Below are positions 1-63,197 of a stretch of 63,197 nucleotides of DNA, in pieces. The stretch lies in IMG/VR virus record IMGVR_UViG_3300036766_001076, positions 1 to 63,197 of that record; one strand, given 5' to 3'. The notes under the pieces are model-generated. The model worked only from the letters and a program-made list of their open reading frames with translations, searched no databases and was not told the DNA's origin. The translations under genes were made by a program, and so were the position numbers. The DNA is from a virus. Position 1 is the first letter of the stretch. Each line of letters opens with the position of its first letter.

Positions 1-182
1 TCACCCCCCGGCCGAGCCGATCCGCCTTGGTCAAGGCGCGGGATTTCTCCTCCGCGAGCCGGTGCCGGGTTTCTGAGAGCGGCTCCCGGGATTCCTGGTG
101 CAGCGTGTGCGCGACCCAGAGACCAATCGCTCCGGCCATGATCGTGTCGTCGTGGGCGCCGGGCGCAGCTTCGCCGTCCCAG
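1..182. repeat. Left copy of the end repeat (circular overlap)
   Basis: These bases match 63016-63197. The first 127 bases are identical; the last 55 differ at roughly a dozen sites. The two versions encode nearly the same terminase peptide (HDDTIMAG here, HDDCILAG in the right copy). This is best read as closure of a circular assembly with two alleles in the population. A true terminal repeat is possible but less likely, because phage terminal repeats are normally identical. Confidence 0.85.
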
Positions 183-841
183 ATCGCTCCGGCGGTCTGA
201 AAATCCGCCAGCTCCGTGATCGTGTGCGGCGAGTTGATTTTGTAGTCCGGCTCCCCGGAGTGCTTGTCTACCGTTTTGATCGCGTGGAAATACCGCTGGA
301 GGATCATCGGCCGGGTGCGGCCGTTGGTGTACCACCCGAAGGAGTTGCGGAAGCGTTTGTCCTGATCGACCGAGTCTTCGACCTGCCAGATGAAGAGGTT
401 CTCGTAGCCGACGTGCCGGAGGAGTTCGGACTGGGTGCCGAGCCCGAGGCCGAAGTTGCACTCGATTGCGACGACCGCCGGGAGGCCGTTGGACCCTTTG
501 TAGAGATAGCCGATCGGCGCAATGAGATAGGCGAGATCGATCGGGTCCACGATCGACGAGACAAATTGCGCGACTTGTTCTTCGCCTTCGTAGAGGTTGC
601 CTGCGCGGGTGACTTCGATGACCGAGCGGTCCGCGCCCATGCCTCCGGACACGTCGACCGAGAGGACATAGAGATGCCCGCGGCGCGGAGGCTCCCAGAT
701 AAGCAGGATGTCGAACAGCCCGGCGTCGTCGTCCCAGAGGAGGCGCTCGGCGCGGTCTGCGACGGGGAGGACTTTGAGGCCGTAGCCGGGCGGGATCTGG
801 AGAGCGACTTTGTCAGGAACCTCCGCGACGTCAGGAGCCAT
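1..841 (-). CDS. terL: Terminase large subunit, nuclease half (runs through the circular join)
   Basis: This is the DNA-cutting half of the packaging motor. It begins with ATG at 841, overlapping the stop of the PAPS-reductase-like gene by 11 bases, and reads through base 1 into 63015, ending with TAG at 62921-62923, about 311 residues in all. The RNase H-like fold is recognisable from LYVLSVDVSGGMGADRS around residue 60, which carries the first catalytic Asp, from VAIECN around residue 120, and from HDDTIMAG near residue 250. There is no Walker A motif. The ATPase half is a separate gene (1981-3249), and together they total about 733 residues, the size of a normal large terminase. Nuclease assignment is from motifs; assembly with the ATPase half is inferred. 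Confidence 0.85.
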   Translation of the reverse strand, partial: MAPDVAEVPDKVALQIPPGYGLKVLPVADRAERLLWDDDAGLFDILLIWEPPRRGHLYVLSVDVSGGMGADRSVIEVTRAGNLYEGEEQVAQFVSSIVDPIDLAYLIAPIGYLYKGSNGLPAVVAIECNFGLGLGTQSELLRHVGYENLFIWQVEDSVDQDKRFRNSFGWYTNGRTRPMILQRYFHAIKTVDKHSGEPDYKINSPHTITELADFQTAGAIWDGEAAPGAHDDTIMAGAIGLWVAHTLHQESREPLSETRHRLAEEKSRALTKADRLGRGV

Positions 842-1619
842 GTTTGCACACCGTACAATCTTCAACGACTGCCTCCGGGAAATCCTCCGGGTGCACTGAT
901 GCAATCAAAGTACCCCACGCAAACCGACGGCCGAGTCCGAGGATACGTGACTTCCCGTTGGCGAGCGCCTGTGCCTCCATTATCGTAGCCCGTGCGGACA
1001 GCTCAGGATGTCGTAGATGCAGTTCGAGTATCTCGGGCTTTGTACTCGACGGGCAGTAGAAACAGGCCGACTTCGGCGGGATCGGTAGTGATTCCGCGTG
1101 AATACGCCGAACGCATTCATCACGATCCCACTTCCAGTCGATCAGTGGATACACCTTGGTGAAGCCTTTGTCTCCGGCTTCGGTCATTCGTTCTTCTTCA
1201 CCGAACTCAAACCCGATTGCGCGTTGTACAAGCGTACCTGCCGCCCACGCAAGTTGCGCTGGCGCCCATTGAGCAGCCCACCATTTGAAGGGGTCAATCT
1301 TCCATTTGTCCGCGCAGGTCGAGTATCCGTACGCTCGCGAAGGCATATAGCCGAGGCGCAGACACTCTTCTTCCAATGATCGATCACCGGTCTTGGTCCG
1401 CCCGAAATCCGCTCGGCAGACTGTCGTCAGTGGCGGGAAATCATTTGCGGCCAACCACACAGGAAGAATCTGGCGAAGGTAGAAGTACGTCTCTGGTTTC
1501 TCTCCGCGAGTATCGGCGAACACGATAGCATCGGGACGGTAGCCGTGAATCTTCATCCCTATGCACATCGCCAACGAGTCTACCCCGCCGCCGTACGAGA
1601 CCACCAATGGATCAGACAT
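831..1619 (-). CDS. PAPS-reductase/ATP pyrophosphatase-family protein inserted between terminase halves
   Basis: A 262-residue protein of the phosphoadenosine phosphosulfate reductase family, which carries out adenylation or sulfur chemistry with a PP-loop. The PP-loop is visible at the N-terminus as SYGGGVDSLA. Later cysteine pairs, CFYCPS near residue 190 and CTVC at the C-terminus, could bind metal or an Fe-S cluster. I chose the ATG at 1619 because a GGGGAG ribosome site precedes it; an in-frame ATG exists 15 bases upstream. It sits between the terminase nuclease and ATPase genes. Members of this family are common as phage accessory genes and their substrates are mostly unknown, so no reaction is assigned. 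Confidence 0.75.
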   Translation of the reverse strand: MSDPLVVSYGGGVDSLAMCIGMKIHGYRPDAIVFADTRGEKPETYFYLRQILPVWLAANDFPPLTTVCRADFGRTKTGDRSLEEECLRLGYMPSRAYGYSTCADKWKIDPFKWWAAQWAPAQLAWAAGTLVQRAIGFEFGEEERMTEAGDKGFTKVYPLIDWKWDRDECVRRIHAESLPIPPKSACFYCPSSTKPEILELHLRHPELSARATIMEAQALANGKSRILGLGRRFAWGTLIASVHPEDFPEAVVEDCTVCKHGS

Positions 1620-1653
1620 GCGCGATCTCCCCATACGGTTTGACTTCGATCAT
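1612..1653 (-). repeat. 42-bp duplicate of the terminase ATPase 3' end (copy B)
   Basis: This segment differs from 1981-2022 at five positions. Read on the minus strand it is a 13-codon ORF, MIEVKPYGEIAHV then stop, almost the same as the last 13 residues of the ATPase half (MIDVKPYREIAHV). It overlaps the stop of the 112-residue gene by ATGA and contains the ribosome site and ATG of the PAPS-reductase-like gene. It looks like a relic showing that the ATPase gene once directly preceded that gene. Confidence 0.8.
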
Positions 1654-1988
1654 TCGTCAATACGTGTGTAACCGGCCTCGAACGCCTTTGCAGGGCTGAA
1701 GGACATATAGCCGTCGTCGTAGAGTACGAAGTAACCACCGATTTGTGGCTTGTGCTTCTTCAGATATGGTACATCCACGCGAATCGGCTCTATACCTTCT
1801 TCGACGGGCACAATGTGCGCGCCGTGCAGGCCGATGACGGAGCCGTCGGGCAAAATCTCCACGACCTCATCCTGATCAAGCGCCCGTTCGATTTCGGCAA
1901 TCGAAGGCTGTTCAAGGCGTGCCGTAATGGCCTTGATCTTCACTGCACGGACTTCCTTATGGCACTTGTACCGAGGCATGTCAGACAT
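1650..1988 (-). CDS. Conserved small phage protein (GGYFVLYDDGY type)
   Basis: A 112-residue soluble protein. It has an N-terminal PRYKCHKEVRAVKI stretch and a C-terminal GGYFVLYDDGYMSFSP segment followed by AFEAGYTRI. Proteins with this two-ended signature recur as small accessory genes in tailed phages, usually unassigned. The ATG lies inside the terminase ATPase stop region (ATGTCTGA overlap) after GGGAG, so translation is probably coupled. It lies between two copies of a 42-bp repeat, which suggests it entered the terminase locus as a discrete insertion. Function unknown. Confidence 0.75.
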   Translation of the reverse strand: MSDMPRYKCHKEVRAVKIKAITARLEQPSIAEIERALDQDEVVEILPDGSVIGLHGAHIVPVEEGIEPIRVDVPYLKKHKPQIGGYFVLYDDGYMSFSPAKAFEAGYTRIDE

Positions 1989-2022
1989 GGGCGATCTCCC
2001 TGTATGGTTTGACGTCGATCAT
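1981..2022 (-). repeat. 42-bp terminase ATPase 3' end (copy A)
   Basis: The original copy of the repeat found again at 1612-1653. It holds the last 13 codons and stop of the ATPase half together with the ribosome site and ATG of the next gene, so one short segment is both a gene end and a translation start for its neighbour. Confidence 0.8.
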
Positions 2023-3249
2023 CCCCTTGAGCGGCCGGGCCTGCGCCTTGATCCGCTCGCGCAGGAGCACTGGCACCACCGACTTGGTCGCATATTGAAA
2101 CGCCTCGTCATCATCCGCCGGGTGCTCTTGGAGAAATTCTTCCAGTTGCTCTTTCGCTTCTGCCTCAGCGCGGGTTGTCTCGTACCAACAGAGCTGCTCG
2201 CGGGAGAGCTTCACCGGCCGGTGCAGCCAGCGCGGCCCTTGCTCCTCGGCTCGTCGAGCGTGCGCAAGCGTCGTGAGTGAAGGGGACCAGCCCACCGGCG
2301 CTGGCAACCAATGCCTCGACGCCTCCGCGTACCATGGAATGAAAATGTTGTGCGCGCGGGATTTGCCGGACTTGGCAAGCTGCCACTCCAGCCACCACCA
2401 GTTGGTTTTGCCCCGCCCTTGGGCGGTCGATTCCCGCATCCAGAAGGTCAGAGGAGAAACCGCCACCGCTGGCTTGAGCGACACGTCGATCTGCTCAGGC
2501 CGGGTCCAGGTCGCCAATTCTGAATTGTGAATGCAGCTCAGGGTTTTCCCGCGAGCGAGCTGACCCTTGAGGCCGTCCTGCGCGTTCCTCCCGGATTTGT
2601 CCGCGCCGCGGGTGGATTTGGAGGCTCCCCAAAAGAGATGAGACTCCGTGCCGAACAAAAACAAGTCGTTCTTCACCCGCTCTTTCGCGGTCGGCTTCAT
2701 GTACCACGGCAGGTGATCGTAAATCCGCTCGAACATGTCCCAGAGGAAGTCGGAGGAGTCTGGGACATCTGAGGCGAGAAGCCCAAACACGTTCGCGTGC
2801 GTGAGGAGACGATGCGCGAGGATCGCGATGGACAGGGTAGAACCTCCTACCTGTCTGTCCTTGAGCAAATTGACAACGATCCCGTCCGGGTGCCCCTGCT
2901 CGTAGTTCGCCCATTCGACCCTGGCGATCTCGGCGAGGATCAGTTTCTGCGTCTCCCACAGCGGGTAGAGCTTCCCGAGTGCCTGCCCGCCGATGTTGAT
3001 CGTGGTGTACCGCTCCGAGAAATACTTGAAGTCGATCTTGCCGAGGATCTGCTCGTTGACCACAAACGCCTGCTCAGCTTTGGAGAGCGGCCGGGTCTGC
3101 GCGCCTTTCCGGTCCCAGAGGTCCGCCATGCGGAATTGGAATTCCTTGACCTCTTCCACGGAGAATTCCTGCAGTCCGCGCGGGAGATCCTGCGCGAGGG
3201 TACGCTCGACTATTCCACGGCGGATCGCAACGAGTTGAGAGGAGTACAT
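1981..3249 (-). CDS. terL: Terminase large subunit, ATPase half
   Basis: A 422-residue packaging ATPase. Walker A is DRQVGGST near residue 115, preceded by the hydrophobic strand GIVVNLLK. Walker B is SCIHNSELATW near residue 230, with the catalytic Glu. The protein stops after KPYREIAHV without any nuclease domain; that domain is encoded separately at 841 and below. I start at the ATG at 3249 (AGGG eight bases upstream), because the longer upstream reading is arginine- and serine-rich shadow sequence over the lipoprotein gene. A trans-acting two-piece terminase is inferred from the intact motifs in both halves. A recent split by insertion is the alternative reading. Confidence 0.85.
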   Translation of the reverse strand: MYSSQLVAIRRGIVERTLAQDLPRGLQEFSVEEVKEFQFRMADLWDRKGAQTRPLSKAEQAFVVNEQILGKIDFKYFSERYTTINIGGQALGKLYPLWETQKLILAEIARVEWANYEQGHPDGIVVNLLKDRQVGGSTLSIAILAHRLLTHANVFGLLASDVPDSSDFLWDMFERIYDHLPWYMKPTAKERVKNDLFLFGTESHLFWGASKSTRGADKSGRNAQDGLKGQLARGKTLSCIHNSELATWTRPEQIDVSLKPAVAVSPLTFWMRESTAQGRGKTNWWWLEWQLAKSGKSRAHNIFIPWYAEASRHWLPAPVGWSPSLTTLAHARRAEEQGPRWLHRPVKLSREQLCWYETTRAEAEAKEQLEEFLQEHPADDDEAFQYATKSVVPVLLRERIKAQARPLKGMIDVKPYREIAHV

Positions 3250-3268
3250 CTGCGACCCTGTGACGGTC

Positions 3269-3661
3269 TCAGAGGAGCGTCTTCGGGAGGTACTGCTCCA
3301 GGTACGGCCCGGCCCACAGGAAGAAGTCCACAAGCGTATCCCCGGCCGGGAGGTACGCCAGAAACCTCTCCACGCCCTCGTAGAGCAGGCGTAGCGCCGC
3401 GTTCGGATTCTCAGCGATGACCCCGCGCTCCTCGGCCACGAACGCATCGACCTGGGCCATTTGATCCGCCGTGAGGTAGTCCACCCCGAAGGCATGCGCC
3501 GCGCGAACGCCGGTTTCAATCGCGAACAGCGTGTCTGTCGCGATCTGGCGCTGACCGGCGCTGGTGTGCGGATCGTGCGTGGCCTTGAAGGTCGCGCAGC
3601 CGGAGAAGCAGAGGAGCGACGCGAGGAGCATCAGGAGCCGTAGCGGGAGCAACCGTTTCAC
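3269..3661 (-). CDS. Small lipoprotein, possible outer-membrane spanin
   Basis: A 130-residue protein with a typical lipoprotein signal: a basic start (VKRLLPLR), a hydrophobic stretch, then LCFSGC, so Cys at about residue 20 should be lipidated. The rest is helical with no recognised domain. The GTG start overlaps the stop of the upstream membrane protein gene (GTGA). Its place in a cluster of small membrane proteins beside the terminase fits a lysis cassette, and a lipoprotein could act as the outer-membrane spanin. Rz1-type spanins are usually shorter and Pro-rich, so this is uncertain. Confidence 0.6.
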   Translation of the reverse strand: MKRLLPLRLLMLLASLLCFSGCATFKATHDPHTSAGQRQIATDTLFAIETGVRAAHAFGVDYLTADQMAQVDAFVAEERGVIAENPNAALRLLYEGVERFLAYLPAGDTLVDFFLWAGPYLEQYLPKTLL

Positions 3662-3885
3662 AGTCCCTCCTTGGGCGCCGCCGCAGGCCCAGGCACCGTC
3701 GCATCCCCGTCGCCGTTTGGCCCGCCCTTCCCGCGCATGGCCACGAGCAGCCCAGTAAAAGACCCGATCATGATGTCCTCGCCTTTGACCAACCCGAGTT
3801 TGGTCATGCCCGCGCCGATGAGGGTGAGCAGAAGCAGGATGAGAATGTGCCCGCCCCGGGTGTCGAGTGCGGCGAGGAGTTGCAT
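3658..3885 (-). CDS. Small membrane protein, holin candidate
   Basis: A 75-residue protein with two hydrophobic segments: HILILLLLTLIGAGMTKLGL at about residues 13-32 and MIGSFTGLLVAM at about 39-50, then a polar Gly/Pro tail. The size and two-helix plan resemble phage holins. It is followed directly by the lipoprotein gene and preceded by another one-helix membrane protein, which supports a lysis role. No family was recognised, so the call rests on topology and position. Confidence 0.5.
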   Translation of the reverse strand: MQLLAALDTRGGHILILLLLTLIGAGMTKLGLVKGEDIMIGSFTGLLVAMRGKGGPNGDGDATVPGPAAAPKEGL

Positions 3886-3888
3886 GGT

Positions 3889-4092
3889 CTATTTCTCCCA
3901 GTAGAACGATTTGGTGTAGGCAGGCCATTCGCCAAGAATAATCGACTTGAGCGTTTGGATCTCCTGATCGCGCTTCTGGTCCTCGACCGCGTGCGCGCCG
4001 ATGGTCCGGTACGCCCAGCCGCCGAGTGAGAGGAGCCCGAGGAGAATCGGCCAGTAAGGCAGCCAGCCTGCGAGCCCGGATTTCTTCGGCAT
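3889..4092 (-). CDS. One-helix membrane protein, lysis cluster
   Basis: A 67-residue protein with a short basic N-terminus (MPKKSG), one membrane segment (WLPYWPILLGLLSLGGWAY) and a charged helical tail containing EDQKRDQEIQTLKS. The shape, one anchor plus a coiled tail, is that of an inner-membrane spanin or a type III holin. It stands in a row with the holin candidate and the lipoprotein. Function is inferred from context only. Confidence 0.5.
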   Translation of the reverse strand: MPKKSGLAGWLPYWPILLGLLSLGGWAYRTIGAHAVEDQKRDQEIQTLKSIILGEWPAYTKSFYWEK

Positions 4093-4117
4093 GGCTGATT
4101 ACTCTACCACGGCTTCG

Positions 4118-4207
4118 TCAGGGTTTGCGAAAGCGCAGGTAGCAGACCACGCCGACGACGCAGAGGTACACCGCGCAGATGATCCCTATGGCCTTGAGCC
4201 AGATCAT
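4118..4207 (-). CDS. Tiny membrane peptide (29 aa)
   Basis: The ATG overlaps the stop of the upstream gene by ATGA. The peptide starts MIWLKAIGIICAVYL and ends with a basic YLRFRKP. It is a single hydrophobic helix with a positive end, which fits a membrane micro-protein of the lysis region. Support is the start/stop overlap typical of this genome and the coherent hydrophobic sequence; no family is known. Confidence 0.5.
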   Translation of the reverse strand: MIWLKAIGIICAVYLCVVGVVCYLRFRKP

Positions 4208-4989
4208 TCCCCGGTCACCTCGCCCTCGACCACGCCGTCGGCATTCGAGGTCTGCATCTTCGAGAGCCGATCCCGCCCGGAGCCGTAGAGCGCGGTATCG
4301 AGCGCCCCGACCAGCCGGTCGTAGGTGTCGGCCTGGACCATCCCGGACATCTGCGCGTTCTGCTGTAGAACAGAGATATGGGTACCTGATGCCTTTTCGA
4401 CCATCTTACCCATTTTGAGGGCCAGCTCCCGCACAGGAGTTTCTGGTACGAAATATGTCTGGCCTGTACCTCGACAGACCGTGCAGGTCACCTCCGCCGG
4501 GGGGCCGTCCGGTGTCGGGTCACCAGCCACAAGCCCGAGGCCCTGACATGCACGACAGGCCCGATTGCCGGGAATCGCGTCTTCCATCACGCCGAGCGCG
4601 ACCTGCGGGAGCTTCTCCGCCACCTTCAGCGAGGCTCTGGCTTTTCCTCTGGCCATCGACGCCGCGGTGATCTTCTCGTAGAGCCCCGCCTTGTCAATCT
4701 TGAGCTGGTGGCACAGCCGCGCGAGCGCCACCCGGTCGTTCGCCGGGTCTGCGAGCGACGCCAGGAGCATGTCTTCTTTCTGGCCATGCTGAGTGACCGC
4801 GAGGAGTTCGACAAACGCCGCGCGCCCGCCGACCTCGGACTCGACCGCCGCGAAGGCGATCTCTTCGAGCTTGGTGACATGGCGCTCGGTTGGAGCGGGA
4901 GCAGGCTTGGCGATGACTTGCAGAGCCGCGCGCTTGGCCGGAGGCGGCGTCTCGCGTGCAGGGCGGCGACCGGGCGGCGGGAGGAGCAT
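4204..4989 (-). CDS. Candidate terminase small subunit with a DnaJ-like zinc motif
   Basis: A 261-residue protein starting at the ATG at 4989, which shares its A with the TAATG of the gene before and follows GGAGGG. After a Pro/Ala-rich N-terminus comes a helical region (about residues 40-140), then two CxxCxG motifs, CRACQGLG and CTVCRGTG, spaced as in a DnaJ zinc finger, and a helical C-terminus. It lies upstream of both terminase large-subunit genes in the same operon, the usual place for terS. The zinc motif is seen directly; the small-subunit call is inference from position and size. Confidence 0.4.
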   Translation of the reverse strand: MLLPPPGRRPARETPPPAKRAALQVIAKPAPAPTERHVTKLEEIAFAAVESEVGGRAAFVELLAVTQHGQKEDMLLASLADPANDRVALARLCHQLKIDKAGLYEKITAASMARGKARASLKVAEKLPQVALGVMEDAIPGNRACRACQGLGLVAGDPTPDGPPAEVTCTVCRGTGQTYFVPETPVRELALKMGKMVEKASGTHISVLQQNAQMSGMVQADTYDRLVGALDTALYGSGRDRLSKMQTSNADGVVEGEVTGE

Positions 4990-5321
4990 TACGCACTCCC
5001 TCCTTCTATAGTGAGATTCCCCTCGCGGTCCACCCACCCACGCTTCTCTGCCAAGGCCTCGATATCGGTGAGGTCGTCCACAACCTCACCCGAGAGCCGG
5101 GCGTGCTCACGTAGAAACTCCAACCGGCCGAACCCGGCGTCCACCCCTGCGAACGCCGCCCCGAAGTCTTCTACGCCGTCCTCGCCCCTGGCCGTGTAGA
5201 CCGGCCGACGCCCGGCCTGAATCCGCAGCTCGTCGATGAGTTCTTCGAGGAGCTGGTTCTGGCGTGAGAACAACTTCACCAGGTTGCGAAGCAGGCGCAG
5301 CGTCAGCCACCAGCCTTTCAT
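4989..5321 (-). CDS. KGWW-family protein 1
   Basis: A 110-residue protein whose start, MKGWWLTLRLLRNLVKLF, repeats the MKGWW opening of two genes just upstream. An amphipathic or membrane-touching N-terminal helix is followed by a charged helical segment (RQNQLLEELIDELRI) and an acidic C-terminal half. The ATG overlaps the upstream stop (ATGA), and its stop overlaps the next ATG (TAATG). The shared opening of the three neighbours suggests tandem duplication of a 5' end. Function unknown. Confidence 0.6.
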   Translation of the reverse strand: MKGWWLTLRLLRNLVKLFSRQNQLLEELIDELRIQAGRRPVYTARGEDGVEDFGAAFAGVDAGFGRLEFLREHARLSGEVVDDLTDIEALAEKRGWVDREGNLTIEGGSA

Positions 5322-5443
5322 CGCTGCCACGCCTTGAACCACTCGAGGATGGCCCAGCGATAGTGACCGTCCCGCCAGTTCAACCGCGTCATCATAATGT
5401 AGAGGCGGAAGGTCAGCCAACGCCGGAGCCACCAGCCTTTCAC
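5318..5443 (-). CDS. KGWW-family micro-protein 2 (41 aa)
   Basis: It begins with GTG (VKGWWLRRWLTF) in a GTGA overlap with the preceding stop, and its own stop overlaps the next ATG. It is rich in Trp, Arg and aromatic residues and ends WAILEWFKAWQR. It shares the KGWW opening with both neighbours, and the overlaps on both sides argue that it is translated. Function unknown; a membrane-surface peptide is plausible. Confidence 0.5.
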   Translation of the reverse strand: MKGWWLRRWLTFRLYIMMTRLNWRDGHYRWAILEWFKAWQR

Positions 5444-5658
5444 AGGGATCGGCCCTTCGTATATTGCCAACCGCGCGTTTCGTGCGGGCGCAGGTGCGTC
5501 AACCGCTCACGTACACCGCACCAGCGGCACGCTCGGTAGTTCCATGATCGATCTCGCCCAAGGGTACATGTAACCCAGTCGTGGCGACCGCAGAGGCAGA
5601 TCAGCCGCTCCTTAACATAGAGTAGCCACGCAAGCGCCAGCGTCCACCAGCCTTTCAT
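5440..5658 (-). CDS. KGWW-family protein 3 with cysteine/histidine cluster
   Basis: A 72-residue protein opening MKGWWTLALAWLLYV, a likely membrane helix. It is followed by CLCGRHDWVTC and a later CRWCG, a possible metal site formed by CxC/CxxC and His residues. Both ends overlap neighbours (ATGA upstream, GTGA downstream). The first helix and the KGWW start match the next two genes, while the metal-like part is unique to it. Function unknown. Confidence 0.55.
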   Translation of the reverse strand: MKGWWTLALAWLLYVKERLICLCGRHDWVTCTLGRDRSWNYRACRWCGVRERLTHLRPHETRGWQYTKGRSL

Positions 5659-5930
5659 GGATTCTTCCAGTCCTCGACCGCCATGTGCTGCGCGAGCACC
5701 AAGAGGCTGATCTCCTCTTTCTTGCCGATCTTGGCGTACCACCTGCGCGGCCTCAAGGAGCCGTCTGGATTCTCCTCAAAGTACAAAATCATGCGTTTGG
5801 CCGGCTTGGCTTTGCCCGCTTTGATGTCGGCGAGGAACGCTGATACACACTGCTCGCCTGTCCACGTATCGCAGTTCTGCGACTTCGTGGAGATCGGGAC
5901 GACCTTCGGCACGATGTTGGTCGGCGGCAT
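5655..5930 (-). CDS. Hypothetical protein (91 aa)
   Basis: A 91-residue mixed alpha/beta protein with a central basic stretch (ADIKAGKAKPAKRMILYF) and a C-terminal helix. No family recognised. The stop of the preceding gene directly adjoins its ATG, and its own stop overlaps the next start, so it belongs to the same late transcript. It is the second gene after the probable late promoter. Confidence 0.6.
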   Translation of the reverse strand: MPPTNIVPKVVPISTKSQNCDTWTGEQCVSAFLADIKAGKAKPAKRMILYFEENPDGSLRPRRWYAKIGKKEEISLLVLAQHMAVEDWKNP

Positions 5931-6200
5931 TCAGACACGCTCCGGCCAGTGCCAGCTTCCCGGCTTCTTGTTCTCGTCGTACGGCACATGGCGGTTGAAG
6001 AACTGCCCGGTTGGGTTCAGGACGCAGAGCCCAGCCGAGAGGATCTCGCCGTCCTCGTTGACGGTAATGACTCCCTCGCCCGTGAGGAGCGTGTCGACCT
6101 CAGTGACGATCGCCGCTCGGCACACGCCCGCCGGGAATTCTCCGCCCGGTGTGCCGTACGCCGTGTAATGCACGATTCTGCCGACTGCGGGTTTGTCCAT
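5931..6200 (-). CDS. First gene of the late block, conserved phage hypothetical
   Basis: An 89-residue protein. The N-terminus VGRIVHYTAYGTPGGEFP, the middle CRAAIVTEV and the C-terminal HVPYDENKKPGSWHWPE fit a small beta-rich fold seen in hypothetical proteins of many tailed phages. The motif set HYTAYG, RAAIVTEV and GSWHWPE is typical of that group. It is the gene closest to the divergent control region and so the first translated from the minus-strand promoter at about 6273-6302. Function unknown. Confidence 0.6.
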   Translation of the reverse strand: MDKPAVGRIVHYTAYGTPGGEFPAGVCRAAIVTEVDTLLTGEGVITVNEDGEILSAGLCVLNPTGQFFNRHVPYDENKKPGSWHWPERV

Positions 6201-6272
6201 TTACGGTTCTCTTCACCTTCTCCCCGGAAAGCAAATCATCTCCTCCGGGTACCTTACGCGTACCTACGCAGG

Positions 6273-6302
6273 ACACTACGCCGAATGCTTCGCGCAAGTC
6301 AA
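6273..6302 (-). promoter_or_regulatory. Candidate late promoter (sigma-70-like, leftward)
   Basis: On the minus strand TTGACT (6302-6297) is followed after 18 bases by TAGTGT (6278-6273), about 75 bases upstream of the first late gene. It is the best promoter-like match facing the late block. The -10 is weak, and late transcription may need a phage factor. Confidence 0.4.
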
Positions 6303-6382
6303 TCTCCTAGCCTAGCGTGTTTACGAAATGAACGTGAGGCTTATGCAAATGCCCTAAGTCTTGGCAGACGGCAACGTAGATT

Positions 6383-6403
6383 TTGAAAATTGAAAATTGA
6401 AAA
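6383..6403. repeat. Three tandem TTGAAAA heptamers
   Basis: TTGAAAA occurs three times in a row, followed by another AT-rich stretch to 6410, in an otherwise GC-rich region. It could be an upstream AT element for the leftward promoter, a bent segment or a protein-binding array. Confidence 0.6.
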
Positions 6404-6486
6404 TTTGATTGTGGGGATCTCGACGCTCTTCTCGTAGGCCCGGCGCTGTCACCTATAGCGGACAATTCACCGCTGCACTATCTATT

Positions 6487-6500
6487 CATGTACGTACATG
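6487..6500. promoter_or_regulatory. Perfect 14-bp palindrome
   Basis: CATGTACGTACATG reads the same on both strands and lies in the divergent control region. A dimeric regulator could bind it; no regulator has been tied to it. Confidence 0.45.
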
Positions 6501-6573
6501 CGCGGCGTGCAGCGGGCCGGGCAGCCCTGCCAGGGCCAGATCCATATTTACCAGAATCCAACCGGTCTAAGTT

Positions 6574-6699
6574 GCCCTCGCCCTCGCCCTCGCCCTCGCC
6601 CTCGCCCTCGCCCTCGCCCTCGCCCTCGCCCTCGCCCTCGCCCTCGCCCTCGCCCTCGCCCTCGCCCTCGCCCTCGCCCTCGCCCTCGCCCTCGCCCTC
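6574..6699. repeat. Perfect hexamer array (GCCCTC) x 21
   Basis: Twenty-one uninterrupted copies of GCCCTC, 126 bases. It is open in several frames on both strands and encodes only dipeptide repeats. The perfection suggests recent slippage. It lies between the two main promoters. Confidence 0.95.
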
Positions 6700-6700
6700 A

Positions 6701-6759
6701 GTCCAGAAATGGGACATCGCCGCTCGCCTGTTATATGGGTCCAGAAATGGGACATCGCC
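6701..6759. repeat. 21-bp direct repeat pair
   Basis: An identical 21-base sequence, GTCCAGAAATGGGACATCGC plus one more C, occurs at 6701-6721 and 6739-6759, start-to-start distance 38 bases. It lies just upstream of the early promoter and could be an operator pair. Confidence 0.7.
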
Positions 6760-6835
6760 ATCACCAAGTAGCCATGCTGCAAGGGAGATAGTACACGCCT
6801 AGACCTTGTCGTATGACTGACTCCTGAGATGAGGC

Positions 6836-6864
6836 TTGCCATGCGAGGATAGATCGCCTATGTT
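6836..6864 (+). promoter_or_regulatory. Candidate early promoter (rightward)
   Basis: TTGCCA, 17 bases, then TATGTT, a good sigma-70-like arrangement 55 bases upstream of the first plus-strand gene. The predicted transcript would begin inside the hairpin at 6868-6891. Confidence 0.45.
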
Positions 6865-6867
6865 TAT

Positions 6868-6891
6868 TTGGCCGGGACGCAATCCGGCCAA
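6868..6891 (+). promoter_or_regulatory. Hairpin/operator at the early transcript start
   Basis: The arms TTGGCCGG and CCGGCCAA are perfectly complementary around an 8-base loop. The second arm, CCGGCCAAGT, also occurs inside the spacer of the promoter at 15299-15327. It may be an operator or a 5'-end RNA stem. Confidence 0.45.
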
Positions 6892-6906
6892 GTCGACCAA
6901 GGAAAG

Positions 6907-6929
6907 GGAACGGCACGTATGACGAAGGA
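6907..6929 (+). repeat. Duplicated translation-start segment, copy 1
   Basis: A 23-base segment carrying the ribosome site, ATG and first codons (MTKE) is identical to 7450-7472, which starts the next gene. It is part of a longer resemblance among the leaders of three successive genes. Confidence 0.8.
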
Positions 6930-7429
6930 GCAGGAGAGGCAGGCAGCGGAAGGCCAGTCTGCCGCGCCCGTGGACGCCCCGACCGCCCTCTCGACCGTGC
7001 CGACGTACGCGATCGTCGTCGGCGGGACGCGGTACCCCGTCGCGTCGCTGCAGGACGCTTCCGAGAAGTTCTCGTACGTGCGTGAGCGTGTGCAGGAAGA
7101 ACAGGGGCCACGCGCGGCCACGATGCACAACGTCGCGCCGGCCGTCATCGAGGAGAATGGCAACCCCATCGGGTACGTGGCCTTTAACGGCCGCGTGTTC
7201 GCTGGCCCGCCGCAGACGTGGACGAAAGACACCCCGATCCTGTACGACCCGCGCCCGTCGGCGCCTGCCGCCACGACCGGCGCGTTCAAGGCCAGTGCAA
7301 GCTCGGCAATCCGCTGGGAAACCGCGACGTTCACTTTCAAATCCCATCCGTCTGACCGCCGAGCAGGTACAGGCGTATGGCGCCAAGATCGACACCGGAC
7401 ACGCGACCGCCGCAGACGCGCGCAAGTAG
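6919..7429 (+). CDS. Conserved early phage protein, 3' part out of frame
   Basis: From the ATG at 6919 (ribosome site in GGGAACGG) the first 120 residues look real: a strand/helix region YAIVVGGTRYPV, an ASEKFSYVRERV helix and a GYVAFNGRVF ending seen in small early proteins of many phages. After about 7285 the reading becomes uncertain. The frame continuous with the start runs into the next gene, while convincing peptide appears in the other two frames (CKLGNPLGNRDVHFQIP, then LTAEQVQAYGAKIDTGHATA and a stop at 7429). The 7429 stop is followed by a leader like those of its neighbours, so I take it as the natural end. One or more frameshifts, from mutation or sequencing, are likely. Confidence 0.5.
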
Positions 7430-7449
7430 GGCAATCACGCCCATCACAA

Positions 7450-7472
7450 GGAACGGCACGTATGACGAAGGA
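7450..7472 (+). repeat. Duplicated translation-start segment, copy 2
   Basis: Identical to 6907-6929. It places the same ribosome site and start codon before the zinc-ribbon gene. Confidence 0.8.
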
Positions 7473-7719
7473 TGACCGACTGCGCGACGAATTGATGGGG
7501 CTGACGCACGATACCGACTGTCCCGACTGCCACATCCGCGCCGAGAGCCGGACGTGCGAGGACTGCGGACGCACGCTGACGATCACCGACTGCGGCCACT
7601 ATCAGCAGCCGCGCCCGATTGCCGCGAGTCAGTATCAGGGCCACGGTTACGCCTGTGCGGCCTGTGAGCAGGCCCGCGCGACGGCCGTCCGCGACGACGC
7701 GATCGACGACGACCGGTAA
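7462..7719 (+). CDS. Zinc-ribbon early protein (85 aa)
   Basis: It has three cysteine pairs, CPDC near residue 20, CEDC near residue 32 and CAAC near residue 65, plus DCGHY, which suggests one or two zinc sites. The start lies in a segment duplicated from the previous gene. The same frame is open far upstream, but that reading is the degenerate tail of the previous gene. It may bind DNA or a host protein; no family recognised. Confidence 0.65.
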   Translation: MTKDDRLRDELMGLTHDTDCPDCHIRAESRTCEDCGRTLTITDCGHYQQPRPIAASQYQGHGYACAACEQARATAVRDDAIDDDR

Positions 7720-7776
7720 AACGACGACGAGTACCCGGCGCAATCCCGCGCCATCACCGAAGGAGCAGTAGTCCGT

Positions 7777-8913
7777 ATGTCTACCATCACCACTGCCGCA
7801 CGCGAGTACGCCTCACGGCCGGCCGACGAACGCTTCGAGAGCGTCTCGGCACTGGTCACACACGCGTTGACCGAACGCCAAGCGTCAGCCGAGCGCAACT
7901 ACAATCTCAAGGATCTGCGGATCGTCGCCGGACGGGAGAATCAGGCGTACGGTAGCGTCCCCGCGACGACGCTCAGACTCGCATCGCCCAAGGGCGAAGC
8001 CAATTTCACCCATTGGAGCTTTGGCCAGCTTTGCCGCAGCTTGGGCGCGCCCGCCTCATACCTCCGCGAACTCCCGCCCACCATCGCCGCCGACGCGCTC
8101 AATTTCGGCCTGCAAGACTCGCCAGTCGGAACCGCGGCCAACCTGCTCGTACGCGCGCCCAACGGCCGACCCGAACCCACGCTGCGGGCCTGCACGTCGG
8201 ATTCCTACGGCCGGATGTATGACTCGGAACTGTACGACGCCGTACAGAAGCAGATCATCGGATACGATCCTCCGATAGGGGATGCGCAATCGCTGACGCG
8301 CAGTGATCGGGACTCATTCGTCATCTTGACAAACAAACAGAGCGTCATCACCGATCCCTCGCTGATCAACACCGCCGCCGACTGGACCAATAGCGGCCCG
8401 GATGGCGGCCCGGTGATGTACCGCGGGATCCTGCTCCGAAACTCCGAGGTCGGCGCTGCGTCAGTCACCATCGACACGATCCTCTACCGTTGCCGCTGCA
8501 AAAATCGGATGTCTTGGAGCAGCGGCAAGGATCGATCCTTCCGGCGCCGGCACATCGGTACGCACGTACTGCGAGACGTGATACGGCAAATTGCCACGAT
8601 CGCGCGTGAATGGACGCAGCAGAGCGCCGCGCGAGACGAGGCGATCATCCGTGGGCTGATCAGCCACGAGCTCGCCGCGACCAAGGACGCGGTTGTCGAC
8701 GAACTCCGCGCGATCGGCTACACCAAGGACCAGGCGACCGAGGCGTACGAGACCTGTGAGCGGAAGGAGAACGCCAGCCCGCGCAGCTTCTGGGGCATCG
8801 CGCAAGGGACGACACGGAACAGCCAGACGACCGAATGGCAGGACGATCGGTACTTGCTCGACCAGCTCGCGGCCAAAGTGCTGGCGCGTGGGGCGAAGCT
8901 GGTAGCGGTGTAG
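7777..8913 (+). CDS. DUF932-like protein
   Basis: A 378-residue protein whose plan resembles the DUF932 phage/plasmid family: a helical N-terminus, a beta-rich core with ACTSDSYGRMYDSELYDAV near residue 130, VMYRGILLRNSEVG near residue 210 and a basic RCRCKNRMSW segment near residue 235, then a long helical tail. Homologues occur in plasmids and phages and are thought to act in DNA metabolism, but no activity is established. It follows a leader resembling those of the two genes before it. Confidence 0.65.
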   Translation: MSTITTAAREYASRPADERFESVSALVTHALTERQASAERNYNLKDLRIVAGRENQAYGSVPATTLRLASPKGEANFTHWSFGQLCRSLGAPASYLRELPPTIAADALNFGLQDSPVGTAANLLVRAPNGRPEPTLRACTSDSYGRMYDSELYDAVQKQIIGYDPPIGDAQSLTRSDRDSFVILTNKQSVITDPSLINTAADWTNSGPDGGPVMYRGILLRNSEVGAASVTIDTILYRCRCKNRMSWSSGKDRSFRRRHIGTHVLRDVIRQIATIAREWTQQSAARDEAIIRGLISHELAATKDAVVDELRAIGYTKDQATEAYETCERKENASPRSFWGIAQGTTRNSQTTEWQDDRYLLDQLAAKVLARGAKLVAV

Positions 8914-8915
8914 TC

Positions 8916-9659
8916 ATGGCGAAGTCCAAAACGGGCGTACGCAAATCCTGGACGGTGGCGGCTGTCCTCGCGGAGTCCCCTTGCTACTCCGAGGATCGCA
9001 TCCGCGCGATCTTCGGCCGACATCGATCACTGACGCTGAGACAGATCCTCGCGCTCGACATCCCGGCGGCGGACCGCGTATGGATGGCCTGTCGAGAATC
9101 GGCACTACCGAAGGAAATATACGAGGCGTGGAAGACCGTGGTACTGACGCGCGTGATCACCACTCATGCGCGAAGCTGTGGCATAGCCACAGTCGAATCA
9201 TGGGCACAACGATGGATCGACGGAACGGATCGCACCGAACGATCCGCGGCTCGGGCGGCTGAGGCTCGGGCGACTTGGGCGGCTCGGGCGACTTGGGCGG
9301 CTGAGGCGGCTCGGGCGGCTGAGGCTCGGGCGGCTGAGGCTCGGGCGACTTGGGCGACTTGGGCGACTTGGGCGGCTGGGGCGGCTCGGGCGGCTGAGGC
9401 TCGGGCGGCTGAGGCTCGGGCGGCTGAGGCTCGGGCGGCTCGGGCGGCTGAGGCTCGGGCGACTTGGGCGACTTGGGCGACTTGGGCGACTTGGGCGACT
9501 TGGGCGGCTCGGGCGGCTGAGGCTCGGGCGGCTGAGGCTCGGGCGGCTGGGGCGGCTGAGGCTCGGGCGGCTGAGGCGGCTCGGGCGGCTGAGGCGGCCG
9601 AATACGAGGCACAGATCATGGAACTGTGCACGCTACTGGATCACAAGGAGAAGTCATGA
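8916..9659 (+). CDS. Protein with an Ala/Arg/Glu/Trp tandem-repeat domain
   Basis: A 247-residue protein. Residues 1-105 form a normal helical domain (MAKSKTGVRKSW to AQRWIDG). Residues 108-230 consist almost entirely of three-residue steps AAR, AAE and ATW, predicted as one long helix, and a short unique end (EYEAQIMELCTLLD) closes it. The repeat is produced by 9- and 15-base DNA repeats in frame, so copy changes alter length without breaking the frame. The ATG follows the DUF932-like stop by two bases. Function unknown; similar Ala/Trp repeats occur in other phage hypothetical proteins. Confidence 0.65.
   Translation: MAKSKTGVRKSWTVAAVLAESPCYSEDRIRAIFGRHRSLTLRQILALDIPAADRVWMACRESALPKEIYEAWKTVVLTRVITTHARSCGIATVESWAQRWIDGTDRTERSAARAAEARATWAARATWAAEAARAAEARAAEARATWATWATWAAGAARAAEARAAEARAAEARAARAAEARATWATWATWATWATWAARAAEARAAEARAAGAAEARAAEAARAAEAAEYEAQIMELCTLLDHKEKS
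9239..9601 (+). repeat. Degenerate 9/15-bp tandem repeat inside a gene
   Basis: Units such as GCGGCTGAGGCTCGG and GCGACTTGG alternate in an irregular but strictly codon-phased order over about 360 bases. Blocks of five GACTTGGGC steps near 9463-9507 suggest recent expansion. Confidence 0.85.
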
Positions 9660-9961
9660 CCATCAAGATCACGCCGAACGACAAGGGGAACCCTGTCGGC
9701 AAGCTGGCCGACGCCGAGCTGCACTTCGGTGACGGCCCGCTTGACGGCCTCAAGCTGATCGGCTTCTCCATCTGGGAGCGGCGCGGCGGCGACGGTGGCC
9801 GCAACGTGACGTTTCCCTCGCGCCAGTACACCGTCAACGGCGAGCGGCGCAGCTTTGCCCTGCTGCGACCGATCGTCGACGCCAGCACACAGAACCGCGT
9901 CCGTGCGTTGATCCTCGAAGCGTACGCCGACTTCGAGGAACGCGCCGCCAGCGCAGAGTAA
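9656..9961 (+). CDS. Conserved early phage protein (101 aa)
   Basis: The ATG overlaps the stop of the repeat protein (ATGA). A beta-rich core, ELHFGDGPLDGLKLIGF, SIWERRGGDGGRNVTF and RQYTVNGERRSFALLRP, ends in a helix. This set of motifs is found in small proteins of the early region of many tailed phages, without known function. It ends before a strong hairpin. Confidence 0.6.
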   Translation: MTIKITPNDKGNPVGKLADAELHFGDGPLDGLKLIGFSIWERRGGDGGRNVTFPSRQYTVNGERRSFALLRPIVDASTQNRVRALILEAYADFEERAASAE

Positions 9962-9981
9962 GCCCGTTCGCCGCCTGCACA

Positions 9982-10014
9982 CCCGGCCGGAGTCATTCGA
10001 GGGTTCCGGCCGGG
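9982..10014 (+). other. Strong inverted repeat in a gene gap
   Basis: CCCGGCCGGA and TCCGGCCGGG form a perfect 10-bp stem with a 13-base loop. There is no T-run after it, so it is not a classical terminator on either strand. It could stabilise mRNA or bind a protein; CCGGCC is also the core of the hairpin at 6868. Confidence 0.6.
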
Positions 10015-10032
10015 AATGGAGGTTACGAAAAC

Positions 10033-10251
10033 ATGGCGTACTTGTTGGTCGTCGTAAATTGGGAAGATCGTATCGTACGTGTATATCGCAACACCGCCGA
10101 AGCACGCGCCGCTTTGAACGCATGGCGTACATTGGATGCCGCATATGTACGCGGAGAAGTCTCCGACACGCACTATCTTTCGTTCACGGAGTACATGGAA
10201 GCAGCAGATATCGACGGGTACACAACACAAACCGAAAGTCAAGAAGCATGA
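10033..10251 (+). CDS. Hypothetical protein (72 aa)
   Basis: A small mixed protein beginning MAYLLVVVNWEDRIVRVYRN, then a helix (AEARAALNAWRTL) and an acidic end. It follows a GGAGG-type ribosome site after the hairpin at 9982-10014, and its stop overlaps the next ATG. No family recognised. Confidence 0.55.
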   Translation: MAYLLVVVNWEDRIVRVYRNTAEARAALNAWRTLDAAYVRGEVSDTHYLSFTEYMEAADIDGYTTQTESQEA

Positions 10252-10658
10252 CGCCCGCCGCCATCCTACACGCGCTCGGCTTTCCCCCGCCGCCTCTCGC
10301 TGGCCCAGAGTCCACCGCCTACACCTACGGCGCCCAGATCCTCGCCTACATCCTCGCGGCCGACGTGGTGGTGTACGGCCTGCTCTCAGACGAAGATCTT
10401 CGGCTCGCGCGCCATGTCGCTGGGTACGCAGTGGCGAGCCGCGGCATCGAGCCGAAGGCAGCTACCAGGATCAGCGATGTACAGATTGAGATAGCTGGGG
10501 TACTCGCAGTACGCGCGGCTGAACGGGGCGATCAAGCGCCAGCCGTCGAACCGCCTGCACTGGCGCCGGAACAGCCGAACCAAGGGCCAATGGCGCGGTT
10601 GCTCCCGAGGCCGATCCCGCAACCGCCATCCGGACAGAAGGTGACGATTGACTTCTAA
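10248..10658 (+). CDS. Hypothetical protein (136 aa)
   Basis: It starts in an ATGA overlap. The N-terminal two-thirds is helical with a hydrophobic segment (YGAQILAYILAADVVVYGLL), and the C-terminus is a Pro/Gln-rich linker. It may be membrane-associated or a helical bundle. No family recognised. Confidence 0.55.
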   Translation: MTPAAILHALGFPPPPLAGPESTAYTYGAQILAYILAADVVVYGLLSDEDLRLARHVAGYAVASRGIEPKAATRISDVQIEIAGVLAVRAAERGDQAPAVEPPALAPEQPNQGPMARLLPRPIPQPPSGQKVTIDF

Positions 10659-10743
10659 GGCGCAGAGAATCATTGACGTGCTCACGATCCTCGCGCTAGG
10701 GGTACTGGGGTACCTCTGGCTGATAGGAGTCATGCTGCTATGA
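10648..10743 (+). CDS. Tiny membrane peptide (31 aa)
   Basis: It begins with TTG inside the end of the preceding gene and overlaps the next ATG by ATGA. A single membrane helix ILALGVLGYLWLIGVMLL forms most of it. The two-sided overlap and clean hydrophobic pattern support translation; the TTG start is the weak point. Confidence 0.45.
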   Translation: MTSKAQRIIDVLTILALGVLGYLWLIGVMLL

Positions 10744-10880
10744 CCAAATACTTTGTCCGCTTCAAGTTCGTCCGTACCGGCCACGTCATCGATCAGGCGT
10801 TTGGCTCCATGACGGAACGGGAGATCATGATCATCACCTTGGCGAGTACCGCCGTGGTACTGGACACATGGGAAGCCTGA
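10740..10880 (+). CDS. Micro-protein (46 aa)
   Basis: It starts MTKYFVRFKFVRTGHVIDQA and continues with a helix and a hydrophobic segment (IMIITLASTAVVL). Both ends overlap neighbours by single bases. It looks like a small beta-alpha protein; function unknown. Confidence 0.5.
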   Translation: MTKYFVRFKFVRTGHVIDQAFGSMTEREIMIITLASTAVVLDTWEA

Positions 10881-10981
10881 TGATCTGTCAATGTTGCGGC
10901 CAACGCATCGGGTACAAACGTGTAGGGTCCGGCCTACTTCTCTGCGTCCTCTGCTACCTGTACCTCAAGGCTCAACGATGA
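10880..10981 (+). CDS. Micro zinc-ribbon peptide (33 aa)
   Basis: The peptide MICQCCGQRIGYKR followed by LLLCVLCYLYLK has two CxxC pairs spaced for one zinc ribbon. It overlaps both neighbouring genes at start and stop. Such peptides recur in this block (13331, 13438, 7462), suggesting related small metal-binding factors. Confidence 0.5.
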   Translation: MICQCCGQRIGYKRVGSGLLLCVLCYLYLKAQR

Positions 10982-11415
10982 TTCTCCGCGAACTCAAAAT
11001 CCTGTACGCCCCCGGTCGCCGAGTCGACCACGACAACCGCCGAGCCTGCACACAACCGCGCGACGCCGCAGCGATCTTGATCCCGCTATTGCAGGACCAG
11101 CCCTCCGAGGTATTCGCGGTACTCCTCTTGGACACCCGCTTGCGCGTGCTCGCCTTCCACGAATGCGCCCGTGGTCAGCTCGCCGGAGTCAACATCGAGC
11201 CTAGGGAGGTATTCCGGCCGGCCATCATCACCAATACTCACACGCTCATACTCGCGCATTGTCACCCGAGCGGAGATCCGACGCCCAGCCCGGACGATGT
11301 AGCACTGACCGTCCGGATGCAGACGGCCGGCGTGCTACTGGGGATTGAGATCCAAGATCACATCATCGTTGGACACGAGAGATATTGGAGTTTCAAGGAC
11401 GCCGGACAACTATGA
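10978..11415 (+). CDS. radC: RadC/JAB-domain protein
   Basis: A 145-residue protein of the RadC family (JAB/MPN metalloprotease-like fold). The signature HCHPSGDPTPSPDD near residue 100 gives the metal-binding H-x-H and Asp; the usual second residue Asn is Cys here. It lacks the N-terminal helix-hairpin-helix domain of bacterial RadC, as is normal for mobile-element versions. The role in DNA metabolism is unresolved for the family. The last 20 bases before its end match the end of the adenine methyltransferase gene at 25930-25949 exactly. Confidence 0.8.
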   Translation: MILRELKILYAPGRRVDHDNRRACTQPRDAAAILIPLLQDQPSEVFAVLLLDTRLRVLAFHECARGQLAGVNIEPREVFRPAIITNTHTLILAHCHPSGDPTPSPDDVALTVRMQTAGVLLGIEIQDHIIVGHERYWSFKDAGQL

Positions 11416-11645
11416 AACGAACTCCGCAATACTGGCGCGAACACTATCAGATGCGCAAGATGAAGTACGGCCAGGTAATCGCTGTCCGCAATGGCGAGCT
11501 CGTACGCGTCGACGCACGTACATGGGCGTTACACCAGACCGGCGTACGTTCCCGTTGCCGGTTCGGTCGCTGCGATCAAATCAGCGAAGACGTTGCACAC
11601 ATCGAAGAATTCGGAGTCCTCCCAAAGCCATCCGGCCGGCCGTGA
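11412..11645 (+). CDS. Hypothetical basic protein (77 aa)
   Basis: It starts in an ATGA overlap with radC. Basic helix MKRTPQYWREHYQMRKMKYG, a small beta part, then two cysteines (CRFGRC) and an acidic segment. Possibly nucleic-acid-binding; no family recognised. Confidence 0.5.
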   Translation: MKRTPQYWREHYQMRKMKYGQVIAVRNGELVRVDARTWALHQTGVRSRCRFGRCDQISEDVAHIEEFGVLPKPSGRP

Positions 11646-11658
11646 TAAAAACCCGCCC

Positions 11659-11994
11659 ATGAAAACCCCTCCCGCCGAACACGATCCTTCCTGTTGCTCT
11701 GGTCCCTGTGCCTATTGCGACGCCCAGGACAAGCAGCGCAAGCCGCGCGCCACAAGGGCGCCAAGCAAATCTGGAGGATCTGTGCCAAGGGCGCCAAGCG
11801 ATCCTGGGGTACAGAATTATTGGATGCTGCTTGGGGATGAGGGGGTTGAGGCACTGGGGAGGGGGGAAGTGCTTGCGCCACTCTATATCGTGCTGATGAA
11901 TCCGGAGGAGGGAGATCAGATAATCAAGGGGAAGGTACCTGAGAATATTCAAGAGCAAGCGAGGAGGATGAGGACATGGATGAGAAACGCGTAG
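11659..11994 (+). CDS. Hypothetical protein with cysteine-rich start (111 aa)
   Basis: Residues 10-20 hold CCSGPCAYC, a possible zinc knuckle. A basic, low-complexity linker follows, then a helical C-terminal half (LGDEGVEALGRGEVLAPLY). The linker DNA contains two copies of a 21-base element that recurs at 13652-13672. Start chosen at the first ATG. Function unknown. Confidence 0.45.
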   Translation: MKTPPAEHDPSCCSGPCAYCDAQDKQRKPRATRAPSKSGGSVPRAPSDPGVQNYWMLLGDEGVEALGRGEVLAPLYIVLMNPEEGDQIIKGKVPENIQEQARRMRTWMRNA

Positions 11995-12155
11995 CACTAC
12001 CGGAGAACAAGTACTGCTGGGATCCTCGACATGGCGAGCCGTGCTCACGGTTCTGCAAGGAATGCCGGGAGAACTGTCCGATCAAGTACTGGGAGGATTC
12101 GGAAGTCAGCCGTCAGCGTACTGCGGAATGGGAGGTGCGGAAACCTCATGTTTAA
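11976..12155 (+). CDS. Cys-rich small protein (59 aa)
   Basis: It has five cysteines in the middle (YCWDPRHGEPCSRFCKECR then C), consistent with a zinc or disulfide-stabilised knot. It overlaps the previous gene end by 19 bases and the next ATG (ATGTTTAA). The HGEPCSRFC pattern is of a type common in small phage proteins with no known role. Confidence 0.5.
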   Translation: MDEKRVALPENKYCWDPRHGEPCSRFCKECRENCPIKYWEDSEVSRQRTAEWEVRKPHV

Positions 12156-12597
12156 GGATCGGCTTCCCGCCTCGCGCTTCTTCGCCCGAATCATCGACCT
12201 GGACATCGAGTGCCCGCGCTGTGGCACGGTCATCGCCGGCCGTGCGCGCGGAGGTCGCGGCGGCTGGGACCGGACCACGCAACGCTTCGAGTGTACCGCC
12301 TGCAAGTTGATACTCGGCTTAGGCGTCCTCGCTTGGCCGCTCTCGATTGCCCCGTCTGGAGATCGCGGCGCTGGAGACGCGCGGCCGAACTATAGACAAG
12401 CACTCGCACTAAGAGCACAAGCCGGCGGGTTTCTGGTCGAAGAGAAGAAGCGCCAAGCCGCAAGCAAGGATAGGAATGTGGTACTTGTACAAGGGTGTAC
12501 ATGTACTGAGATAGGAGTACCAGGAGTACCAGGAGTACTAGGAGTACTAGGAGTACACCCAGGGTGTCCGGTACATGGACACGGAGAAAAGGTATGA
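12148..12597 (+). CDS. Zinc-ribbon protein with a VPG/VLG repeat tail (149 aa)
   Basis: An N-terminal zinc ribbon is clear: CPRCGTVI near residue 22 and CTACKL near residue 50. A helical middle follows. The C-terminus is a GVPGVPGVLGVLGV run encoded by five 9-base repeats, ending in HPGCPVHGHGEK. It may recognise nucleic acid through the ribbon. The expanded tail resembles elastin-type repeats and could vary between relatives. Confidence 0.5.
   Translation: MFKDRLPASRFFARIIDLDIECPRCGTVIAGRARGGRGGWDRTTQRFECTACKLILGLGVLAWPLSIAPSGDRGAGDARPNYRQALALRAQAGGFLVEEKKRQAASKDRNVVLVQGCTCTEIGVPGVPGVLGVLGVHPGCPVHGHGEKV
12513..12557 (+). repeat. 9-bp tandem repeat (AGGAGTACY) x 5
   Basis: Five in-frame copies give the VPG/VLG tail of the zinc-ribbon protein. 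The surrounding 100 bases hold about ten GTAC sites. Confidence 0.85.
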
Positions 12598-13334
12598 TCG
12601 AGAAATGCGCACATGCGGAGGCCACGTACCAGAAGTACGGTACGCTCTATTGTGAGGATTGCTGGAGAGCTGCGCTCGCGCGTGGGCTGACTCCGGAGGA
12701 ATGGGGCAAACTCAATGCGCAGGCGGCGCTACAGTACTCGCGCAGCCCACGACCCAAGACTACCGAGATCCCGCCTGCGCCAAAACCACAGAGGCAGACC
12801 GACGCACAGATCATTGCGACGCTGACGGAATCCATGAAGCAGGAGACCAATCCTCCGGGCGGGATCGTCGGACTGACGTACGCAGGTTGGACCGTTGTCG
12901 CAACCGATGGCCACAGGTTCTTGGCCATCCCCGCCAAAGAACAAGGCAAGGATCTGAAGCTCGGGGCGTACGTGAGCACCCCGGCTGAGTTGTCTTTCAT
13001 GAGTGAACCGGCAGGCTTCCCGATGGCCCTGCGTCGGGTGCTGACCTGTGCGGACAAGGGCTATGTGAAGTTTGTCAAGGCGGCGGAGGAGGAAGAAGAG
13101 GATCTCGTAATTACCGGGTACACCTATCATCCGGCGGACTATACATGCGAAGCCTCCGAGACGATCCCAGTTTCTGTAAGCGGCTCCTGCGAGTTCTCCT
13201 GTAACGCCGAATGGCTCTTGCCTGCGCTGGCAACCGTCTGCCGCGTGGAATTCTGTGGTGGGGCACTCGGCTATGTGCGAGTACGCGCCGGGTCCGCAGC
13301 GTGGATGTACGTGCAAATGGGAGTGAGACTATGA
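12594..13334 (+). CDS. Possible divergent DNA sliding clamp (beta-clamp-like)
   Basis: A 246-residue protein. The N-terminus has a small Cys/His motif (CAHAEATYQKYGTLYCEDCW). The rest resembles DNA polymerase III beta subunit: WTVVATDGHRFLAI matches the clamp strand that normally reads A-TDGHRL, and the last 35 residues (ALATVCRVEF to WMYVQMGVRL) match the clamp end, which typically closes ...MPMRL. It is shorter than a bacterial clamp (about 366), so it would have two domains, as phage clamps can. Presence in the replication block supports it. This is motif reading only and needs structural confirmation. Confidence 0.45.
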   Translation: MIEKCAHAEATYQKYGTLYCEDCWRAALARGLTPEEWGKLNAQAALQYSRSPRPKTTEIPPAPKPQRQTDAQIIATLTESMKQETNPPGGIVGLTYAGWTVVATDGHRFLAIPAKEQGKDLKLGAYVSTPAELSFMSEPAGFPMALRRVLTCADKGYVKFVKAAEEEEEDLVITGYTYHPADYTCEASETIPVSVSGSCEFSCNAEWLLPALATVCRVEFCGGALGYVRVRAGSAAWMYVQMGVRL

Positions 13335-13435
13335 GAATCTGCCAAATTTGCAAACGTCAGCCAATGGAGTACTGGCCCCAACGCTGCTGCCTCTCGTGCC
13401 TGTTGCGCGAGATGCTGAGAAAGTGCGGGTTCTGA
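13331..13435 (+). CDS. Micro zinc-ribbon peptide (34 aa)
   Basis: MRICQICKRQPMEYWPQRCC followed by LSCLLREM contains CxxC and CCLSC, enough for one zinc site. It starts in an ATGA overlap with the clamp-like gene. Function unknown. Confidence 0.5.
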   Translation: MRICQICKRQPMEYWPQRCCLSCLLREMLRKCGF

Positions 13436-13437
13436 CC

Positions 13438-13653
13438 ATGAGCAACGAATTCTGGCCAGATCACCAAGCCCGATGTACGAAGTGCGGACGGACTACCGCT
13501 GTCGCAGACGCACGCCCCGATGGGTGGAAATTGCCGAGCCTGGAGGCGTATCAGCACAATACGACCCCGATCACAGTGCCCGCCCTCTGTTGGCGCTGCG
13601 ATCGGGACGCGCGAGCGGCCGAGATGGCCAAGGAACCGGACCCCCGCGACTAA
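13438..13653 (+). CDS. Small zinc-ribbon protein (71 aa)
   Basis: CTKCGRTT near residue 13 and CWRCDRDARAAE near residue 50 make a classic ribbon. It is the last plus-strand gene before the AT-rich putative origin. Its stop codon lies in a copy of the 21-base element also found at 11754 and 11787. Confidence 0.6.
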   Translation: MSNEFWPDHQARCTKCGRTTAVADARPDGWKLPSLEAYQHNTTPITVPALCWRCDRDARAAEMAKEPDPRD

Positions 13654-13704
13654 GGGCGCTAAGCGAATTTGGGCTATCTCGTTTTATCTATTGGATTTAT
13701 AGCC

Positions 13705-13909
13705 TTGTTCACTTGTCCACTAACCCCCCGGTGAACAAGTACCCTCCGAAAGCCCTACCCCTAGACACCCCCCTAAAATGAGTGAACAAACTCTCTATCT
13801 CTTTATTGTTCTAGTACTTAAATTGTTCAGTGGCCTGACTGAACAAACTCCCAGTTCAGTGAACAATACGACTTCCTTACAAGTTTGTTCAGTTGTTCAC
13901 CGTTGTTCA
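13705..13909. other. Putative replication origin: nine TTGTTCA/TGAACAA iterons
   Basis: Within 205 bases there are nine exact heptamers: TTGTTCA at 13705, 13823, 13885, 13893 and 13903, and TGAACAA at 13732, 13783, 13840 and 13860. A near match is at 13806. The region is AT-rich, non-coding and lies between converging gene ends, so it is not an ordinary promoter. The adjacent gene is a RepA-like helicase. Iterons next to an initiator or helicase gene are typical of plasmid and phage origins. Confidence 0.6.
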
Positions 13910-13927
13910 GTCGCTCTTATTTAACCT

Positions 13928-13955
13928 TTAAGTACTATGTATTAGAGGTACTTAA
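13928..13955. repeat. Inverted repeat at the origin edge
   Basis: The arms TTAAGTAC and GTACTTAA are perfect, separated by 12 bases, just before the stop of the helicase gene. It could be part of the origin or a weak bidirectional stem; there is no adjoining T-run long enough for a clear terminator. Confidence 0.45.
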
Positions 13956-13960
13956 GTGAG

Positions 13961-15067
13961 TTAGTTCACCGTATCTCCCCCCTCCGGAGGGGCGGGGCGG
14001 GAGACGTATCCGCGCTTGGGAACGAGGAGCATCTCCTTTTCTATCAACCAGTTCCGGTAGAAAAAGATGCGTACCCGTCGAAGACCGATTGTGGTCATGA
14101 TTAGGTCCACAACCTCTTTGAATGGAATCATTTCCGGCTCAAGTGGGACGGACGCGAGGATGGCCGCGACGCACTGGGCGTTCTCGCGGACCTCCTGCTC
14201 CGCAAGCCCTTGAACATCGTCGTAGGGAATGAACAACCCGTCCGCGCCGCGGGTGAAGTAGAACTTCTCCTCCGGCGCATGGCGCGGTACCCACCCAAGT
14301 TCGTGCGCAGGCTGGTCAGACTCTGGAGGAATCAGGTAGACCTGGGTATCGGTGTAGCCGACAAAGGACACAGACCCCGCGATGCGGTCCTGCGGCCGGG
14401 CGTAGCGATCTTCCTTTTTGCCGGGTTGCTTAGAGAAATGCCCTGTGAAGACCATCGTGAGTTGGCGCTGACGGGAGATACGCGAGTAGTGCAGCATCGA
14501 GAGCGCGACGTCACGTTGTTCGTTTGGCCGGCCGACGACGAAGAGCGGGGTGATCGGGTCGACTACGAGGAGGGCGCCGGGCGGGAGTTGAAGTTGGTCA
14601 ACTGACCTATTGAAGATGTCGATGACTTTTGTGGAGACTTTCAGGTCGTTGATCGGGAAGGATGGGTCGTCCGCGATGCAGTAGACCTTGACTTGGTCGC
14701 CTAAACCAACGGCGTCCAGCCATTTACGGGAGCCGGTGGCTTGCCGATCAGCGATGAGGAGCCCCAAGGCAGTCGGCGGGTTGGTGGGTTTCCCGCAGAT
14801 CGGCTCGCCGTGGAGCCAGCGTCGGAACCAATCGACGAGGAGTGTGGTCTTCCCGGCTCCTGGCGGGCCTGCGAACATCGTCAAGGAGCCGAAGGCGATC
14901 ACGTCGGGGATCGGGTCCGGGAAGGCAGGCGCGGGCGCTGGGGCAGGCGGCGGGGGTATCCGAGAGGTGGACGAGACTTCCGCCGCGGTGAGCGGCGGAT
15001 CAGGTGTGTCAATTTCTTGACGTGATACTTGACGAGACCGGGCGCGGTGGCGTAGTCTTTCCGTCAC
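13961..15067 (-). CDS. RepA-like replicative helicase / RecA-fold ATPase
   Basis: A 368-residue ATPase. After a Pro/Ala-rich N-terminus, Walker A is GPPGAGKTT near residue 70, and Walker B ends the strand GALLVVDP near residue 175; TMVFTGHFSK further on is a sensor-like segment. This is the layout of AAA_25/RepA-type hexameric helicases of plasmids and phages. I start at GTG 15067, which has AGGAG eight bases upstream and overlaps the previous stop as GTGA; a longer start at 15202 is possible. It is one of only two minus-strand genes I recognise inside the early block, and its stop lies at the iteron region, so a role in origin melting or unwinding is likely. Confidence 0.7.
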   Translation of the reverse strand: MTERLRHRARSRQVSRQEIDTPDPPLTAAEVSSTSRIPPPPAPAPAPAFPDPIPDVIAFGSLTMFAGPPGAGKTTLLVDWFRRWLHGEPICGKPTNPPTALGLLIADRQATGSRKWLDAVGLGDQVKVYCIADDPSFPINDLKVSTKVIDIFNRSVDQLQLPPGALLVVDPITPLFVVGRPNEQRDVALSMLHYSRISRQRQLTMVFTGHFSKQPGKKEDRYARPQDRIAGSVSFVGYTDTQVYLIPPESDQPAHELGWVPRHAPEEKFYFTRGADGLFIPYDDVQGLAEQEVRENAQCVAAILASVPLEPEMIPFKEVVDLIMTTIGLRRVRIFFYRNWLIEKEMLLVPKRGYVSRPAPPEGGDTVN

Positions 15068-15249
15068 CGGCCGGTCTCCTGAGGAAGCAGGAGCATCGGT
15101 GGCCTCTTGGAAATTAGGGGCTGAAGAGGGGAGAGCCTTGGCGGACCCTTTCGGCCTCTCGGTCGATGTTGCGTCGTGCGGGTGGGCGCACGCTGCATCC
15201 ACTCTTCAGCAGAAGTCGCGACGATATACCCTTCAGGGATCCTGAGCAA
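15064..15249 (-). CDS. Small protein upstream of the helicase (61 aa)
   Basis: It begins LRIPEGYIVATSAEEWMQRA (TTG start) and ends with a basic/Pro-rich part. Its stop overlaps the helicase GTG as GTGA, which supports translation. The opening loosely resembles a small excisionase or MerR-type helix-turn-helix, but the rest does not follow the pattern. Low certainty. Confidence 0.35.
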   Translation of the reverse strand: MLRIPEGYIVATSAEEWMQRAPTRTTQHRPRGRKGPPRLSPLQPLISKRPPMLLLPQETGR

Positions 15250-15298
15250 GCCCCAACCGGCAGGGGTTGAGAATTTTGCTGGTCTGCTATTTTGTGGG

Positions 15299-15327
15299 TT
15301 GACAACCCGGCCAAGTTCGCCTAGATT
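15299..15327 (+). promoter_or_regulatory. Sigma-70-type promoter P1
   Basis: TTGACA, a 17-base spacer, then TAGATT. The GTG of the next gene lies only 12 bases after the -10, so the transcript is nearly leaderless. The spacer begins ACCCGGCCAAGTTC and resembles that of P2. Confidence 0.65.
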
Positions 15328-15338
15328 ATCCCGTATCC

Positions 15339-15746
15339 GTGGCCAAAGACCCTGACGACGACCGCACCCCAGACCTCCTGACTGAATCGCTCGGCGCCGA
15401 GCAACCTTCGCCCCCGCTCGGCCATGTGGTGAAGAACCGTACCGCGCTCGCCGAGGAACGGCTCCAGCAAATCTACCGCGTGGTCACCGCCCGGCGGCAA
15501 CCGATTCGTATCCGGACGGCGCTGCATCTCTGGCACCCCGACGAGGAACAGTACAAGGGCTGGCCGGGGAATAGCTGGACCATGCAGGCAGCGAATCCGG
15601 ACGAAGCGCGGGCGTTTGCGGAGGTCCTAGAGACGGTGTTCGATTGTTTGAGCGTGGAGAATGTCAAGGTGGTGCTGGCGCGGGTGCAGGAATTGAAAGA
15701 GGACTTGCAGGCCGGGGCTACTGCACACCCCTTGACAACCCGATAA
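15339..15746 (+). CDS. Hypothetical protein (135 aa)
   Basis: GTG start. An acidic N-terminus (AKDPDDDRTPDLL) precedes a helical body, including QQIYRVVTARRQPIRIRTAL, and a C-terminal helix LARVQELKEDL. It is placed between two near-identical promoters, P1 and P2, and is likely expressed early. No family recognised; a small regulator is possible. Confidence 0.5.
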   Translation: MAKDPDDDRTPDLLTESLGAEQPSPPLGHVVKNRTALAEERLQQIYRVVTARRQPIRIRTALHLWHPDEEQYKGWPGNSWTMQAANPDEARAFAEVLETVFDCLSVENVKVVLARVQELKEDLQAGATAHPLTTR

Positions 15747-15760
15747 GGTTCCTGTAGAGT
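15732..15760 (+). promoter_or_regulatory. Sigma-70-type promoter P2
   Basis: TTGACA, a 17-base spacer, then TAGAGT, agreeing with P1 at about 20 of 29 positions, including the start of the spacer (ACCCG). It faces the genes from 15818 onward, including the recombination cluster. Confidence 0.65.
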
Positions 15761-15817
15761 CGCCCGGTTTTACGAAATACCTGTAGAGACCTGTGAAGGT
15801 CGCGGAGGAGTTCTCAA

Positions 15818-16213
15818 ATGGTACCACAAACATTCCGGCGTAAATCCTCGACGGTAACCGCGATCTCGTGGAACGGGACCAACCTGCGCGAGGTGCAGGA
15901 GTTCATGTTCCCGGATTCGCCGTTGTCTCCCGTGCCCCCCGGAGGGCCGCTGGGCGTACGCGGGCCGGGAACAGGCGGTAGCCTGCACTGGTGCGGCGTT
16001 GGCGACTGGATCGTCAAGGATGTCGAGGGATGCCGGATTGTCACCGGCGCGGTGTTCGTGGCCGAGTTCGAGCTGGCCGGGCCGCAGGAGATTGTAGGCC
16101 CGAAACTCTACGAAGATACTCCGAGCACGAGTGAAGTACCCTGTATTGCTAAGGGAGTAACGATCGGCGGCCCCTCCGTACCGATTCGCCCTTGCACGGA
16201 AGAGACCAAGTAG
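15818..16213 (+). CDS. Conserved small phage protein (GDWIVKD type)
   Basis: A 131-residue beta-rich protein. The set TVTAISWNGTNLREVQEFM at residues 12-30, then GDWIVKDVEG and a later FVAEFEL, is a common pattern in phage proteins built as a short beta sandwich and still unassigned. GGAGGAG precedes the ATG. It is the first gene after promoter P2. Confidence 0.65.
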   Translation: MVPQTFRRKSSTVTAISWNGTNLREVQEFMFPDSPLSPVPPGGPLGVRGPGTGGSLHWCGVGDWIVKDVEGCRIVTGAVFVAEFELAGPQEIVGPKLYEDTPSTSEVPCIAKGVTIGGPSVPIRPCTEETK

Positions 16214-16215
16214 CC

Positions 16216-17667
16216 GTGGCTTCGATCCTCTGGCTGACTGATCGCTCCCGCTTTGAACGCGGCACCCAATTCTGCCCGTTTGCGCGCTTCCAGGAGTACC
16301 ACGCCGGCCCCTACGGTTACGGCTTCTCGCGCAAAGCCCTCTCGGTCCCGCTCGCTACCGGGATCTACGTCGACCGTGGGCTCTCCTCAGTCTGTCAGTG
16401 GATTATCGACGCGCGGAAATCGTCAGGGACGCAGCCGACTCACGCCACGTACGAAGTGATCACCTGGGCCGCGGAACTGGCCGTGGAGCAGTACCACGCG
16501 GTCATCGCCAAGCGCGGCGTGCTGACCCTCGCGGCCGATGATCCCGATACCCTCGCCCGGCTCAATCTGCTGGTGGCCGAGCAGAGTTGCCTGATTGAAG
16601 GTCTCATTTGGGCATGGTGCTTGGTTCGGCTCCCGCAGATCCTCGAAGCGTACGAACTCACCGATTCCCAAACCGAGGAGATGCACGTCCTCGACTGCAC
16701 CTGTGGCATCGGGTCCGGGATCGGCGAACTTGCGGACCATGAAGCCCGCGACTGCACAGGGATTGGGCTGCAATCCAAGCCGGACTGCTTGGCCCGCCGC
16801 CGCAGCGACGGCACCTACGCCTACATCGAGTTCAAAACGACGTCCCAAGCCAAGCGCGCGTGGGCCGAAGGCTACGAGCGCAAGCAACAGCTCATTATCG
16901 GGATTCTCGGCGCCGAGCGCAGGTACGGGATCAACATCTCCCATGTCTGGGTTGAAGGGCTGGTCAAGGGCGCGCGGAAGGAAGATTATCCCTACGGGGA
17001 AGGGAAGCCCAAGCGTCAACAGAGCTTTCTGTGCTACGGGTACTATCGTCCCGCGACCGGCCCGGGGTCGGTCCCGGAATGGCACCCGGAATTCAACTGG
17101 TACGACACCGAAGGGCTGAAGAACTCTCCCGGCAAGGGAAAGGACGCCCCGCGCCGCATCTCGCTCTGGGACGCGCCGCCGGATGCCTTCCCGGACCCAT
17201 CAATCTCCCGGATGGCATGGTGGATTCAGCACTGGGCCGTGCATGCCCCGATGACCGTGGCGAAGTGTCTCCACGCGATTGGCCCGATTCCCAAGCGCAC
17301 CGACATGATCGACTCGGTGGTCCGGAGCTTCGTCGTGGAAGAGCGGCTCTGGCAGGATCGGCTCTGGCAGGTGTACGACTGGAGCTTGGCGAACGGGAAG
17401 CATTGGGCGGACCCGGAGTACCAGGCGTTTGTGGAGACGGTGATCCCGCGAAGCTACAACTGCGACCCGTTCGGGCCGGACCACCCGTGCAGTTTCCAGC
17501 CGCTGTGCTTCAAGCAGGAGGGGTGGCAGGATCCGATTGCGAGCGGGTTGTTTGTGTACCGGGCACCACATCATCAGTCAGAAGAAGATCAAATGCGTGC
17601 CCGCGGCCTGAAGCCCGATCATGGGATGGCCGAAGAAGAGGGAGAGGTGGAGAGTGAGGAGACGTAA
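16216..17667 (+). CDS. RecB/Cas4-type PD-(D/E)XK exonuclease with a cysteine cluster
   Basis: A 483-residue nuclease. The active site reads KPDCLARR then YIEFKTTSQAK about residue 210, giving the Asp and Glu-x-Lys of the PD-(D/E)XK fold, followed by a basic helix (GYERKQQLIIG). A cysteine near the N-terminus (QFCPFARFQEYH) and a C-terminal cluster (CDPFGPDHPCSFQPLCF) match the split 4Fe-4S arrangement of Cas4 and AddB nucleases. GTG start at 16216 follows GGAAGAG; a TTG 24 bases upstream is possible. With the downstream Sak4-like ATPase and putative SSB it forms a phage recombination module that would resect DNA ends for annealing. Confidence 0.75.
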   Translation: MASILWLTDRSRFERGTQFCPFARFQEYHAGPYGYGFSRKALSVPLATGIYVDRGLSSVCQWIIDARKSSGTQPTHATYEVITWAAELAVEQYHAVIAKRGVLTLAADDPDTLARLNLLVAEQSCLIEGLIWAWCLVRLPQILEAYELTDSQTEEMHVLDCTCGIGSGIGELADHEARDCTGIGLQSKPDCLARRRSDGTYAYIEFKTTSQAKRAWAEGYERKQQLIIGILGAERRYGINISHVWVEGLVKGARKEDYPYGEGKPKRQQSFLCYGYYRPATGPGSVPEWHPEFNWYDTEGLKNSPGKGKDAPRRISLWDAPPDAFPDPSISRMAWWIQHWAVHAPMTVAKCLHAIGPIPKRTDMIDSVVRSFVVEERLWQDRLWQVYDWSLANGKHWADPEYQAFVETVIPRSYNCDPFGPDHPCSFQPLCFKQEGWQDPIASGLFVYRAPHHQSEEDQMRARGLKPDHGMAEEEGEVESEET

Positions 17668-18124
17668 TCGCGTGGAGTTGCCAGGAGACGTCAAACGGGG
17701 CAAGGACGGGAAGGCAACGACCGTGCGGCGGCCGTCGCGGGCACTCGTGCAGGAGTTGGAACAGCAACTCCTCCAGACCCGAGACGAGCGAGATCGCGCC
17801 CGACGTGGCATGGACCTCGCCGAGAAGGACGCCAAACTCTTCATGAAGGAAGGCTCCGCCGAGGTCCGCGTGCTCCGCATCATCGAGTACCGCGGTCCGC
17901 AACGCTGGGTCGAGGAGACCGTCCGGAAGTCCATCCACGGCACGAGGCAGATCGACCGCGAGAAGTCGATCACCGCGGTGACCTTGCACGAGTACCCGGA
18001 GCAGATCCGCGTCGCCCGGCACGCAACGAACATCCCGACCGGCAGCGATGCGCCGGCGCCGGTGACCGACTACGCGAAGGGCATCCCGGACACGCTGGCG
18101 AATCGGGAGCCGTTCCGTGGCTGA
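17654..18124 (+). CDS. Coiled-coil hypothetical protein (156 aa)
   Basis: GTG start overlapping the nuclease gene end by 14 bases, with GGAGAGG upstream. A basic N-terminus, then a coiled coil (LVQELEQQLLQTRDERDRAR) and a mixed C-terminal half containing QRWVEETVRKSIHG. It lies inside the recombination cluster and may serve as an accessory factor; no family recognised. Confidence 0.55.
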   Translation: MRRRNRVELPGDVKRGKDGKATTVRRPSRALVQELEQQLLQTRDERDRARRGMDLAEKDAKLFMKEGSAEVRVLRIIEYRGPQRWVEETVRKSIHGTRQIDREKSITAVTLHEYPEQIRVARHATNIPTGSDAPAPVTDYAKGIPDTLANREPFRG

Positions 18125-18611
18125 TCTCGGCATCCAGATCATCGCATCGCAGCGCAGCGACGGCAAGTTCGACCTCTCGCTTGAAATGCAGGGGATCGAA
18201 CCGATCCTCCTGCAAGGCGAGGTGGCGAGTCCTGAGGACGCGCTGCGGCTAATCTACGATGCTCTTACCGCTCCGCTCGCCGACGCCGACAAACTCAAGA
18301 CCCTCGACGAACTCTCTACGCAAGTGCAGTCGATGGTCGACGAACTCGGCAACGCGATCGAACGCCTCTCGCAGCTCGAACAACGCGTGTCCGGCGTGGA
18401 CGTCCTTAGCGAACTTGCCAAACTCACGGAGAGTCTGCGCGGAGGAGGCGGAGGCGGAGGCGGAGATGGTACCCCCACTCGCCCTACGCTGCGCCAGCAA
18501 CAGCCGAGTGGACCGGACCGGGGCTTGCGCCGCAAAGTGATGGTCCCGCACGAGGCGGTCGGTGGCGCCGTGCCGCGGCACGAAGTTACCGGCGAACATG
18601 GCGAAGGATAA
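18117..18611 (+). CDS. Coiled-coil protein with polyglycine linker (164 aa)
   Basis: GTG start overlapping the previous stop. It has a beta hairpin start, a long coiled coil (STQVQSMVDELGNAIERLSQ), eight consecutive glycines, then a basic tail. The poly-Gly run comes from a short GGA/GGC repeat. Function unknown; it could be an oligomeric scaffold with a DNA-binding tail. Confidence 0.55.
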   Translation: MADLGIQIIASQRSDGKFDLSLEMQGIEPILLQGEVASPEDALRLIYDALTAPLADADKLKTLDELSTQVQSMVDELGNAIERLSQLEQRVSGVDVLSELAKLTESLRGGGGGGGGDGTPTRPTLRQQQPSGPDRGLRRKVMVPHEAVGGAVPRHEVTGEHGEG

Positions 18612-18990
18612 CGAAGATTTGGAGGGTGGTATGGCCGTCGTGGACATCAACGATCTGACACTCGGACAAGCACGGGAACTCGCACGGATTTTCTCGGCGA
18701 CGCTGGGAGTTCCGCGTCCGGCTGACGACAACAACGCGTGGGAACTCGGCAAGAACTACCTCATCCGAACCGTCACCATGATCGACACCGGACGACTGGT
18801 GGCCGTGACCGAACACGAACTCGTGCTCGAAGACGCCGCGTGGATTGCAGATACTGGGCGATTCTCAGATGCGTTGAAGACAGCAGCGTTCGGCGAAGTC
18901 GAGCCGTTCCCCGACGGTCGCGTGCTCGTTGGGCGCGGTTCAGTGATCGACGCCGTCGAGATCAAGATCGCATCGCGGTCGCAGAAGTGA
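18598..18990 (+). CDS. Conserved phage hypothetical (130 aa)
   Basis: A protein carrying ELGKNYLIRTVTMIDTGRLV, EHELVLEDAAWIADTGRF and EVEPFPDGRVLVGRG, a signature I associate with a widespread but unassigned phage protein. It overlaps the end of the previous gene by 14 bases. The next gene is a low-complexity peptide, an order I believe recurs in other phages. Confidence 0.65.
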   Translation: MAKDNEDLEGGMAVVDINDLTLGQARELARIFSATLGVPRPADDNNAWELGKNYLIRTVTMIDTGRLVAVTEHELVLEDAAWIADTGRFSDALKTAAFGEVEPFPDGRVLVGRGSVIDAVEIKIASRSQK

Positions 18991-19193
18991 ACGCCGCGAT
19001 TCTGCGAATGGGTTTCGACTGGTCGGGGGCGTGGTCGCGGTCGCGGTCGGAGGCGTGGTCGCGGTCGCGGTCGGGGTCGCGGTCGCTGTCGCTGTCGCGG
19101 TCGCGGTCGTGGTCGCTGTCGCGGTCGCGGTCGGGGTCGCGGTCGCGGTCGTGGTCGTGGTCGTGGTCGGGGTCGCGGTCGTGGTCGTGGTGA
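18987..19193 (+). CDS. SR/SW-repeat peptide (68 aa)
   Basis: GTG start in a GTGA overlap. The first 13 residues (VNAAILRMGFDWS) are unique; the rest is Ser-Arg, Ser-Trp, Ser-Leu and Ser-Gly dipeptides coded by GGTCGC-type hexamers. Its stop overlaps the next GTG. Because start and stop both fit the genome's overlap pattern, I think it is translated despite its low complexity. Confidence 0.5.
   Translation: MNAAILRMGFDWSGAWSRSRSEAWSRSRSGSRSLSLSRSRSWSLSRSRSGSRSRSWSWSWSGSRSWSW
19021..19189 (+). repeat. Degenerate hexamer array (GGTCGC/GGTCGT/GGTCGG)
   Basis: About 28 hexamer steps in frame with the SR-repeat peptide. Third and sixth positions vary, so it is older than the perfect GCCCTC array at 6574. 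Confidence 0.85.
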
Positions 19194-19447
19194 AAAACAT
19201 GCCTCTCCCAGTGGATCAACTCGTGGCCGACTTCGGCCTGTCAGGGCTGAAGATGCTCAACGCGATCATGGGCGAGGGGTATAACCCGCTCGAAGAACCC
19301 AAGGATCTGATCACGCTGCAACTCCTTGGGCTGGGCATCGGGAAAGCCCTCGCGGGCGGGAACACTGACCAGATGTTCAAGAATTTGCGCGCCGTGGTCG
19401 ACGCGCTCGATGTCACACCGATTGAGGAGTTAATGGATAGGCTATGA
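19190..19447 (+). CDS. Small helical protein (85 aa)
   Basis: GTG start overlapping the SR-peptide stop (GTGA); an ATG nine bases later (MPLPVDQLVADFGLSGLKML) is an alternative. The sequence is an all-helix protein with LITLQLLGLGIGKALAGG. It precedes the Sak4-like ATPase with an ATGA overlap. Function unknown. Confidence 0.55.
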   Translation: MKNMPLPVDQLVADFGLSGLKMLNAIMGEGYNPLEEPKDLITLQLLGLGIGKALAGGNTDQMFKNLRAVVDALDVTPIEELMDRL

Positions 19448-21105
19448 TCATGACCAACGACGCTGTTTCGCAGATGGCGGAGGCTGTTGCAGTTTTACCC
19501 GCCTTGCCCGCGCAAGACATCGCAGCCAAAGCCGCCGAAGATCGGCTCGCCGAACTGCTCTCGCTCGGCTCCCAAGCCAACGCCGCAACGTGTGTCTACG
19601 GCGACACCGGCACCGGAAAAACCCGGCTCCTCTGTACCGCTATCGAGTACAACTGGGAGACGTATCATCGTCTCTCGCGCGTGCTCACGGTGGATCTGGG
19701 CGGCTTCGGCAACAAGTTGCTCTCGCTGATCCGTCTCGGGATTGCGCAAGTCTACAACCCGACCACGCACATCGAGCCGTTCGAGACCTTCGAGCTGGTC
19801 TCGCTCGGGTACTGGCCGGAGACGATCTCCGATCCCTACACCGGCTACGCCGACCCGCATGTCCGGCTTATCGCACCGCGCGTGAAACGCTGGTCGATCT
19901 ATTGCCCGAGCGGGCATCTGGTCCGGACCCTCACCGATGGGAGAAACCTTTACGGGTTCCAGGTCGCCTGCCCGACGTGTCAGCAGATCACCTCCCCGGC
20001 GAACTGGTCCAAGTGCGATCAGCAGACCGTGATCTCCCCCGGGTTCAAGCACGTCGGGCTCTGGGCGTTCGACTCGATGACCGCGCTCGAAGAAGGCGTC
20101 ATGGCGGACATGGCGAACCGCAAGGATCTCGGTGGCGAAAAAGGCGCGATCAACACGATTGTCTCCGGAAGTATGTCATTCGGGAGCAACAACCGGGCGC
20201 ATTACGGCTTCGCGCAGAACCGGGCCTACCAGTGGATCAAGAACGCCCGGACCATTCCCGGACAGACGATGCCGCCGATCTTCACGTTTCTCGAGCTGCG
20301 CGCGGCAGACGAAGGGAAAGGAATCCCGCTCTTCGGGCCGAAGATCGCGGGCAACGCGAAGACCGCCGATGTCCCGAGCTGGTTCGGCAACTGCCTGAAC
20401 TCCACCAAGGAGAAGGATGAGAAGGGTCGGGATGTCTACCGTCTCTACACCGAGACGCACATGAACCTCTTGGAGGGCAACATCCCGCATGTCGCGAAGA
20501 CCAGGGCCGACCCCGGCGCGTTTGTCCCGCCGTATTTGCAGGACCAGGACGGCGAGCAGCCATTCACGACGTTCTCGCTGGCGTACTTCTTCCGGACGCT
20601 GGACGTCGCGCTGGAGCGGAATACCCGGCAGGACGCGGCGAAATATCAGGACGCTCCGGCGTTCCAGCCGTTCGCGGATGACGACAAGGAGGAAGTGGTC
20701 GAGGAGACCACGCTCGGGACCGGCCCGGCGATGATCTCGGCGGCGGGAGCGGTCGTCCCGCAGGGCGCGGCCGGGGCGGTGGTTTCGCGAGCGCGCGGCC
20801 GTGCAGCCGGACGGCCAGCCTTGCCGCCGCCGGTGCAGGCTCCTACGATTTCTCTGCCAAGTCCAAGTTCGGCACCGGGGCCGTCTCCGGCAGGTCCGGC
20901 GGTGGTCGCCCAACCGGTGCCGACGGGCGGACCTGCGGCTCCTGTTGCTGGCCCGGCGGCGATGCTGCCGACGGGGGTTCAGGGTCCGCAGACTCCGCCC
21001 GCGTTGCTGACGCCGCCGACGGGCCCGGTCGCGGCTCCGGTTCGACCGAGTCGGGCGCGTGCGCGGCCGGCGGTTCCACCCCCCGCCGGGGCGAAGACAT
21101 CATAG
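19444..21105 (+). CDS. Sak4-like RecA-fold recombination ATPase
   Basis: A 553-residue ATPase. Walker A is GDTGTGKT near residue 55. KHVGLWAFDSMTAL near residue 205 is the Walker B strand. Inserted between them is a probable zinc ribbon, YCPSGH and ACPTCQQ. The last 150 residues are a Pro/Ala-rich disordered tail. Sak4 proteins are short RecA-like ATPases that assist single-strand annealing, usually next to an SSB, which fits the neighbours here. It is longer than typical Sak4 (about 220-330) because of the insert and tail. Confidence 0.65.
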   Translation: MIMTNDAVSQMAEAVAVLPALPAQDIAAKAAEDRLAELLSLGSQANAATCVYGDTGTGKTRLLCTAIEYNWETYHRLSRVLTVDLGGFGNKLLSLIRLGIAQVYNPTTHIEPFETFELVSLGYWPETISDPYTGYADPHVRLIAPRVKRWSIYCPSGHLVRTLTDGRNLYGFQVACPTCQQITSPANWSKCDQQTVISPGFKHVGLWAFDSMTALEEGVMADMANRKDLGGEKGAINTIVSGSMSFGSNNRAHYGFAQNRAYQWIKNARTIPGQTMPPIFTFLELRAADEGKGIPLFGPKIAGNAKTADVPSWFGNCLNSTKEKDEKGRDVYRLYTETHMNLLEGNIPHVAKTRADPGAFVPPYLQDQDGEQPFTTFSLAYFFRTLDVALERNTRQDAAKYQDAPAFQPFADDDKEEVVEETTLGTGPAMISAAGAVVPQGAAGAVVSRARGRAAGRPALPPPVQAPTISLPSPSSAPGPSPAGPAVVAQPVPTGGPAAPVAGPAAMLPTGVQGPQTPPALLTPPTGPVAAPVRPSRARARPAVPPPAGAKTS

Positions 21106-21132
21106 GGGTACTTTTCCGAGGAGACAGCAGTC

Positions 21133-21891
21133 ATGACCGACACACCGATGTTCAGAGACGACGTCGTCGACACGATTCCGGGGGACATCGATCTCCCGCC
21201 GCAGATGGGGAGCTTCGCGCCGCCGCTCCCGCCCGGGGGCTATCTCTTCCGCATCCCGGCCAACGTCGCGCAGCTTTACGAGTTGTACGACGAGACGCCC
21301 AAGGACAAGGACGGCAACGAGATCGCGGGCGGGAAACCTATCCAGCGCATCCGGTTCAAGTTCACCCGTGAGCACCCGCTCGTGGTCGTCGGTGGTCCGC
21401 ACGATGGGGACGGGCTGGCGGCGACGATCTCCAGCTCGCCCAGGAAGCGCGGCAAGAAAGGGAGCGACGCGCCGAGCGTCGCGGATCTGACGTATCTCCT
21501 CCGTGAGAGCCTCAAGGACCGGGCCACTGTCGTCGGCACCACGAAGCAGTGGTACGCCGCGATCTGCGCGCACGCCGGGCACCTCGTGCAGCTCAAGACC
21601 GGGCTGCAGGGCAACTGCCGTCAGGACAAGGCGCGGTACGTTGACGCAGCGGCCGAAGTCCTGCGGTTGCAGGCCGCGAACCTGCCGGTCCCGATCGAGG
21701 TGCAGGAACGGGCGCAGGCGAGTGGGTCCATCGAAGACCCGCAGGGGACCACGGGCTGCGGGGTCAGGTACTACACCAAGGACTTCAAGGACGAGAAGGG
21801 CGCGGTCGTGTTCGAGATCGACTGCGACTGCGGCGCGGTGCTGCGGGGGTTTCCGAGCATCGAGCAGTTTCTGCCACCGATCACGGGCTGA
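21133..21891 (+). CDS. Putative single-stranded DNA-binding protein
   Basis: A 252-residue protein immediately after the Sak4-like gene, with GAGGAG upstream. Acidic N-terminus, a beta core beginning PPGGYLFRIPANVAQLYELY, a basic loop (SSPRKRGKKGSD), a helical QWYAAICAHAG segment, and a C-terminal part ending IDCDCGAVLRGFPS. Genes in this slot next to Sak4 often encode OB-fold SSBs. The sequence alone does not prove an OB fold. Confidence 0.4.
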   Translation: MTDTPMFRDDVVDTIPGDIDLPPQMGSFAPPLPPGGYLFRIPANVAQLYELYDETPKDKDGNEIAGGKPIQRIRFKFTREHPLVVVGGPHDGDGLAATISSSPRKRGKKGSDAPSVADLTYLLRESLKDRATVVGTTKQWYAAICAHAGHLVQLKTGLQGNCRQDKARYVDAAAEVLRLQAANLPVPIEVQERAQASGSIEDPQGTTGCGVRYYTKDFKDEKGAVVFEIDCDCGAVLRGFPSIEQFLPPITG

Positions 21892-21894
21892 GCG

Positions 21895-22263
21895 GTGGGC
21901 GACCACGCAGATCGGATCAACGACGGTTCACTCGACTACGAGGAGATGCAGATGCCCAGACAGACCACCTCAGAAATGACCCGCGTCGTGCGATTCGCCA
22001 ATTCCGCACCGCTGGCCGAAGTCGAACAGGCGCTCGAACTGATCAAGGACGCGGTGAAAACCCGGCGCGCGGCGTCGGCGGATCGCAGCGAGAAGATCAG
22101 GGCCGGGCGCAAGGCGGCCAAGCCGAGGAAGCGCCGCGGGAAGAAGATCGAGATGCCGAGCGGCGAGGCCGCACAGGCAGCGCCGGTGGCGAAGGTCAGG
22201 AAGCTGCGCAGGAAGAAGGGCACGAGCGAGGTCACCGGCGGGGAGCTGCCGTCACAGGACTAG
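21895..22263 (+). CDS. Basic protein, possible nucleic-acid binding (122 aa)
   Basis: GTG start. A short helical domain (PLAEVEQALELIKDAVKTRR) precedes a very basic C-terminal half (AGRKAAKPRKRRGKKIE, KVRKLRRKKG). Likely DNA- or RNA-binding through charge. No family recognised. Confidence 0.5.
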   Translation: MGDHADRINDGSLDYEEMQMPRQTTSEMTRVVRFANSAPLAEVEQALELIKDAVKTRRAASADRSEKIRAGRKAAKPRKRRGKKIEMPSGEAAQAAPVAKVRKLRRKKGTSEVTGGELPSQD

Positions 22264-22462
22264 GGTTGAACCGGTCCGGAGAGTGGTGCGGGCGTCAGCG
22301 GGGGTAGGACAAGTAGGAATACGCGCCCGGGCGTGGATTTTGACGGACCGAGACCCTGACGTTCCAAGATCGCTAGAGGCGTCTAGGGGTAACCCTGATT
22401 CCTCCAACAGCTTCCACGTCGGGCCGGTTCATGTTTCTCAGTTACGCAGGAGTGCCAAAGTA

Positions 22463-23068
22463 ATGGACTTCTTGGAGTTTCCGAAGATCGCACGATTCGC
22501 CCGTGACATCATCATCACCGAGAAGATCGATGGCACAAACGGCGTGATCGGGATCGAGGACGATGGCGTGACGATGCATGTCGGATCGCGGACGCGCTGG
22601 CTGACGCCGGAGAGCGGAGATAACGTCGGGTTCCTTCTCTGGGCCACGGTTCACCGTGACGAGCTGCTGACGCTCGGGCCGGGGCGTCACTTCGGAGAAT
22701 GGTGGGGCAGCGACATCCAGCGTGGCTACGGTCTACAGAAGGGCGAGAAGCGGTTCAGCCTGTTCAACGTGCAGCGATGGGTGCTTCACGGTCAGACGCC
22801 GCAACGTCTCAAGGTGAACGATCCGCGCGTGGAGAAATACCAGGAGGTGTTGCCGCCCTGTGTTGGGTTGGTTCCGATACTCTACCGAGGCGAATTCAGC
22901 CCGTTCGCGATCCCCGACACGCTGCACGCGCTCGCGGTGGCGGGATCGAAAGCGGTGCCGGGCTTCATGCAGCCTGAGGGGATCGTCATTTTCCACACGG
23001 CGGGAAACGTCGTCTTCAAGCAGACCCTCATGAAGGACGGCGAACCGAAGTCAAGGGAGGTACGCTAA
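22463..23068 (+). CDS. RNA ligase family protein
   Basis: A 201-residue nucleotidyltransferase of the RNA ligase type. Motif I is EKIDGTNG near residue 20 with the adenylated Lys; GEWWGSDIQRGYG near residue 78 fits motif III/IIIa; PEGIVIFH near residue 172 is motif IV; VFKQTL near residue 185 carries the motif V Lys. Start at the ATG with CAGGAG upstream, because the upstream frame is poor coding. It may repair host-cleaved tRNA or other RNA, as T4 ligases do; the substrate is not shown by sequence. Confidence 0.75.
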   Translation: MDFLEFPKIARFARDIIITEKIDGTNGVIGIEDDGVTMHVGSRTRWLTPESGDNVGFLLWATVHRDELLTLGPGRHFGEWWGSDIQRGYGLQKGEKRFSLFNVQRWVLHGQTPQRLKVNDPRVEKYQEVLPPCVGLVPILYRGEFSPFAIPDTLHALAVAGSKAVPGFMQPEGIVIFHTAGNVVFKQTLMKDGEPKSREVR

Positions 23069-23530
23069 GTGGGCAGAGACGAAGAGTTCAATCAGCGCCG
23101 CCGCAAGCAACTCCTCGTCGATACCGCCGCGTCGGCCAAAATCCTCGACCGCTTCGGCCGGGTGCTGATCCCCGGCGCGCAGGTCGTCTACCGATCACCG
23201 ATCGATCTGGTCTTCACGGTCGCCGACGTGGCCCCGGTGCTCGACCCTCGCGCACAGGCCGGGCTGCACCAAGTCAAACTCCTCTGCGAGGTCACGCTTC
23301 CGGCGATGGACCGGCTCCCGGTGGATCTCTTGATCATGGTGGCGGCGCCGCGTACGGCAGCGGAGCAAGCGGCGGACAACGGTGACCAGCGCGCAGAAGC
23401 GGAAACCCCGCCCGCTCCGGCCGGATCAGCGCCGCTCATCGTCCTCCCGCCGGGGACGGCGGTTGACACTGAGGAACCTGCGGCACCGGACAGCCCGGGC
23501 GCGCCGCCCGAATTTGACGACGAACCGTAG
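23069..23530 (+). CDS. Hypothetical protein (153 aa)
   Basis: GTG start directly after the ligase stop. Basic N-terminus (FNQRRRKQLLVDTAASAKI), a beta core with RVLIPGAQVVYRSPIDLVF, and a disordered Pro/Ala/Glu tail. No family recognised; the beta core could bind RNA or single-stranded DNA. Confidence 0.5.
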   Translation: MGRDEEFNQRRRKQLLVDTAASAKILDRFGRVLIPGAQVVYRSPIDLVFTVADVAPVLDPRAQAGLHQVKLLCEVTLPAMDRLPVDLLIMVAAPRTAAEQAADNGDQRAEAETPPAPAGSAPLIVLPPGTAVDTEEPAAPDSPGAPPEFDDEP

Positions 23531-23542
23531 GAGAACATTGCG

Positions 23543-23815
23543 ATGGCTGACCGTGCTGCTGCGCGTACCAACGACAACGATCGTGAACCGACCTCGGCGG
23601 ACATCGGCCCGGTCAACGGGACCGTCCGGAGGATCCTCGCCGACAAAGGCTTCGGGTTCGTGCTGCTCGAAGACGGCAAGACGGAGATTTTCTTCCACAA
23701 GACAAGCTTCGGCGGCGAGGAGGCCTTCGAGGATCTGCAACCCGACGACAAGGTCACCGTGGTCTACGCCAACACGCGCAAGGGGTGGCGGGCGAGCCGG
23801 GTGAATCTGCGGTGA
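23543..23815 (+). CDS. csp: Cold-shock domain protein
   Basis: A 90-residue protein with a CSD fold. RNP1 is KGFGFV near residue 38 and RNP2 IFFHKTSF near residue 52; the start NGTVRRILADKGFGFV is canonical. About 20 residues of disordered N-terminus precede the domain. Such proteins bind single-stranded RNA or DNA. It lies between the RNA ligase and the helicase, consistent with RNA/DNA chaperone work during replication. Confidence 0.85.
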   Translation: MADRAAARTNDNDREPTSADIGPVNGTVRRILADKGFGFVLLEDGKTEIFFHKTSFGGEEAFEDLQPDDKVTVVYANTRKGWRASRVNLR

Positions 23816-25107
23816 CCGACGATCTTGGGTTTCGTGACGATGCTCCGGCAGGCGAGATGCCTGCCCCGCCGCCTGTAGAGAACGTCGACGACCCGCTCTG
23901 GGCGGCGATCATGGGCACGGCAGGCACCGGGAAAACCACCCTCGCCCGGCTCGACGCCGACACCTGCGACGACGTCATTCTCTGCGCAACGACCGGGATC
24001 GCGGCGGTGAACATCGGCGCGTGTACGATAAATAGTTTGCTCTGGTACTACGACACCGCGGATCTCCGTACACAGTACGAAGTAGGCAAACTGAACGTCG
24101 CCCTGCGGAAGATCGCGGATTCAGGGTTTCGGCGGATCTACCTGGACGAAGTCTCTATGATGGACGGACGCCAGCTCGACATTCTCTGCCTCGCGCTCGA
24201 TCAACTCAACGAGACCCGCGCCGGCCGGGACGAAGCGCCGCTCGGGATGACCCTCATCGGAGATTTCGCGCAGCTCCCGCCGGTGAACGCGCCGTTTGTG
24301 TTCGAGCGCCCCGCATGGAAACGCTTCGAGGCCGGGATGATCACGCTAACCGAGCCGCGCCGCCAAGCCGACGCCTCGTTTGTGGCCGCGCTCCAGGCCG
24401 TACGCCGTGGAGACATCGGCCACGCGCTCGCCTACTTCAGTACGAGAATCCAGCCCTACGAGCAGCGCGACTTCAATGGGACGACCATCCTCGCCAAGAA
24501 CGACGAGGTCGATCGATACAACGCCGTGCGGATGCTGGAACTGACGACGCCTGAGCACGAGTACCTCGCCAAGCGCACCGGCCAAGGGGATCCGGCGTGG
24601 AAGCACATCCCGGAAAAACTCATCCTCAAACCCGGAGCCTTGGTCATGATCCTAGCGAACCGCCGCGAGAAGGTCGACGGGTTGGAGCCGCACGAATGGC
24701 CGATGATCTACGCGAATGGGGATCTTGGGATCTATCTTGGGCAGGACGGCGGCGGACGGGCGAGGGTCGAGCTGCATCGGGGCGGCGAGGTCACCGTGCA
24801 ATCCGTGACGCGGCAGAGAACCAAAGCCACCGGGAACAAGGGCGTGAAGGTGGCGCGCGAGGACGTGCTAGGGAGTATTACGTACACTCCCGTACGAGTG
24901 GCGTACGCCTCGACTTGTCACCGATCACAGGGTCTCTCACTCGACAATGTCCAAGTCATGTTCCACAGTCATTTCTGGACGCAGCCCTCGATGTTGTACG
25001 TGGCCATGTCTCGCGCGAGAACGCCTGAAGGGCTGCGGCTCGTCGGCAATGTGAAGCAATTCGAGAAGAGGATCGTGGTCGATCCTAAGATCAGGAGATG
25101 GCTGTGA
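23812..25107 (+). CDS. Pif1/RecD-like SF1 helicase
   Basis: A 431-residue helicase starting at GTG in a GTGA overlap with the cold-shock gene. Motifs in order: Walker A GTAGTGKTT near residue 38, DEVSMMDG (motif II) near 110, GDFAQLPPV (motif III) near 145, LTEPRRQ (motif IV region) near 183, and AYASTCHRSQGLSLDNV with YVAMSRAR (motifs V/VI) near 365-400. This is the Pif1/Dda pattern of 5'-3' helicases that clear proteins or start replication in phages. Confidence 0.85.
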   Translation: MTDDLGFRDDAPAGEMPAPPPVENVDDPLWAAIMGTAGTGKTTLARLDADTCDDVILCATTGIAAVNIGACTINSLLWYYDTADLRTQYEVGKLNVALRKIADSGFRRIYLDEVSMMDGRQLDILCLALDQLNETRAGRDEAPLGMTLIGDFAQLPPVNAPFVFERPAWKRFEAGMITLTEPRRQADASFVAALQAVRRGDIGHALAYFSTRIQPYEQRDFNGTTILAKNDEVDRYNAVRMLELTTPEHEYLAKRTGQGDPAWKHIPEKLILKPGALVMILANRREKVDGLEPHEWPMIYANGDLGIYLGQDGGGRARVELHRGGEVTVQSVTRQRTKATGNKGVKVAREDVLGSITYTPVRVAYASTCHRSQGLSLDNVQVMFHSHFWTQPSMLYVAMSRARTPEGLRLVGNVKQFEKRIVVDPKIRRWL

Positions 25108-25295
25108 TCGATCCCCACGACGTGATCGTCACTGTGGCCTGGGCCGTCGTCGCGGTCTGCGCGGTGCAGGCCGCGCTCGTCTACGGGGTGACGCGGTTGT
25201 TCCTGCACGGGCCGATGTTCAAGGCCAAGCAGGAGCGGGAGCGAGAGCATACCTACGAGCCGATTCAGGGGGAGTTCGGTGGACGTACACGATAA
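25098..25295 (+). CDS. Small membrane protein (65 aa)
   Basis: It overlaps the helicase end. One hydrophobic helix (IVTVAWAVVAVCAVQAALVY) and a charged C-terminal tail (KAKQEREREHTYEP). Function unknown. Confidence 0.5.
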   Translation: MAVIDPHDVIVTVAWAVVAVCAVQAALVYGVTRLFLHGPMFKAKQEREREHTYEPIQGEFGGRTR

Positions 25296-25953
25296 GCAGA
25301 TCATTCATTCCTCTGACGAGAGCAACTGGCGGACGCCGCCGGAGCTTTTCGAAGCCCTCGACAGGGAGGTCAAGTTCTGCATCGATCTCGCAGCGAACGC
25401 GCAGAACTACTGCACGCGCAATAATCAGAGCGACGACAGGCACCGATGGCTCGGTCCTGGATCGGGCGTCAGTACCCCCGACGCGCTCTCGGTTGATTGG
25501 ACGGCGTTGGTACAGTCGTTCAATGACCTCGATGACCTACGGCAGTTACCGCCCGGATTCCTCAACCCGCCCTACTCTCGCAAGAAGTACCGCGCGACCA
25601 AAGACCCGGCGATGCTGGTGGAGAACTGGGCACGGAAAGCCTACGAGGAGTCGATCAGGGGGTTTACGACCTACGGCCTGTTCCCGTTCGCACCACAGAC
25701 AGGCTGGTTTCGGGAGTTCGTCTACGGCCATCGATACGAACAGAACATCATGGGCGAGCGTCTTGCAGCGAACGAGTGGTCCGGCCATGCCGCAATGGAA
25801 GTCCGGCGTTTCCCGTACCGCCTCTCCTTCCTCCGCCCGGATGGCTCCCCCGCGCAGAATGCCGGCGTGAACTCCTGCGTGATCATCTGGAAACCCAATC
25901 CTGGGTACGTGGGGCCGTGGGTACCGACGGAGAGATATTGGAGTTTCAAATGA
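25279..25953 (+). CDS. dam: Phage DNA N6-adenine methyltransferase
   Basis: A 224-residue member of the phage Dam family. The start NWRTPPELFEALD and the catalytic GFLNPPYS (motif IV, N/D-PPY) near residue 95 are typical, as is the short size with a split SAM pocket. GTG start. It would methylate adenine in a short palindrome to protect DNA from host restriction. Its last codons (ERYWSFK) share 20 identical bases with the end of the radC gene. Confidence 0.8.
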   Translation: MDVHDKQIIHSSDESNWRTPPELFEALDREVKFCIDLAANAQNYCTRNNQSDDRHRWLGPGSGVSTPDALSVDWTALVQSFNDLDDLRQLPPGFLNPPYSRKKYRATKDPAMLVENWARKAYEESIRGFTTYGLFPFAPQTGWFREFVYGHRYEQNIMGERLAANEWSGHAAMEVRRFPYRLSFLRPDGSPAQNAGVNSCVIIWKPNPGYVGPWVPTERYWSFK

Positions 25954-26402
25954 GCCCCTACGCACAGGACACCAATGTCTCAATTGCGCGATCCAAACAA
26001 GAGATCGAGTCCATGCTCAAATTGCGCGGGGCGTCTCAATTTGCCTCGGGCTGGGACGAGACCGGCGGCGAGCGGATCCAGTTCTGTCTGAACAAGGTCA
26101 CGATCCGGTTCACGCTGCCACCGATGGCGCCGGAGAGCTACGGCATCTCCAAGGCCGGACGACAACGCAACGCCGAAAAGTCCGCAAAGGCCAAGGGTCA
26201 GCTCGAACGGTCTCGCTGGCGTCAGCTCTACTTAGTCATCAAGGCCAAGCTGGAAGCCGTGGACGCTGGGATCTCGATCTACGAGGAAGAGTTCAGGGCG
26301 TTCGTCGTTATGGCGAACGGGCAGACAATTGGGAGTGTGCTCACATCGAGAATCCAAGGTGGCGGGAGGCTCGCGCTCGGGGACGGCAAGGACAGTGGCT
26401 GA
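25950..26402 (+). CDS. Conserved phage protein of unknown function (150 aa)
   Basis: An ATGA overlap start. The sequence YAQDTNVSIARSKQEIESML, then FASGWDETGGERIQF, RWRQLYLVIKAKLEAVDAGI and EEEFRAFVVMANG, matches a protein I recognise as widespread among tailed phages, always unassigned. It is basic in the middle and follows the methyltransferase gene. Confidence 0.75.
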   Translation: MSPYAQDTNVSIARSKQEIESMLKLRGASQFASGWDETGGERIQFCLNKVTIRFTLPPMAPESYGISKAGRQRNAEKSAKAKGQLERSRWRQLYLVIKAKLEAVDAGISIYEEEFRAFVVMANGQTIGSVLTSRIQGGGRLALGDGKDSG

Positions 26403-26631
26403 TCTCCTCCCTCCTCCCTGCCCGATGCGCGGCGCGCGGCTGACGACCGCCCCGTGCGGATGTACCTACTACGCCGAGCCGCTCCTTGCCTACTTGGAGT
26501 TCCGGGCGAAGGGACTCCAGCTCCCGCCGACGACCTACTGCAAGGAACATGATTCACGCGCGCTGGCTGGGTCCGTTGAGCGAGCGCGGGAGATTCTGAG
26601 GACGCACGCGGACGGGAGTCACACTGGCTGA
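26395..26631 (+). CDS. Small Cys-containing protein (78 aa)
   Basis: GTG start overlapping the preceding stop. It has CPMRG, CGCTYY and YCKEHD, so one zinc site is possible, and helical segments around them. No family recognised. Confidence 0.5.
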   Translation: MADLLPPPCPMRGARLTTAPCGCTYYAEPLLAYLEFRAKGLQLPPTTYCKEHDSRALAGSVERAREILRTHADGSHTG

Positions 26632-26639
26632 AAGGGAGG

Positions 26640-26867
26640 ATGAAGCAAATGATCAGCGCAGATTACGACACCCTAATGAGACAGGCCCCCATGACAGTAC
26701 AGGGGTACCTGCTCGCGGCGATTAAGTACATTGACGGAGCCTTGGGAAAGGGTTACGCGCACGCACATCCCGAATTACTCGCGGCGTGCGTATCGGCGTC
26801 GGCAGCGGACTTTCACACGTCGATGGTCTGCAAGACACAAGAGGCCACGGCAACGACGGATGACTAA
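26640..26867 (+). CDS. Helical hypothetical protein (75 aa)
   Basis: An all-helix protein with GYLLAAIKYIDGALGKGYAH. AGGGAGG precedes the first ATG; a second ATG follows three codons later. Its end overlaps the next ATG. Unknown function. Confidence 0.5.
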   Translation: MKQMISADYDTLMRQAPMTVQGYLLAAIKYIDGALGKGYAHAHPELLAACVSASAADFHTSMVCKTQEATATTDD

Positions 26868-27138
26868 GGATCTCCCCTTCCGCGACGACCCCGCGCAGGC
26901 GAACTCGCAGCTCCCGGTGGCAACCCGGCCGTGGGAGAAGATGGTACAGAAGATCAAAGGCATGCTCGTCGGCGTGGAGTACGAATATGCCGGGGGTACC
27001 CTCCGTGGGATTCTCGCGTCAGTCGAGCGGACCAGGATCGTGACCGACGGCCAAGAGCGCGCGGTCGGGAATATCGCGGACAATCCCAGTCGGGACGGGA
27101 GTGCGGGGAGACGATCTCAGCGGTGGTACGGAGGCTAG
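26860..27138 (+). CDS. Hypothetical protein (92 aa)
   Basis: It starts MTKDLPFRDD and has a helix MVQKIKGMLVGVEYEYAGG followed by a strand-rich part. The stop (TAG) directly adjoins the next ATG. No family recognised. Confidence 0.5.
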   Translation: MTKDLPFRDDPAQANSQLPVATRPWEKMVQKIKGMLVGVEYEYAGGTLRGILASVERTRIVTDGQERAVGNIADNPSRDGSAGRRSQRWYGG

Positions 27139-27444
27139 ATGCTTCCGAAACTCCAGAAACCTCTCCCGCCACTTACACTCTCCTCCTACTATCCGAATGT
27201 GTACCTTCGGATGGAATGGTACGAAACCTATTGGCGTCCGCTGCGCGGCGGTCCGTGGGAACTGCACGATGCCCTAGATCATGTAGACGAGCCTATGTGG
27301 GAAGCGATGCAGGAGACATTCAACTGCGGTGGTGTGATCAACCTCATGAACCGGGCGACGATACGTACGGGTCCGATGTGGTCAAACCGGCGGCACCAGA
27401 CAACTCATGCATCTATGCGCGTCCGCTACGGCCATGCTACCTAA
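27139..27444 (+). CDS. Hypothetical protein sharing the LPKLQKP opening (101 aa)
   Basis: MLPKLQKPLPPLTLSSYYPN, then an aromatic-rich part with YLRMEWYETYW. The opening MLPKLQKP is identical in protein, though not in DNA, to the HNH gene that follows, and close to that of the polymerase. No function known. Confidence 0.5.
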   Translation: MLPKLQKPLPPLTLSSYYPNVYLRMEWYETYWRPLRGGPWELHDALDHVDEPMWEAMQETFNCGGVINLMNRATIRTGPMWSNRRHQTTHASMRVRYGHAT

Positions 27445-27904
27445 GCTCCAAAAACCGCGCGGTCAGCGCTTTCAGGGCAGGACGTACTGTGTCAATCGCC
27501 GTATGCTGCGCGATCTGTACGCTTCTGGTTTAAGTACACGACAGGTAGCCGCACAGATGGGCTGTCGTGAGACAATAGTATGTAAGGTTTGCAAAGACAT
27601 TATTCGGGACAAAAGCAGCGCCGCGCGTCTCCGTCGACCACCTACGAGTAAGCATTGGCGGTCTGCTCGCCAACAAGCCCGTCGAAAGATGGAACGACAT
27701 CTCGGACGCAGACTGTGCCGAGAGGAACACGTACATCACAGGAACGGTAACTATACTGATCAGAGATTAGAAAATCTGGTGGTTGTCTCTGCGGCTGATC
27801 ATGCACGCATTCACCATCCAGCAAATCCAATTCCCCGACATCTTCGTCCGGAGCGGCAAGCGTACATGAAGAAGTACCTTGTCAATTACCGTCGTGCTTC
27901 CTAA
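27437..27904 (+). CDS. HNH homing endonuclease
   Basis: A 155-residue free-standing HNH nuclease. An N-terminal helix-turn-helix-like part (LYASGLSTRQVAAQMGC) would help DNA recognition. The nuclease core is EEHVHHRNGNYTDQRLENL near residue 95, with the histidine pair and the Asn, closed by SAADHARIHH. It lies directly upstream of the DNA polymerase gene, a common homing target. Its first eight residues copy those of the upstream gene. Confidence 0.8.
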   Translation, partial: LPKLQKPRGQRFQGRTYCVNRRMLRDLYASGLSTRQVAAQMGCRETIVCKVCKDIIRDKSSAARLRRPPTSKHWRSARQQARRKMERHLGRRLCREEHVHHRNGNYTDQRLENLVVVSAADHARIHHPANPIPRHLRPERQAYMKKYLVNYRRAS

Positions 27905-30900
27905 GTATACGAAGCCGACGCACGGACCCAATGGCGGTCTGGGTTGTACCAATTGCGATCTCCACAAGGCCGGGTTCGGCTTCGTGCCCGCGTCCGGTCC
28001 CGCGACTGCGCCGCTCCTCTTCATAGGAGAATCTTCCGGATACCATGAGGCCATCGAAGGCATCCCCTTCATCGGCGCTGCAGGCGGGCTCTTCGGCCGG
28101 ATCCTCCGGCGCTCCTCCCTCGAACGGGACAATGTTCGGGTACACAATTGCCTATCTTGCCGTCCGCCCGAGGACTGGCTCGAAGGCGCCCCGTGGGAAT
28201 TCTCGGCGATCAACCACTGTTCTCAGTACCTCTCGGAGACCTTGAATGAACCCCATAAAGTCGTTGTTACGTTGGGCGGGACGGCGCTCAGAACGGTCCT
28301 CGGACTCCAAGGGTACTCAGGCGTCCGTGTCCAAGATTTTCACGGAACTGTACATCGAGATCCCGCCGATCGATTCTGGGTCATTCCGACATTCCATCCA
28401 TCTCACCTCCAACGAGGGGCGCTTAACCTGCTCGATGTGGTGCGGTTCGACCTCAGCATTGCTCAGCGTCTCGTCCGAGACGGCGGAATTACTCGGCGGC
28501 CGGTGTCCGTGCTGCAAGACCCGCCTGTGGACTTCTTCGCTGCCTGGGTCGAACGCTATCTGGCTGCGTCCTCCGTTGATCCCGACGCCGTCCCCCTCGC
28601 CGTCGACATCGAAACCAACGACAAGGCCGGTGGCCGCGACGAAGGTGAACTCACCGCCGATGACACCTCCACCGAAATCACCCGCTGGAACTTTTCCTGC
28701 AACCCGGATGAAGGGATCACGGTCCCGGACCATGAAGCCTACCGGCCGCTGATTGCCAAACTCCTCGCAGCGCCAGGAGTGAAGTACCTCTGGAACAAGT
28801 GGTACGACCGGAGCAGGATTCTCCTGCACGGCTATCAGGTCGGCGGCGAATGGCTCGACCTCATGTGGGCGGCCAAGCACCGGCAGAGCGACCTGCCTCT
28901 CGGGTTGGGGTTCTGGGCACCGTTCTACTCTGACTACGGCGCGTGGAAGCACCTCGGGAAGCTCCAAGGTAGAGAAGCAGAATATGCCGCTGTGGACGGG
29001 CTACAGACCCGCCGGGTAGGCGATGGGCTGGTTGGAGAACTCGTGCAGCGCGGGCTGTGGGACGCCTTTTACCGGCACAATCACGAACTGGAGCAGGAAG
29101 TGCTCCGGCCCGCGTACGACGTAGGGGTACTCGTAGACAAGGATCGGCTGAACGCATTTCATACCAAGCTCGATAGAATTGCGGGAGAGAAACTTGAGGA
29201 ACTCAAAAAAGCCGAAGCCGCCGGGAGTCTCCGGCCGAAGAATGGCTATGCCAAGAAACCGAAAGGCGATCCGCCCATCCCGCCGGCCAGCATCCTCGGG
29301 AAGAAGAAAGGGAAGGAGCGCACATCGAAGGACGAGTACGTCGAATCCGGCGTGCACCTCGTGGATAGACCCCTCGACGTGGGAGTTCGTGTCTGTCGGA
29401 CGTGCGGGGCAGTTGAGGTCGGTCCTAAGCATGACTGTTTGCGGGCGGCCCGCAAGAGGGACGTTGAAGGCGCTGGCGGATCTCGTCCTCTACCTGATAT
29501 CGCAACCGAAGTTCGGACGGTTCGTCGGTGGTTCTGGTCTCTCCCCTTCAACCCCGACTCCCCCCAACAAATCCTCCGGTACATAAAAGAGACCGGCTCC
29601 CAGCCCGGCCGCGCCAAGAAAACGCGCAAGGACACGACCGACAAGAAAACCCTGCGTAAACTCGCCGCGCAAACAGGCGATCTGATCTACTCGACCATCT
29701 TGGATTACAAGGCGGTCAAGAAGGTCGACTCGACCTACGCGCTCGGCTCTTTGAGGAGGATCTGGGCAGATGGCCGCTTACATCCGCAGTACACGTTCAG
29801 GCCGAGTACGTTCCGCCTCAGCTACATCAACCCGAACATTACGAATGTCGTCGCCGACAAAGACGGCAAAGAGTCCTTGGCGGCCGGTTTCCGGGCCTGT
29901 ATCGTTGCAGCTCCCGGGTGTCGGTTGCTTGAGGTCGACTACCGCGGCGTCGAGGCAGTCGAAACAGGATGGTGTTGTGGAGATCCTGATTACGTTCGGC
30001 TTGCCTCGCTCGGCGTCCACGCCTTCGTTACGTCATTCGTCATTGGGAAACCGGCCTCGCTGAGTTGGTCAGACGATGACTTGGCGATGTACTTCGCCGA
30101 CATCAAGAAGCACTATCCGCTGGAATACGATCGCTGCAAGCGCACCGTCCACGGGAAGAACTACGGATTGACCATCTACGGCATGGTGGAGAACTTTCCG
30201 GAGACCTATCCGAGCCTGAAGATCGCGCAGCAGTACGAGGATCTCTATTACCAGGTCGCCACTAAACTCTCACCGTGGCACAAGATGCTTCGGGACCGCG
30301 CCCACGAGCACGGGTTTCTCGGCGGACCGCCCTCAGCGAACTACGGTCAGCTCATCTCCTCCGGGCAACATCATCCGTTTGGGTACCAACACTGGTTCTG
30401 GGGCGTGCTGGCCTACCAGCCAATCTCCGCTGCGGAGCTGCACCACATGAAGCGGCAGGGGAGATCGAACTGGTGTTTGATCCAAGGCAGGCCGTTCAAG
30501 GTGAAGTACGGCGAGGATTCAAAACGTTGCATCGCGTTTTTTCCACAGAGCACGGCGGCCGGCGTCCTCAAGGAAGCCATGCTTCGGTTGTTCCACCGGG
30601 AGTCCCCGTCCTACATTGGAGACGCCTACTACGGTAGAACTCCACTCCGTGCGCCGATTCATGACTCGTTGCTGTTGGAGATTCCAGACGCTAAGTTTGA
30701 CTTGGTAGCGTCGATCATTATCAACGAGATGCAACGGCCGATTCTGGAGCAGCCGATCCCGCCGGAGTGGGGCAGGGGCACGCACCTCGCGGTAGGGGTT
30801 GCGGCCAAGACCGGCCGAGACTGGGAGGCGATGGAGGATCTGGCGGTACCTAAAGTACTGTACGTACCGACCGAGAGTACAGAGTACTTAGGTGAGTGTG

Positions 30901-30944
30901 CGGAAGACGAGGAAGAGATTCAAGCGTTGGAGCGGAGGGTGTAA
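27894..30944 (+). CDS. DNA polymerase A fused to a family-4-type uracil-DNA glycosylase
   Basis: A 1016-residue fusion, GTG start. Residues 1-200 match family-4 UDG: CTNC (18-21) and further cysteines in NCLSCRPP and HCSQYL give the 4Fe-4S ligands, GESSGYHEAIEG (45-56) is motif 1 and FHPSHLQRG motif 2. Next comes a 3'-5' exonuclease: AVDIETND, WNKWYDRS and YAAVDGLQ. The polymerase has motif A DYRGVEAVE (about 682), motif B KRTVHGKNYGLTIYG (about 750) and motif C IHDSLLLEI (about 924), where the usual HDE is HDS. A basic insert with CRTC/HDC lies near 520. It is the replicative polymerase; the UDG part may bind or process uracil in DNA. Confidence 0.85.
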   Translation: MLPKYTKPTHGPNGGLGCTNCDLHKAGFGFVPASGPATAPLLFIGESSGYHEAIEGIPFIGAAGGLFGRILRRSSLERDNVRVHNCLSCRPPEDWLEGAPWEFSAINHCSQYLSETLNEPHKVVVTLGGTALRTVLGLQGYSGVRVQDFHGTVHRDPADRFWVIPTFHPSHLQRGALNLLDVVRFDLSIAQRLVRDGGITRRPVSVLQDPPVDFFAAWVERYLAASSVDPDAVPLAVDIETNDKAGGRDEGELTADDTSTEITRWNFSCNPDEGITVPDHEAYRPLIAKLLAAPGVKYLWNKWYDRSRILLHGYQVGGEWLDLMWAAKHRQSDLPLGLGFWAPFYSDYGAWKHLGKLQGREAEYAAVDGLQTRRVGDGLVGELVQRGLWDAFYRHNHELEQEVLRPAYDVGVLVDKDRLNAFHTKLDRIAGEKLEELKKAEAAGSLRPKNGYAKKPKGDPPIPPASILGKKKGKERTSKDEYVESGVHLVDRPLDVGVRVCRTCGAVEVGPKHDCLRAARKRDVEGAGGSRPLPDIATEVRTVRRWFWSLPFNPDSPQQILRYIKETGSQPGRAKKTRKDTTDKKTLRKLAAQTGDLIYSTILDYKAVKKVDSTYALGSLRRIWADGRLHPQYTFRPSTFRLSYINPNITNVVADKDGKESLAAGFRACIVAAPGCRLLEVDYRGVEAVETGWCCGDPDYVRLASLGVHAFVTSFVIGKPASLSWSDDDLAMYFADIKKHYPLEYDRCKRTVHGKNYGLTIYGMVENFPETYPSLKIAQQYEDLYYQVATKLSPWHKMLRDRAHEHGFLGGPPSANYGQLISSGQHHPFGYQHWFWGVLAYQPISAAELHHMKRQGRSNWCLIQGRPFKVKYGEDSKRCIAFFPQSTAAGVLKEAMLRLFHRESPSYIGDAYYGRTPLRAPIHDSLLLEIPDAKFDLVASIIINEMQRPILEQPIPPEWGRGTHLAVGVAAKTGRDWEAMEDLAVPKVLYVPTESTEYLGECAEDEEEIQALERRV

Positions 30945-31033
30945 TGACGAAGGAGAAGCTGCAGAACGTCGGCGAACGACAACTCGACTTCGGACTCTTC
31001 ACGCAAGAGTGCGAAGGCATGTGCGGAGTCTAG
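30944..31033 (+). CDS. Micro-protein ending CEGMCGV (29 aa)
   Basis: It starts in a TAATG overlap with the polymerase stop. MTKEKLQNVGERQLDFGLFT then QECEGMCGV. The CEGMCGV end seems familiar from very small phage genes, but I cannot name a family. The short length limits certainty. Confidence 0.45.
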   Translation: MTKEKLQNVGERQLDFGLFTQECEGMCGV

Positions 31034-31039
31034 CCAGTT

Positions 31040-31468
31040 ATGCGGCCTCCTATTTGGTGGCTGACGAAGGACGGGGACCGTGACTGCCTTGCGCTCTACA
31101 ACCGGCACTACTCGCGCCGGCGATACGCAGACGGGCGAGTGCCAACCTTGTTCATCGGGCCGGGGGAAAAGGTCGTCCTCCGCACAGCGGACGGCCTCGC
31201 CTGTTTCGCGTGGCGCAAGTTCAAAGACGACAGCGGACAGACCGGCATCAACTGCGCCGTCTTCCGTAACGAGACGGCACATCGAAGCTCGGAACTCATT
31301 CGACAAGCGGACGCGATTGCTGATTGCCTCTGGCCTCATAGTCGGCACTACACCTACGTCAACGCGAAAAAGGTCCGGTCAACGAACCCTGGATTTTGCT
31401 TCATCGCTGCCGGATGGCGACGATGCGGAGTAACCAAGAGCGGACTGCTCATTTTGGAGCGGCCGTGA
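31040..31468 (+). CDS. GNAT-like conserved phage protein (142 aa)
   Basis: A 142-residue protein with LYNRHYSRRRYADGRVPTLF near residue 20, a strand ACFAWRKFKDDSG, then GINCAVFRNE, SSELIRQADAIADCLWP and NPGFCFIAAGWRRCG. The order fits an acyltransferase-like (GNAT/Mom-type) fold: a core strand, a helix after the cofactor site, and a terminal YxxAGW-like strand. The HYS motif recurs in the Mom-like protein downstream. A role in nucleotide or DNA modification is possible but unproven. Confidence 0.5.
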   Translation: MRPPIWWLTKDGDRDCLALYNRHYSRRRYADGRVPTLFIGPGEKVVLRTADGLACFAWRKFKDDSGQTGINCAVFRNETAHRSSELIRQADAIADCLWPHSRHYTYVNAKKVRSTNPGFCFIAAGWRRCGVTKSGLLILERP

Positions 31469-31486
31469 GAATAGACAGAGGGAGTC

Positions 31487-31693
31487 ATGTATATAGGTAT
31501 GAACACTCAACTGGTTGTAGGACAGCATGTTGTACTAGAGTCCAGTCAGGGCCGGATTCAGCGCGTGGTGGTCGAGGACATGGGAGAGATCGTCCTGGTG
31601 ACACGCGAGGAGGAGTATAGGACCGCGAAAATGGCAGGAAATCAGCCCGTTTCTATAGGTTTTCGGCGCGCGGACATCATCGATACCGAATAG
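31487..31693 (+). CDS. Small beta-barrel-like protein (68 aa)
   Basis: MNTQLVVGQHVVLESSQGRI then VVVEDMGEIVLVTREEEY: alternating strands typical of an SH3-like or KOW barrel. The first ATG (31487) has GGGAG upstream, and a second ATG follows four codons later. Function unknown. Confidence 0.5.
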   Translation: MYIGMNTQLVVGQHVVLESSQGRIQRVVVEDMGEIVLVTREEEYRTAKMAGNQPVSIGFRRADIIDTE

Positions 31694-31700
31694 ACTTGAC

Positions 31701-31886
31701 GTGGCGGTAGTGCTCAAGCATTGCGCTCAATACGCGCCTCGCACATCGGTGGATCATCGTGGCTGGACTGGACGGGTTCGAAGTTCACGAGCACACAACG
31801 TCAAAATTCACACGCTCGGCCGGCTCGATTCCTTCGTAGACGGGATGGCCGACAAGCACCTGACGTACGCGAGGTTGACCGCATGA
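31701..31886 (+). CDS. Small basic protein (61 aa)
   Basis: GTG start and an ATGA overlap with the next gene. Basic region TSVDHRGWTGRVRSSRAHNV, then LGRLDSFVDGMADKHLTYAR. The overlap pattern supports it; function unknown. Confidence 0.4.
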   Translation: MAVVLKHCAQYAPRTSVDHRGWTGRVRSSRAHNVKIHTLGRLDSFVDGMADKHLTYARLTA

Positions 31887-32014
31887 AGGCCAAGCCTCCG
31901 AAGGTGCTCGATTCGATTGTCGACCTCGTGCTGGCCTATCGGCCGAAGCCGAAGAGCAAGCCCGCACGACGACGGAAGCGGCGAGCAGCGAAGCTGGCGA
32001 AGCATGGAGGCTGA
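31883..32014 (+). CDS. Small basic protein (43 aa)
   Basis: An ATGA overlap start. A short helix (VLDSIVDLVLAY) then an extremely basic tail (KPKSKPARRRKRRAAKLAKH). Likely to bind nucleic acid by charge. Its stop lies inside the start of the Mom-like gene. Confidence 0.5.
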   Translation: MKAKPPKVLDSIVDLVLAYRPKPKSKPARRRKRRAAKLAKHGG

Positions 32015-32591
32015 AAGCGTTGAACTGCTCGGGGACGCTCGTAGGTTGGCTATCCAGACCATTCGAGCAAGGCATTACAGCCAGTCTGTTCCGTCTGGAA
32101 AATCGCACTACTACCAGCACGGAACTGCTCTGGTTGTGTTCTCGATACCGGCGAATCAATTCGTCGGTCGGTTTCTGTTTGGGCGCCCGCGTGTGGTATG
32201 GGAATTGAGCCGTCTGTGGGCACCAGACGGCCACGAGCGCAATCTGTTGACGCGGGCGATCTCCTGCTCCGTGAAAGCCTTCAAGCAGCACGAGCGCGGC
32301 GTCTGGGCATTGGTGTCCTACGCAGATCCGAACGTCGGCCATTCCGGTTTTGTCTACCGGGCGGCGTCCTGGCTGGCGTGCGGACAGGTTGAAGAATCTC
32401 GGTACTACCGATCCGTCGCGACCGGAACCGTTGTGAGTCGTCGCAAGTTTCATTCTGGCGGAACCTCTATGACGAAAGCGCAGATCCTCGCGTTGGGCTA
32501 CACGGAAACAAAACAACCCGGTCGCTACCGTTACTGCCTGCCGTTGACATCCACGGCTCGGCGCGAGTTCCTGCGAAAATGGTCGGCGTAG
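32004..32591 (+). CDS. Mom-like adenine modification protein
   Basis: A 195-residue protein resembling phage Mu Mom, a GNAT-fold enzyme that turns adenine in DNA into a methylcarbamoyl form resistant to many restriction enzymes. Visible family features are ARHYSQSVPSGKSHYY at residues 21-36, VWELSRLWAPDGHERNLLTR near residue 63, WALVSYADPNVGHSG near residue 100 and YRAASWLACGQ. It overlaps the end of the small basic gene. With the DNA adenine methyltransferase at 25279 it suggests layered adenine protection. Whether this protein transfers the same group as Mu Mom is not shown. Confidence 0.75.
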   Translation: MEAESVELLGDARRLAIQTIRARHYSQSVPSGKSHYYQHGTALVVFSIPANQFVGRFLFGRPRVVWELSRLWAPDGHERNLLTRAISCSVKAFKQHERGVWALVSYADPNVGHSGFVYRAASWLACGQVEESRYYRSVATGTVVSRRKFHSGGTSMTKAQILALGYTETKQPGRYRYCLPLTSTARREFLRKWSA

Positions 32592-32606
32592 CTCATTGGA
32601 CTGAGC

Positions 32607-32726
32607 GTGCTCGCAGCCGTCCGGGCTCAGGGCGAGGAAGCGCCTCACTGCTACGACTGCAAGCGCCCGGTGACGTGGGAATTTGTTCGGGTGAAGCGAC
32701 GGCCGATCGGATTCGTTACTTTGTAG
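32607..32726 (+). CDS. Possible micro-protein with CYDC (39 aa)
   Basis: GTG start: VLAAVRAQGEEAPHCYDCKR then VKRRPIGFV. One CxxC and basic residues. There is no clear ribosome site and the end overlaps a minus-strand gene by a few bases, so it is tentative. Confidence 0.3.
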   Translation: MLAAVRAQGEEAPHCYDCKRPVTWEFVRVKRRPIGFVTL

Positions 32727-33135
32727 GCTTTTCGTTCGTTCGGTTGATGAACTGCTGGATCGCGTCGGCACGATAGCCGAACAGCAGCCCGCCGATCCAC
32801 GCGCGGTCAACGTCGGGGAGTTCTGCACGGTCGAGGAAGTCGAGCGCGTCGAGCACCCATCCTTCCCGATAGAACCCATATCGCACTCGATTGCCGATCG
32901 TCGTCCGCGTCCAGACGCGCACGTTGTCGGCGTGGCCCGCGAGCTTCATGCACTCACGGAGATCATCTTCGAGCGCGGCGGTCGACGTGACTTTCTGACA
33001 GCCAACTTCTACAACAGGTTTCTCTGAACGCGCGATGATTTCTGCGGCGAGGATTGCGCGACCGATCTCGTACTCCGTGAGGACGGCTGGAGTCCAACCG
33101 GCTTCTGCTTGTGGCTTCCGCGCTGGCTGCCCCAT
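32716..33135 (-). CDS. Minus-strand hypothetical protein in the early block (139 aa)
   Basis: A 139-residue protein: QAEAGWTPAVLTEYEIGRAI, EKPVVEVGCQKV, then a helical body and GGLLFGYRADAIQQFINR at the end. It runs against its neighbours and lies back to back with the winged-helix gene at 33301, an arrangement typical of regulated divergent pairs. No family recognised. Confidence 0.5.
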   Translation of the reverse strand: MGQPARKPQAEAGWTPAVLTEYEIGRAILAAEIIARSEKPVVEVGCQKVTSTAALEDDLRECMKLAGHADNVRVWTRTTIGNRVRYGFYREGWVLDALDFLDRAELPDVDRAWIGGLLFGYRADAIQQFINRTNEKPTK

Positions 33136-33276
33136 GGAATTGCGGAAGCGTACGCGAAGTGCGCACGTGCAGTCAAGCCGTGGTCAACCGCGTGCAGACA
33201 CGCGCGAACTTGCCGCGAAAATGCGTGCGTCCACACAGCAACTTGGGCCAGTCGTGGAGGCGAAGTAGATAGATTC

Positions 33277-33286
33277 GTGGTACAAT
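33277..33286 (+). promoter_or_regulatory. Extended -10 promoter candidate
   Basis: TGG followed by TACAAT, an extended -10, lies 15 bases upstream of the winged-helix gene start, so the leader would be very short. No good -35 is seen at the expected distance. Confidence 0.35.
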
Positions 33287-33300
33287 AGACGAAAATAGAC

Positions 33301-33528
33301 ATGCGAGGACCAGCTTATCAACTGCGTGGCAGTACGACCTATCGCGCGCTTGGCGTTGTACGTCGCTGCCGGAAGCCCTACACGGCAACGGACATCGCAC
33401 GGAAGATTCACGCTGCGCCGTCTACCGTCGCAAGCGTGCTCAAGAAGGCGTGCGACAAGGGTTTGATTTCTCGATGCATGAGCACGTCGGATTTTCGCAA
33501 CGTTCCGGTGTGGAGATACATGCGATGA
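33301..33528 (+). CDS. Winged helix-turn-helix regulator (75 aa)
   Basis: RALGVVRRCRKPYTATDIAR then KIHAAPSTVASVLKKACDKG followed by LISR: the second and third helices and the start of the wing of a MarR/ArsR-like winged helix. The likely operator lies in the 165-base gap shared with the divergent gene at 33135. It may act on this pair or on the switch at the end of the early block. Confidence 0.6.
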   Translation: MRGPAYQLRGSTTYRALGVVRRCRKPYTATDIARKIHAAPSTVASVLKKACDKGLISRCMSTSDFRNVPVWRYMR

Positions 33529-33598
33529 CTGGCGAAATAAGCTGATCGCGATACTTGAGGCGCATCACACTCGGGGCTGAGAGGAGACGAGCGGCGAG

Positions 33599-33880
33599 AT
33601 GACTGACCTAATCAACTGTCGAAAATGTGGAGCTGAGCCCGGACCAGTCTTCGGCCTGTGTGCGGCATGTGTTCAAGCGGATGATGCAGAGGGGGCCGCT
33701 CCCGTGTCCGAGCGCCCCGCCGAATTACCGCCGTTGGACATTCCCGATCCGTGTCCGACTTGTCAGCGGCCGACTCGATACACCGTCAACACGTCAGTGT
33801 TTGAAATCTGCTTCACCTGCGGCCAAGCATTTCCGGCGGCGGTGCCGGTGCCCGTGTCCACCCCGACGCCCTATGGGTGA
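33599..33880 (+). CDS. Double zinc-ribbon protein (93 aa)
   Basis: The first ribbon uses CRKCGAEP and CAACVQ; the second CPTCQRPT and CFTCGQAF. A Pro-rich tail follows. It is the last gene of the plus block and ends about 10 bases before the end of the leftward late block. Possibly nucleic-acid binding; no family recognised. Confidence 0.6.
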   Translation: MTDLINCRKCGAEPGPVFGLCAACVQADDAEGAAPVSERPAELPPLDIPDPCPTCQRPTRYTVNTSVFEICFTCGQAFPAAVPVPVSTPTPYG

Positions 33881-33889
33881 CTTGATCTT

Positions 33890-33991
33890 CTACAGTGCCG
33901 GCGGAGCCGCCCCCCGCGAATCTCCTTGCGGTTCTCCTGACGGCTCCTCCGTTGGTGCCGGAGGCGTCTCGGTCTCCTCCACGGTCTTCAT
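33890..33991 (-). CDS. Possible last small gene of the late block
   Basis: A frame reading QMKTVEETETPPAPTEEPSG to an Ala/Pro-rich end and stop. In-frame coding-like sequence (IDRWKEWNA) precedes this ATG back to an AAGGAG site, but no standard start codon lies there, so the true start is unclear. Tentative. Confidence 0.25.
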   Translation of the reverse strand: MKTVEETETPPAPTEEPSGEPQGDSRGAAPPAL

Positions 33992-34067
33992 CTGTGCATT
34001 CCATTCCTTCCACCGGTCAATCTTTTGTACCGCCGCCGGAGACTCTCCTTAAAGGCATACACCGTGC

Positions 34068-34850
34068 TCAGATCGTCGGCGGCGGCGATCCGCGCAGGGA
34101 CCACCGAGGCGGCGCAGTACCGACGGTGCGGAGACTGTGCGGAATTTGATCGGCAAGGTGTGTGGTCCACGTCTCCAACGGCGTCACGTCCGGCGACGTC
34201 CCCACGAGTTCGGTCAGGTACTCAAATGCGCTTTTCCCCGTGGCTGCCTCTTTGGGCGGGAGTTGTGGAACGGCGCGGATCTTCGGATTGTGTACCGTCG
34301 CCTGCCAATCGGGGGTGATGACCAGCAACCCGCCGTGTTTCACGGGATTCTCGGCATGGAAGACCGCAGGGTCCAGGTCCATGCCACGGCCTGCGGCAAG
34401 CCCGAGGAGTGCCTGGATGTTTCGGCCGTGTGTGACAAGGACATGCGTGTGGGGAGAGGTAATCATGCCGTGGACTGCGGGAACAAAGCGATCCAAGTAC
34501 GTATGCAGGGATTCTCCACGCGGGGCTGGGTGATCAGGGGTGGTGAGGAGACGCGCGATCGCCGCCTGCTGGGTGGCGGGTGGGGGTCCGTCATGATCTC
34601 CGAGGTTCCACGGACGAAAGGCGGCGGCCGGTTCTACCGGGAGTCCGAGGACGGCCGCAATCGGGGCGGCAGATTGTTGCGATCGCGCAAAATCGGAACT
34701 GTGGAGATGATCGACGGCCGTGTACCCGCGAAACTCCTCAGCGGCGTTGGTCGCTTCCCCACGTCCGAGAGGGGTCAGCGGGAGATCCGCATAGGCCCGT
34801 GTCGCGGACTGGTTCAGGGCCGTACGGCCGTGGCGCACGGCAATGAGCAT
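34068..34850 (-). CDS. Histidine phosphatase superfamily protein
   Basis: A 260-residue protein. VRHGRTALN at residues 5-13 is the RHG catalytic motif with the phospho-accepting His; AYADLPLTPLGRGEA and HSSDFARSQQSA are the usual following blocks; HVLVTHGRNIQALLG near residue 145 carries the second catalytic His. The C-terminal 90 residues are an extra tail of unknown fold. The ATG overlaps the stop of the internal virion protein as TGATG, so the two are made together. It might be a virion protein that acts on a phosphorylated host molecule after entry. Confidence 0.75.
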   Translation of the reverse strand: MLIAVRHGRTALNQSATRAYADLPLTPLGRGEATNAAEEFRGYTAVDHLHSSDFARSQQSAAPIAAVLGLPVEPAAAFRPWNLGDHDGPPPATQQAAIARLLTTPDHPAPRGESLHTYLDRFVPAVHGMITSPHTHVLVTHGRNIQALLGLAAGRGMDLDPAVFHAENPVKHGGLLVITPDWQATVHNPKIRAVPQLPPKEAATGKSAFEYLTELVGTSPDVTPLETWTTHLADQIPHSLRTVGTAPPRWSLRGSPPPTI

Positions 34851-37096
34851 CACTGATCTCCAGTAGCGTACGCCGCTTCGGCGGCACGGAGCAGATCCGC
34901 GACGGCCGCACCGGGAAGGGGTCCCGTGACCGCGCGGACAAACGCTTGTGTACGGGGCGTCGAGAGTGCCGCGTAGTGAATCAGATCCGCAATGCGCGGG
35001 CCACTCATGACATCCCGGATGAGGGCGGCACGCGCCCACGGGGAGTGCGTGGCCAGCAGGATATGGGTCGCTGGCCAGGCGAGGTCTTCAAAGGACGGGG
35101 GCGGGGATCCCAACGAGGAGCGCCCGAACCGGGTGACGTCGGAGGCAATCGCACGTCGTTCGGCCTCGGCCGTGGTACGGGCGGCCTGGGTGACCTGCTT
35201 GGTTGTGGCGGCGTCCGCGCGCAGGGCCGTCGATCCGACGTGCCGGACGTTGGCCGCGGTCTGCGCGGCCGTCGCCCGCGCACCACGCATGGTCGAGGCG
35301 GCCGTGGCACGGGCGGCGGAGGCCGTCTGCGCCGCTGTGGTACTGGCGTCGGTCGTCAGGGTGTTCCCAAGGGCCTGCGCGGCATCTTCCGCGGTCTGCG
35401 CCATGCGCCACGCCGAATGGATTGTGTGCAGGTTGTCGAGGACGGCCTTCCCCGCCTCATCGCCGTAGAGGAGGTGTTGGACCTCGGGAGACATACGAGT
35501 GACCGCGTCCTCAAAGCCTTTCAGTCCGCCTTGGATCAGCCGTTCATGGGTAATCGCCGATCGGAGGCTGTCCCATGCGGCTTGCCCGGCCCCGACCATG
35601 TCGCCGCCTTCTGCGGCGTGATGGAGGAGGAGATCGTGGAGGATTTGCAACCGGGTACTGTCCTGTAACGTGATGTTCTTGATCAGGGTTTGCGGACGGT
35701 CCAGGATGGCACGGTTGAGATTGGCCGCAATGCCCTTGTTGAAGAGGGGAATGGTTGCTTCGTACGCGGCTGTGGCGAGGTTGTACGGCTCGTGTACGGA
35801 CATCGACGCACGAATCGCGTTCCGCGTGGCCTTGGTGATTTGCTGCACTTGCCGCCGAGCCGGACTAGCCCAGTGAACCGTTTCGTCCAGGAGCCGCTTG
35901 GCTTTGTGCGCCTCGGCAAACGGTACGCGATCCGGCATGGCGGCGATGTCGCGTAGCACGCCCGGAAGCGGATGGTCAGGTTCAAGAGCGGTCACCCCCG
36001 CAGGGGACATACTCTCCGGGGTCAGGCGCGCAATCGCTGAGAGTTTTTCCGCCTGCGAGAGGTGCGATCCCGTATCCCCGCCGAACAGCCGGGCGTACTC
36101 GGCATCGGCTGACGAAAGGTGCGAGGTCACGGGTCGGATCTGTTGCGCGAGTTGTGCGGCGTAGTCCTTGATCGGGGTCCAGTCAAGTTCCGGACCGGAT
36201 TCTGCCGTGGTACCTACCGCCTTGCCGATCGTTTCCAGCGACTGGCGGGCGGGGCCTTGAATCACGGCGTTCACGCGCTGTCCGACAGCCGTCGGAGAAT
36301 GCGCCGGGAGGGGCAGATTCTCCCATCGGGCGCTGGCCTGGGTGACGGCCTGGTGGGCGGCCGTCTGCTTGGCGGCCCACGTTGCCTCAACCGCTGCACG
36401 GTCTGCGGCGGTCTGTGTGAGCGTCGTCTGCAAGGCAGTCCGCGCATCGGCGATGACGCGATCGCGAAGTGCCGTCGCACGCGTGAGGGCATCGGCGCTG
36501 TAGGTTCTCCACGAATCTTTGGCCGTGGTCAGCGCATGATCGGCGACGTCGAGCGCGGACTGGAGGCGAGAGGCTGCGGCATCGTGGAGGGCGGTGAAAT
36601 GCGCACGGGCATCCTCGGCCACGCGTACGGCCGCGCGAGATCGTAAGACTTTGGCAATCGGCCACGAGATTGCACGCCCGACGAGTTCTTGGCCCGCACC
36701 ACTTTCCGCACCTTCAATCGGTGTCGCGCCGGTGAGCGGACTCCCGATCGCCCCGCCGATCGCGGAGCCGAGGATCGGGGGGATATTCCGTAGCCCAAAC
36801 CGTGCGGCGGCGGCGAGCAGCCCGGCCCCTTCAATTTCTCCAAGCCCCGGAATGAGGAGCGTGGCTGCAGCTCCGGCCGCTGGCAATCCGTACTCGCCGA
36901 GATCATGGGCGAATCGACTTGCCGATGCCGGATCGTACGCCGTGCCTCGCCCTGCGGCAGGTGGGCGGGGGGTGTCGGAAAGGGTGGTTGGCGCAGGACC
37001 GAGGCTCCACCCCTCTGCGGAAGTCTCCACGCTCGGCGGCGGAGTCCTTGGCGAGGAGGGTGCAGGACCGGGGATCCATCCCTCTTGCGCTTGCAT
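34850..37096 (-). CDS. Large internal virion / DNA-ejection protein (748 aa)
   Basis: A mostly helical 748-residue protein. The N-terminus is Pro-rich, then GEYGLPAAGAAATLLIPGLG is a Gly/Ala hydrophobic segment that could insert in membranes, followed by very long Ala-rich helices (for example around 200-260 and 590-650). Size, composition and position after other tail-end genes fit internal core proteins of podoviruses (T7 gp15/gp16 role). No lytic transglycosylase motif was seen. Confidence 0.55.
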   Translation of the reverse strand: MQAQEGWIPGPAPSSPRTPPPSVETSAEGWSLGPAPTTLSDTPRPPAAGRGTAYDPASASRFAHDLGEYGLPAAGAAATLLIPGLGEIEGAGLLAAAARFGLRNIPPILGSAIGGAIGSPLTGATPIEGAESGAGQELVGRAISWPIAKVLRSRAAVRVAEDARAHFTALHDAAASRLQSALDVADHALTTAKDSWRTYSADALTRATALRDRVIADARTALQTTLTQTAADRAAVEATWAAKQTAAHQAVTQASARWENLPLPAHSPTAVGQRVNAVIQGPARQSLETIGKAVGTTAESGPELDWTPIKDYAAQLAQQIRPVTSHLSSADAEYARLFGGDTGSHLSQAEKLSAIARLTPESMSPAGVTALEPDHPLPGVLRDIAAMPDRVPFAEAHKAKRLLDETVHWASPARRQVQQITKATRNAIRASMSVHEPYNLATAAYEATIPLFNKGIAANLNRAILDRPQTLIKNITLQDSTRLQILHDLLLHHAAEGGDMVGAGQAAWDSLRSAITHERLIQGGLKGFEDAVTRMSPEVQHLLYGDEAGKAVLDNLHTIHSAWRMAQTAEDAAQALGNTLTTDASTTAAQTASAARATAASTMRGARATAAQTAANVRHVGSTALRADAATTKQVTQAARTTAEAERRAIASDVTRFGRSSLGSPPPSFEDLAWPATHILLATHSPWARAALIRDVMSGPRIADLIHYAALSTPRTQAFVRAVTGPLPGAAVADLLRAAEAAYATGDQ

Positions 37097-38983
37097 CTAC
37101 TTGACCAGGATCCACCCAGCCGGGAGCACTGTACCCGCCCGTGCGTGGTGAACCACCCCTTGAGGGTCGCGGGCCTCGATGTACCCCGTACCTGCGGCGT
37201 TGGACCGCACGGGCGCCGGAGGCGGCGTTTCCGTGACGGACGGTGGAGGCGTGGGTGTTCGCGCAGAAGGCGGAGGCGGGGATGTTCGCGGGGTACCAGT
37301 GGCACGGTCCGGTACTTTGCCTAGCGTCGTCAGGATTTCCTGCTGCCGGGCCTTCAGTACATCGACCAAGTCACCAAGCTTGGTGTACGCGGCCTTGCCG
37401 GAATCGTACGACTGCTGCCCTACGAGTCCGACCATTGTCGGGTTGACGAGTTTGCCGACGCCGGGAACGCCGGACCATCCCGCCTCCAGTGGCGTTGGAG
37501 CCGTCGGCGTATGCACTAGCGCCTTCTGGAAAATCTGGACGGCCTGCCGTCCTGTGATGAGGGCACGAGCACTAGACAACCCCGCGAGACTATTCCGCAC
37601 CGCAATGTTGGTCGGATCAGTATCCGTCCCCGCGTGCCCACTGTAGTACTGCTTCCAGAGTGCCAGCATCTTCTGGGGGTTGTCGTTGGTGTGCAGCCCT
37701 GCGGCTTCGAGAGCCGCACGGGCCTCAACCGCTTGCCGGTAGGTTTCACGCACCTGCTCGTACTCTTGGAGCAGTCCCTGCGCAGGTTTGCCGGGGATGA
37801 AACCTTGGAGGGGCTGATCCGGTTGTCGAGGGTCGTACGCGATCTTGTGAATGGCATCGAAGTCGGCCGTGACCTCCGAGATGGTCCCGTCCGGATTGAG
37901 AACCGCGCCTTCTTGTGGACGCGTCTCGACCGTCTTGTCTCCGACGCGCTGCGTACGCGCTCCGGAGGGCGTACGCATTGGGGGAGCCGTGACGCTGGGC
38001 GGAGCGGTGCTCGTCGAGGGTACCACGGTCACCCCACCCCCCGCAGAGACCGTCGGCGGTGGGACATTGGCGCCAGGGCGTTGAAACCCTTGCGGTTGCG
38101 TTGTGAGATTGACTTCGCCGTGTTCACCGGGGGTGACGAAATACTTGTCGGCGACAGCGAGTTCGCTCCCGCGAATCGGATGGGCGTAGGGCACGTCAGA
38201 GTCCGGTGTCGGCCCTGTCCCCGGCTGAAAAATCGCGACGCGGATCGGCTCCCCTTGTTCATTCCGGCCAGTGACGACGCGCGGACGCAGCGCGGGCGGA
38301 TCTTCCACCGGGTCGAAGGTGGTGTCGCCCATCGTGTTTCGGCTCCGTCGGTAGGTCGCCAACGGATCAGGATCGACGCCTGCCTGTTCCCGGTACAGTG
38401 CCTTGTCCTGCGCGGACATCCGGCTGCTGTGGACCGTTCCGGCAAAATGCGGGGTGAGTGCCGCCGGGTGGAGGTGTGGATCTGTCAGGAGCGCATTGCG
38501 TTTGTACTCCGGCGAATCCTTCCCGTAGAGATCCGCGAGTCCTTTCAGCCGGGAGGTGCGTTCGCCGGTATCTTTTGCGGCGGCGTCGCGTTCGATCTGC
38601 TGTGTCCGTTGCTGTGCGCGTTCCTCAGGCGTATAGAACATCGAGGGGGCGGAACCGCTGGCTCCCGATTGTTCCTCAGTGCCCTCTGTAGACATGCCGA
38701 CGAGGCTCTGCATGACCGGGAACATCGGATGTTTCTGGTGCTTCCCGAACCACTTCTCCAGTCCAGAGGTTTTGTCTCCGCGAGCGGTCATCGCGGTGAG
38801 CGCGGCAGCTTTGTACTCCGGTTTGAGATCGGGGTGGCTCAGGAGCGCGGCGGCAAGGGTTTCGTCGTGAGACCGTTCGGTTTCGTACGCATCGGTATTT
38901 TCTTTGCGGAGGCGGGTAGCGGTCTCGTTGAACCCGCCGGGGCCGCCGAGGAAATCGCCGAGGAGGGCGGACATGAAAGGCAT
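37097..38983 (-). CDS. Internal virion protein (628 aa)
   Basis: A 628-residue protein with a helical N-terminal third (RLRKENTDAYETERSHDETL), long Pro/Ser/Thr linkers and a C-terminal part ending GYIEARDPQGVVHHARAGTV. It lies between two internal virion candidates. The 'ARDPQGVVHHA' end resembles a small C-terminal motif of phage internal proteins, but no family is certain. Confidence 0.5.
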   Translation of the reverse strand: MPFMSALLGDFLGGPGGFNETATRLRKENTDAYETERSHDETLAAALLSHPDLKPEYKAAALTAMTARGDKTSGLEKWFGKHQKHPMFPVMQSLVGMSTEGTEEQSGASGSAPSMFYTPEERAQQRTQQIERDAAAKDTGERTSRLKGLADLYGKDSPEYKRNALLTDPHLHPAALTPHFAGTVHSSRMSAQDKALYREQAGVDPDPLATYRRSRNTMGDTTFDPVEDPPALRPRVVTGRNEQGEPIRVAIFQPGTGPTPDSDVPYAHPIRGSELAVADKYFVTPGEHGEVNLTTQPQGFQRPGANVPPPTVSAGGGVTVVPSTSTAPPSVTAPPMRTPSGARTQRVGDKTVETRPQEGAVLNPDGTISEVTADFDAIHKIAYDPRQPDQPLQGFIPGKPAQGLLQEYEQVRETYRQAVEARAALEAAGLHTNDNPQKMLALWKQYYSGHAGTDTDPTNIAVRNSLAGLSSARALITGRQAVQIFQKALVHTPTAPTPLEAGWSGVPGVGKLVNPTMVGLVGQQSYDSGKAAYTKLGDLVDVLKARQQEILTTLGKVPDRATGTPRTSPPPPSARTPTPPPSVTETPPPAPVRSNAAGTGYIEARDPQGVVHHARAGTVLPAGWILVK

Positions 38984-38986
38984 AGG

Positions 38987-39697
38987 CTACCCGGGATTCG
39001 AGGTCCAGCCGGGCAGACTGAAGGGGTTCACGCCGCCAAGATCCGTGATCCCACCAAATTTTCCTGTGGCTCCCTTTCCCTTACTGCCTCCGTAGATGTT
39101 CATGAGCTGCGCCATCAGCCCGCCGAACCCGCTTGCGGTCTTCCCCCCGGTTTCCAAGCCGAGGCGCTTGTTCTTTCCAGCGACATCGCCCATGTTACCG
39201 TAGAGACTCCCTGCACCGCTCTCGAAGCCTCCGGCCGACCCGATGAGGTTGCCAGCCAAGCCGCCCTGCGCCTGCGCGGCGTTCCCTTGGACTCCGGTGA
39301 CCAGCCGCGACATTTGTCCGGCCTTCTCGCGGTTGAGATCCGCGAGCGCAGTATCTCTCGCCCCGCCCTGCACGCCGCTCTTGACCAGCCCGCGCGCGGC
39401 ACCTTTATAGACGGAGGAGACATTCTCCCGTGCAGGAGCAGTCAGCGCATCCGCCGCCGAACGCCCGCCGCGGCCCATGAGGGTCTGGTAGTAGCTAAGG
39501 GTGTTTTGGAGCGCAGGCATCGCGGTACCGAAGAGTTTCGTACCCTGCGACTTCATTTGATCGGCGAGGCCGGATTGGGCGTCGTACGCGCGGCGTTCCT
39601 CTGGGGTGAGCTTCATGGCCTCGGAGGCGGCGTGTGAGCCGATGAGGGAGGAGCCGATCGCGCCGCCGGCACCGATGATCGCAGGCACCGCCGGCAT
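38987..39697 (-). CDS. Internal virion protein with Gly-rich membrane-active start (236 aa)
   Basis: It starts MPAVPAIIGAGGAIGSSLIG, a glycine-zipper-like hydrophobic helix common in podovirus ejection proteins. A helical centre (EERRAYDAQSGLADQMKSQG) and a Gly-rich C-terminus follow. It is the first of three probable ejection proteins. Its stop is four bases before the next ATG. Confidence 0.6.
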   Translation of the reverse strand: MPAVPAIIGAGGAIGSSLIGSHAASEAMKLTPEERRAYDAQSGLADQMKSQGTKLFGTAMPALQNTLSYYQTLMGRGGRSAADALTAPARENVSSVYKGAARGLVKSGVQGGARDTALADLNREKAGQMSRLVTGVQGNAAQAQGGLAGNLIGSAGGFESGAGSLYGNMGDVAGKNKRLGLETGGKTASGFGGLMAQLMNIYGGSKGKGATGKFGGITDLGGVNPFSLPGWTSNPG

Positions 39698-40092
39698 CAG
39701 AGTTCCTTTCGCCAGAGCCGCCCGTCGAGCGGGGCGAACCCGGCTTTCTCGGCGAGGCGTTCGACGGCGGGGTCTTGAATCAAGGTCACGACCTCTCGGA
39801 TGTTTCTCGCACGGAGCCGATCAAGCATTCCATAGAGGAGTTTCTTCGCCGCGCCGTACTTTCCTCGGTACTCCGACGCGATGAACAACCCTTCGAGTAC
39901 TACCGCATCGAGCGCCATCCACCGGCCGACGAAGCTTCCACCCGCCGTCTCGACGAGAATGAACGAACGCTCGGCGGCCGGGAGGATCGGTGGGAGCACT
40001 CCACGGACTTGGAGCGCCCGCCGCTCGCCCGGGGGGATCTCCCGGAGCGTATATGGAGGGAGTGTAGCACAGGGCGCGAGAGAGTCGGTCAT
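39697..40092 (-). CDS. GNAT acetyltransferase-like protein (131 aa)
   Basis: ASEYRGKYGAAKKLLYGMLD near residue 80 is the acetyl-CoA loop (R-x-x-G-x-A type) of GNAT enzymes, and ERLAEKAGFAPLDGRLWRKE at the end is the last helix and strand. Small GNAT proteins placed beside internal virion genes are common in podoviruses; the substrate is unknown. The ATG overlaps the upstream stop (ATGA). Confidence 0.65.
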   Translation of the reverse strand: MTDSLAPCATLPPYTLREIPPGERRALQVRGVLPPILPAAERSFILVETAGGSFVGRWMALDAVVLEGLFIASEYRGKYGAAKKLLYGMLDRLRARNIREVVTLIQDPAVERLAEKAGFAPLDGRLWRKEL

Positions 40093-40475
40093 TCGCCCTT
40101 CGGCTCCTCTACGACCGGCGCGGCGCTGAGGAAGTCGTACAGCTCGGCGACGGCGATCATGTCCAGCCCGCCCCACGGCACGGCGGAGACGAGCTTCTCG
40201 ATGTGTTCGAGTTCGGCCTGCTCAACGACAATCTCCTGTGGACCTGCACGGAGCGCCCGAGCGCCCTGTACGCGCGTGCCCCGCGCGGTGTCGGGAACTT
40301 CCTCGCTGATGCTGCGCAGCCGCCGTTGAATGGCCGCTTCAAGACGAGTACGTGCTTTGACATCCTTGGGCGGGTCGGCCTGCCGGAGGAACTGGCTCCC
40401 GATGACCACGCCGTCGGAGAGTTTCTCAAAGAGGCCGTCACTGAGTACTGGAAAGAAGATCAACCGTTTCTGCAT
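40089..40475 (-). CDS. Conserved hypothetical near internal virion genes (128 aa)
   Basis: MQKRLIFFPVLSDGLFEKLS opens a mostly helical protein with RTRLEAAIQRRLRSISEEVP and an AELEHIEKLVSAVPWGG segment. AAAGGTTGAAG lies before the ATG. No known domain; likely a small structural or assembly factor given its neighbours. Confidence 0.5.
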   Translation of the reverse strand: MQKRLIFFPVLSDGLFEKLSDGVVIGSQFLRQADPPKDVKARTRLEAAIQRRLRSISEEVPDTARGTRVQGARALRAGPQEIVVEQAELEHIEKLVSAVPWGGLDMIAVAELYDFLSAAPVVEEPKGE

Positions 40476-40507
40476 GTGCTTCAACCTTTCTGCGCGGCCC
40501 AACGGTA

Positions 40508-40801
40508 CTACGATCCTTTGCCGGCCGCAATGGCGGCGAGCACGGGTTTCAGCGTCGTGAGTGTCTGGGCGCACTCGGTAGAGACTTGGACCGCGTTCCG
40601 GGAGGCTTCGAGGGCGGATTGGGCGACCGCTGCTGCCGTGGCCGCGATAGACTCGGCGGCCGTGGTGCCTGCGATGACGGCATCCGCTTTCTCTGTCGTG
40701 GCATTGGCCTTTGCCAAGGCCGCCGCGCAGGAGACTTTGAGCGCGGTGAACTCGACCATGAGTTGATTGAAGGCGGCTTGGGTGTCTGAGTCGAGGGGCA
40801 T
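40508..40801 (-). CDS. Ala-rich helical protein (97 aa)
   Basis: One long heptad-like helix (FTALKVSCAAALAKANATTE onward). It could trimerise as a coiled coil. It follows the tail fibre gene closely and may be a fibre chaperone or a short fibre part. No family recognised. Confidence 0.5.
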   Translation of the reverse strand: MPLDSDTQAAFNQLMVEFTALKVSCAAALAKANATTEKADAVIAGTTAAESIAATAAAVAQSALEASRNAVQVSTECAQTLTTLKPVLAAIAAGKGS

Positions 40802-40814
40802 AGAACACTCCTTC

Positions 40815-42275
40815 TTATGCGGCTTCGTAGAAGCCGGTGATGATCAGATCGGAATTGTTGTTGAAGTCGGTCTCCGCGAGTGCCGTCACTGCGCCGGTTG
40901 CGAATCTATAGAGGTTAATCGTGGTTCCACTATTCGTAAACAGCGCCATCGGACACAGCACGCCGACCGCAAGATTGTTCGCCCACACACTTATCGAATT
41001 TTGAAATCCAGCAACCGTGATAGGGAGCCCTGTGAGTAACGCTGTTCCTGTCGAAGAGCCCTTGTTTGAAAACAGAATCCGGGCGAATACATAGACGATT
41101 TTATTGACTTGGGCGTACCGTCCTTGTTGCAGGGTGAACGTCTGTCCGGTAGACCCGCCGCCGAAGGTAATGACGGGCGTCCAGTCCGTCCATGCCGTCA
41201 CGTCTGAGAGCCCTGTAGAGGCTATCGTCCCGACGGTGAATGCTGCTCCAGCACTTGCTTGCTTGACGATCTGATTCGTGCCCCCTGTCGCGGAGAAGTC
41301 GGTTGACCCTTTCGGGAGTGTGATCGTGTAGTCCCCGCCGACTGTGGCGGCAACTGCAATTGACACCGATCCTGAAGTCGTCCCGGTAATCTTTAGCGTG
41401 CTCGCCCCGCCCGCCGCCCCGCCAAGCCCCAGCGCCGAGAACTGCGGTGTGGAACTCGTGGCAATTGATTGTGGGAGTGAGAGCGTCACGGCACTCGTCG
41501 AGGCGGAGGCAATCACCTGATTCGCGGTCCCGGTGATCGACTCCACGACAGGTTGCCACGAAGGCGCCCCCGATGAGACCTGTTGCAGATATTTATTGGT
41601 AGCGGTGCTGTTCACGGCCAGTCCAGATAGGATGCCTCCAGTACCTGCGTAGATGACGTTGTTCGCCGTGGGCGTGAACCATGAAGGCGTGGTACTGGCC
41701 CCGGATACGAGCGCAAGTCCTGCGGTGGCTGTCCCGGCCAATACAGCGAAGGCGGTCGCGGTCGAGTACACCATCCCGCCGTTGCTTGCGACGAGCGCCG
41801 CGTTCGTCCCGCCGTTCGCCAAGGGCACCGTCGACACCGATACGGTGACGGCCCCCGTTGCCCCGGAGATTGTAATGGCCGTCCCTGCGACCAACGATGT
41901 CACGCCTGTGTTGGTAAACGTTACCGCCCCGGTTGCTGCGGAGACGCCGATGCCAGTACCAGCGACGGCGGAGGTCACCCCAGTATTGGTGACGGTAACG
42001 TCCCCTGTGGCGGCAGAGACACTCATTCCGGCACCTGCCGTGAGGCTACTGACTCCCGACACTCCGCTGCTACTGCTTGGCGTTGCCGCGACGTACGACG
42101 CGACAAACTGTTGCACCGTCGCAAGCGTCACTCCCGTAGTAGCCACTGGTGTTTCCGCCGCCGCGTTGAGATCCGCGACCTGTTTCTCCAGCGCCCCGAT
42201 ATTGTCGAGCACCGCCTTGAACAAGGTTCGGGACGGTTCGTGCGGAATCCGGGAAAGATGACCGTAGCTAGGCAT
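40815..42275 (-). CDS. Tail fibre/spike-like protein (486 aa)
   Basis: The N-terminus is helical (RTLFKAVLDNIGALEKQVAD). The shaft has at least three near-repeats of the form SAVAGTGIGVSAATGAVT then FTNTGVT, typical of beta-structured fibre shafts. The C-terminus (about 370-486), from WTDWTPVITFGG to a FYEAA end, looks like a globular receptor-binding or capping domain. It overlaps the start of the large tail protein's end by a few bases. Receptor binding is inferred. Confidence 0.7.
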   Translation of the reverse strand: MPSYGHLSRIPHEPSRTLFKAVLDNIGALEKQVADLNAAAETPVATTGVTLATVQQFVASYVAATPSSSSGVSGVSSLTAGAGMSVSAATGDVTVTNTGVTSAVAGTGIGVSAATGAVTFTNTGVTSLVAGTAITISGATGAVTVSVSTVPLANGGTNAALVASNGGMVYSTATAFAVLAGTATAGLALVSGASTTPSWFTPTANNVIYAGTGGILSGLAVNSTATNKYLQQVSSGAPSWQPVVESITGTANQVIASASTSAVTLSLPQSIATSSTPQFSALGLGGAAGGASTLKITGTTSGSVSIAVAATVGGDYTITLPKGSTDFSATGGTNQIVKQASAGAAFTVGTIASTGLSDVTAWTDWTPVITFGGGSTGQTFTLQQGRYAQVNKIVYVFARILFSNKGSSTGTALLTGLPITVAGFQNSISVWANNLAVGVLCPMALFTNSGTTINLYRFATGAVTALAETDFNNNSDLIITGFYEAA

Positions 42276-45200
42276 CAGGCATTGCCCCTACCGCTGCTCG
42301 CCAAGCGCGCCTCTCTGCTGCGGCACTGGCATTCCGCATGGCACGGACGTTGTCGAAGTCGTCATCGCCGAATGGCCGCTGTGCTTGGAGTTCTCCTCCG
42401 GCGACCGGCTGCACCCAAACGATGGATTCCTCGCGGTAGAGCCAGAACGCCGAGGCGCAAGTGAAGAGGAATTTGTAGAGGTAGCCTTTGCGACCGGCGA
42501 AGGGCACATAGCGGGATTGCTTGAGTGAGGCGGTTGACGCGAGTGCGTAGGAGTCCGTGGCCACGACCTGACCGGCGTCGCCGTAGACCGTCATGGTCAA
42601 GGTTACTTCTGCAGAGGATTTCAGCGCGATCTCCGCGAAGGGGAGGATCTTCCACCCTGGCACGCCGCAGGTCAGCTCTTGGGTCTCGTACCGGGTCAGC
42701 GCGAAGGGTTCTTCATCGAAGAGGAACTGCGGCGCGGAGTACAACCGGGCCGGGTTGGAGTCGGTCGCGTAGACACGGAAGATGCGCCCGAGTGTCTGCG
42801 CCCATGCGAGGTTCACCACCTTGCGCCCATTGGCAAGGAACGTCGGTGAGGAAATCACCATCCCGTCCACCTCGACATTGAGAGTTTTCGTCTGATTGAA
42901 CGTATCCACTTCGAGGATGATGCCCTTCAGCCATTTATCCGTCAGCGATCCTGCCGCCGTGAACCCGAGATTCAGGTTGTACTGTTCCCCCGGTTCCTTC
43001 TCGTAGACCCATTTGTACTCATAAAGAAGTCCTTTGATTCCATCGGTCGAGAGAATCTGCCCGATGTGCCCGCGCAGCGGAGTAGAGATATCAAACGAAA
43101 TATGCACGAGCCGCTTCCCCGCTACCGCACCGAGTTGCGAGGTTTTGATCAGGGCAGTGTCCACGTAGAACTTGACTTCCTTGTCCAGCCCGCCGGTATC
43201 TACGACCAGGTCCACCCCGGTGATGTACGAATCTCCGAGAATATCGCCTTGGGTGTCCCACCCGGCGATGTAGTCCGGGAGTTCCTTGTAGATCCACCGG
43301 CAGCCGAACAGCAGCCACGGCTCGCAGGTGCCGCTGGGGCGGAGCCGGACCTGATCCACGCGCTGAGCAACCCACGAGAACCACTGCCGGCGCCCGGCGG
43401 CGGAGTTCACCGAGAGCGTTGCCAAGGTCACGGTGGCGGAATCCTGCAAGCCTTCCACGACGATGGTCCGTGCGGAGCCGCCGGTGTCGGAGTCGATCCA
43501 GCAGCCATAGAGATAGATCGGGTGCTCCGAGGGCGCGTCCCACGCCGTCGCCCGGTTCATCGTGGTCTCCGGCTGCGTTTGGAAGGCCACGCCGATCTTG
43601 GCAAGCGAGGGCGAGATTCCCGCAGTGCCCGACCACGTCAGGTCAATCGAGAGGCTCCGGCCGTGTTGAGGCTGTGTGCCAAACGGCTCGAACACGTACC
43701 GGTTGTAGCCGGAGAGCCCCGAGACCGCCTGTGCAGTATTGGTCACGCTTTCGCCGTTGAGGAAGGTCTGGCCGGTGAGCCCGGCCGTCAGCAGATCCCC
43801 CTCGACGAAGAACTCGCCGAGGAGTTTCTCCTCCGACAGATCGAAGTCTTCCGCCCCGGAGCGATACTGACAACTGATCGCGGCGCCGTCGTCGGTGGAC
43901 CCGGAGTGGATGTAGCCCTTGCCGCTGGCCTGCCCGCCGACCAGGATGTAGGTGCCTGGGTCGCCCACTGCCGCACCAGAGCGCACGGTCAGCCCCGCGA
44001 CGACGTTGGTGGCTACGGCAAAACTCACCGACCGCCATGTCTGCGTGATGAAGGAGTAGACCATCCAGCGATACGCCGCCGCGGTGTCCTTATAGCCGAA
44101 CCAGAGTTCGTTGTCGACGGCGGTCAGGCGAAGACTGTTCCGCGCGGTGAAATCAATCGGGGAGTACCCGTTGACGGATTTGCCGTGGAAGAGCGGGTCG
44201 AGGGCGACCGAGAGCAGGGTCGATGCCCCGCCTTGGGTCACGCGTACACCCGACAGAGAGACAAACGCGATACCGAGTTGGCAGGCACAACAGCACCAGT
44301 ATCCCGCCATGCCCTCGGAGCAATCGGTCGGAACGGCCTGTACCTGTTGCTCTGCCGCGAGGTTGACTTGGATGGAGTACCCGCGCTCGCGCGAGAACAC
44401 GAAGCCTTGCCCGCCCCACCGGACCCCGTTCATCAGCTCTTCCGAGGGCGGGCACACCGGCAGGCGGTTCGCCGCAGGCCACGAGTCATAATCGCCGGGC
44501 TTGCTCCAATAGAGATCGCCGGGCCGATTGATATCCCCAAGCGCGAACATCAGATCGTCGATGAGCCCGAAAAACACCCGTACCGGTTGCGCGAGGAGAG
44601 CATTCCCGGAGGTATCCACCGACGTCACCGGCTGATCATGATCGATCTCCAGCGCGCCCGCGGCGAGCGCGTCGACATCGTTCACGTCGTCGATGATCGC
44701 GCCACCATCGACCGTGTTCGGCCCGATGAAGTACCAGTCATCGACGTTCTGCCCGCCGCGCCGGTAGAGACGCTGTTTCGCCCCCGCCAAGCCCGACGCC
44801 GCAGGGGTCACCGTGACCTGCTGGCGCAGCGCCGTGAACGTCCCGGGCGTGCCGATGGTAATCGCGTCCGTCGTCGGCATGACGTCGGATGGGTTGCCTT
44901 CAGCCCCAGTGAGCGGATCGAAGTTCGTCACGCGGTAGTCGTACGGCTGCGACCCGGGTTCAGAGGTGTCGGGGCCGTAGCCGCCGGTGAGGTACATATC
45001 GTCCAAGGCGACGGTCGGAGGGGTCGTCGCCGGAGCCACCACCCCTTCGGTCTGCACGGCGATGATGATCCCGGTGACGGTAGACCAGTTCCGTGTGGAG
45101 GTCGGATCGACGAGCTGGAAATCGCCACGGCGCAGTGGGACACCGATCCGGCCGAACTCCGCCCAGCGCAGTTTTGCCAAAGGCGACGCCGCCGGGTCGG

Positions 45201-46203
45201 CGGTTTGTACCGCGATGGTGGTTTCAGAGACCGCCGCGGCTGCCGCAGGCACCGATTGCTGACTGGCGACCTGCGCGTCTTTCAACCGCGATCCCGGAAT
45301 CGAAATCCAGTACGCGTCGTTGTTCACGGCGTTGTTGTCCGTCCCCGGGAGAGTGAAGTTAACCGGCGCGGCCGAGGTCACCAGATAGATTGCGATGCCT
45401 ACCAGTGCGTCGACGTTGTCGGTACGGATCCAAATATGGATAAGATCGTCATCGGATGCAGCCACGCCTCCCGGGAGCACCGAGAGGTCCAACGGCGAGG
45501 AAAACACCAGCCCCATCGACTGAGAAAATGGCGCGGTCTGCACACCGCTGCTGATGAGCACGGCGTTGTCCCCGCGCGGGGTGGCAATATCGGAGAGGAC
45601 CGGAATCTCCCAGATATCTCCGGGGATTACCGCCCCGGTGGGGTAGGCCGTGGCCCAGTTCGCGGCTTGGGTACCATCAGACGAATCAAACGCGCAGATC
45701 GGTGTTTTGATCGGGGCAGCGACACTGACTGACGGCTGCGCGGGCTTCGGGTAGCCGATAAATTGAGGAACGCCGGTGCGAGTGATCTTGCCGACTTGGT
45801 TGGTGTCCGCGACGTAGATCCAGGTTTCCGCCGCCTGTGGCGGCTTGGCCGAGACCATCGTGAGCGGGTTGCCGGAGAACCCGGCCGAGAGGAGAGTAGG
45901 CACGCCTGCGGCATCGGTCCTGACCCAATTCGCGTCGATGCCCCAGAAGAGAGCGAAGGTGTTGTTCTTCGCGTCGTTCAGGATTTTGATCGTGTGGAGG
46001 GAGGTACCGTACGTGAGATAGGTGGTCAGCCCGAGCCGGGTGTCGAGGCCGCCACCAACCCGGGGAATGCAGTTGGTCAGGCGCGAGGCTTCGACCGGCT
46101 CAAGATTGGTGAGCGGTTTGTTGAGCTGCAGTCCCTTGGGCGCGAGCGGGAGAATCCGTGTCTGCCACGGTTGGTGGTTGACGGCCGGGGATTCCTGCGG
46201 CAT
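42268..46203 (-). CDS. Large tail-hub/tubular protein (1311 aa)
   Basis: A 1311-residue beta-rich protein whose start (TNCIPRVGGGLDTRLGLTTY near residue 45) resembles podovirus tail nozzle proteins of the T7 gp12 type, which open with a similar 'R-x-G' beta-propeller strand pattern. It follows two adaptor-like genes and precedes the fibre, the usual place of the tail hub. It is longer than gp12 (about 800), and the C-terminal 500 residues may carry extra beta domains that hold fibres. Confidence 0.6.
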   Translation of the reverse strand: MPQESPAVNHQPWQTRILPLAPKGLQLNKPLTNLEPVEASRLTNCIPRVGGGLDTRLGLTTYLTYGTSLHTIKILNDAKNNTFALFWGIDANWVRTDAAGVPTLLSAGFSGNPLTMVSAKPPQAAETWIYVADTNQVGKITRTGVPQFIGYPKPAQPSVSVAAPIKTPICAFDSSDGTQAANWATAYPTGAVIPGDIWEIPVLSDIATPRGDNAVLISSGVQTAPFSQSMGLVFSSPLDLSVLPGGVAASDDDLIHIWIRTDNVDALVGIAIYLVTSAAPVNFTLPGTDNNAVNNDAYWISIPGSRLKDAQVASQQSVPAAAAAVSETTIAVQTADPAASPLAKLRWAEFGRIGVPLRRGDFQLVDPTSTRNWSTVTGIIIAVQTEGVVAPATTPPTVALDDMYLTGGYGPDTSEPGSQPYDYRVTNFDPLTGAEGNPSDVMPTTDAITIGTPGTFTALRQQVTVTPAASGLAGAKQRLYRRGGQNVDDWYFIGPNTVDGGAIIDDVNDVDALAAGALEIDHDQPVTSVDTSGNALLAQPVRVFFGLIDDLMFALGDINRPGDLYWSKPGDYDSWPAANRLPVCPPSEELMNGVRWGGQGFVFSRERGYSIQVNLAAEQQVQAVPTDCSEGMAGYWCCCACQLGIAFVSLSGVRVTQGGASTLLSVALDPLFHGKSVNGYSPIDFTARNSLRLTAVDNELWFGYKDTAAAYRWMVYSFITQTWRSVSFAVATNVVAGLTVRSGAAVGDPGTYILVGGQASGKGYIHSGSTDDGAAISCQYRSGAEDFDLSEEKLLGEFFVEGDLLTAGLTGQTFLNGESVTNTAQAVSGLSGYNRYVFEPFGTQPQHGRSLSIDLTWSGTAGISPSLAKIGVAFQTQPETTMNRATAWDAPSEHPIYLYGCWIDSDTGGSARTIVVEGLQDSATVTLATLSVNSAAGRRQWFSWVAQRVDQVRLRPSGTCEPWLLFGCRWIYKELPDYIAGWDTQGDILGDSYITGVDLVVDTGGLDKEVKFYVDTALIKTSQLGAVAGKRLVHISFDISTPLRGHIGQILSTDGIKGLLYEYKWVYEKEPGEQYNLNLGFTAAGSLTDKWLKGIILEVDTFNQTKTLNVEVDGMVISSPTFLANGRKVVNLAWAQTLGRIFRVYATDSNPARLYSAPQFLFDEEPFALTRYETQELTCGVPGWKILPFAEIALKSSAEVTLTMTVYGDAGQVVATDSYALASTASLKQSRYVPFAGRKGYLYKFLFTCASAFWLYREESIVWVQPVAGGELQAQRPFGDDDFDNVRAMRNASAAAERRAWRAAVGAMPDA

Positions 46204-46844
46204 CAGTGCCGCCCTTCAAGGAGGTACCCTGCGAGTTTCACGCCTTCGTCAAACCGGGATTCGAAATACGCCGCCAGTTCCAAGTTTTGTACCCGGCTGA
46301 TCTTCGAGAACATATCCGCGAGCACGCCGTAGGTGATGTACGGCACGAAATCGTCCGGCACGTCGAAGAGATCGCCCGCGCCGCCAAGGACTTCGAGAAT
46401 CGAAATGTAGAGCAGCTCGAAATGCCCGAGCGCGTCCGGAGCCGTGGGAGCCACGTCGAAGGCGAGCAGCGGCGGTGTCGATTCATCGAACCATGTCGGA
46501 CGCGTCGGGAGCCTCCCGGCCGGGAGGCTGTCCATGACCCGCGAATCCACTATCGCCATCGGTGTCGCGAGCCCGGCCGAGTCGAAATACACCACGCGCT
46601 GCGTGGCGATCCAATCTTCGACCGGGAGCCCGTCGGTGTACCGGGTCTGCCCTGCGACAGTCGGCACGTCGGCAATCGCGAGCAGGAGACCGGTTTCTTT
46701 GTTGAACCGATTCTGCCGCTGATTGAAATAATCGAGGATCTCGGTCGGGGTCCACAGACCGGAGGGAAACGTCGCCCCGGAGTCATTCGGCTCCAGTACG
46801 CGAAGCTGAACCTCGGCAAGTTGGTCTTGGTCCGTGACGCTCAT
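46203..46844 (-). CDS. Tail adaptor-like protein 1 (213 aa)
   Basis: A 213-residue helical protein: QLAEVQLRVLEPND at the start, WTPTEILDYFNQRQNRFNKE near residue 30, and VPYITYGVLADMFSK near the end. The layout matches phage head-to-tail adaptor or tail tubular A proteins, with helices in a ring-forming core. It overlaps the next gene (ATG at 46844 within the preceding stop). Confidence 0.5.
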   Translation of the reverse strand: MSVTDQDQLAEVQLRVLEPNDSGATFPSGLWTPTEILDYFNQRQNRFNKETGLLLAIADVPTVAGQTRYTDGLPVEDWIATQRVVYFDSAGLATPMAIVDSRVMDSLPAGRLPTRPTWFDESTPPLLAFDVAPTAPDALGHFELLYISILEVLGGAGDLFDVPDDFVPYITYGVLADMFSKISRVQNLELAAYFESRFDEGVKLAGYLLEGRH

Positions 46845-47545
46845 GGCTGGCCCTGCGGTGTGGCCACTGCACTGCCGCTGGTCACGTCAGCGGTACGCGC
46901 GGCGTCAGAAAAGCGCATCCGGTCCAGTCCAATGAGCTTGCGGTAGAACGAGGAGTTGGCGAAGTACTCGTTGCGGACCGCCGCGGCTTTCATGAACTGG
47001 ATGTACTGCGGCTGCGTAGATTTGAGCGCGGCCACCCCGAGAGACTGGCTGAGAACATGGAGGGCATACCCCAACAGTGTCGAGAGTTCCTCCGAGCCGA
47101 TATTGATGAAGTCTCCAGCGGCGACCAGAATAGGCGCAGGGGAATACGCATCGACGGTGATGGCTGTGCCTCCCACCCCGTCGTTCGGGTAGATGACCAC
47201 CGTCGTCAGTGACACCGGTGCCCAGAGATACGGCGTGCCTGCGGTGGAGCGCCAGTTCGGGAACCGTGCATCGAGCGCGTTCAGCGAGGAGAGGTTCAGT
47301 GCGTCGCTGTTGTACTTCACGCGCAGCGCCTTGAACACACCGCCGGTCAGGGGGACGTAGGGATCGTTGGGAAGGCTTGTGAAACTGTAGAGCGTTCGCC
47401 ACTGCCCCACAAGCACATTCCACACCCGCATCGCTTCGTTGATCGCGCGACGGGCTTGGTCGGCCGACCAGAAAATTCTTCCGTCGTACCGCTCCGCGAG
47501 CATCGTCTCGATTTGCGTCAGGGTGTAAGTGACGTACCCGGCCAT
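46841..47545 (-). CDS. Tail adaptor-like protein 2 (234 aa)
   Basis: A 234-residue protein sharing the plan of the next gene: YTLTQIETMLAERYDGRIFW with an early helix, INEAMRVWNVLVGQWRTLY, beta strands in the middle and IQFMKAAAVRNEYFAN near the end. Two adaptor-like proteins in a row suggest gp11-type tail connectors. Start at ATG 47545; the in-frame upstream reading crosses the neighbouring gene. Confidence 0.5.
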   Translation of the reverse strand: MAGYVTYTLTQIETMLAERYDGRIFWSADQARRAINEAMRVWNVLVGQWRTLYSFTSLPNDPYVPLTGGVFKALRVKYNSDALNLSSLNALDARFPNWRSTAGTPYLWAPVSLTTVVIYPNDGVGGTAITVDAYSPAPILVAAGDFINIGSEELSTLLGYALHVLSQSLGVAALKSTQPQYIQFMKAAAVRNEYFANSSFYRKLIGLDRMRFSDAARTADVTSGSAVATPQGQP

Positions 47546-47546
47546 G

Positions 47547-47819
47547 TTAGTCCTTGGGCGGCGTCTCGGCCGGGAGCGGTGGCTTGGCGGCGGCTGGAGG
47601 CGCAGGCGGCGCAGGCGGCGCAGCGACCGGCCCGGGAAGCTGTTCCAGATGCCCCTTGGCGATGTTGTACTGGAGGAACTGAAACACCGCGTGGTGATCG
47701 ATGTGGTCCTGCCAGAGATGCAGACCGCCGAGCAGGAGCAGGAACACAAGCGTCGCGGCTCCTGCGCCCCAGAGGATCGAGGAGAGATTCGCGCGGAGAT
47801 TCGTCAGCATGGCTGTCAA
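47547..47819 (-). CDS. Membrane protein with Pro-rich tail (90 aa)
   Basis: One membrane helix (AATLVFLLLLGGLHLWQDHI) then a Pro/Ala/Lys tail (PPAPPAPPAAAKPPLPAE) made by a short GCAGGCGGC-type DNA repeat. It might be an antiholin-like or envelope-spanning factor; no family recognised. Confidence 0.5.
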   Translation of the reverse strand: MTAMLTNLRANLSSILWGAGAATLVFLLLLGGLHLWQDHIDHHAVFQFLQYNIAKGHLEQLPGPVAAPPAPPAPPAAAKPPLPAETPPKD

Positions 47820-47830
47820 TCTACCACTGC

Positions 47831-49516
47831 TCAGGGCACCACGACAACGTAGTTAAAGGTCTGGTTCTCCGGCGTGATCGATCCGGCGGTCGGATTGCAA
47901 ATGGTCAGGTTGACGGTGTCTGCAGTGGCGTAGAAGACCGGCCGTACGCCGGTTTTCCAGTTTGTCTGGAGCGCCGTATTCGGCGAACCAAAGACCGCCG
48001 CCGTGGTGAGCAGCCCGGTGATTGTCGCCGTGACCGGCGTTGAGCAGGTGCCGTTGGTCACGGCGGTCGTCGCAAAGGCCAAGGTGCCGCGCTTGATGAG
48101 CGCGAGCTTGACCGTCGTGAGCTTGGGATCATCTGCCGTCGCCACGGTGCCTTGAGAGAATGCCGCCGGCTGAATCGTTAGGTTGTTCGTTGCGGCGGTA
48201 CCGAGGATCGCCGAGAGAAATGGGAGTGCCGTTGTACCGAGAGTGGAGGTACCTGCGGTGCCCGTGTAATTGCCATTGGCAAGGACCGTCCCTCCCTTGT
48301 TGATCGCGAACTCCACCGTGGTGCCTGCGGCGCCGCCGAGCCAGCGCGCGTAGGTGGAGGCGGCGGCTGAGGCGGTTTCGGTAAATACGTACTCCACTCC
48401 GCGGAAGGTCACTCCGGCGGCGTTCCACGTCTGCGTCCAATTCCACGGCGTCGAGGAGGTGATCGTTCCGGAGGCCAAGGTCAACGGGATGTCCGCCGAG
48501 ACCAGCGCGCGGAAGGTCGGCGCGGCGGCAGACCCGGAGGTGGGTCCGGCCCAGACCAAGTTCGCCGCTTCAGTCGCGAGCGAAACGGTGATCGTACCTG
48601 AAGTGGTAATCGGCGAGCTTGCCACCGAGAAGATCGCGGGCATGGCGAGCCCGGCGGACGTGACAGTGCCGGTGCCGACGGCTACAGCGATGCAGGAAAA
48701 GGTATTCGTTGCGGTGGTATACCCCAGCGCCGAGGTCGTCGTCGTGCAGTTGGGGACCGCCTTGGCGACCCACGCGGACCCGGAGCTGACCATGACGGTG
48801 TCGTCCGCCGCAGTGGAGAGATTGGTCCCACCGTTAGCGAAGGGCAGAACTCCGGCGACGTCGGTGGTCAGCGTGATCCCGGCCGCGAGGCTCAGCTTGG
48901 ATCGGACGATCGCCGCACCGGCCGCAATCTCCGTGTTCGTGATACCGACGAGCCGCGCGAGCGGCACCGTCCCCGAAGTCAGTTGCGTCGCGTTGAGCGC
49001 AGTGAGATTCACTCCGGAGATGGCCCCGAGCGTACCTGTGATATTCGCCGCCGGGATGCTCGTCAGCGCGGAGGCGTCAGTTCCCCAGGTGACATCTGTG
49101 CCGTCGTTCGTCAAGACGTACTTCGTGGTACCGCGTGCGAGGCGCTTCCACGTCGGCGAGGCGCCCTGCCCGGTGATGACATCCCCACGAACGACGGTAT
49201 CCGCCGTCGTATCCGCGTGCGTCGTCGAGAGGATATTGTGCGGCGTGACGCCGCCGCCCGACCCCGCAATCAGGCCGCCGTTGAAGTACAGATTCCCGGC
49301 GGTATCCGCGTAGATTCGGTAGGTTGTGATGGAGGGGATCGCCGCGTTCGCCACGCGAAGATCCGAGAAGGTCTGCGTCCCGGTCCACGGGGAATTCCGC
49401 GTGAGCAATCGCAGGACTTGGTTGGAGAGGGTATCCTGCGCAACGAGACGCGGCGCGGCGTTCAGCGCCAAGAGTCCTGCGATTACCAATACTGTCAGCC
49501 GAGTACGTGCGGCCAT
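47831..49516 (-). CDS. Secreted-looking beta-rich fibre-like protein (561 aa)
   Basis: The start is a textbook Sec signal: basic MAARTR, hydrophobic LTVLVIAGLLALNAA, then PRLVAQ, a signal-peptidase I site (residues 23-27). The rest is Thr/Ala/Gly-rich beta repeats such as GITNTEIAAGAAIVRSKLS and LPFANGGTNLST, as in phage tail fibres and their glycan-binding relatives, with a C-terminal domain ending NYVVVVP. Fibres are normally cytoplasmic, so a signal here is unusual: it may be a surface or periplasmic protein, or the signal may be decoration. Confidence 0.6.
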   Translation of the reverse strand: MAARTRLTVLVIAGLLALNAAPRLVAQDTLSNQVLRLLTRNSPWTGTQTFSDLRVANAAIPSITTYRIYADTAGNLYFNGGLIAGSGGGVTPHNILSTTHADTTADTVVRGDVITGQGASPTWKRLARGTTKYVLTNDGTDVTWGTDASALTSIPAANITGTLGAISGVNLTALNATQLTSGTVPLARLVGITNTEIAAGAAIVRSKLSLAAGITLTTDVAGVLPFANGGTNLSTAADDTVMVSSGSAWVAKAVPNCTTTTSALGYTTATNTFSCIAVAVGTGTVTSAGLAMPAIFSVASSPITTSGTITVSLATEAANLVWAGPTSGSAAAPTFRALVSADIPLTLASGTITSSTPWNWTQTWNAAGVTFRGVEYVFTETASAAASTYARWLGGAAGTTVEFAINKGGTVLANGNYTGTAGTSTLGTTALPFLSAILGTAATNNLTIQPAAFSQGTVATADDPKLTTVKLALIKRGTLAFATTAVTNGTCSTPVTATITGLLTTAAVFGSPNTALQTNWKTGVRPVFYATADTVNLTICNPTAGSITPENQTFNYVVVVP

Positions 49517-50347
49517 CTACCCTCCTCCACTATCCGATCCTGGGGCGACCGTGGCGCTGCAGGCATCGCCGCCCTCGGTCCCCGGCGCGACTGTTGAGGA
49601 ACACCCCGCCCCGCCGCCGGTGTCCGTGCCCGGAGACAGCGTAGACGAATTTCCCGCCGTCGTCGAGGGGATGGTGATCGTGTAGACCTTCGAGACGCCC
49701 GGGCACGCGGCCCCGGCTACGTCGGTACAGTACGCCGAAAATGCGTAGACTCCGGTAGTCGTCGGTGTACCGCTGATGAGGCCCCCCGAAGAGAGCGAGA
49801 GCCCCGGCGGGAGGCTCCCTGAATAGAGAGTGAAGGTGTAGGGGGCGGTTCCCCCCGACCCGATAAGTTGCTGCGCGGCCGGATAGGTCACGCCGACGGC
49901 TCCGTTAGCCAAACTCGTCGGCAGGAGAATCGCGAGTTGGGTGTTGCAGACAATCGTCAGGGTGCCGCTGCCCGGCCCCGGCGTGTTCACGTTGTTAGTG
50001 TCGAAGATCCCGTGGGCGAGGTAGACCAAGACTGCGTGCGTGCCCGGTCCGAGATCCCGGATGATCGTATTGGAGATCGTAATCGAGACGATCGCGCCAT
50101 CGCCGAGGCCGACGGCGCCGATCAGCCCGGTCTTGGTCGAGGAATTCCACGCGGCCGTGGTACCGATGTAAATTGCGGTACTGGCGTCAGCGGTGGTTGT
50201 TGGACCAGTGCATCCACCGAGACCGTCATAGCCGTTATTGTGGTAGACCCCGCGATTCGGGCCGATGAATGGGTTTCCAACGCCGCCAGGGTACGATCCA
50301 GAGAGCGTGACCAATCCGCCAGTGAACAGCGGCAGACACGCGGCCAT
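49517..50347 (-). CDS. Ig-like beta protein (276 aa)
   Basis: Residues 1-130 are a beta domain with YHNNGYDGLGG and GLGDGAIVSITIS. Residues 145-230 match a bacterial Ig-like (He_PIG) repeat: GTAPYTFTLYSGSLPPGLSL then SGTPTTTGVYAFSAYCTD. A Gly/Ser/Thr tail closes it. Such domains decorate phage heads and tails and bind cell-surface glycans. It follows the next secreted-looking protein directly. Confidence 0.65.
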   Translation of the reverse strand: MAACLPLFTGGLVTLSGSYPGGVGNPFIGPNRGVYHNNGYDGLGGCTGPTTTADASTAIYIGTTAAWNSSTKTGLIGAVGLGDGAIVSITISNTIIRDLGPGTHAVLVYLAHGIFDTNNVNTPGPGSGTLTIVCNTQLAILLPTSLANGAVGVTYPAAQQLIGSGGTAPYTFTLYSGSLPPGLSLSSGGLISGTPTTTGVYAFSAYCTDVAGAACPGVSKVYTITIPSTTAGNSSTLSPGTDTGGGAGCSSTVAPGTEGGDACSATVAPGSDSGGG

Positions 50348-50661
50348 CAGTCCCCGCCACGATCTGCCCTGCGATGACTGCGCATCTCGTCCAGAATCCC
50401 CACGGTGTTCTGCACATGCCCGACGATGGTCGTAATGACCTTTTGTTGTTCGTCGTACCGCGTGGTGACTGCCGCAAAGGATGTTCGCATGTCCGTCTTT
50501 AACTCACTGACGACAGAGCGAAGTTGCCTGACCTGCTCGCGCATGATCGCGAAGGCCACAATCACCCCGACGATGGTCGTCCCGATCATGACAATCTGCC
50601 CAAGGTCGATCTTGGGGTCGAAGGTCAAGGCAAGCAGAGAAAGCGGAAGCCGCGACAGCAC
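50347..50661 (-). CDS. Membrane protein with coiled tail (104 aa)
   Basis: One or two N-terminal hydrophobic segments (QIVMIGTTIVGVIVAFAIMR) and then a coiled coil (EQVRQLRSVVSELKTDMRTS). This is the shape of an inner-membrane spanin (Rz) or a holin. It is away from the other lysis candidates, so the role is uncertain. Confidence 0.5.
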   Translation of the reverse strand: MLSRLPLSLLALTFDPKIDLGQIVMIGTTIVGVIVAFAIMREQVRQLRSVVSELKTDMRTSFAAVTTRYDEQQKVITTIVGHVQNTVGILDEMRSHRRADRGGD

Positions 50662-50671
50662 CGTCGCCTCC

Positions 50672-51013
50672 TCAGAATCCGATCAGCAAAAAATGCAGCT
50701 TCTCGTTGTTGGTCCCCAAGACGTAGACCGTCGAAGGCTTGATCCGGGACGCCGCCAGCGGACCGATGGAAAATGGCACCGCCGGAATGCTACCGACCGG
50801 TTTCGCCAGCTCGAAGGCGTACACCCCCGAGGCGACATCCGCGTCGCCGACCTTGATGATGTTCGAGTTCGCGCTGTCCGGCTGCAGAAGAATCTGCTGC
50901 ACCGGAATGTCGTCCGCGCCACCTGCGGCCGGCGTTGCAAATGCCGCTGCGAGCGATTGCGCGACGCCCGTAAGCGTCAGGGTGTACTGCCTGACGCTGT
51001 AGCCGTGAGCCAT
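50672..51013 (-). CDS. Small structural protein candidate (113 aa)
   Basis: A 113-residue beta-rich protein: YSVRQYTLTLTGVAQSLAAA, IPVQQILLQPDSANSNIIKV and GVYAFELAKPVGSIP then KPSTVYVLG. The alternating strands and position after other head-tail proteins fit a minor decoration protein. No family recognised. Confidence 0.5.
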   Translation of the reverse strand: MAHGYSVRQYTLTLTGVAQSLAAAFATPAAGGADDIPVQQILLQPDSANSNIIKVGDADVASGVYAFELAKPVGSIPAVPFSIGPLAASRIKPSTVYVLGTNNEKLHFLLIGF

Positions 51014-51028
51014 GCTGACCTCCTCGCG

Positions 51029-51256
51029 CTACGAGCGCGGCTCCGAACCTTTGATGCCGGTCAGCCCAGTCCCAACCGCCGTGTCGTCGTCACGCACGGA
51101 CATCCCGCCGACCTCGGCCATGATGCCCGCGGTGCCCTTCTGCCCGTCCCGGATGTCGTCCCCGTCGACGATGGTCCCGTCCGGCGTGTCGCGCGGGCCG
51201 GGCGGAGTCACGACGCAGTCTTTGTACGGAGTGTCGATGCCGTTCACGGTTGCCAT
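51029..51256 (-). CDS. Small acidic hypothetical (75 aa)
   Basis: Gly/Asp-rich, with GTIVDGDDIRDGQKGTAGIM, likely extended or partly disordered. No family recognised; it lies in the head-tail gene row. Confidence 0.45.
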   Translation of the reverse strand: MATVNGIDTPYKDCVVTPPGPRDTPDGTIVDGDDIRDGQKGTAGIMAEVGGMSVRDDDTAVGTGLTGIKGSEPRS

Positions 51257-51280
51257 GATTCTGATCTCCTTTGATCTCGT

Positions 51281-52249
51281 TTAGAGGTACACGTCGCCCA
51301 GAGAAACATCGTGACTCTGCATCCAGTTCGAGTCCCACGGGACTTGTGCGAGCGGGTAATCGACCAAGACCTTCCACGTCGGGTAGAGATCCTCGTCGTC
51401 GGTCGCCAGTTCGTCCAGCATATCGTAGAACCGCGCCTCGTGGTTGGCTGAGAGATTGAGATTGAAGTACGGATTCTTCTTGTCTGTCCCGTTCAACCCC
51501 GGCCAGAGCGCCGCCCGACACAGCATCCCTTCAAGGAAGATGTCGAACCCGCGTCGCGCGAACGGCCCGACGAAGATCGATTCCTCATCGAGAATTTCCG
51601 GCTTGCGCTTGTAGAGCAGCGGGTAGCTGCGCTTGGTCGTCCCGTACGGCCACATCTCGTACCGGGCCCGTGGGGCGGTGGTGACGTTCGATGTGTCCGC
51701 CACGTTGTAGCGTTGCGACACTAGGCACCGAGGAGAGATCGAGCTCTGCCGCCCCGGATCCCACCGGTTGATCTCGTCTTCGGTGATGCCCCAGCGCAGC
51801 CGCCACTTGTTCACCGGATCGACCACGGCGAGGAACTGCTGAAAGTTCTCCGGCATGGTCACGTAGGCGTCGAGGATCACCGCAGACGCCGCCGGGTCGG
51901 TCGTCCCGGTGAACACCTGGTCAATCGTGCAGGAGGTCGCCCCGGCAAGGCTGACGGTCAGGATTGAGTAGATCGGCAGCGCCGACGCCAGCCGGAACTG
52001 CCGCCCGACATCTGTCGCCGCGAAGACCATGCCGTTTCCGGCGACGGTCGCACTATCGACCGTGACCCCGACGGTACCCGTTTTCTGATCGTTGACGTTG
52101 ATCAGTGACTCGGTCCGCAGGTGCGACCAGTTCCGGCGCTGGCACGCACGGTTGTAGGCCCACTGCGCCCAGGTACGCAGGAGAACCGGGTCTGCGAGAG
52201 GGCAGTGCAACCCGGCCACCTGCCACGCGGCACGAAACGTATCGCTCAT
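51281..52249 (-). CDS. Head-tail connector-like protein (322 aa)
   Basis: A 322-residue protein: a helical start (LLRTWAQWAYNRACQRRNWS), a beta domain (DSATVAGNGMVFAATDVGRQ), and a C-terminal helical part with GFDIFLEGMLCRAALWPG. The plan (N-terminal helix, beta core, helical end) suggests a connector or neck protein. Its neighbours are capsid-end and tail genes. No specific family. Confidence 0.45.
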   Translation of the reverse strand: MSDTFRAAWQVAGLHCPLADPVLLRTWAQWAYNRACQRRNWSHLRTESLINVNDQKTGTVGVTVDSATVAGNGMVFAATDVGRQFRLASALPIYSILTVSLAGATSCTIDQVFTGTTDPAASAVILDAYVTMPENFQQFLAVVDPVNKWRLRWGITEDEINRWDPGRQSSISPRCLVSQRYNVADTSNVTTAPRARYEMWPYGTTKRSYPLLYKRKPEILDEESIFVGPFARRGFDIFLEGMLCRAALWPGLNGTDKKNPYFNLNLSANHEARFYDMLDELATDDEDLYPTWKVLVDYPLAQVPWDSNWMQSHDVSLGDVYL

Positions 52250-52278
52250 GCGTCACCGAGGCTGCGCGCCCGGGTGCC

Positions 52279-52626
52279 CTAGCCCTTGCCGAACGCGACC
52301 CCGTTGCCGATGTAGGTCGAGAGGTCGGTGCCGTCGGTGACTTCCTTCAGCGCCGCGTTCGAGCCGGAGTCGAAGAACGCCTGCATCTTGTTGGTCGTCA
52401 GGTTGTAGTGATAGACGACCGCGTGCAGGCCGTCGGTGGGCACGCCGAGGAACGGCGGCACCCACTCGATGACGCCGAGCTTGAAGACCTGTGCGGCCTG
52501 CGCTTCACCCCCGGCCGCGTAGGAAGTCGGGCCGTAGTACTGGAACGGGGAGAGCGCGGAATGTCCGTAGACGTCCATGCCGCGCGGATTGGGAGCAACG
52601 TTTCGTGTGACAGCACCAACAGCCAT
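52279..52626 (-). CDS. Small structural protein candidate (115 aa)
   Basis: A 115-residue beta-rich protein: AQAAQVFKLGVIEWVPPFLG, VVYHYNLTTNKMQAF and DLSTYIGNGVAFGKG. The pattern resembles small phage head proteins. It lies between the connector-like gene and the glycosyltransferase. Confidence 0.5.
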   Translation of the reverse strand: MAVGAVTRNVAPNPRGMDVYGHSALSPFQYYGPTSYAAGGEAQAAQVFKLGVIEWVPPFLGVPTDGLHAVVYHYNLTTNKMQAFFDSGSNAALKEVTDGTDLSTYIGNGVAFGKG

Positions 52627-52628
52627 GG

Positions 52629-53717
52629 TCAGACTCCTTCAGAAACAGGCGAAATCGAGACCGCCTTCGGGATGAAGGGGTCCATGAGCGAGGGGCAGAG
52701 CAGCAGGAGCCCCTGAGCGGCGACGAGCGAGAATCCGATCATCGGCCGGTACATCTGGTGCTCGTTGATGGCTTCGGTGATGCGCATGAGGAAGCGCGGT
52801 GTCAGATCAACCCCCGCCCAGAGGAGCCCGAAGATGAGGAGATCGTACCGGCGATCAGCCCAAAGGGCGTGACGGCGCAGCCAGAGGTACGTCAGGCCAA
52901 CGGCTAAGGTGACGATTCCCGCGAGCGCGAGGTACTGCACCGGAGCGGCGACTACCTCGAAGTCATGATCGACGGATTGCCCGACAAGCGTCGGAACCAT
53001 GAGGAGATAGCGCCAGACGGCAGTCGCCTGCCACGAAAGAAATTGACCCCCGGAGAAGGCCGTTTCGACATTCGGTGTGATGGCCTGCCCTGTATGCCAT
53101 GCGACACGGACAAGTACTCCCACGGCACCGAGACCTGCAAGCGCCCACATAAGGGAGAGGCGGGTACGGTACTTGTACATAGCGACAAGGACGACGAGCG
53201 GGAGTGCGGTGATCCCTGACTGCTTTCCTGCATATGCGGCGAGACATCCCAGTCCAATACCCAGCCATCGCCAGCGTGAGGACGACAAGGCCGCGACGCA
53301 GGCCAAAAGTACACCCATGGTAGAAAGAATCTCTGTCGCATTCTCTGCGTAGAGTACCGACTCTGAGGAGAGAGGATGCAACAGGAAAATGTACACTCCT
53401 GTCAGCGCAACAGCCCTGCCAATTTGCATGCGCTGGAATAGCCAGTAGAGCAGCGTGCCGTTGAGAAGGTGGCCAGTAAGATTCAGCGCATGAAACGGCC
53501 ACGCCGCGCCGGATCCGAGCCATGTACAGAAGGCGTATCCCACATAAGCGAGCGATTTGGCATCGAGACGTACGATGCCGAGCAGGAGAGATCGGGGGGT
53601 GCTGTTCCCGAAACTTACCAGCCAATCTTCATAGACAAAGGTCGCTCCCAAGGATCGCACGTAGACCAACCCTGTGAGCAGCAGCAGCCCGCAGAGCGTT
53701 ATGGCAGCCCGCGGCAC
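52629..53717 (-). CDS. Multi-pass GT-C glycosyltransferase-like membrane protein
   Basis: A 362-residue protein with about ten hydrophobic helices. ATFVYEDWLVSF near residue 25 is the first-loop acidic motif of GT-C enzymes; HALNLTGHLLNGTLLYWLFQ near 75 and LLHPLSSESVLYAENATEIL near 110 match the TMTC/dolichyl-phosphate mannosyltransferase family, as does AGKQSG near 160. I start at GTG 53717, six bases after GGAGG; GTG 53750 is possible. Its partner TPR gene is the next gene upstream and ends inside it. It may glycosylate a host or virion surface; the donor and target are unknown. Confidence 0.65.
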   Translation of the reverse strand: MPRAAITLCGLLLLTGLVYVRSLGATFVYEDWLVSFGNSTPRSLLLGIVRLDAKSLAYVGYAFCTWLGSGAAWPFHALNLTGHLLNGTLLYWLFQRMQIGRAVALTGVYIFLLHPLSSESVLYAENATEILSTMGVLLACVAALSSSRWRWLGIGLGCLAAYAGKQSGITALPLVVLVAMYKYRTRLSLMWALAGLGAVGVLVRVAWHTGQAITPNVETAFSGGQFLSWQATAVWRYLLMVPTLVGQSVDHDFEVVAAPVQYLALAGIVTLAVGLTYLWLRRHALWADRRYDLLIFGLLWAGVDLTPRFLMRITEAINEHQMYRPMIGFSLVAAQGLLLLCPSLMDPFIPKAVSISPVSEGV

Positions 53718-54061
53718 TGCCACCCTCCGCGTTGCTGGTCTGGAGTACACCCGCCCTGATCAATCTGGGCTTGAAGAAGGATCCCGAGGTTGCGCCGCGC
53801 GAGGGTATGCAGCAGCGCCGAACGCTGATTCGGCCGGGCGTCGATCAGTTGCTCTGCGCGGGTGAATGCGTGAAAGGCCGCAGCGGTTTGCTGGCGCTCG
53901 GCCAGTTCCTTCCCGTAGTTGATCCACGGCCGCGGTTTGTACGGGGCTTTCGCCACCGCGTCTTTCCAGAGAGAAAAATCCGACTGCCACACCTGGACGC
54001 GGCCTGCCGTGAGGATTGGCAAGCAGACGAGCCACGCCCAGATGAGCAGTCGGCGATGCAC
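53699..54061 (-). CDS. TPR-like protein, partner of the GT-C protein (120 aa)
   Basis: GTG start. One membrane helix (LLIWAWLVCLPILTAGRVQV) then FSLWKDAVAKAPYKPRPWIN and YGKELAERQQTAAAFHAFTR, the loop and TPR helices that follow the membrane part in TMTC-type transferases. Here the TPR part is a separate gene, placed upstream of the membrane part. The stop overlaps the GT-C gene by 19 bases, so the two are coupled. Confidence 0.65.
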   Translation of the reverse strand: MHRRLLIWAWLVCLPILTAGRVQVWQSDFSLWKDAVAKAPYKPRPWINYGKELAERQQTAAAFHAFTRAEQLIDARPNQRSALLHTLARRNLGILLQAQIDQGGCTPDQQRGGWQCRGLP

Positions 54062-54063
54062 GA

Positions 54064-54522
54064 TTAGTACGCCGCGCAGGTGAAGACGAGAATGTCCGAC
54101 GCTGGCCACGCCGTCGCCACGGTCGTCGTCGACGGAGAGTAGTTGGTCACGGTAATCGTGGACGCCGTCACCGTCGTCTGCTTGGTGACGTTGTTCTGCG
54201 TCGTGTAGTCGTACACCTGACAGTTCCACCCATTCGAGGCCGTCGGCAGGGCAATGATGCCGGTCGATGCCGACCCTCCAGTACCCACGTTCACCCGGAA
54301 GGTCGTCGCGCCATTGTTCGACGCGATAGACGGTGTCGATCCGAACCCTGACGAGATCGTCGGCGCGGTGGACGAGAAGACGAGCTTGCCGGTTGATACC
54401 CATGCGATCGACCGGGAAAGCGCCGTCTGTGCCTGCGGAATGGCGACGAGGACCACGAGAGAAAGGATCAGAATCTCGGTGGCGATTCGGATCCACTTGA
54501 ACGTCGGGAGAAATTTTCGCAC
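54064..54522 (-). CDS. Secreted or membrane-anchored fibre-like protein (152 aa)
   Basis: RIATEILILSLVVLVAIPQA after a basic start is a membrane anchor or signal, then TALSRSI. The rest is beta-rich: STAPTISSGFGSTPSIASNN and GIIALPTASNGWNCQVYDYT then an Ala/Cys end. This resembles the C-terminal beta domain of carbohydrate- or fibre-associated proteins. It directly precedes the TPR gene. Confidence 0.55.
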   Translation of the reverse strand: MRKFLPTFKWIRIATEILILSLVVLVAIPQAQTALSRSIAWVSTGKLVFSSTAPTISSGFGSTPSIASNNGATTFRVNVGTGGSASTGIIALPTASNGWNCQVYDYTTQNNVTKQTTVTASTITVTNYSPSTTTVATAWPASDILVFTCAAY

Positions 54523-54537
54523 GGTCTCTGCTCCTTT

Positions 54538-55056
54538 CTAGTACTGATCCGGGATGTTGATGTCGACCAGCCCGACATCGCTGGCAACGACACCGGCGGA
54601 GGTTCCGATGAGCGGGAACGCGCCTTGGGTTTCCGAGACGGCGAGGCATTCGGCCTTGCCGTCGGTGTCCGATCCGACCACCGGCTTGCCAGTCGTATCG
54701 GGGGTGGAGGCGGGAGCGGCGACGTAAAGAACCGAGCGCCGGCCCTTCTTGCAGACCCAGATGTAGGAGGCCGCGCCGGCCGCTGCGATCTCGCAGACGC
54801 CCGCGAGCGCGCCGCTGTTGACGGTCGTGACGGTCTTGGCCGCCTTGTCGAGCCAGTAGAGGACGGTCCCGACGACGCCTTGGATGCCCGCGCCCTGCTT
54901 CACGAGCTGGTAGCGGCAGATATTGCGCGCGGCCGAGGTACCCTGATCAAACTCGGCGATCATGCCGAGCTGGCCAGGGGCGTAGAGCGTGGTGGACTCT
55001 TCGGTCTCCGGGTTCCCTGACAGGAAGTAGGGAACGGCGACGGTGTTCTGAGACAT
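54538..55056 (-). CDS. Possible capsid decoration protein (172 aa)
   Basis: A 172-residue beta-rich protein following the major capsid gene: GQLGMIAEFDQGTSAARNIC, LVKQGAGIQGVVGTVLYWL and CKKGRRSVLYVAAPA. Decoration proteins often lie directly after the capsid gene in late operons. No known domain was recognised, so this is positional. Confidence 0.5.
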   Translation of the reverse strand: MSQNTVAVPYFLSGNPETEESTTLYAPGQLGMIAEFDQGTSAARNICRYQLVKQGAGIQGVVGTVLYWLDKAAKTVTTVNSGALAGVCEIAAAGAASYIWVCKKGRRSVLYVAAPASTPDTTGKPVVGSDTDGKAECLAVSETQGAFPLIGTSAGVVASDVGLVDINIPDQY

Positions 55057-55080
55057 GGTCTGCTTTTCTCCTTTCCCTAC

Positions 55081-56136
55081 TTAGCCGTTGATGCCGAAGA
55101 GCTGCCGTTGCAGCCGGGACGAACGGCAGGTCACGTTGCCGCCGAAGAGGATCTGGCCCGCGACCGTGGTCGAGTCCTGCGCCACCTTGAAGCCGGTGAA
55201 GCCGAACTGGAACTTGGTCGAGGTCGAAATCCGCAGTTTGAGGTACGCGTCCTCGCCCTCGGGGCCGGGGTTGAGCCACCAGAAGGTCTCGGTGGCGTTG
55301 TTGTAGTTGCCCAGATCGGCGTCGTTCACGCCGTCGGCGCCGGGGCAGTACTGCGACTCGATGATTGTCGCCTGCTTGAACTTGACCCCGACGTAGCCGA
55401 TGGTCGGCTCGATCGCGTCGACAACCTGATGGGGCTGGAAGTTCTCCGAGATGTAGCCCATCGTCCGGTTGGTCGTGACGCCGATGACCGGATGCTCGGC
55501 ACCGAGCACGAGTGACTGGTACGTGTGTTCGAGTGCCCGGAAGGTGATCGCACCCGCGAGGTTCGAGTTGATGAGGCCGACCGGGGTCTTGATCGCCGCC
55601 CCGACATCCGCGCGGACCTGCGATCCGTAGGACGAGAAGGCCGAGCCTTCCCAGCCTGCGTTGGTGCCGTCGTTGAGGGCTTCATCCAGCCCGTTCAGCA
55701 TGATCGAACGGTCGGTCCCGCCGACATTCTGCCCGTTCTTGTAGAGGTCGATGGCGAGAATCGCCGACATGGTGAGCGCGGCGTTCCCGAGGTCCGTCTT
55801 GACCATCGAGAGGACGGCGGTGGACCCGTTGACCTCGATCTCGATCTCTTCGAGGAGTTCGGGCACTGACACCTGGTAGTAGCGCGGCGTGAACTGCAGA
55901 CCGGCGAAGGTCTGCCGCTTGGAGATGTCGAACCCGCCGACGCCCTTGGCGTAGGCTGAGCCCTTCATCGGCTTGAAGAGGAAGTTCTCCTGCACGAGCG
56001 GGCCGCCGGGGTACTTGTGGACCCGGCGCTTCAGGAACTCCAGCAGTGGATCGTTCTTGAAGAAGTTGTCCGCCAACCCCGGCATGATGTTCTTCGTTGC
56101 CGCGGTGTTGACGGGATCCAGATTGGGCGCTGCCAT
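55081..56136 (-). CDS. Major capsid protein (HK97-like)
   Basis: A 351-residue capsid protein. NFFKNDPLLEFLKRRVHKYP near residue 25, PRYYQVSVPELLEEIEIEVN near 85 (the E-loop/long helix region) and GVTTNRTMGYISENFQPHQV near 225 (the P- and A-domain transition) fit HK97-fold capsids of podoviruses. The scaffold gene follows directly upstream in the operon, and two hairpins separate the two, perhaps raising capsid expression. Confidence 0.75.
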   Translation of the reverse strand: MAAPNLDPVNTAATKNIMPGLADNFFKNDPLLEFLKRRVHKYPGGPLVQENFLFKPMKGSAYAKGVGGFDISKRQTFAGLQFTPRYYQVSVPELLEEIEIEVNGSTAVLSMVKTDLGNAALTMSAILAIDLYKNGQNVGGTDRSIMLNGLDEALNDGTNAGWEGSAFSSYGSQVRADVGAAIKTPVGLINSNLAGAITFRALEHTYQSLVLGAEHPVIGVTTNRTMGYISENFQPHQVVDAIEPTIGYVGVKFKQATIIESQYCPGADGVNDADLGNYNNATETFWWLNPGPEGEDAYLKLRISTSTKFQFGFTGFKVAQDSTTVAGQILFGGNVTCRSSRLQRQLFGING

Positions 56137-56172
56137 CGAATCCGTCTCCTAATTCTGCCCAGCCGGATCAGC

Positions 56173-56200
56173 CTGCGCCGTGCGCAGAGCGGAATCCGCT
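56173..56200 (-). other. Two tandem hairpins between scaffold and capsid genes
   Basis: CTGCGC-CGT-GCGCAG (56173-56187) and AGCGG-AAT-CCGCT (56188-56200) sit back to back; the second overlaps the scaffold stop codon. No T-run follows. They could stabilise or process the mRNA to favour the capsid cistron. Confidence 0.45.
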
Positions 56201-56939
56201 AGACCTTGGCGAGTTCAGCCTCGACGGTGGCCACGGCCGCCGCGAGGGTGTGATCGTCTGCGACTTGCTTGTCGGACTTGCGCAGCCCGTCCAAGGTGGA
56301 CGGTCCGCCCGGCCCGACCGGGTACGGCCCTTTCTGGTTGAGCGCCTGCATTCGGCCTTCGAGAATGCCGGCGGCTTTCGCGTCCTCGACCTGCTTGGTC
56401 ACTGCCGCGTCGGCCCGCTTTTTCCGCTCCGGGGCGACGATCTCGGCGTAGTGCTGGACGAGGGTCTTCTTGCCCGCGATGGCGTCCTTGGCGAGCTTGT
56501 CCATGTCGATGGTCTCGCCGAACTCCTTGAGGTGCGAGAGGCCAATGTTGGTCATGGTCGCGCCGAGGGCGACGCCCATCGCTTCCATGCCGTTGGTCAG
56601 TTCCGAGAGCCGGGTGTCGAGGGCTTTCTCGTCGATGCCGCCGGGGTTGTGCGTGCCCCCTTTGGTTTTGAGTTCCTCGATGGTCGCTTCGAGCGCGGTG
56701 CGTTCGTTCGACTTCCACCACGTGGTCTGTTTGTCGGCGATGTCCTTCAGGCGCGCCTGTTCCGCGCGCACCGCATCCGCGAGGCGCGTGGATTCCGCCC
56801 GCATCAAGGTCGATTCGCCCGCGAATTCGAGGACGGTGTCGTCTTCGAGGATCGCGGCCTGCTGCTCGGCGGAGAGCTTGGACCGCTTGAGGAGTTCTCC
56901 GACGAAGTCGCGTCCGGCGTCGATCGCTTTGCCTGCCAT
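56199..56939 (-). CDS. Scaffolding protein (246 aa)
   Basis: A strongly helical, charged 246-residue protein (LLKRSKLSAEQQAAILEDDT, RAESTRLADAVRAEQARLKD, ERKKRADAAVTKQVEDAKAA) directly upstream of the capsid gene, as expected for a scaffold. A predicted disordered segment with GPYPVGPGGPSTLDG lies near residue 205. Scaffolds are usually removed or degraded during maturation. Confidence 0.75.
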   Translation of the reverse strand: MAGKAIDAGRDFVGELLKRSKLSAEQQAAILEDDTVLEFAGESTLMRAESTRLADAVRAEQARLKDIADKQTTWWKSNERTALEATIEELKTKGGTHNPGGIDEKALDTRLSELTNGMEAMGVALGATMTNIGLSHLKEFGETIDMDKLAKDAIAGKKTLVQHYAEIVAPERKKRADAAVTKQVEDAKAAGILEGRMQALNQKGPYPVGPGGPSTLDGLRKSDKQVADDHTLAAAVATVEAELAKV

Positions 56940-57034
56940 TACGAATACTCCTGCCTCACGGCCTTCAGAGCTGCGCCGTCAGCGCGGGATTGCGCCTGGT
57001 GCAGATGAGTCAGCTTGAGGGTTTCTCGGATCAC
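56939..57034 (-). CDS. Micro-protein between endonuclease and scaffold (31 aa)
   Basis: GTG start overlapping the LAGLIDADG-type gene's stop (GTGA); its own stop overlaps the scaffold ATG (TAATG). The sequence is VIRETLKLTHLHQAQSRADG and a basic tail. It may serve mainly to couple translation from the endonuclease gene to the scaffold gene. Confidence 0.45.
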   Translation of the reverse strand: MIRETLKLTHLHQAQSRADGAALKAVRQEYS

Positions 57035-57570
57035 GACGCGACCTCCGCAGGCACCGAGAGAACAACCTGCTTCGGTTCCGGTACATCACGGTAGAGCCGA
57101 TTGATTCGGCGGCATTCCTCCCAGTACTGTTCCGCGCGAATACGCCTGTCTTCGGACATTCCGTATCCTTGGCGCGGAATTGTCTGTAGATACCAACGCC
57201 CGAACTCAATGCCCAATGACGCGACGTGCCGTTTGTTGACCAAGAACGGAAAAATAGCCTCCAAGAAATACAACGCCCTGGCACCAGTCAAGGACCATCC
57301 CCAATACGTTGTGTTGGGGTGCGTCGCATCCTTTCGCACGATGACTGTCCCTCCGAACCACGCAGCCAGTAGTAACAACGGCTCCTTGTTTCGTTGCGAG
57401 ACGGAGGCACACATTCGGTACGTCGGACGTCCTGCGTACGGCCTCACTACTCCACGGTACAACGCCGGATCTCCTCGATAACGATTCCGCGCAGGCTTCC
57501 GTTGAATACCCACGCTACCTTCACCGTCAAAGAACCCTGCCGTCCATGCGCGTTCAAGTTCGGTTGCCAT
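57031..57570 (-). CDS. LAGLIDADG-like homing endonuclease
   Basis: A 179-residue free-standing endonuclease. AWTAGFFDGEGSVGIQRKP near residue 8 is the catalytic LAGLIDADG helix (F-x-D-G-E-G form), then NTTYWGWSLTGARALYFLEA and a second domain-like part. It lies inside the head gene row, between a small head gene and the scaffold, not in an intron I can detect. Such genes move between phages by cutting an empty site. Confidence 0.8.
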   Translation of the reverse strand: MATELERAWTAGFFDGEGSVGIQRKPARNRYRGDPALYRGVVRPYAGRPTYRMCASVSQRNKEPLLLLAAWFGGTVIVRKDATHPNTTYWGWSLTGARALYFLEAIFPFLVNKRHVASLGIEFGRWYLQTIPRQGYGMSEDRRIRAEQYWEECRRINRLYRDVPEPKQVVLSVPAEVAS

Positions 57571-57962
57571 TAGGCCAACCTACCCTGTCCAAATCCTCCG
57601 CCGCTGAACTGGACGCCCGCCTGGGTGACGGACCCAGGAGGCGGAGATGAGGGTTCACCGCCGGGCATCATGGATGCGCCGGCCCCGGCCTGCGTCTCCA
57701 ATACCCGCGCGAGCGCGTTTTTGAGGATCCCGTCGCACTGGGCGATGTCATCCGCGATTTCCGGGACGGCCTGCGCGAGCGTGAGGAGACCTTCGGAAAG
57801 TTTCTGCCCGAGCATCAGGAGGCCGGAGAGGTCTGGTTGCTGCGGCGCTCCGGCTTGCGGACCGACGAGGGTCTGCATCGGGTTGGATTCCTGCGCGGCG
57901 GCCGGATCGGTCACGGGAGACGGCGGAGGCCCGTTGAGCGCGCCGGGGTTGAGGCCGGGCAT
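57570..57962 (-). CDS. Hypothetical protein in the head region (130 aa)
   Basis: A Pro/Gly/Gln-rich N-terminus, a helical centre (LLMLGQKLSEGLLTLAQAVP, ADDIAQCDGILKNALARVLE) and a Gly-rich end. The helical core may oligomerise. It precedes the LAGLIDADG gene and overlaps both neighbours. No family recognised. Confidence 0.5.
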   Translation of the reverse strand: MPGLNPGALNGPPPSPVTDPAAAQESNPMQTLVGPQAGAPQQPDLSGLLMLGQKLSEGLLTLAQAVPEIADDIAQCDGILKNALARVLETQAGAGASMMPGGEPSSPPPGSVTQAGVQFSGGGFGQGRLA

Positions 57963-58207
57963 CAGGGGATCCTTTTCGAGCCGGAGGGGGTGTGAATGCC
58001 GTTGACCTTGCGCGGTACGTACGCGTCAGTATCCGATCCAGTCGGACGTGTAAGATGCTTGAGGGGCTGCGGAGTCTCCGGACCACCGGGGGCTTCCAGT
58101 TTGGCGGACAACCCGAGTGCTTCCCCAAGCCGATCAAAATTACGCACACGGCGCGGGGCAGGTCCAATACCCGTGGCTTTCGAAAGTGCCCTCATTGGAT
58201 CGGCCAT
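57962..58207 (-). CDS. NGIHTPSGSK-tail protein 1 (81 aa)
   Basis: A basic, partly disordered 81-residue protein ending VNGIHTPSGSKRIP. The tail repeats in the next gene (VNGIHTASGTKGIK) and partly in the one after it (IGGIRTPYTQS). This suggests tandem duplication of a small tail-tag-like segment at the head genes. Function unknown. Confidence 0.45.
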   Translation of the reverse strand: MADPMRALSKATGIGPAPRRVRNFDRLGEALGLSAKLEAPGGPETPQPLKHLTRPTGSDTDAYVPRKVNGIHTPSGSKRIP

Positions 58208-58402
58208 CTACTTGATCCCCTTCGTTCCCGACGCCGTGTGAATCCCGTTCACGTTCCTGACATCGTCAGCCGTGTACTGCCGCGCATCGAGTTCTCGCAC
58301 CGTCGGCGTGTGCGCACGCGGGGTCGGTGGCGCGAGCGGCGTCATGGATCGGGGCGTCGGTTCCACCTTGGGCTGCACGGCGCGCGGTGTGGGATCGGCC
58401 AT
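58208..58402 (-). CDS. NGIHTASGTK-tail protein 2 (64 aa)
   Basis: A Pro/Thr/Arg-rich, probably disordered protein with the shared tail VNGIHTASGTKGIK. It is the partner of the previous gene; only the C-terminus is common. Function unknown. Confidence 0.45.
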   Translation of the reverse strand: MADPTPRAVQPKVEPTPRSMTPLAPPTPRAHTPTVRELDARQYTADDVRNVNGIHTASGTKGIK

Positions 58403-58492
58403 CTACTTCTTGCCGGTGACCGACTGCGTGTACGGCGTGCGAATCCCGCCGATCTTCTTGGACTTGGCTGACGGCTTGCGAATCATTGCCAT
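58403..58492 (-). CDS. Basic micro-protein (29 aa)
   Basis: MAMIRKPSAKSKKIGGIRTP then YTQSVTGKK. The ATG follows AAGGAG. It shares the IGGI-RTP form with the two genes before it. Possibly a small DNA-binding or capsid-associated peptide. Confidence 0.45.
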   Translation of the reverse strand: MAMIRKPSAKSKKIGGIRTPYTQSVTGKK

Positions 58493-58504
58493 TGAGAATC
58501 TCCT

Positions 58505-58657
58505 TCAGCGTTTCGCGGAGGCGGACTTGCCGTGCCACTTCTTCGAGCCCGGCTTGCCCTTGTTGATCGAGGCGTAAAAGACGGACTTTCCTTTTTTGCT
58601 GCCGTACTCCTTCGTCATCGACGATAGGACTTTCTCGCCGGAGGAGGTCAGCGGCAT
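58505..58657 (-). CDS. Conserved small basic phage protein (50 aa)
   Basis: The sequence MPLTSSGEKVLSSMTKEYG, then KKGKSVFYASINKGKPGSKK and WHGK is one I recognise as frequent in phages next to the portal and scaffold genes. It is strongly basic, so DNA contact in the capsid is plausible, but no role is known. Confidence 0.6.
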   Translation of the reverse strand: MPLTSSGEKVLSSMTKEYGSKKGKSVFYASINKGKPGSKKWHGKSASAKR

Positions 58658-58713
58658 CGAGTTACTGCCTCATCGACGCCCACGAGCGCGGCCGAAGATC
58701 CTGAAGCCATCGG

Positions 58714-59112
58714 CTACTCGACCGGCCCGAGTGTCGACGGCACGAGAGGGTCCGAGGGGGCGACCTCCGGGGGCACCACAACGACAGGAGCCGCCTCCGC
58801 AACGACAGGAGCCGCCTCCGCAACGACAGGAGCCGCCGCTTCGGCCACCTTGGTCTTCGAATGCTGCGCCGTGAGCCCGGGATGGCGCGCCATCGCCTTG
58901 CGCGCGGCATCGTCCTTGGTCTCGCCGTGCTGCACGACGACGGTCAGCTGGCCGTTGCCATCGTCGAGGGTGACTTCGAAGTCGGCGCTGGTGTCAGTCA
59001 GACGATTGCGCTCGGCGAGAAGCGGAGCTTTCTCCTCCTGCAATCCCGTGATCGCCGCATCGATCTTGGCGAGGGCGGCGTTCACGTCCTTCAGCCGGGT
59101 CTGCTCGGCCAT
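58714..59112 (-). CDS. Coiled-coil protein with Ala/Val/Pro repeat tail (132 aa)
   Basis: MAEQTRLKDVNAALAKIDAA and QEEKAPLLAERNRLT form an N-terminal coiled coil; then a small beta part (DGNGQLTVVVQHGETKDDAA); then repeats APVVAEAAPVVAEAAPVVVV made by a 21-base DNA repeat. It begins 13 bases after the T-run of an intrinsic terminator, so its expression must depend on read-through. Function unknown. Confidence 0.55.
   Translation of the reverse strand: MAEQTRLKDVNAALAKIDAAITGLQEEKAPLLAERNRLTDTSADFEVTLDDGNGQLTVVVQHGETKDDAARKAMARHPGLTAQHSKTKVAEAAAPVVAEAAPVVAEAAPVVVVPPEVAPSDPLVPSTLGPVE
58780..58837 (-). repeat. 21-bp in-frame tandem repeat (2.8 copies)
   Basis: Two full and one partial copy of a 21-base unit encode the repeated APVVAEA of the coiled-coil protein. 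It is one of several in-frame expansions in this genome. Confidence 0.85.
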
Positions 59113-59124
59113 CTGTACTCCCAC

Positions 59125-59164
59125 AAAAGAAAAAGGCCCGCCAAGGATTGCTCCTCAACGGGCC
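59125..59164 (-). terminator. Strong intrinsic terminator with GCAA tetraloop
   Basis: On the minus strand a 13-bp stem (six GC-rich pairs, three wobbles, then four pairs) with a GCAA loop is followed by TTTTTCTTTT. This is an excellent Rho-independent terminator, yet it stands only 13 bases before the ATG of the next late gene, inside the operon. It probably works as a partial stop, or attenuator, between the packaging/portal part and the head part. Confidence 0.8.
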
Positions 59165-59175
59165 GATGCCGTGCG

Positions 59176-59194
59176 CTCCGGAGATACTCCGGAG
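59176..59194 (-). other. Second hairpin just upstream of the terminator
   Basis: CTCCGGAG-ATA-CTCCGGAG, a perfect 8-bp stem with a three-base loop, ends 12 bases upstream of the terminator stem. The two may be alternatives in an attenuation switch, or this one may simply stabilise the 3' end. Confidence 0.45.
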
Positions 59195-59219
59195 GGCGGT
59201 CACGAGGGCCGCGACGAAA

Positions 59220-59477
59220 TTACGTAGGAGTGTGCATCGAAGATTGCGCGCTTGTCAAGCGTGGAAGAGAATCCCCGTCCGCCTCCGGCTGCAGTTCGAT
59301 CTGAATCGGCCGCCCAAGCTCCGCCGTGTGCGGGCGTCCGCCGCGAAAATGGAGCGTGATCGACCCGTCGAACCGGGCCTGTTTGAGCAGCGAGAGGATC
59401 CGGCGCAGGTTGAGCGGCTCGCGCATGGCGGATTGTTCGAGCGCGCGGAGGACTGGCGAAGGAGAGAGGCTAGGCAC
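59220..59477 (-). CDS. Hypothetical protein (85 aa)
   Basis: GTG start inside the previous stop (GTGCCTAG). The part MREPLNLRRILSLLKQARFD followed by GSITLHFRGGRPHTAELGRP is typical of a small helix-then-beta protein. No family recognised. It is the last gene before the terminator. Confidence 0.5.
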   Translation of the reverse strand: MPSLSPSPVLRALEQSAMREPLNLRRILSLLKQARFDGSITLHFRGGRPHTAELGRPIQIELQPEADGDSLPRLTSAQSSMHTPT

Positions 59478-59901
59478 GCAGGGCGGTGTCCTTGACCGGT
59501 TCTATGGTCAGCCAGATGTCCTCGCCGCGGTCGATTGCGGACTGCATTAGCGGTTGAAGGAGTTCCACCGCCACCCGCGAGTTCCCGATCTTGGTAGTGC
59601 TTACCCGTGACTGCCCGAGCAGGATGCACCCGTCGGTGTCTTCGGCGGTGTTCCCGGAATGGAGACGGACACCAGTAAACCCGGGTACATCGTTGACCAG
59701 CGGGAGCGGTCGGCCGAACCGGACCGATTGCGTGATGGTGATCTGGTAGCGACCGAACGGAATCGCGGTCTGGTGCGGGATCTTCTCGCCGGAGGGCCGA
59801 GTCTGGTCTTCGAGCGTGAAGCACTGGAAGCGCCCGTCGACCAGGAGAGTACCTAACGTGCAGCCATCGGCGGACTCTTGGCGCTGGAGGAGAAGTTCCA
59901 C
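59470..59901 (-). CDS. DUF5675-family protein
   Basis: A 143-residue protein. LLLQRQESADGCTLGTLLVD then FTLEDQTRPSGEKIPHQTAI, GRYQITITQS and LHSGNTAEDTDGCILLGQSR are the DUF5675 signature. The HSGN then TDGCI order recalls the His/Cys pair of L,D-transpeptidases, so a role in peptidoglycan or lysis has been considered for this family; not shown here. GTG start with the preceding portal stop five bases away. Confidence 0.7.
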   Translation of the reverse strand: MELLLQRQESADGCTLGTLLVDGRFQCFTLEDQTRPSGEKIPHQTAIPFGRYQITITQSVRFGRPLPLVNDVPGFTGVRLHSGNTAEDTDGCILLGQSRVSTTKIGNSRVAVELLQPLMQSAIDRGEDIWLTIEPVKDTALRA

Positions 59902-59903
59902 GC

Positions 59904-62006
59904 CTACTTCTCCGGCCCCTTCTTGTGGTCGTGCCGGGACTCGGCCATCTTGATACGTTGACCGCCACCGGGCATCGGCTGGGTCTCCACATGCGGCGAG
60001 GTCTGCCCGGAGGCTTTGCGCCCGGCGGGATTGACCTCCATCCCAAGGCCGAGCATGGCTTGGGCTTGCAGCCGCTCGGTGATGGTGGTCGGCTCGCGCA
60101 AGGTCAGCGCCTGCCCGGTGTTCGGGTCGATGTTCGCGCCGGGGACCATGCCTTGTGAGATTGCCAACAAGGTCTGCTCGTCCGGTTGTTTCTCCATCGG
60201 CAGCATCATGATCGGCGGCTTGCCGACATTCGGCACTTCGAGCTTCTCCATGAGCGTCCAGAAATCGCACCAGCCCGCACGGGCGAGCTGGATGTATTTC
60301 ATCTGTTCGGACTTGGCGTTGAGCGCGAGCAAAGAATTCGGCGTGACGTAGAAGGTGAAGAGCTTCAGGAAAAACTGCGCCCGATCGCGCTGGTCAATAT
60401 TGGCGTTGAGCTGCGGGAGGTAGCCTTTGGTCGGCTGGCCGGTTTGGGGATCCGTCTCCTGCATCGCCGGGATGAGATTCCCCGGATCGTAGTCGAAGTC
60501 TTCGAGGGTCAGCCCGGCGTCGCCGAGGACCATCATCCGGCGCTCTTGGTCGTAGAACTGGAAGAAATTCGCCTTCATCATGTCGGCGAGTTCACGCAAG
60601 GTGACTTCGATCTGGCGGCCTTCGAGCTTCAACTCCGGCGAGAGCGCCGCCATGAAGGCTTCGATGGATTCGGGGTCCGGGATCTGGTGGAGCGCCGCCT
60701 GCTGCAAGGCATCGAGCGTGGAATCCCCCGCGATCTCGTGGAAGATCGACCGGAGCGATTGGAAGAGTTCAAACGTGTTCGCGGGGAGATCCGGGAGTAC
60801 CGGGATCTGAATCCCGGTGCCGACTTGTTCATTCGTGTGAATCTTGGTGTTCGGCTTCCGCAGGTCCGTCTGCGCGAGCATGGTCCGCGGCACGCGCGAG
60901 TTCCCGACCATCGCGGGAGCCGCGGCGATTTTGACCTTCTGGATCATCGTTGACGCGAGTTCGTTGATCGCGTCTTGCAGCGGCATCATCGCATTGACAA
61001 TCGGGAGCCCGAAGAAGGACCACGGCCAGCGGTCCAGCATGAGGCGCGTGACCGGGAAGAGTCCGTGCCAGTAGGTGTTCGGGCCGTCGTAGAGGATGAC
61101 GCGCTCCGTGCAGACAATGAGGCGCTTGCGCGGGTAGAGACGGTCGCCCGGTTTCACCAGGTACGACCAGGAGGTACCGGGCTGCCCCATGAGGACCGGG
61201 TGGCTGGTCGTGTTGACCTGCGCGTCGTGCAGGTAGCAGCGGTACAACACGATCTCGTCGCCGATGAGACGCCCGGAGTGGGTTTTGTTCAGCCCGGAGA
61301 GGGTGGAGGTTTCGCCAGACCCCATAATCCGAGCGAAGGTCGCCTTGAATTTGGTGAACACGCCCGCGCCCCACGGAGTGTCCGAGCGGAGTTTGTCTGC
61401 GTGCTGCGGGTACATTGCCTTGAGGACATTCGGCGAGTGCGCTTCCCGGAGAATGCAGCCGAACCAGTTCTGGATCGACCCATCACGCGAAGGGCGGATC
61501 GGGACCGTGTCGCGAGGATCCCGTGCCATGAGCCGCATGTCGCCCATCGGCCCGAAGTAGGGATCGTATTCGAGGACGAGGTCGCCGGCTCCGGCGGTGG
61601 CGGCGTACTTCGCGGCGTCGGCGAGGGCCAGATCGGCGAAGGTGTTGATCCACCAGACCGTGACGAGCGTGTTGAGAAGCAGACCGTGCTGCTGAAAGTT
61701 CGGGTTCCCGGTGCGGTACGCGAACACCGGCTTGATGTCGGTGAGCGCCGAGACATGCCGGCGGATCGAGCGGTGGGTTTCGTTGATGACGACTTTGGAG
61801 AGATAGGCCGGGTTGAAGGCGGTTGAGGCGAGGATTTTCTGCTTCCCGAGGACGTAGTCCATGTTGGAGTCCATGGAGTCGTACAACGGGTCGTTTTTCA
61901 TCAGCCCTTCGCCTTCGAGGACGGCCTCGCGGAGCCAATTGAGGACTGGTCCAGATCCCGGAAAGGCGTTGGAGCCGGTGAGAAGCGGATTGTCGGAGGC
62001 GGCCAT
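59904..62006 (-). CDS. Portal protein (700 aa)
   Basis: A 700-residue portal. An N-terminal helical segment with LREAVLEGEGLMKNDPLYDS; FGPMGDMRLMARDPRDTVPI near residue 160, a beta wing; then a C-terminal long helix region with ELVASTMIQK-type spacing and EQLQAQAMLGLGME. Large size, place beside terminase genes and typical 'DPRDT' segment fit podovirus portals. It forms the DNA entry ring with the terminase. Confidence 0.75.
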   Translation of the reverse strand: MAASDNPLLTGSNAFPGSGPVLNWLREAVLEGEGLMKNDPLYDSMDSNMDYVLGKQKILASTAFNPAYLSKVVINETHRSIRRHVSALTDIKPVFAYRTGNPNFQQHGLLLNTLVTVWWINTFADLALADAAKYAATAGAGDLVLEYDPYFGPMGDMRLMARDPRDTVPIRPSRDGSIQNWFGCILREAHSPNVLKAMYPQHADKLRSDTPWGAGVFTKFKATFARIMGSGETSTLSGLNKTHSGRLIGDEIVLYRCYLHDAQVNTTSHPVLMGQPGTSWSYLVKPGDRLYPRKRLIVCTERVILYDGPNTYWHGLFPVTRLMLDRWPWSFFGLPIVNAMMPLQDAINELASTMIQKVKIAAAPAMVGNSRVPRTMLAQTDLRKPNTKIHTNEQVGTGIQIPVLPDLPANTFELFQSLRSIFHEIAGDSTLDALQQAALHQIPDPESIEAFMAALSPELKLEGRQIEVTLRELADMMKANFFQFYDQERRMMVLGDAGLTLEDFDYDPGNLIPAMQETDPQTGQPTKGYLPQLNANIDQRDRAQFFLKLFTFYVTPNSLLALNAKSEQMKYIQLARAGWCDFWTLMEKLEVPNVGKPPIMMLPMEKQPDEQTLLAISQGMVPGANIDPNTGQALTLREPTTITERLQAQAMLGLGMEVNPAGRKASGQTSPHVETQPMPGGGQRIKMAESRHDHKKGPEK

Positions 62007-62512
62007 CAGGCAGGCTTGCGGGTCGCCCCGCCGTGGATTTTCAACTTTTTCTGCTTCCCGGTGAACTTCTCAACCGGGATTTGCCGCTCCCGCTCAAATT
62101 CACTCCCCTTGAGCGAGTTCACGTCCTTGTTCGAAGAATCCTGGTTGAACGCGCGCACGCTCACCGCGGCGCCGATGCCGTCCTTGGCCTTGCGGTGGGA
62201 CTCAGCTTCGACCGCGCGGATTTCTGAAAGGGAGGAGTAACGGCGAGGACCGTCACCGAGGTCGAACTGGATGTTCTCGGAGAGAAGCGAGCGGTACTGC
62301 TTCGCTGGGATCACGTCCATCTCCGCGCCGCAGTCACAGATCACCGGAAGGCGCGTCTCCTCGCCTTTGTAAGTCCGGGTCTCCTCAGGCACAGGCAACC
62401 ACGGCGCGCGGACGTCTTTTTGCTCAGCGCCGCAGGCCGGGCAGACGAAATCCAGTCGGCCATGGTAGCGGAGTTGATCCGCGATCTTGTCCAGTTCCTC
62501 AACCGCCGTCAT
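62006..62512 (-). CDS. Zinc-ribbon protein beside the portal (168 aa)
   Basis: A 168-residue protein. CPACGAEQK near residue 24 and CDCGAEMD near residue 60 form a zinc ribbon. The C-terminal half is basic and helical. It overlaps the next gene by its ATG. The place between portal and terminase end suggests a packaging or head protein; no family recognised. Confidence 0.55.
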   Translation of the reverse strand: MTAVEELDKIADQLRYHGRLDFVCPACGAEQKDVRAPWLPVPEETRTYKGEETRLPVICDCGAEMDVIPAKQYRSLLSENIQFDLGDGPRRYSSLSEIRAVEAESHRKAKDGIGAAVSVRAFNQDSSNKDVNSLKGSEFERERQIPVEKFTGKQKKLKIHGGATRKPA

Positions 62513-62904
62513 CAGACGTACCTGAAAAATTCCTGCGTCATCCGCTTGAAAATCTCCCCCAGCGCCTGCTCCACGGTTTTCTTCTCGTGCCGCGCACGGC
62601 GGGCGATCTCCTCCATTTGCCCGGCGGTCAGCTCCAGCCGGTGCTCCCCGAAGCGAATCGAGGCCAGCCGCCGGACCTTGGTCAGGAGGTCGGCGGAGTC
62701 CGTGAGAGAGCCGCCGGACAGAGCAGTCTCCAGTTTGGAGAGATCCACCCCGGTGACCACGAACCCCCGCGAGCGCGGGTCCAGGTCAATCGCCGCGTGG
62801 AGCCGGTGGGAGACCGAATCGTCGAGGGTGGATTGGCACGCCGCCGCTTCGTCTTGGAGAATTTCGACCAGATCGTCGGGAAGGGTCAGTTTCACAATCG
62901 CCAC
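62512..62904 (-). CDS. Hypothetical protein with ribbon-helix-like start (130 aa)
   Basis: GTG start at 62904 with GGAGG seven bases upstream; an ATG at 62940 overlapping the terminase end is an alternative. VAIVKLTLPDDLVEILQDEA opens like a ribbon-helix-helix domain, and the rest is helical (TAGQMEEIARRARHEKKTVE). Possibly DNA-binding; it directly follows the terminase nuclease. Confidence 0.5.
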   Translation of the reverse strand: MAIVKLTLPDDLVEILQDEAAACQSTLDDSVSHRLHAAIDLDPRSRGFVVTGVDLSKLETALSGGSLTDSADLLTKVRRLASIRFGEHRLELTAGQMEEIARRARHEKKTVEQALGEIFKRMTQEFFRYV

Positions 62905-62920
62905 GGGCTGCCTCCGAGTC

Positions 62921-63197
62921 CTAGAGATAATGCGGCTCATTCGTAATCATGTCAACCACGTCGCCGTCGGCGGTGCCGGAAATCTCCTCAGTCGTGCAGT
63001 CCATTGTCTGGTGATTCACCCCCCGGCCGAGCCGATCCGCCTTGGTCAAGGCGCGGGATTTCTCCTCCGCGAGCCGGTGCCGGGTTTCTGAGAGCGGCTC
63101 CCGGGATTCCTGGTGCAGCGTGTGCGCGACCCAGAGACCAATGGCCCCGGCGAGAATGCAGTCGTCGTGCGCGCCGGGTGCGGCTTCGCCGTCCCAG
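62921..63197 (-). CDS. terL: Terminase nuclease C-terminus, second copy at the right end
   Basis: The same frame as the gene at 1-841, from the right side of the circle. It holds the last 92 codons, starting in a version of the HDD-containing region that reads HDDCILAG in place of HDDTIMAG, and ends with TNEPHYL and TAG. It is the continuation of the left-end gene, with allelic differences in 63143-63197. Confidence 0.85.
   Translation of the reverse strand, partial: WDGEAAPGAHDDCILAGAIGLWVAHTLHQESREPLSETRHRLAEEKSRALTKADRLGRGVNHQTMDCTTEEISGTADGDVVDMITNEPHYL
63016..63197. repeat. Right copy of the end repeat (circular overlap)
   Basis: It matches 1-182, identical over 127 bases, then diverged. 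The two together mark the point at which the circle was opened. Confidence 0.85.

Follow-up and report, generated by a model that had tools for sequence, protein, structure and literature searches.

What does a phage encode when the two catalytic domains of its terminase large subunit (TerL) lie in separate genes with other genes between them: a working motor in two pieces, or a gene on its way out? TerL is a standard marker for tailed phages, and packaging models treat the hinge between its ATPase and nuclease domains as part of force transmission. We addressed this question in an uncultured viral contig of 63,197 nt (IMG/VR record IMGVR_UViG_3300036766_001076), analyzed over its full length and referred to here as the window. 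On its minus strand, the ATPase half is followed by a gene of 112 aa, a PAPS-reductase-like gene, the nuclease half, two small genes and the portal gene. The module crosses the contig join: the ends overlap (1-182 versus 63016-63197) with 171 of 182 positions identical (94%) and all 11 mismatches within the last ~55 nt, so that, despite the imperfect end, the join is very likely genuine. The portal gene (59904-62006, minus strand; PHROG 156, E 6.5e-10) lies downstream of the nuclease half, placing both in a packaging/head module. The two small genes between them (62006-62940, minus strand; 142 and 168 aa) are conserved in L001, L003 and, in part, L002. L001 and L002 are two contigs of one metagenome whose proteins are 93-98% identical to those of the window; L003 is 46-49% identical. 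The gene order next to the portal is the same in L001 and L003.

The ATPase half (1981-3249, minus strand) is a complete gene of 422 aa, from ATG to TGA, with the Walker A (K-x-R-Q-x-G-G-S-T) and Walker B (SE) motifs of an ASCE ATPase, as in TerL. It matches phrog_5989 (terminase large subunit in PHROGs, E 3e-7), and a profile built from its relatives matches the T4 gp17 ATPase domain (E 7e-5). The best PDB fold match of its AlphaFold2 model (pLDDT 84) is T4 gp17 (2O0J). The nuclease half starts at an ATG at 841, runs down to position 1 on the minus strand and continues from the far contig end to a stop codon at 62921-62923 (remainder 62921-63197, of which 63016-63197 repeats 1-182), for a total of 311 aa. 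It has the D, E and DD motifs of the RNase H-like TerL nucleases (motif I Asp63, motif II Glu127, motif III Asp231-Asp232). Its family profile, likewise built from relatives, matches the RB49 gp17 nuclease domain (E 7e-15), and its AlphaFold2 model (pLDDT 78) also finds T4 gp17 (3CPE) as the best PDB fold match. Pfam returned no TerL match for either half. A preliminary description of this DNA had proposed that the ATPase half ends cleanly after Walker A and B and that the nuclease half begins with an ATG of its own; both gene boundaries were confirmed, the latter gene continuing across the join to 62921. Searches of whole records, the window and nine other split-TerL records, found a single ATPase gene and a single nuclease gene in each (10/10) and no second TerL. 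The nuclease gene was counted twice in the window only because it crosses the contig join.

Profile-guided scans of viral contigs yielded 247 relatives of the ATPase half (80 of 247 fetched) and 101 of the nuclease half (80 of 101 fetched). Among 155 classified loci, 77 encoded a one-piece TerL and 67 a split one, duplicates and distant cases included; removal of duplicates and of two frameshifted cases left 44 distinct split sequences (the window and 43 others) and 54 distinct one-piece sequences. The 43 further split loci come from about 40 metagenomes, all of them on uncultured contigs, and the cut always falls at the ATPase-nuclease linker, between the EEAFQ...SGRSIF region and the nuclease start with IWE.PR.G..Y(V/I)...D(V/I). 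Its recurrence in dozens of independent contigs confirms that the split is real, far beyond chance. Since the window and all 43 relatives encode the domains in separate genes and not in one hinge-joined polypeptide, this is a 'two-gene TerL' and not an ordinary TerL. Scans of genome contigs found no relatives and therefore gave no link to a host or prophage.

Both halves are, by every sequence test applied, functional. Wherever the sequence covers them, all 44 split members, the window included, keep the catalytic Lys/Arg of Walker A, Glu of Walker B and Ser of motif III, as well as the D, E and DD residues of the nuclease; L131 and L150 are left out of these counts for a frameshift at ATPase profile position 374. 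The exceptions among the 44 are S/T-type swaps in Walker A/B, with a G in place of the Walker B Ser in one member, and a single D-to-N change of the second motif I Asp. Catalytic residues were not decayed in any relative whose half is full-length. Among the window, L001 and L002, dN/dS is 0.03-0.05 for the ATPase half, which is under strong purifying selection, and 0.12-0.17 for the nuclease half, which is also under purifying selection. The split is thus old and maintained. In these respects the earlier view of a two-piece TerL with intact catalytic motifs held up well, and every proposed check that was run came out for it. The split is no peculiarity of the window phage, as it occurs in several lineages of one family.

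The joint between the halves has an exact shape. In L001 and 18 other split loci it holds no gene at all, and in 19/19 tabulated insert-free joints the nuclease start overlaps the ATPase stop by 1, 4, 8 or 11 nt, and which of the two other frames the nuclease occupies varies from locus to locus. The closest relatives form a series of zero, one and two joint genes. L001 has none, its halves overlapping by 8 nt (ATGTCTGA). L002 has only the 112-aa gene, which starts at the ATG of the ATGTCTGA overlap and ends with ATGA at the nuclease start. The window has two. Its own 112-aa gene (1650-1988, minus strand; PHROG 11049, E 5e-27) overlaps the ATPase stop with its start codon (ATGTCTGA). The second is a PAPS-reductase/SspD-like ATP-pyrophosphatase gene (ORF 831-1634, minus strand; PHROG 424, E 3e-28; PADLOC SspD, E 2e-10), which probably starts at 1619, at ATGTCTGA again, and whose stop overlaps the nuclease start (ATGGCTCCTGA). 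The two genes noted between the halves in the preliminary description are therefore present, but they are not the cause of the split: because close relatives carry zero, one or two joint genes and others carry different ones, the split is independent of them.

The cargo indeed differs from locus to locus. The joint of L003 holds a different gene, of 63 aa, and those of L020 and L023 hold genes resembling Tad2 (Thoeris anti-defence 2; Pfam PF11195, E 3e-23 and 1e-24). L018/L019 carry a subtilase, an M15-like peptidase and other genes over 3.6 kb, and L017 a related block of 3.7 kb. The L011 joint has an ORF with a weak match, below the Pfam cut-off, and other split loci hold further joint genes, several of them short and without an assigned family. 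Of note, within phrog_872 the first half is matched by the 112-aa protein of the window and the second half by the Tad2-like genes; the PHROG 11049/872 family and Tad2-like domains therefore occur joined elsewhere. That the 112-aa gene acts in anti-defence is no more than a suggestion.

A short repeat may record how such genes arrive. The last 42 nt of the ATPase gene (1981-2022, minus strand), which contain a Shine-Dalgarno-like GGGAG and the ATGTCTGA start/stop overlap, recur with 88% identity directly before the PAPS-like gene (1612-1653, minus strand), GGGAG and ATGTCTGA included; no further copy was found in the window. This second copy is nearer to the ATPase end of L001 (38/40) than to that of the window itself (35/40). 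Its position suggests cassette gain by recombination, and we infer that it is a recombination scar. On the simplest account, the PAPS-like gene would have come from the joint of another family member by homologous recombination.

One-piece relatives were also found. At ~40% identity, they encode a TerL of ~763-765 aa (e.g., L064, L066 and L095) that aligns across both halves through the linker. Phylogenetically, split forms are interspersed with one-piece ones: the tree of 99 concatenated sequences, which still held the frameshifted L131, shows 5 state changes versus ~33 in shuffles, and in a reduced set without L131 the starred branches force at least 3 changes. A single split clade was rejected in the reduced set (delta lnL 185, AU p ~ 3e-66), and fission and/or fusion must therefore have occurred several times. 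In the 99-sequence tree a large one-piece clade lies inside the split diversity, which makes re-fusion a live possibility, the long branches to the very distant outgroups allowing either direction. Trees of the ATPase half and of the nuclease half recover the same small groups. The linker of the one-piece family members measures ~78-128 aa between fixed points, versus 53-68 in four distant outgroups, and such long linkers may have made the cut tolerable.

Taken together, we think it probable that this is a maintained two-gene TerL, whose linker-cut halves would be made by coupled translation and work as a non-covalent motor, with a joint that tolerates inserts. An ancestral one-piece TerL (ATPase, linker, nuclease) would have been divided at the interdomain linker into two proteins that share one operon. 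Translation of the second would proceed by termination-reinitiation coupled to the gene before it, served by the start/stop overlaps and, in the window, by the GGGAG that the ATPase gene contains at its end. Translation from one message would supply similar amounts of both halves, which would then assemble without a covalent bond, taking up on the portal the adjacent positions that the two domains have in one-piece motors, and pump and cut DNA as usual without the hinge. The joint would tolerate extra coupled genes because it is a start/stop overlap and not an open frame; these genes would be gained and lost over time, probably through homologous recombination at the short sequence from the ATPase end that is duplicated in the window. 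We infer the coupled translation, the non-covalent complex with its pumping and the recombination route of insertion.

One result from a model phage bears directly on this proposal. When T4 gp17 is cut at the linker, the ATPase and nuclease activities are kept and translocation is completely lost (PMC3012670; PMC9958956). A non-covalent motor would therefore need an additional interface or tail contacts. These could be a stronger interface between the domains, or contacts through the extended ATPase tail or through the conserved, PPGYG-containing nuclease head.

Could the halves be reunited after all? A self-splicing intron or a (split) intein might have broken one gene and still restore a single TerL, as has happened elsewhere: terL of the Jug phages is split by group I introns (PMC12363816), the TerL of Mic1 has inteins (PMC7156551), Rfam identified a group I intron at Walker B in a distant relative in our own set (L029), and L015, L112, L114 and L116 have in-frame insertions of ~260 aa at Walker A, intein-like in L015. 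That of L015, however, sits away from the joint. Rfam detected no intron in the window, L001, L002, L003, L011 or L017, and the 1-11 nt overlaps in L001 and 18 other split loci leave no space for one. The flanks in the window, where the ATPase half extends only ~38 aa beyond the conserved EAF motif (36-104 residues among split members) and ~16 aa precede the PPGYG motif of the nuclease half, are too short for split inteins. We consider this route highly improbable, and for the window group the negative Rfam result, the overlap joints and the short tails refute it. Ribosomal frameshifting or readthrough, which would join the frames and yield some fused TerL, is very unlikely. The L001 frames overlap at CAT GTC TGA C, which loosely resembles a stop-codon site of +1 shifting, but the required frame differs among insert-free loci (one in L001, L010 and L021, the other in L013, L014, L015 and L024). 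Moreover, a whole gene with its own stop separates the halves in L002, L003, L012, L020, L022, L023, L025 and the window, 3.6-3.7 kb separate them in L017/L018/L019, and the spacing of GGGAG would suit a translation start at the overlapping ATG. We found neither an intron or intein nor a shared frameshift joining the halves.

That the arrangement reflects decay of a TerL being lost, or wrongly assembled contigs, is scarcely credible. The contigs are metagenomic, the end overlap of the window is imperfect, L131/L150 have a frameshift inside the ATPase half that is possibly an error, and the authors of phage phiPDS1 suspected a codon-table or assembly issue behind its two-CDS TerL (PMC10773633). 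Against this stand the recurrence of the same joint across about 40 metagenomes (44 distinct loci), the intact motifs, the low dN/dS values and the lack of any additional TerL. It is unlikely, too, that the halves have parted in function, the ATPase half pumping alone, like small nuclease-less packaging ATPases, and the nuclease half only cutting. Separate genes could be unequally expressed, T4 nuclease mutants still package pre-cut DNA (PMC9958956), and the lengths of the ATPase tail and nuclease head vary freely. Against this, the halves are adjacent and start/stop coupled in nearly every case seen, their trees give the same small groups, and the interleaving of split and one-piece forms favours a shared stoichiometric complex.

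With the two-gene TerL as the preferred reading, a broader claim seems to us reasonably likely, with less assurance: a motor that works without a covalent ATPase-nuclease hinge, repeated switching between one and two chains within a family, and a joint that acts as a slot for varying cargo, including anti-defence (Tad2-like) genes. If true, the hinge would be dispensable given the right interface, or another contact would replace it. Since the T4 linker cut loses translocation, the two-chain reading is testable, and the one-piece and two-piece relatives offer a ready natural experiment. For annotation, a TerL in two genes can easily be mistaken for a fragment. It is also unusual in its own right that one of the most highly conserved genes of phages should contain an insertion site for accessory genes.

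Our search of the open-access full-text literature, with subscription papers outside it, found no earlier report of a conserved two-gene TerL. Its nearest counterparts are the one-piece TerLs of the same family (L064, L066 and L095), which share the ATPase and nuclease families and catalytic residues, with PPGYGF at the nuclease head in the L064 type, and differ in being a single polypeptide. Tunturiibacter phage Tunturi_1 (PP887698, TerL of 723 aa) has the same order of terL, small gene and portal as the window, but its TerL is one polypeptide and more distant, at only ~26-30% identity. T4 gp17 (2O0H, 3CPE) and the RB49 gp17 nuclease (3C6A) are the best profile and fold matches, and the site of the split corresponds to the gp17 interdomain linker region; unlike the proposed two-chain motor, T4 gp17 needs its covalent hinge for translocation (PMC3012670). 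In the cultured Parabacteroides phage phiPDS1 (PMC10773633, MN929097), the TerL domains are annotated as two CDS. We rejected it as the same phenomenon: it shows a frame change inside one gene, in one genome, with no independent conserved gene start and in an apparently different TerL type, whereas the second half in the split family has a conserved start of its own. The Jug huge phages carry terL in two or three pieces that RNA splicing rejoins (PMC12363816), whereas the TerL of the window has no intron. Finally, an analogous case in another gene is the DNA polymerase of an OM43 phage, which is split by a small ORF (PMC10580990).

The joint between the ATPase-half and nuclease-half genes of the split large terminase (TerL) holds an insert of 3.6-3.7 kb in two related contigs, L018 (1612-5222) and L017 (2237-5973). 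This insert, which encodes a subtilase (S8) as well as membrane and lipoprotein-like proteins, is unusually large for a cargo carried within a terminase.

Small joint genes in the related loci L025 (5720-5971), L028 (3689-3991) and L034 (3709-4035) begin with an RR...LRSLLALPIAA leader, which by its sequence resembles a signal peptide, and continue with a capsid-like stretch; small genes of the same type are also present in L033, L073 and L109. The stretch after the leader is similar to the N-terminal part of the major capsid-like protein that the window encodes at 55081-56136, with E values of ~4e-5 to 7e-5 for the L025 and L028 genes. A separate case is an ORF in L001 (55-321), a close relative of the window with an insert-free joint, where a similar leader precedes sequence that, on visual inspection, looks like the C-terminus of the capsid-like protein, a likeness for which BLAST gave no match.

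Within terL itself, the ATPase carries an in-frame insertion of ~260 aa at its Walker A motif in L015 (4804-6930), L112, L116 and L114, the TerL being split in the first three and one-piece in L114. The L015 insertion starts with Cys, ends with HN and is followed directly by Ser, as in inteins, which makes it a putative intein within an already split TerL. In a distantly related terL, a group I intron occupies the Walker B site (L029, 5214-5418; Rfam RF00028, 90.9 bits).

In the window, an HNH/LAGLIDADG-like homing endonuclease ORF (57031-57570, minus strand; phrog_5046, E 8e-19) is flanked by virion genes. The overlap of the contig ends (1-182 versus 63016-63197) contains 11 mismatches, none of them outside its last ~55 nt; they reflect either strain variation or end-of-contig error.

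Finally, the TerL of the cultured Parabacteroides phage phiPDS1 (MN929097, L157) is annotated as two CDS (PMC10773633). We rejected this arrangement as a domain split, given that it comprises a single gene (23502-25054) with a frame change close to the end of the ATPase part.
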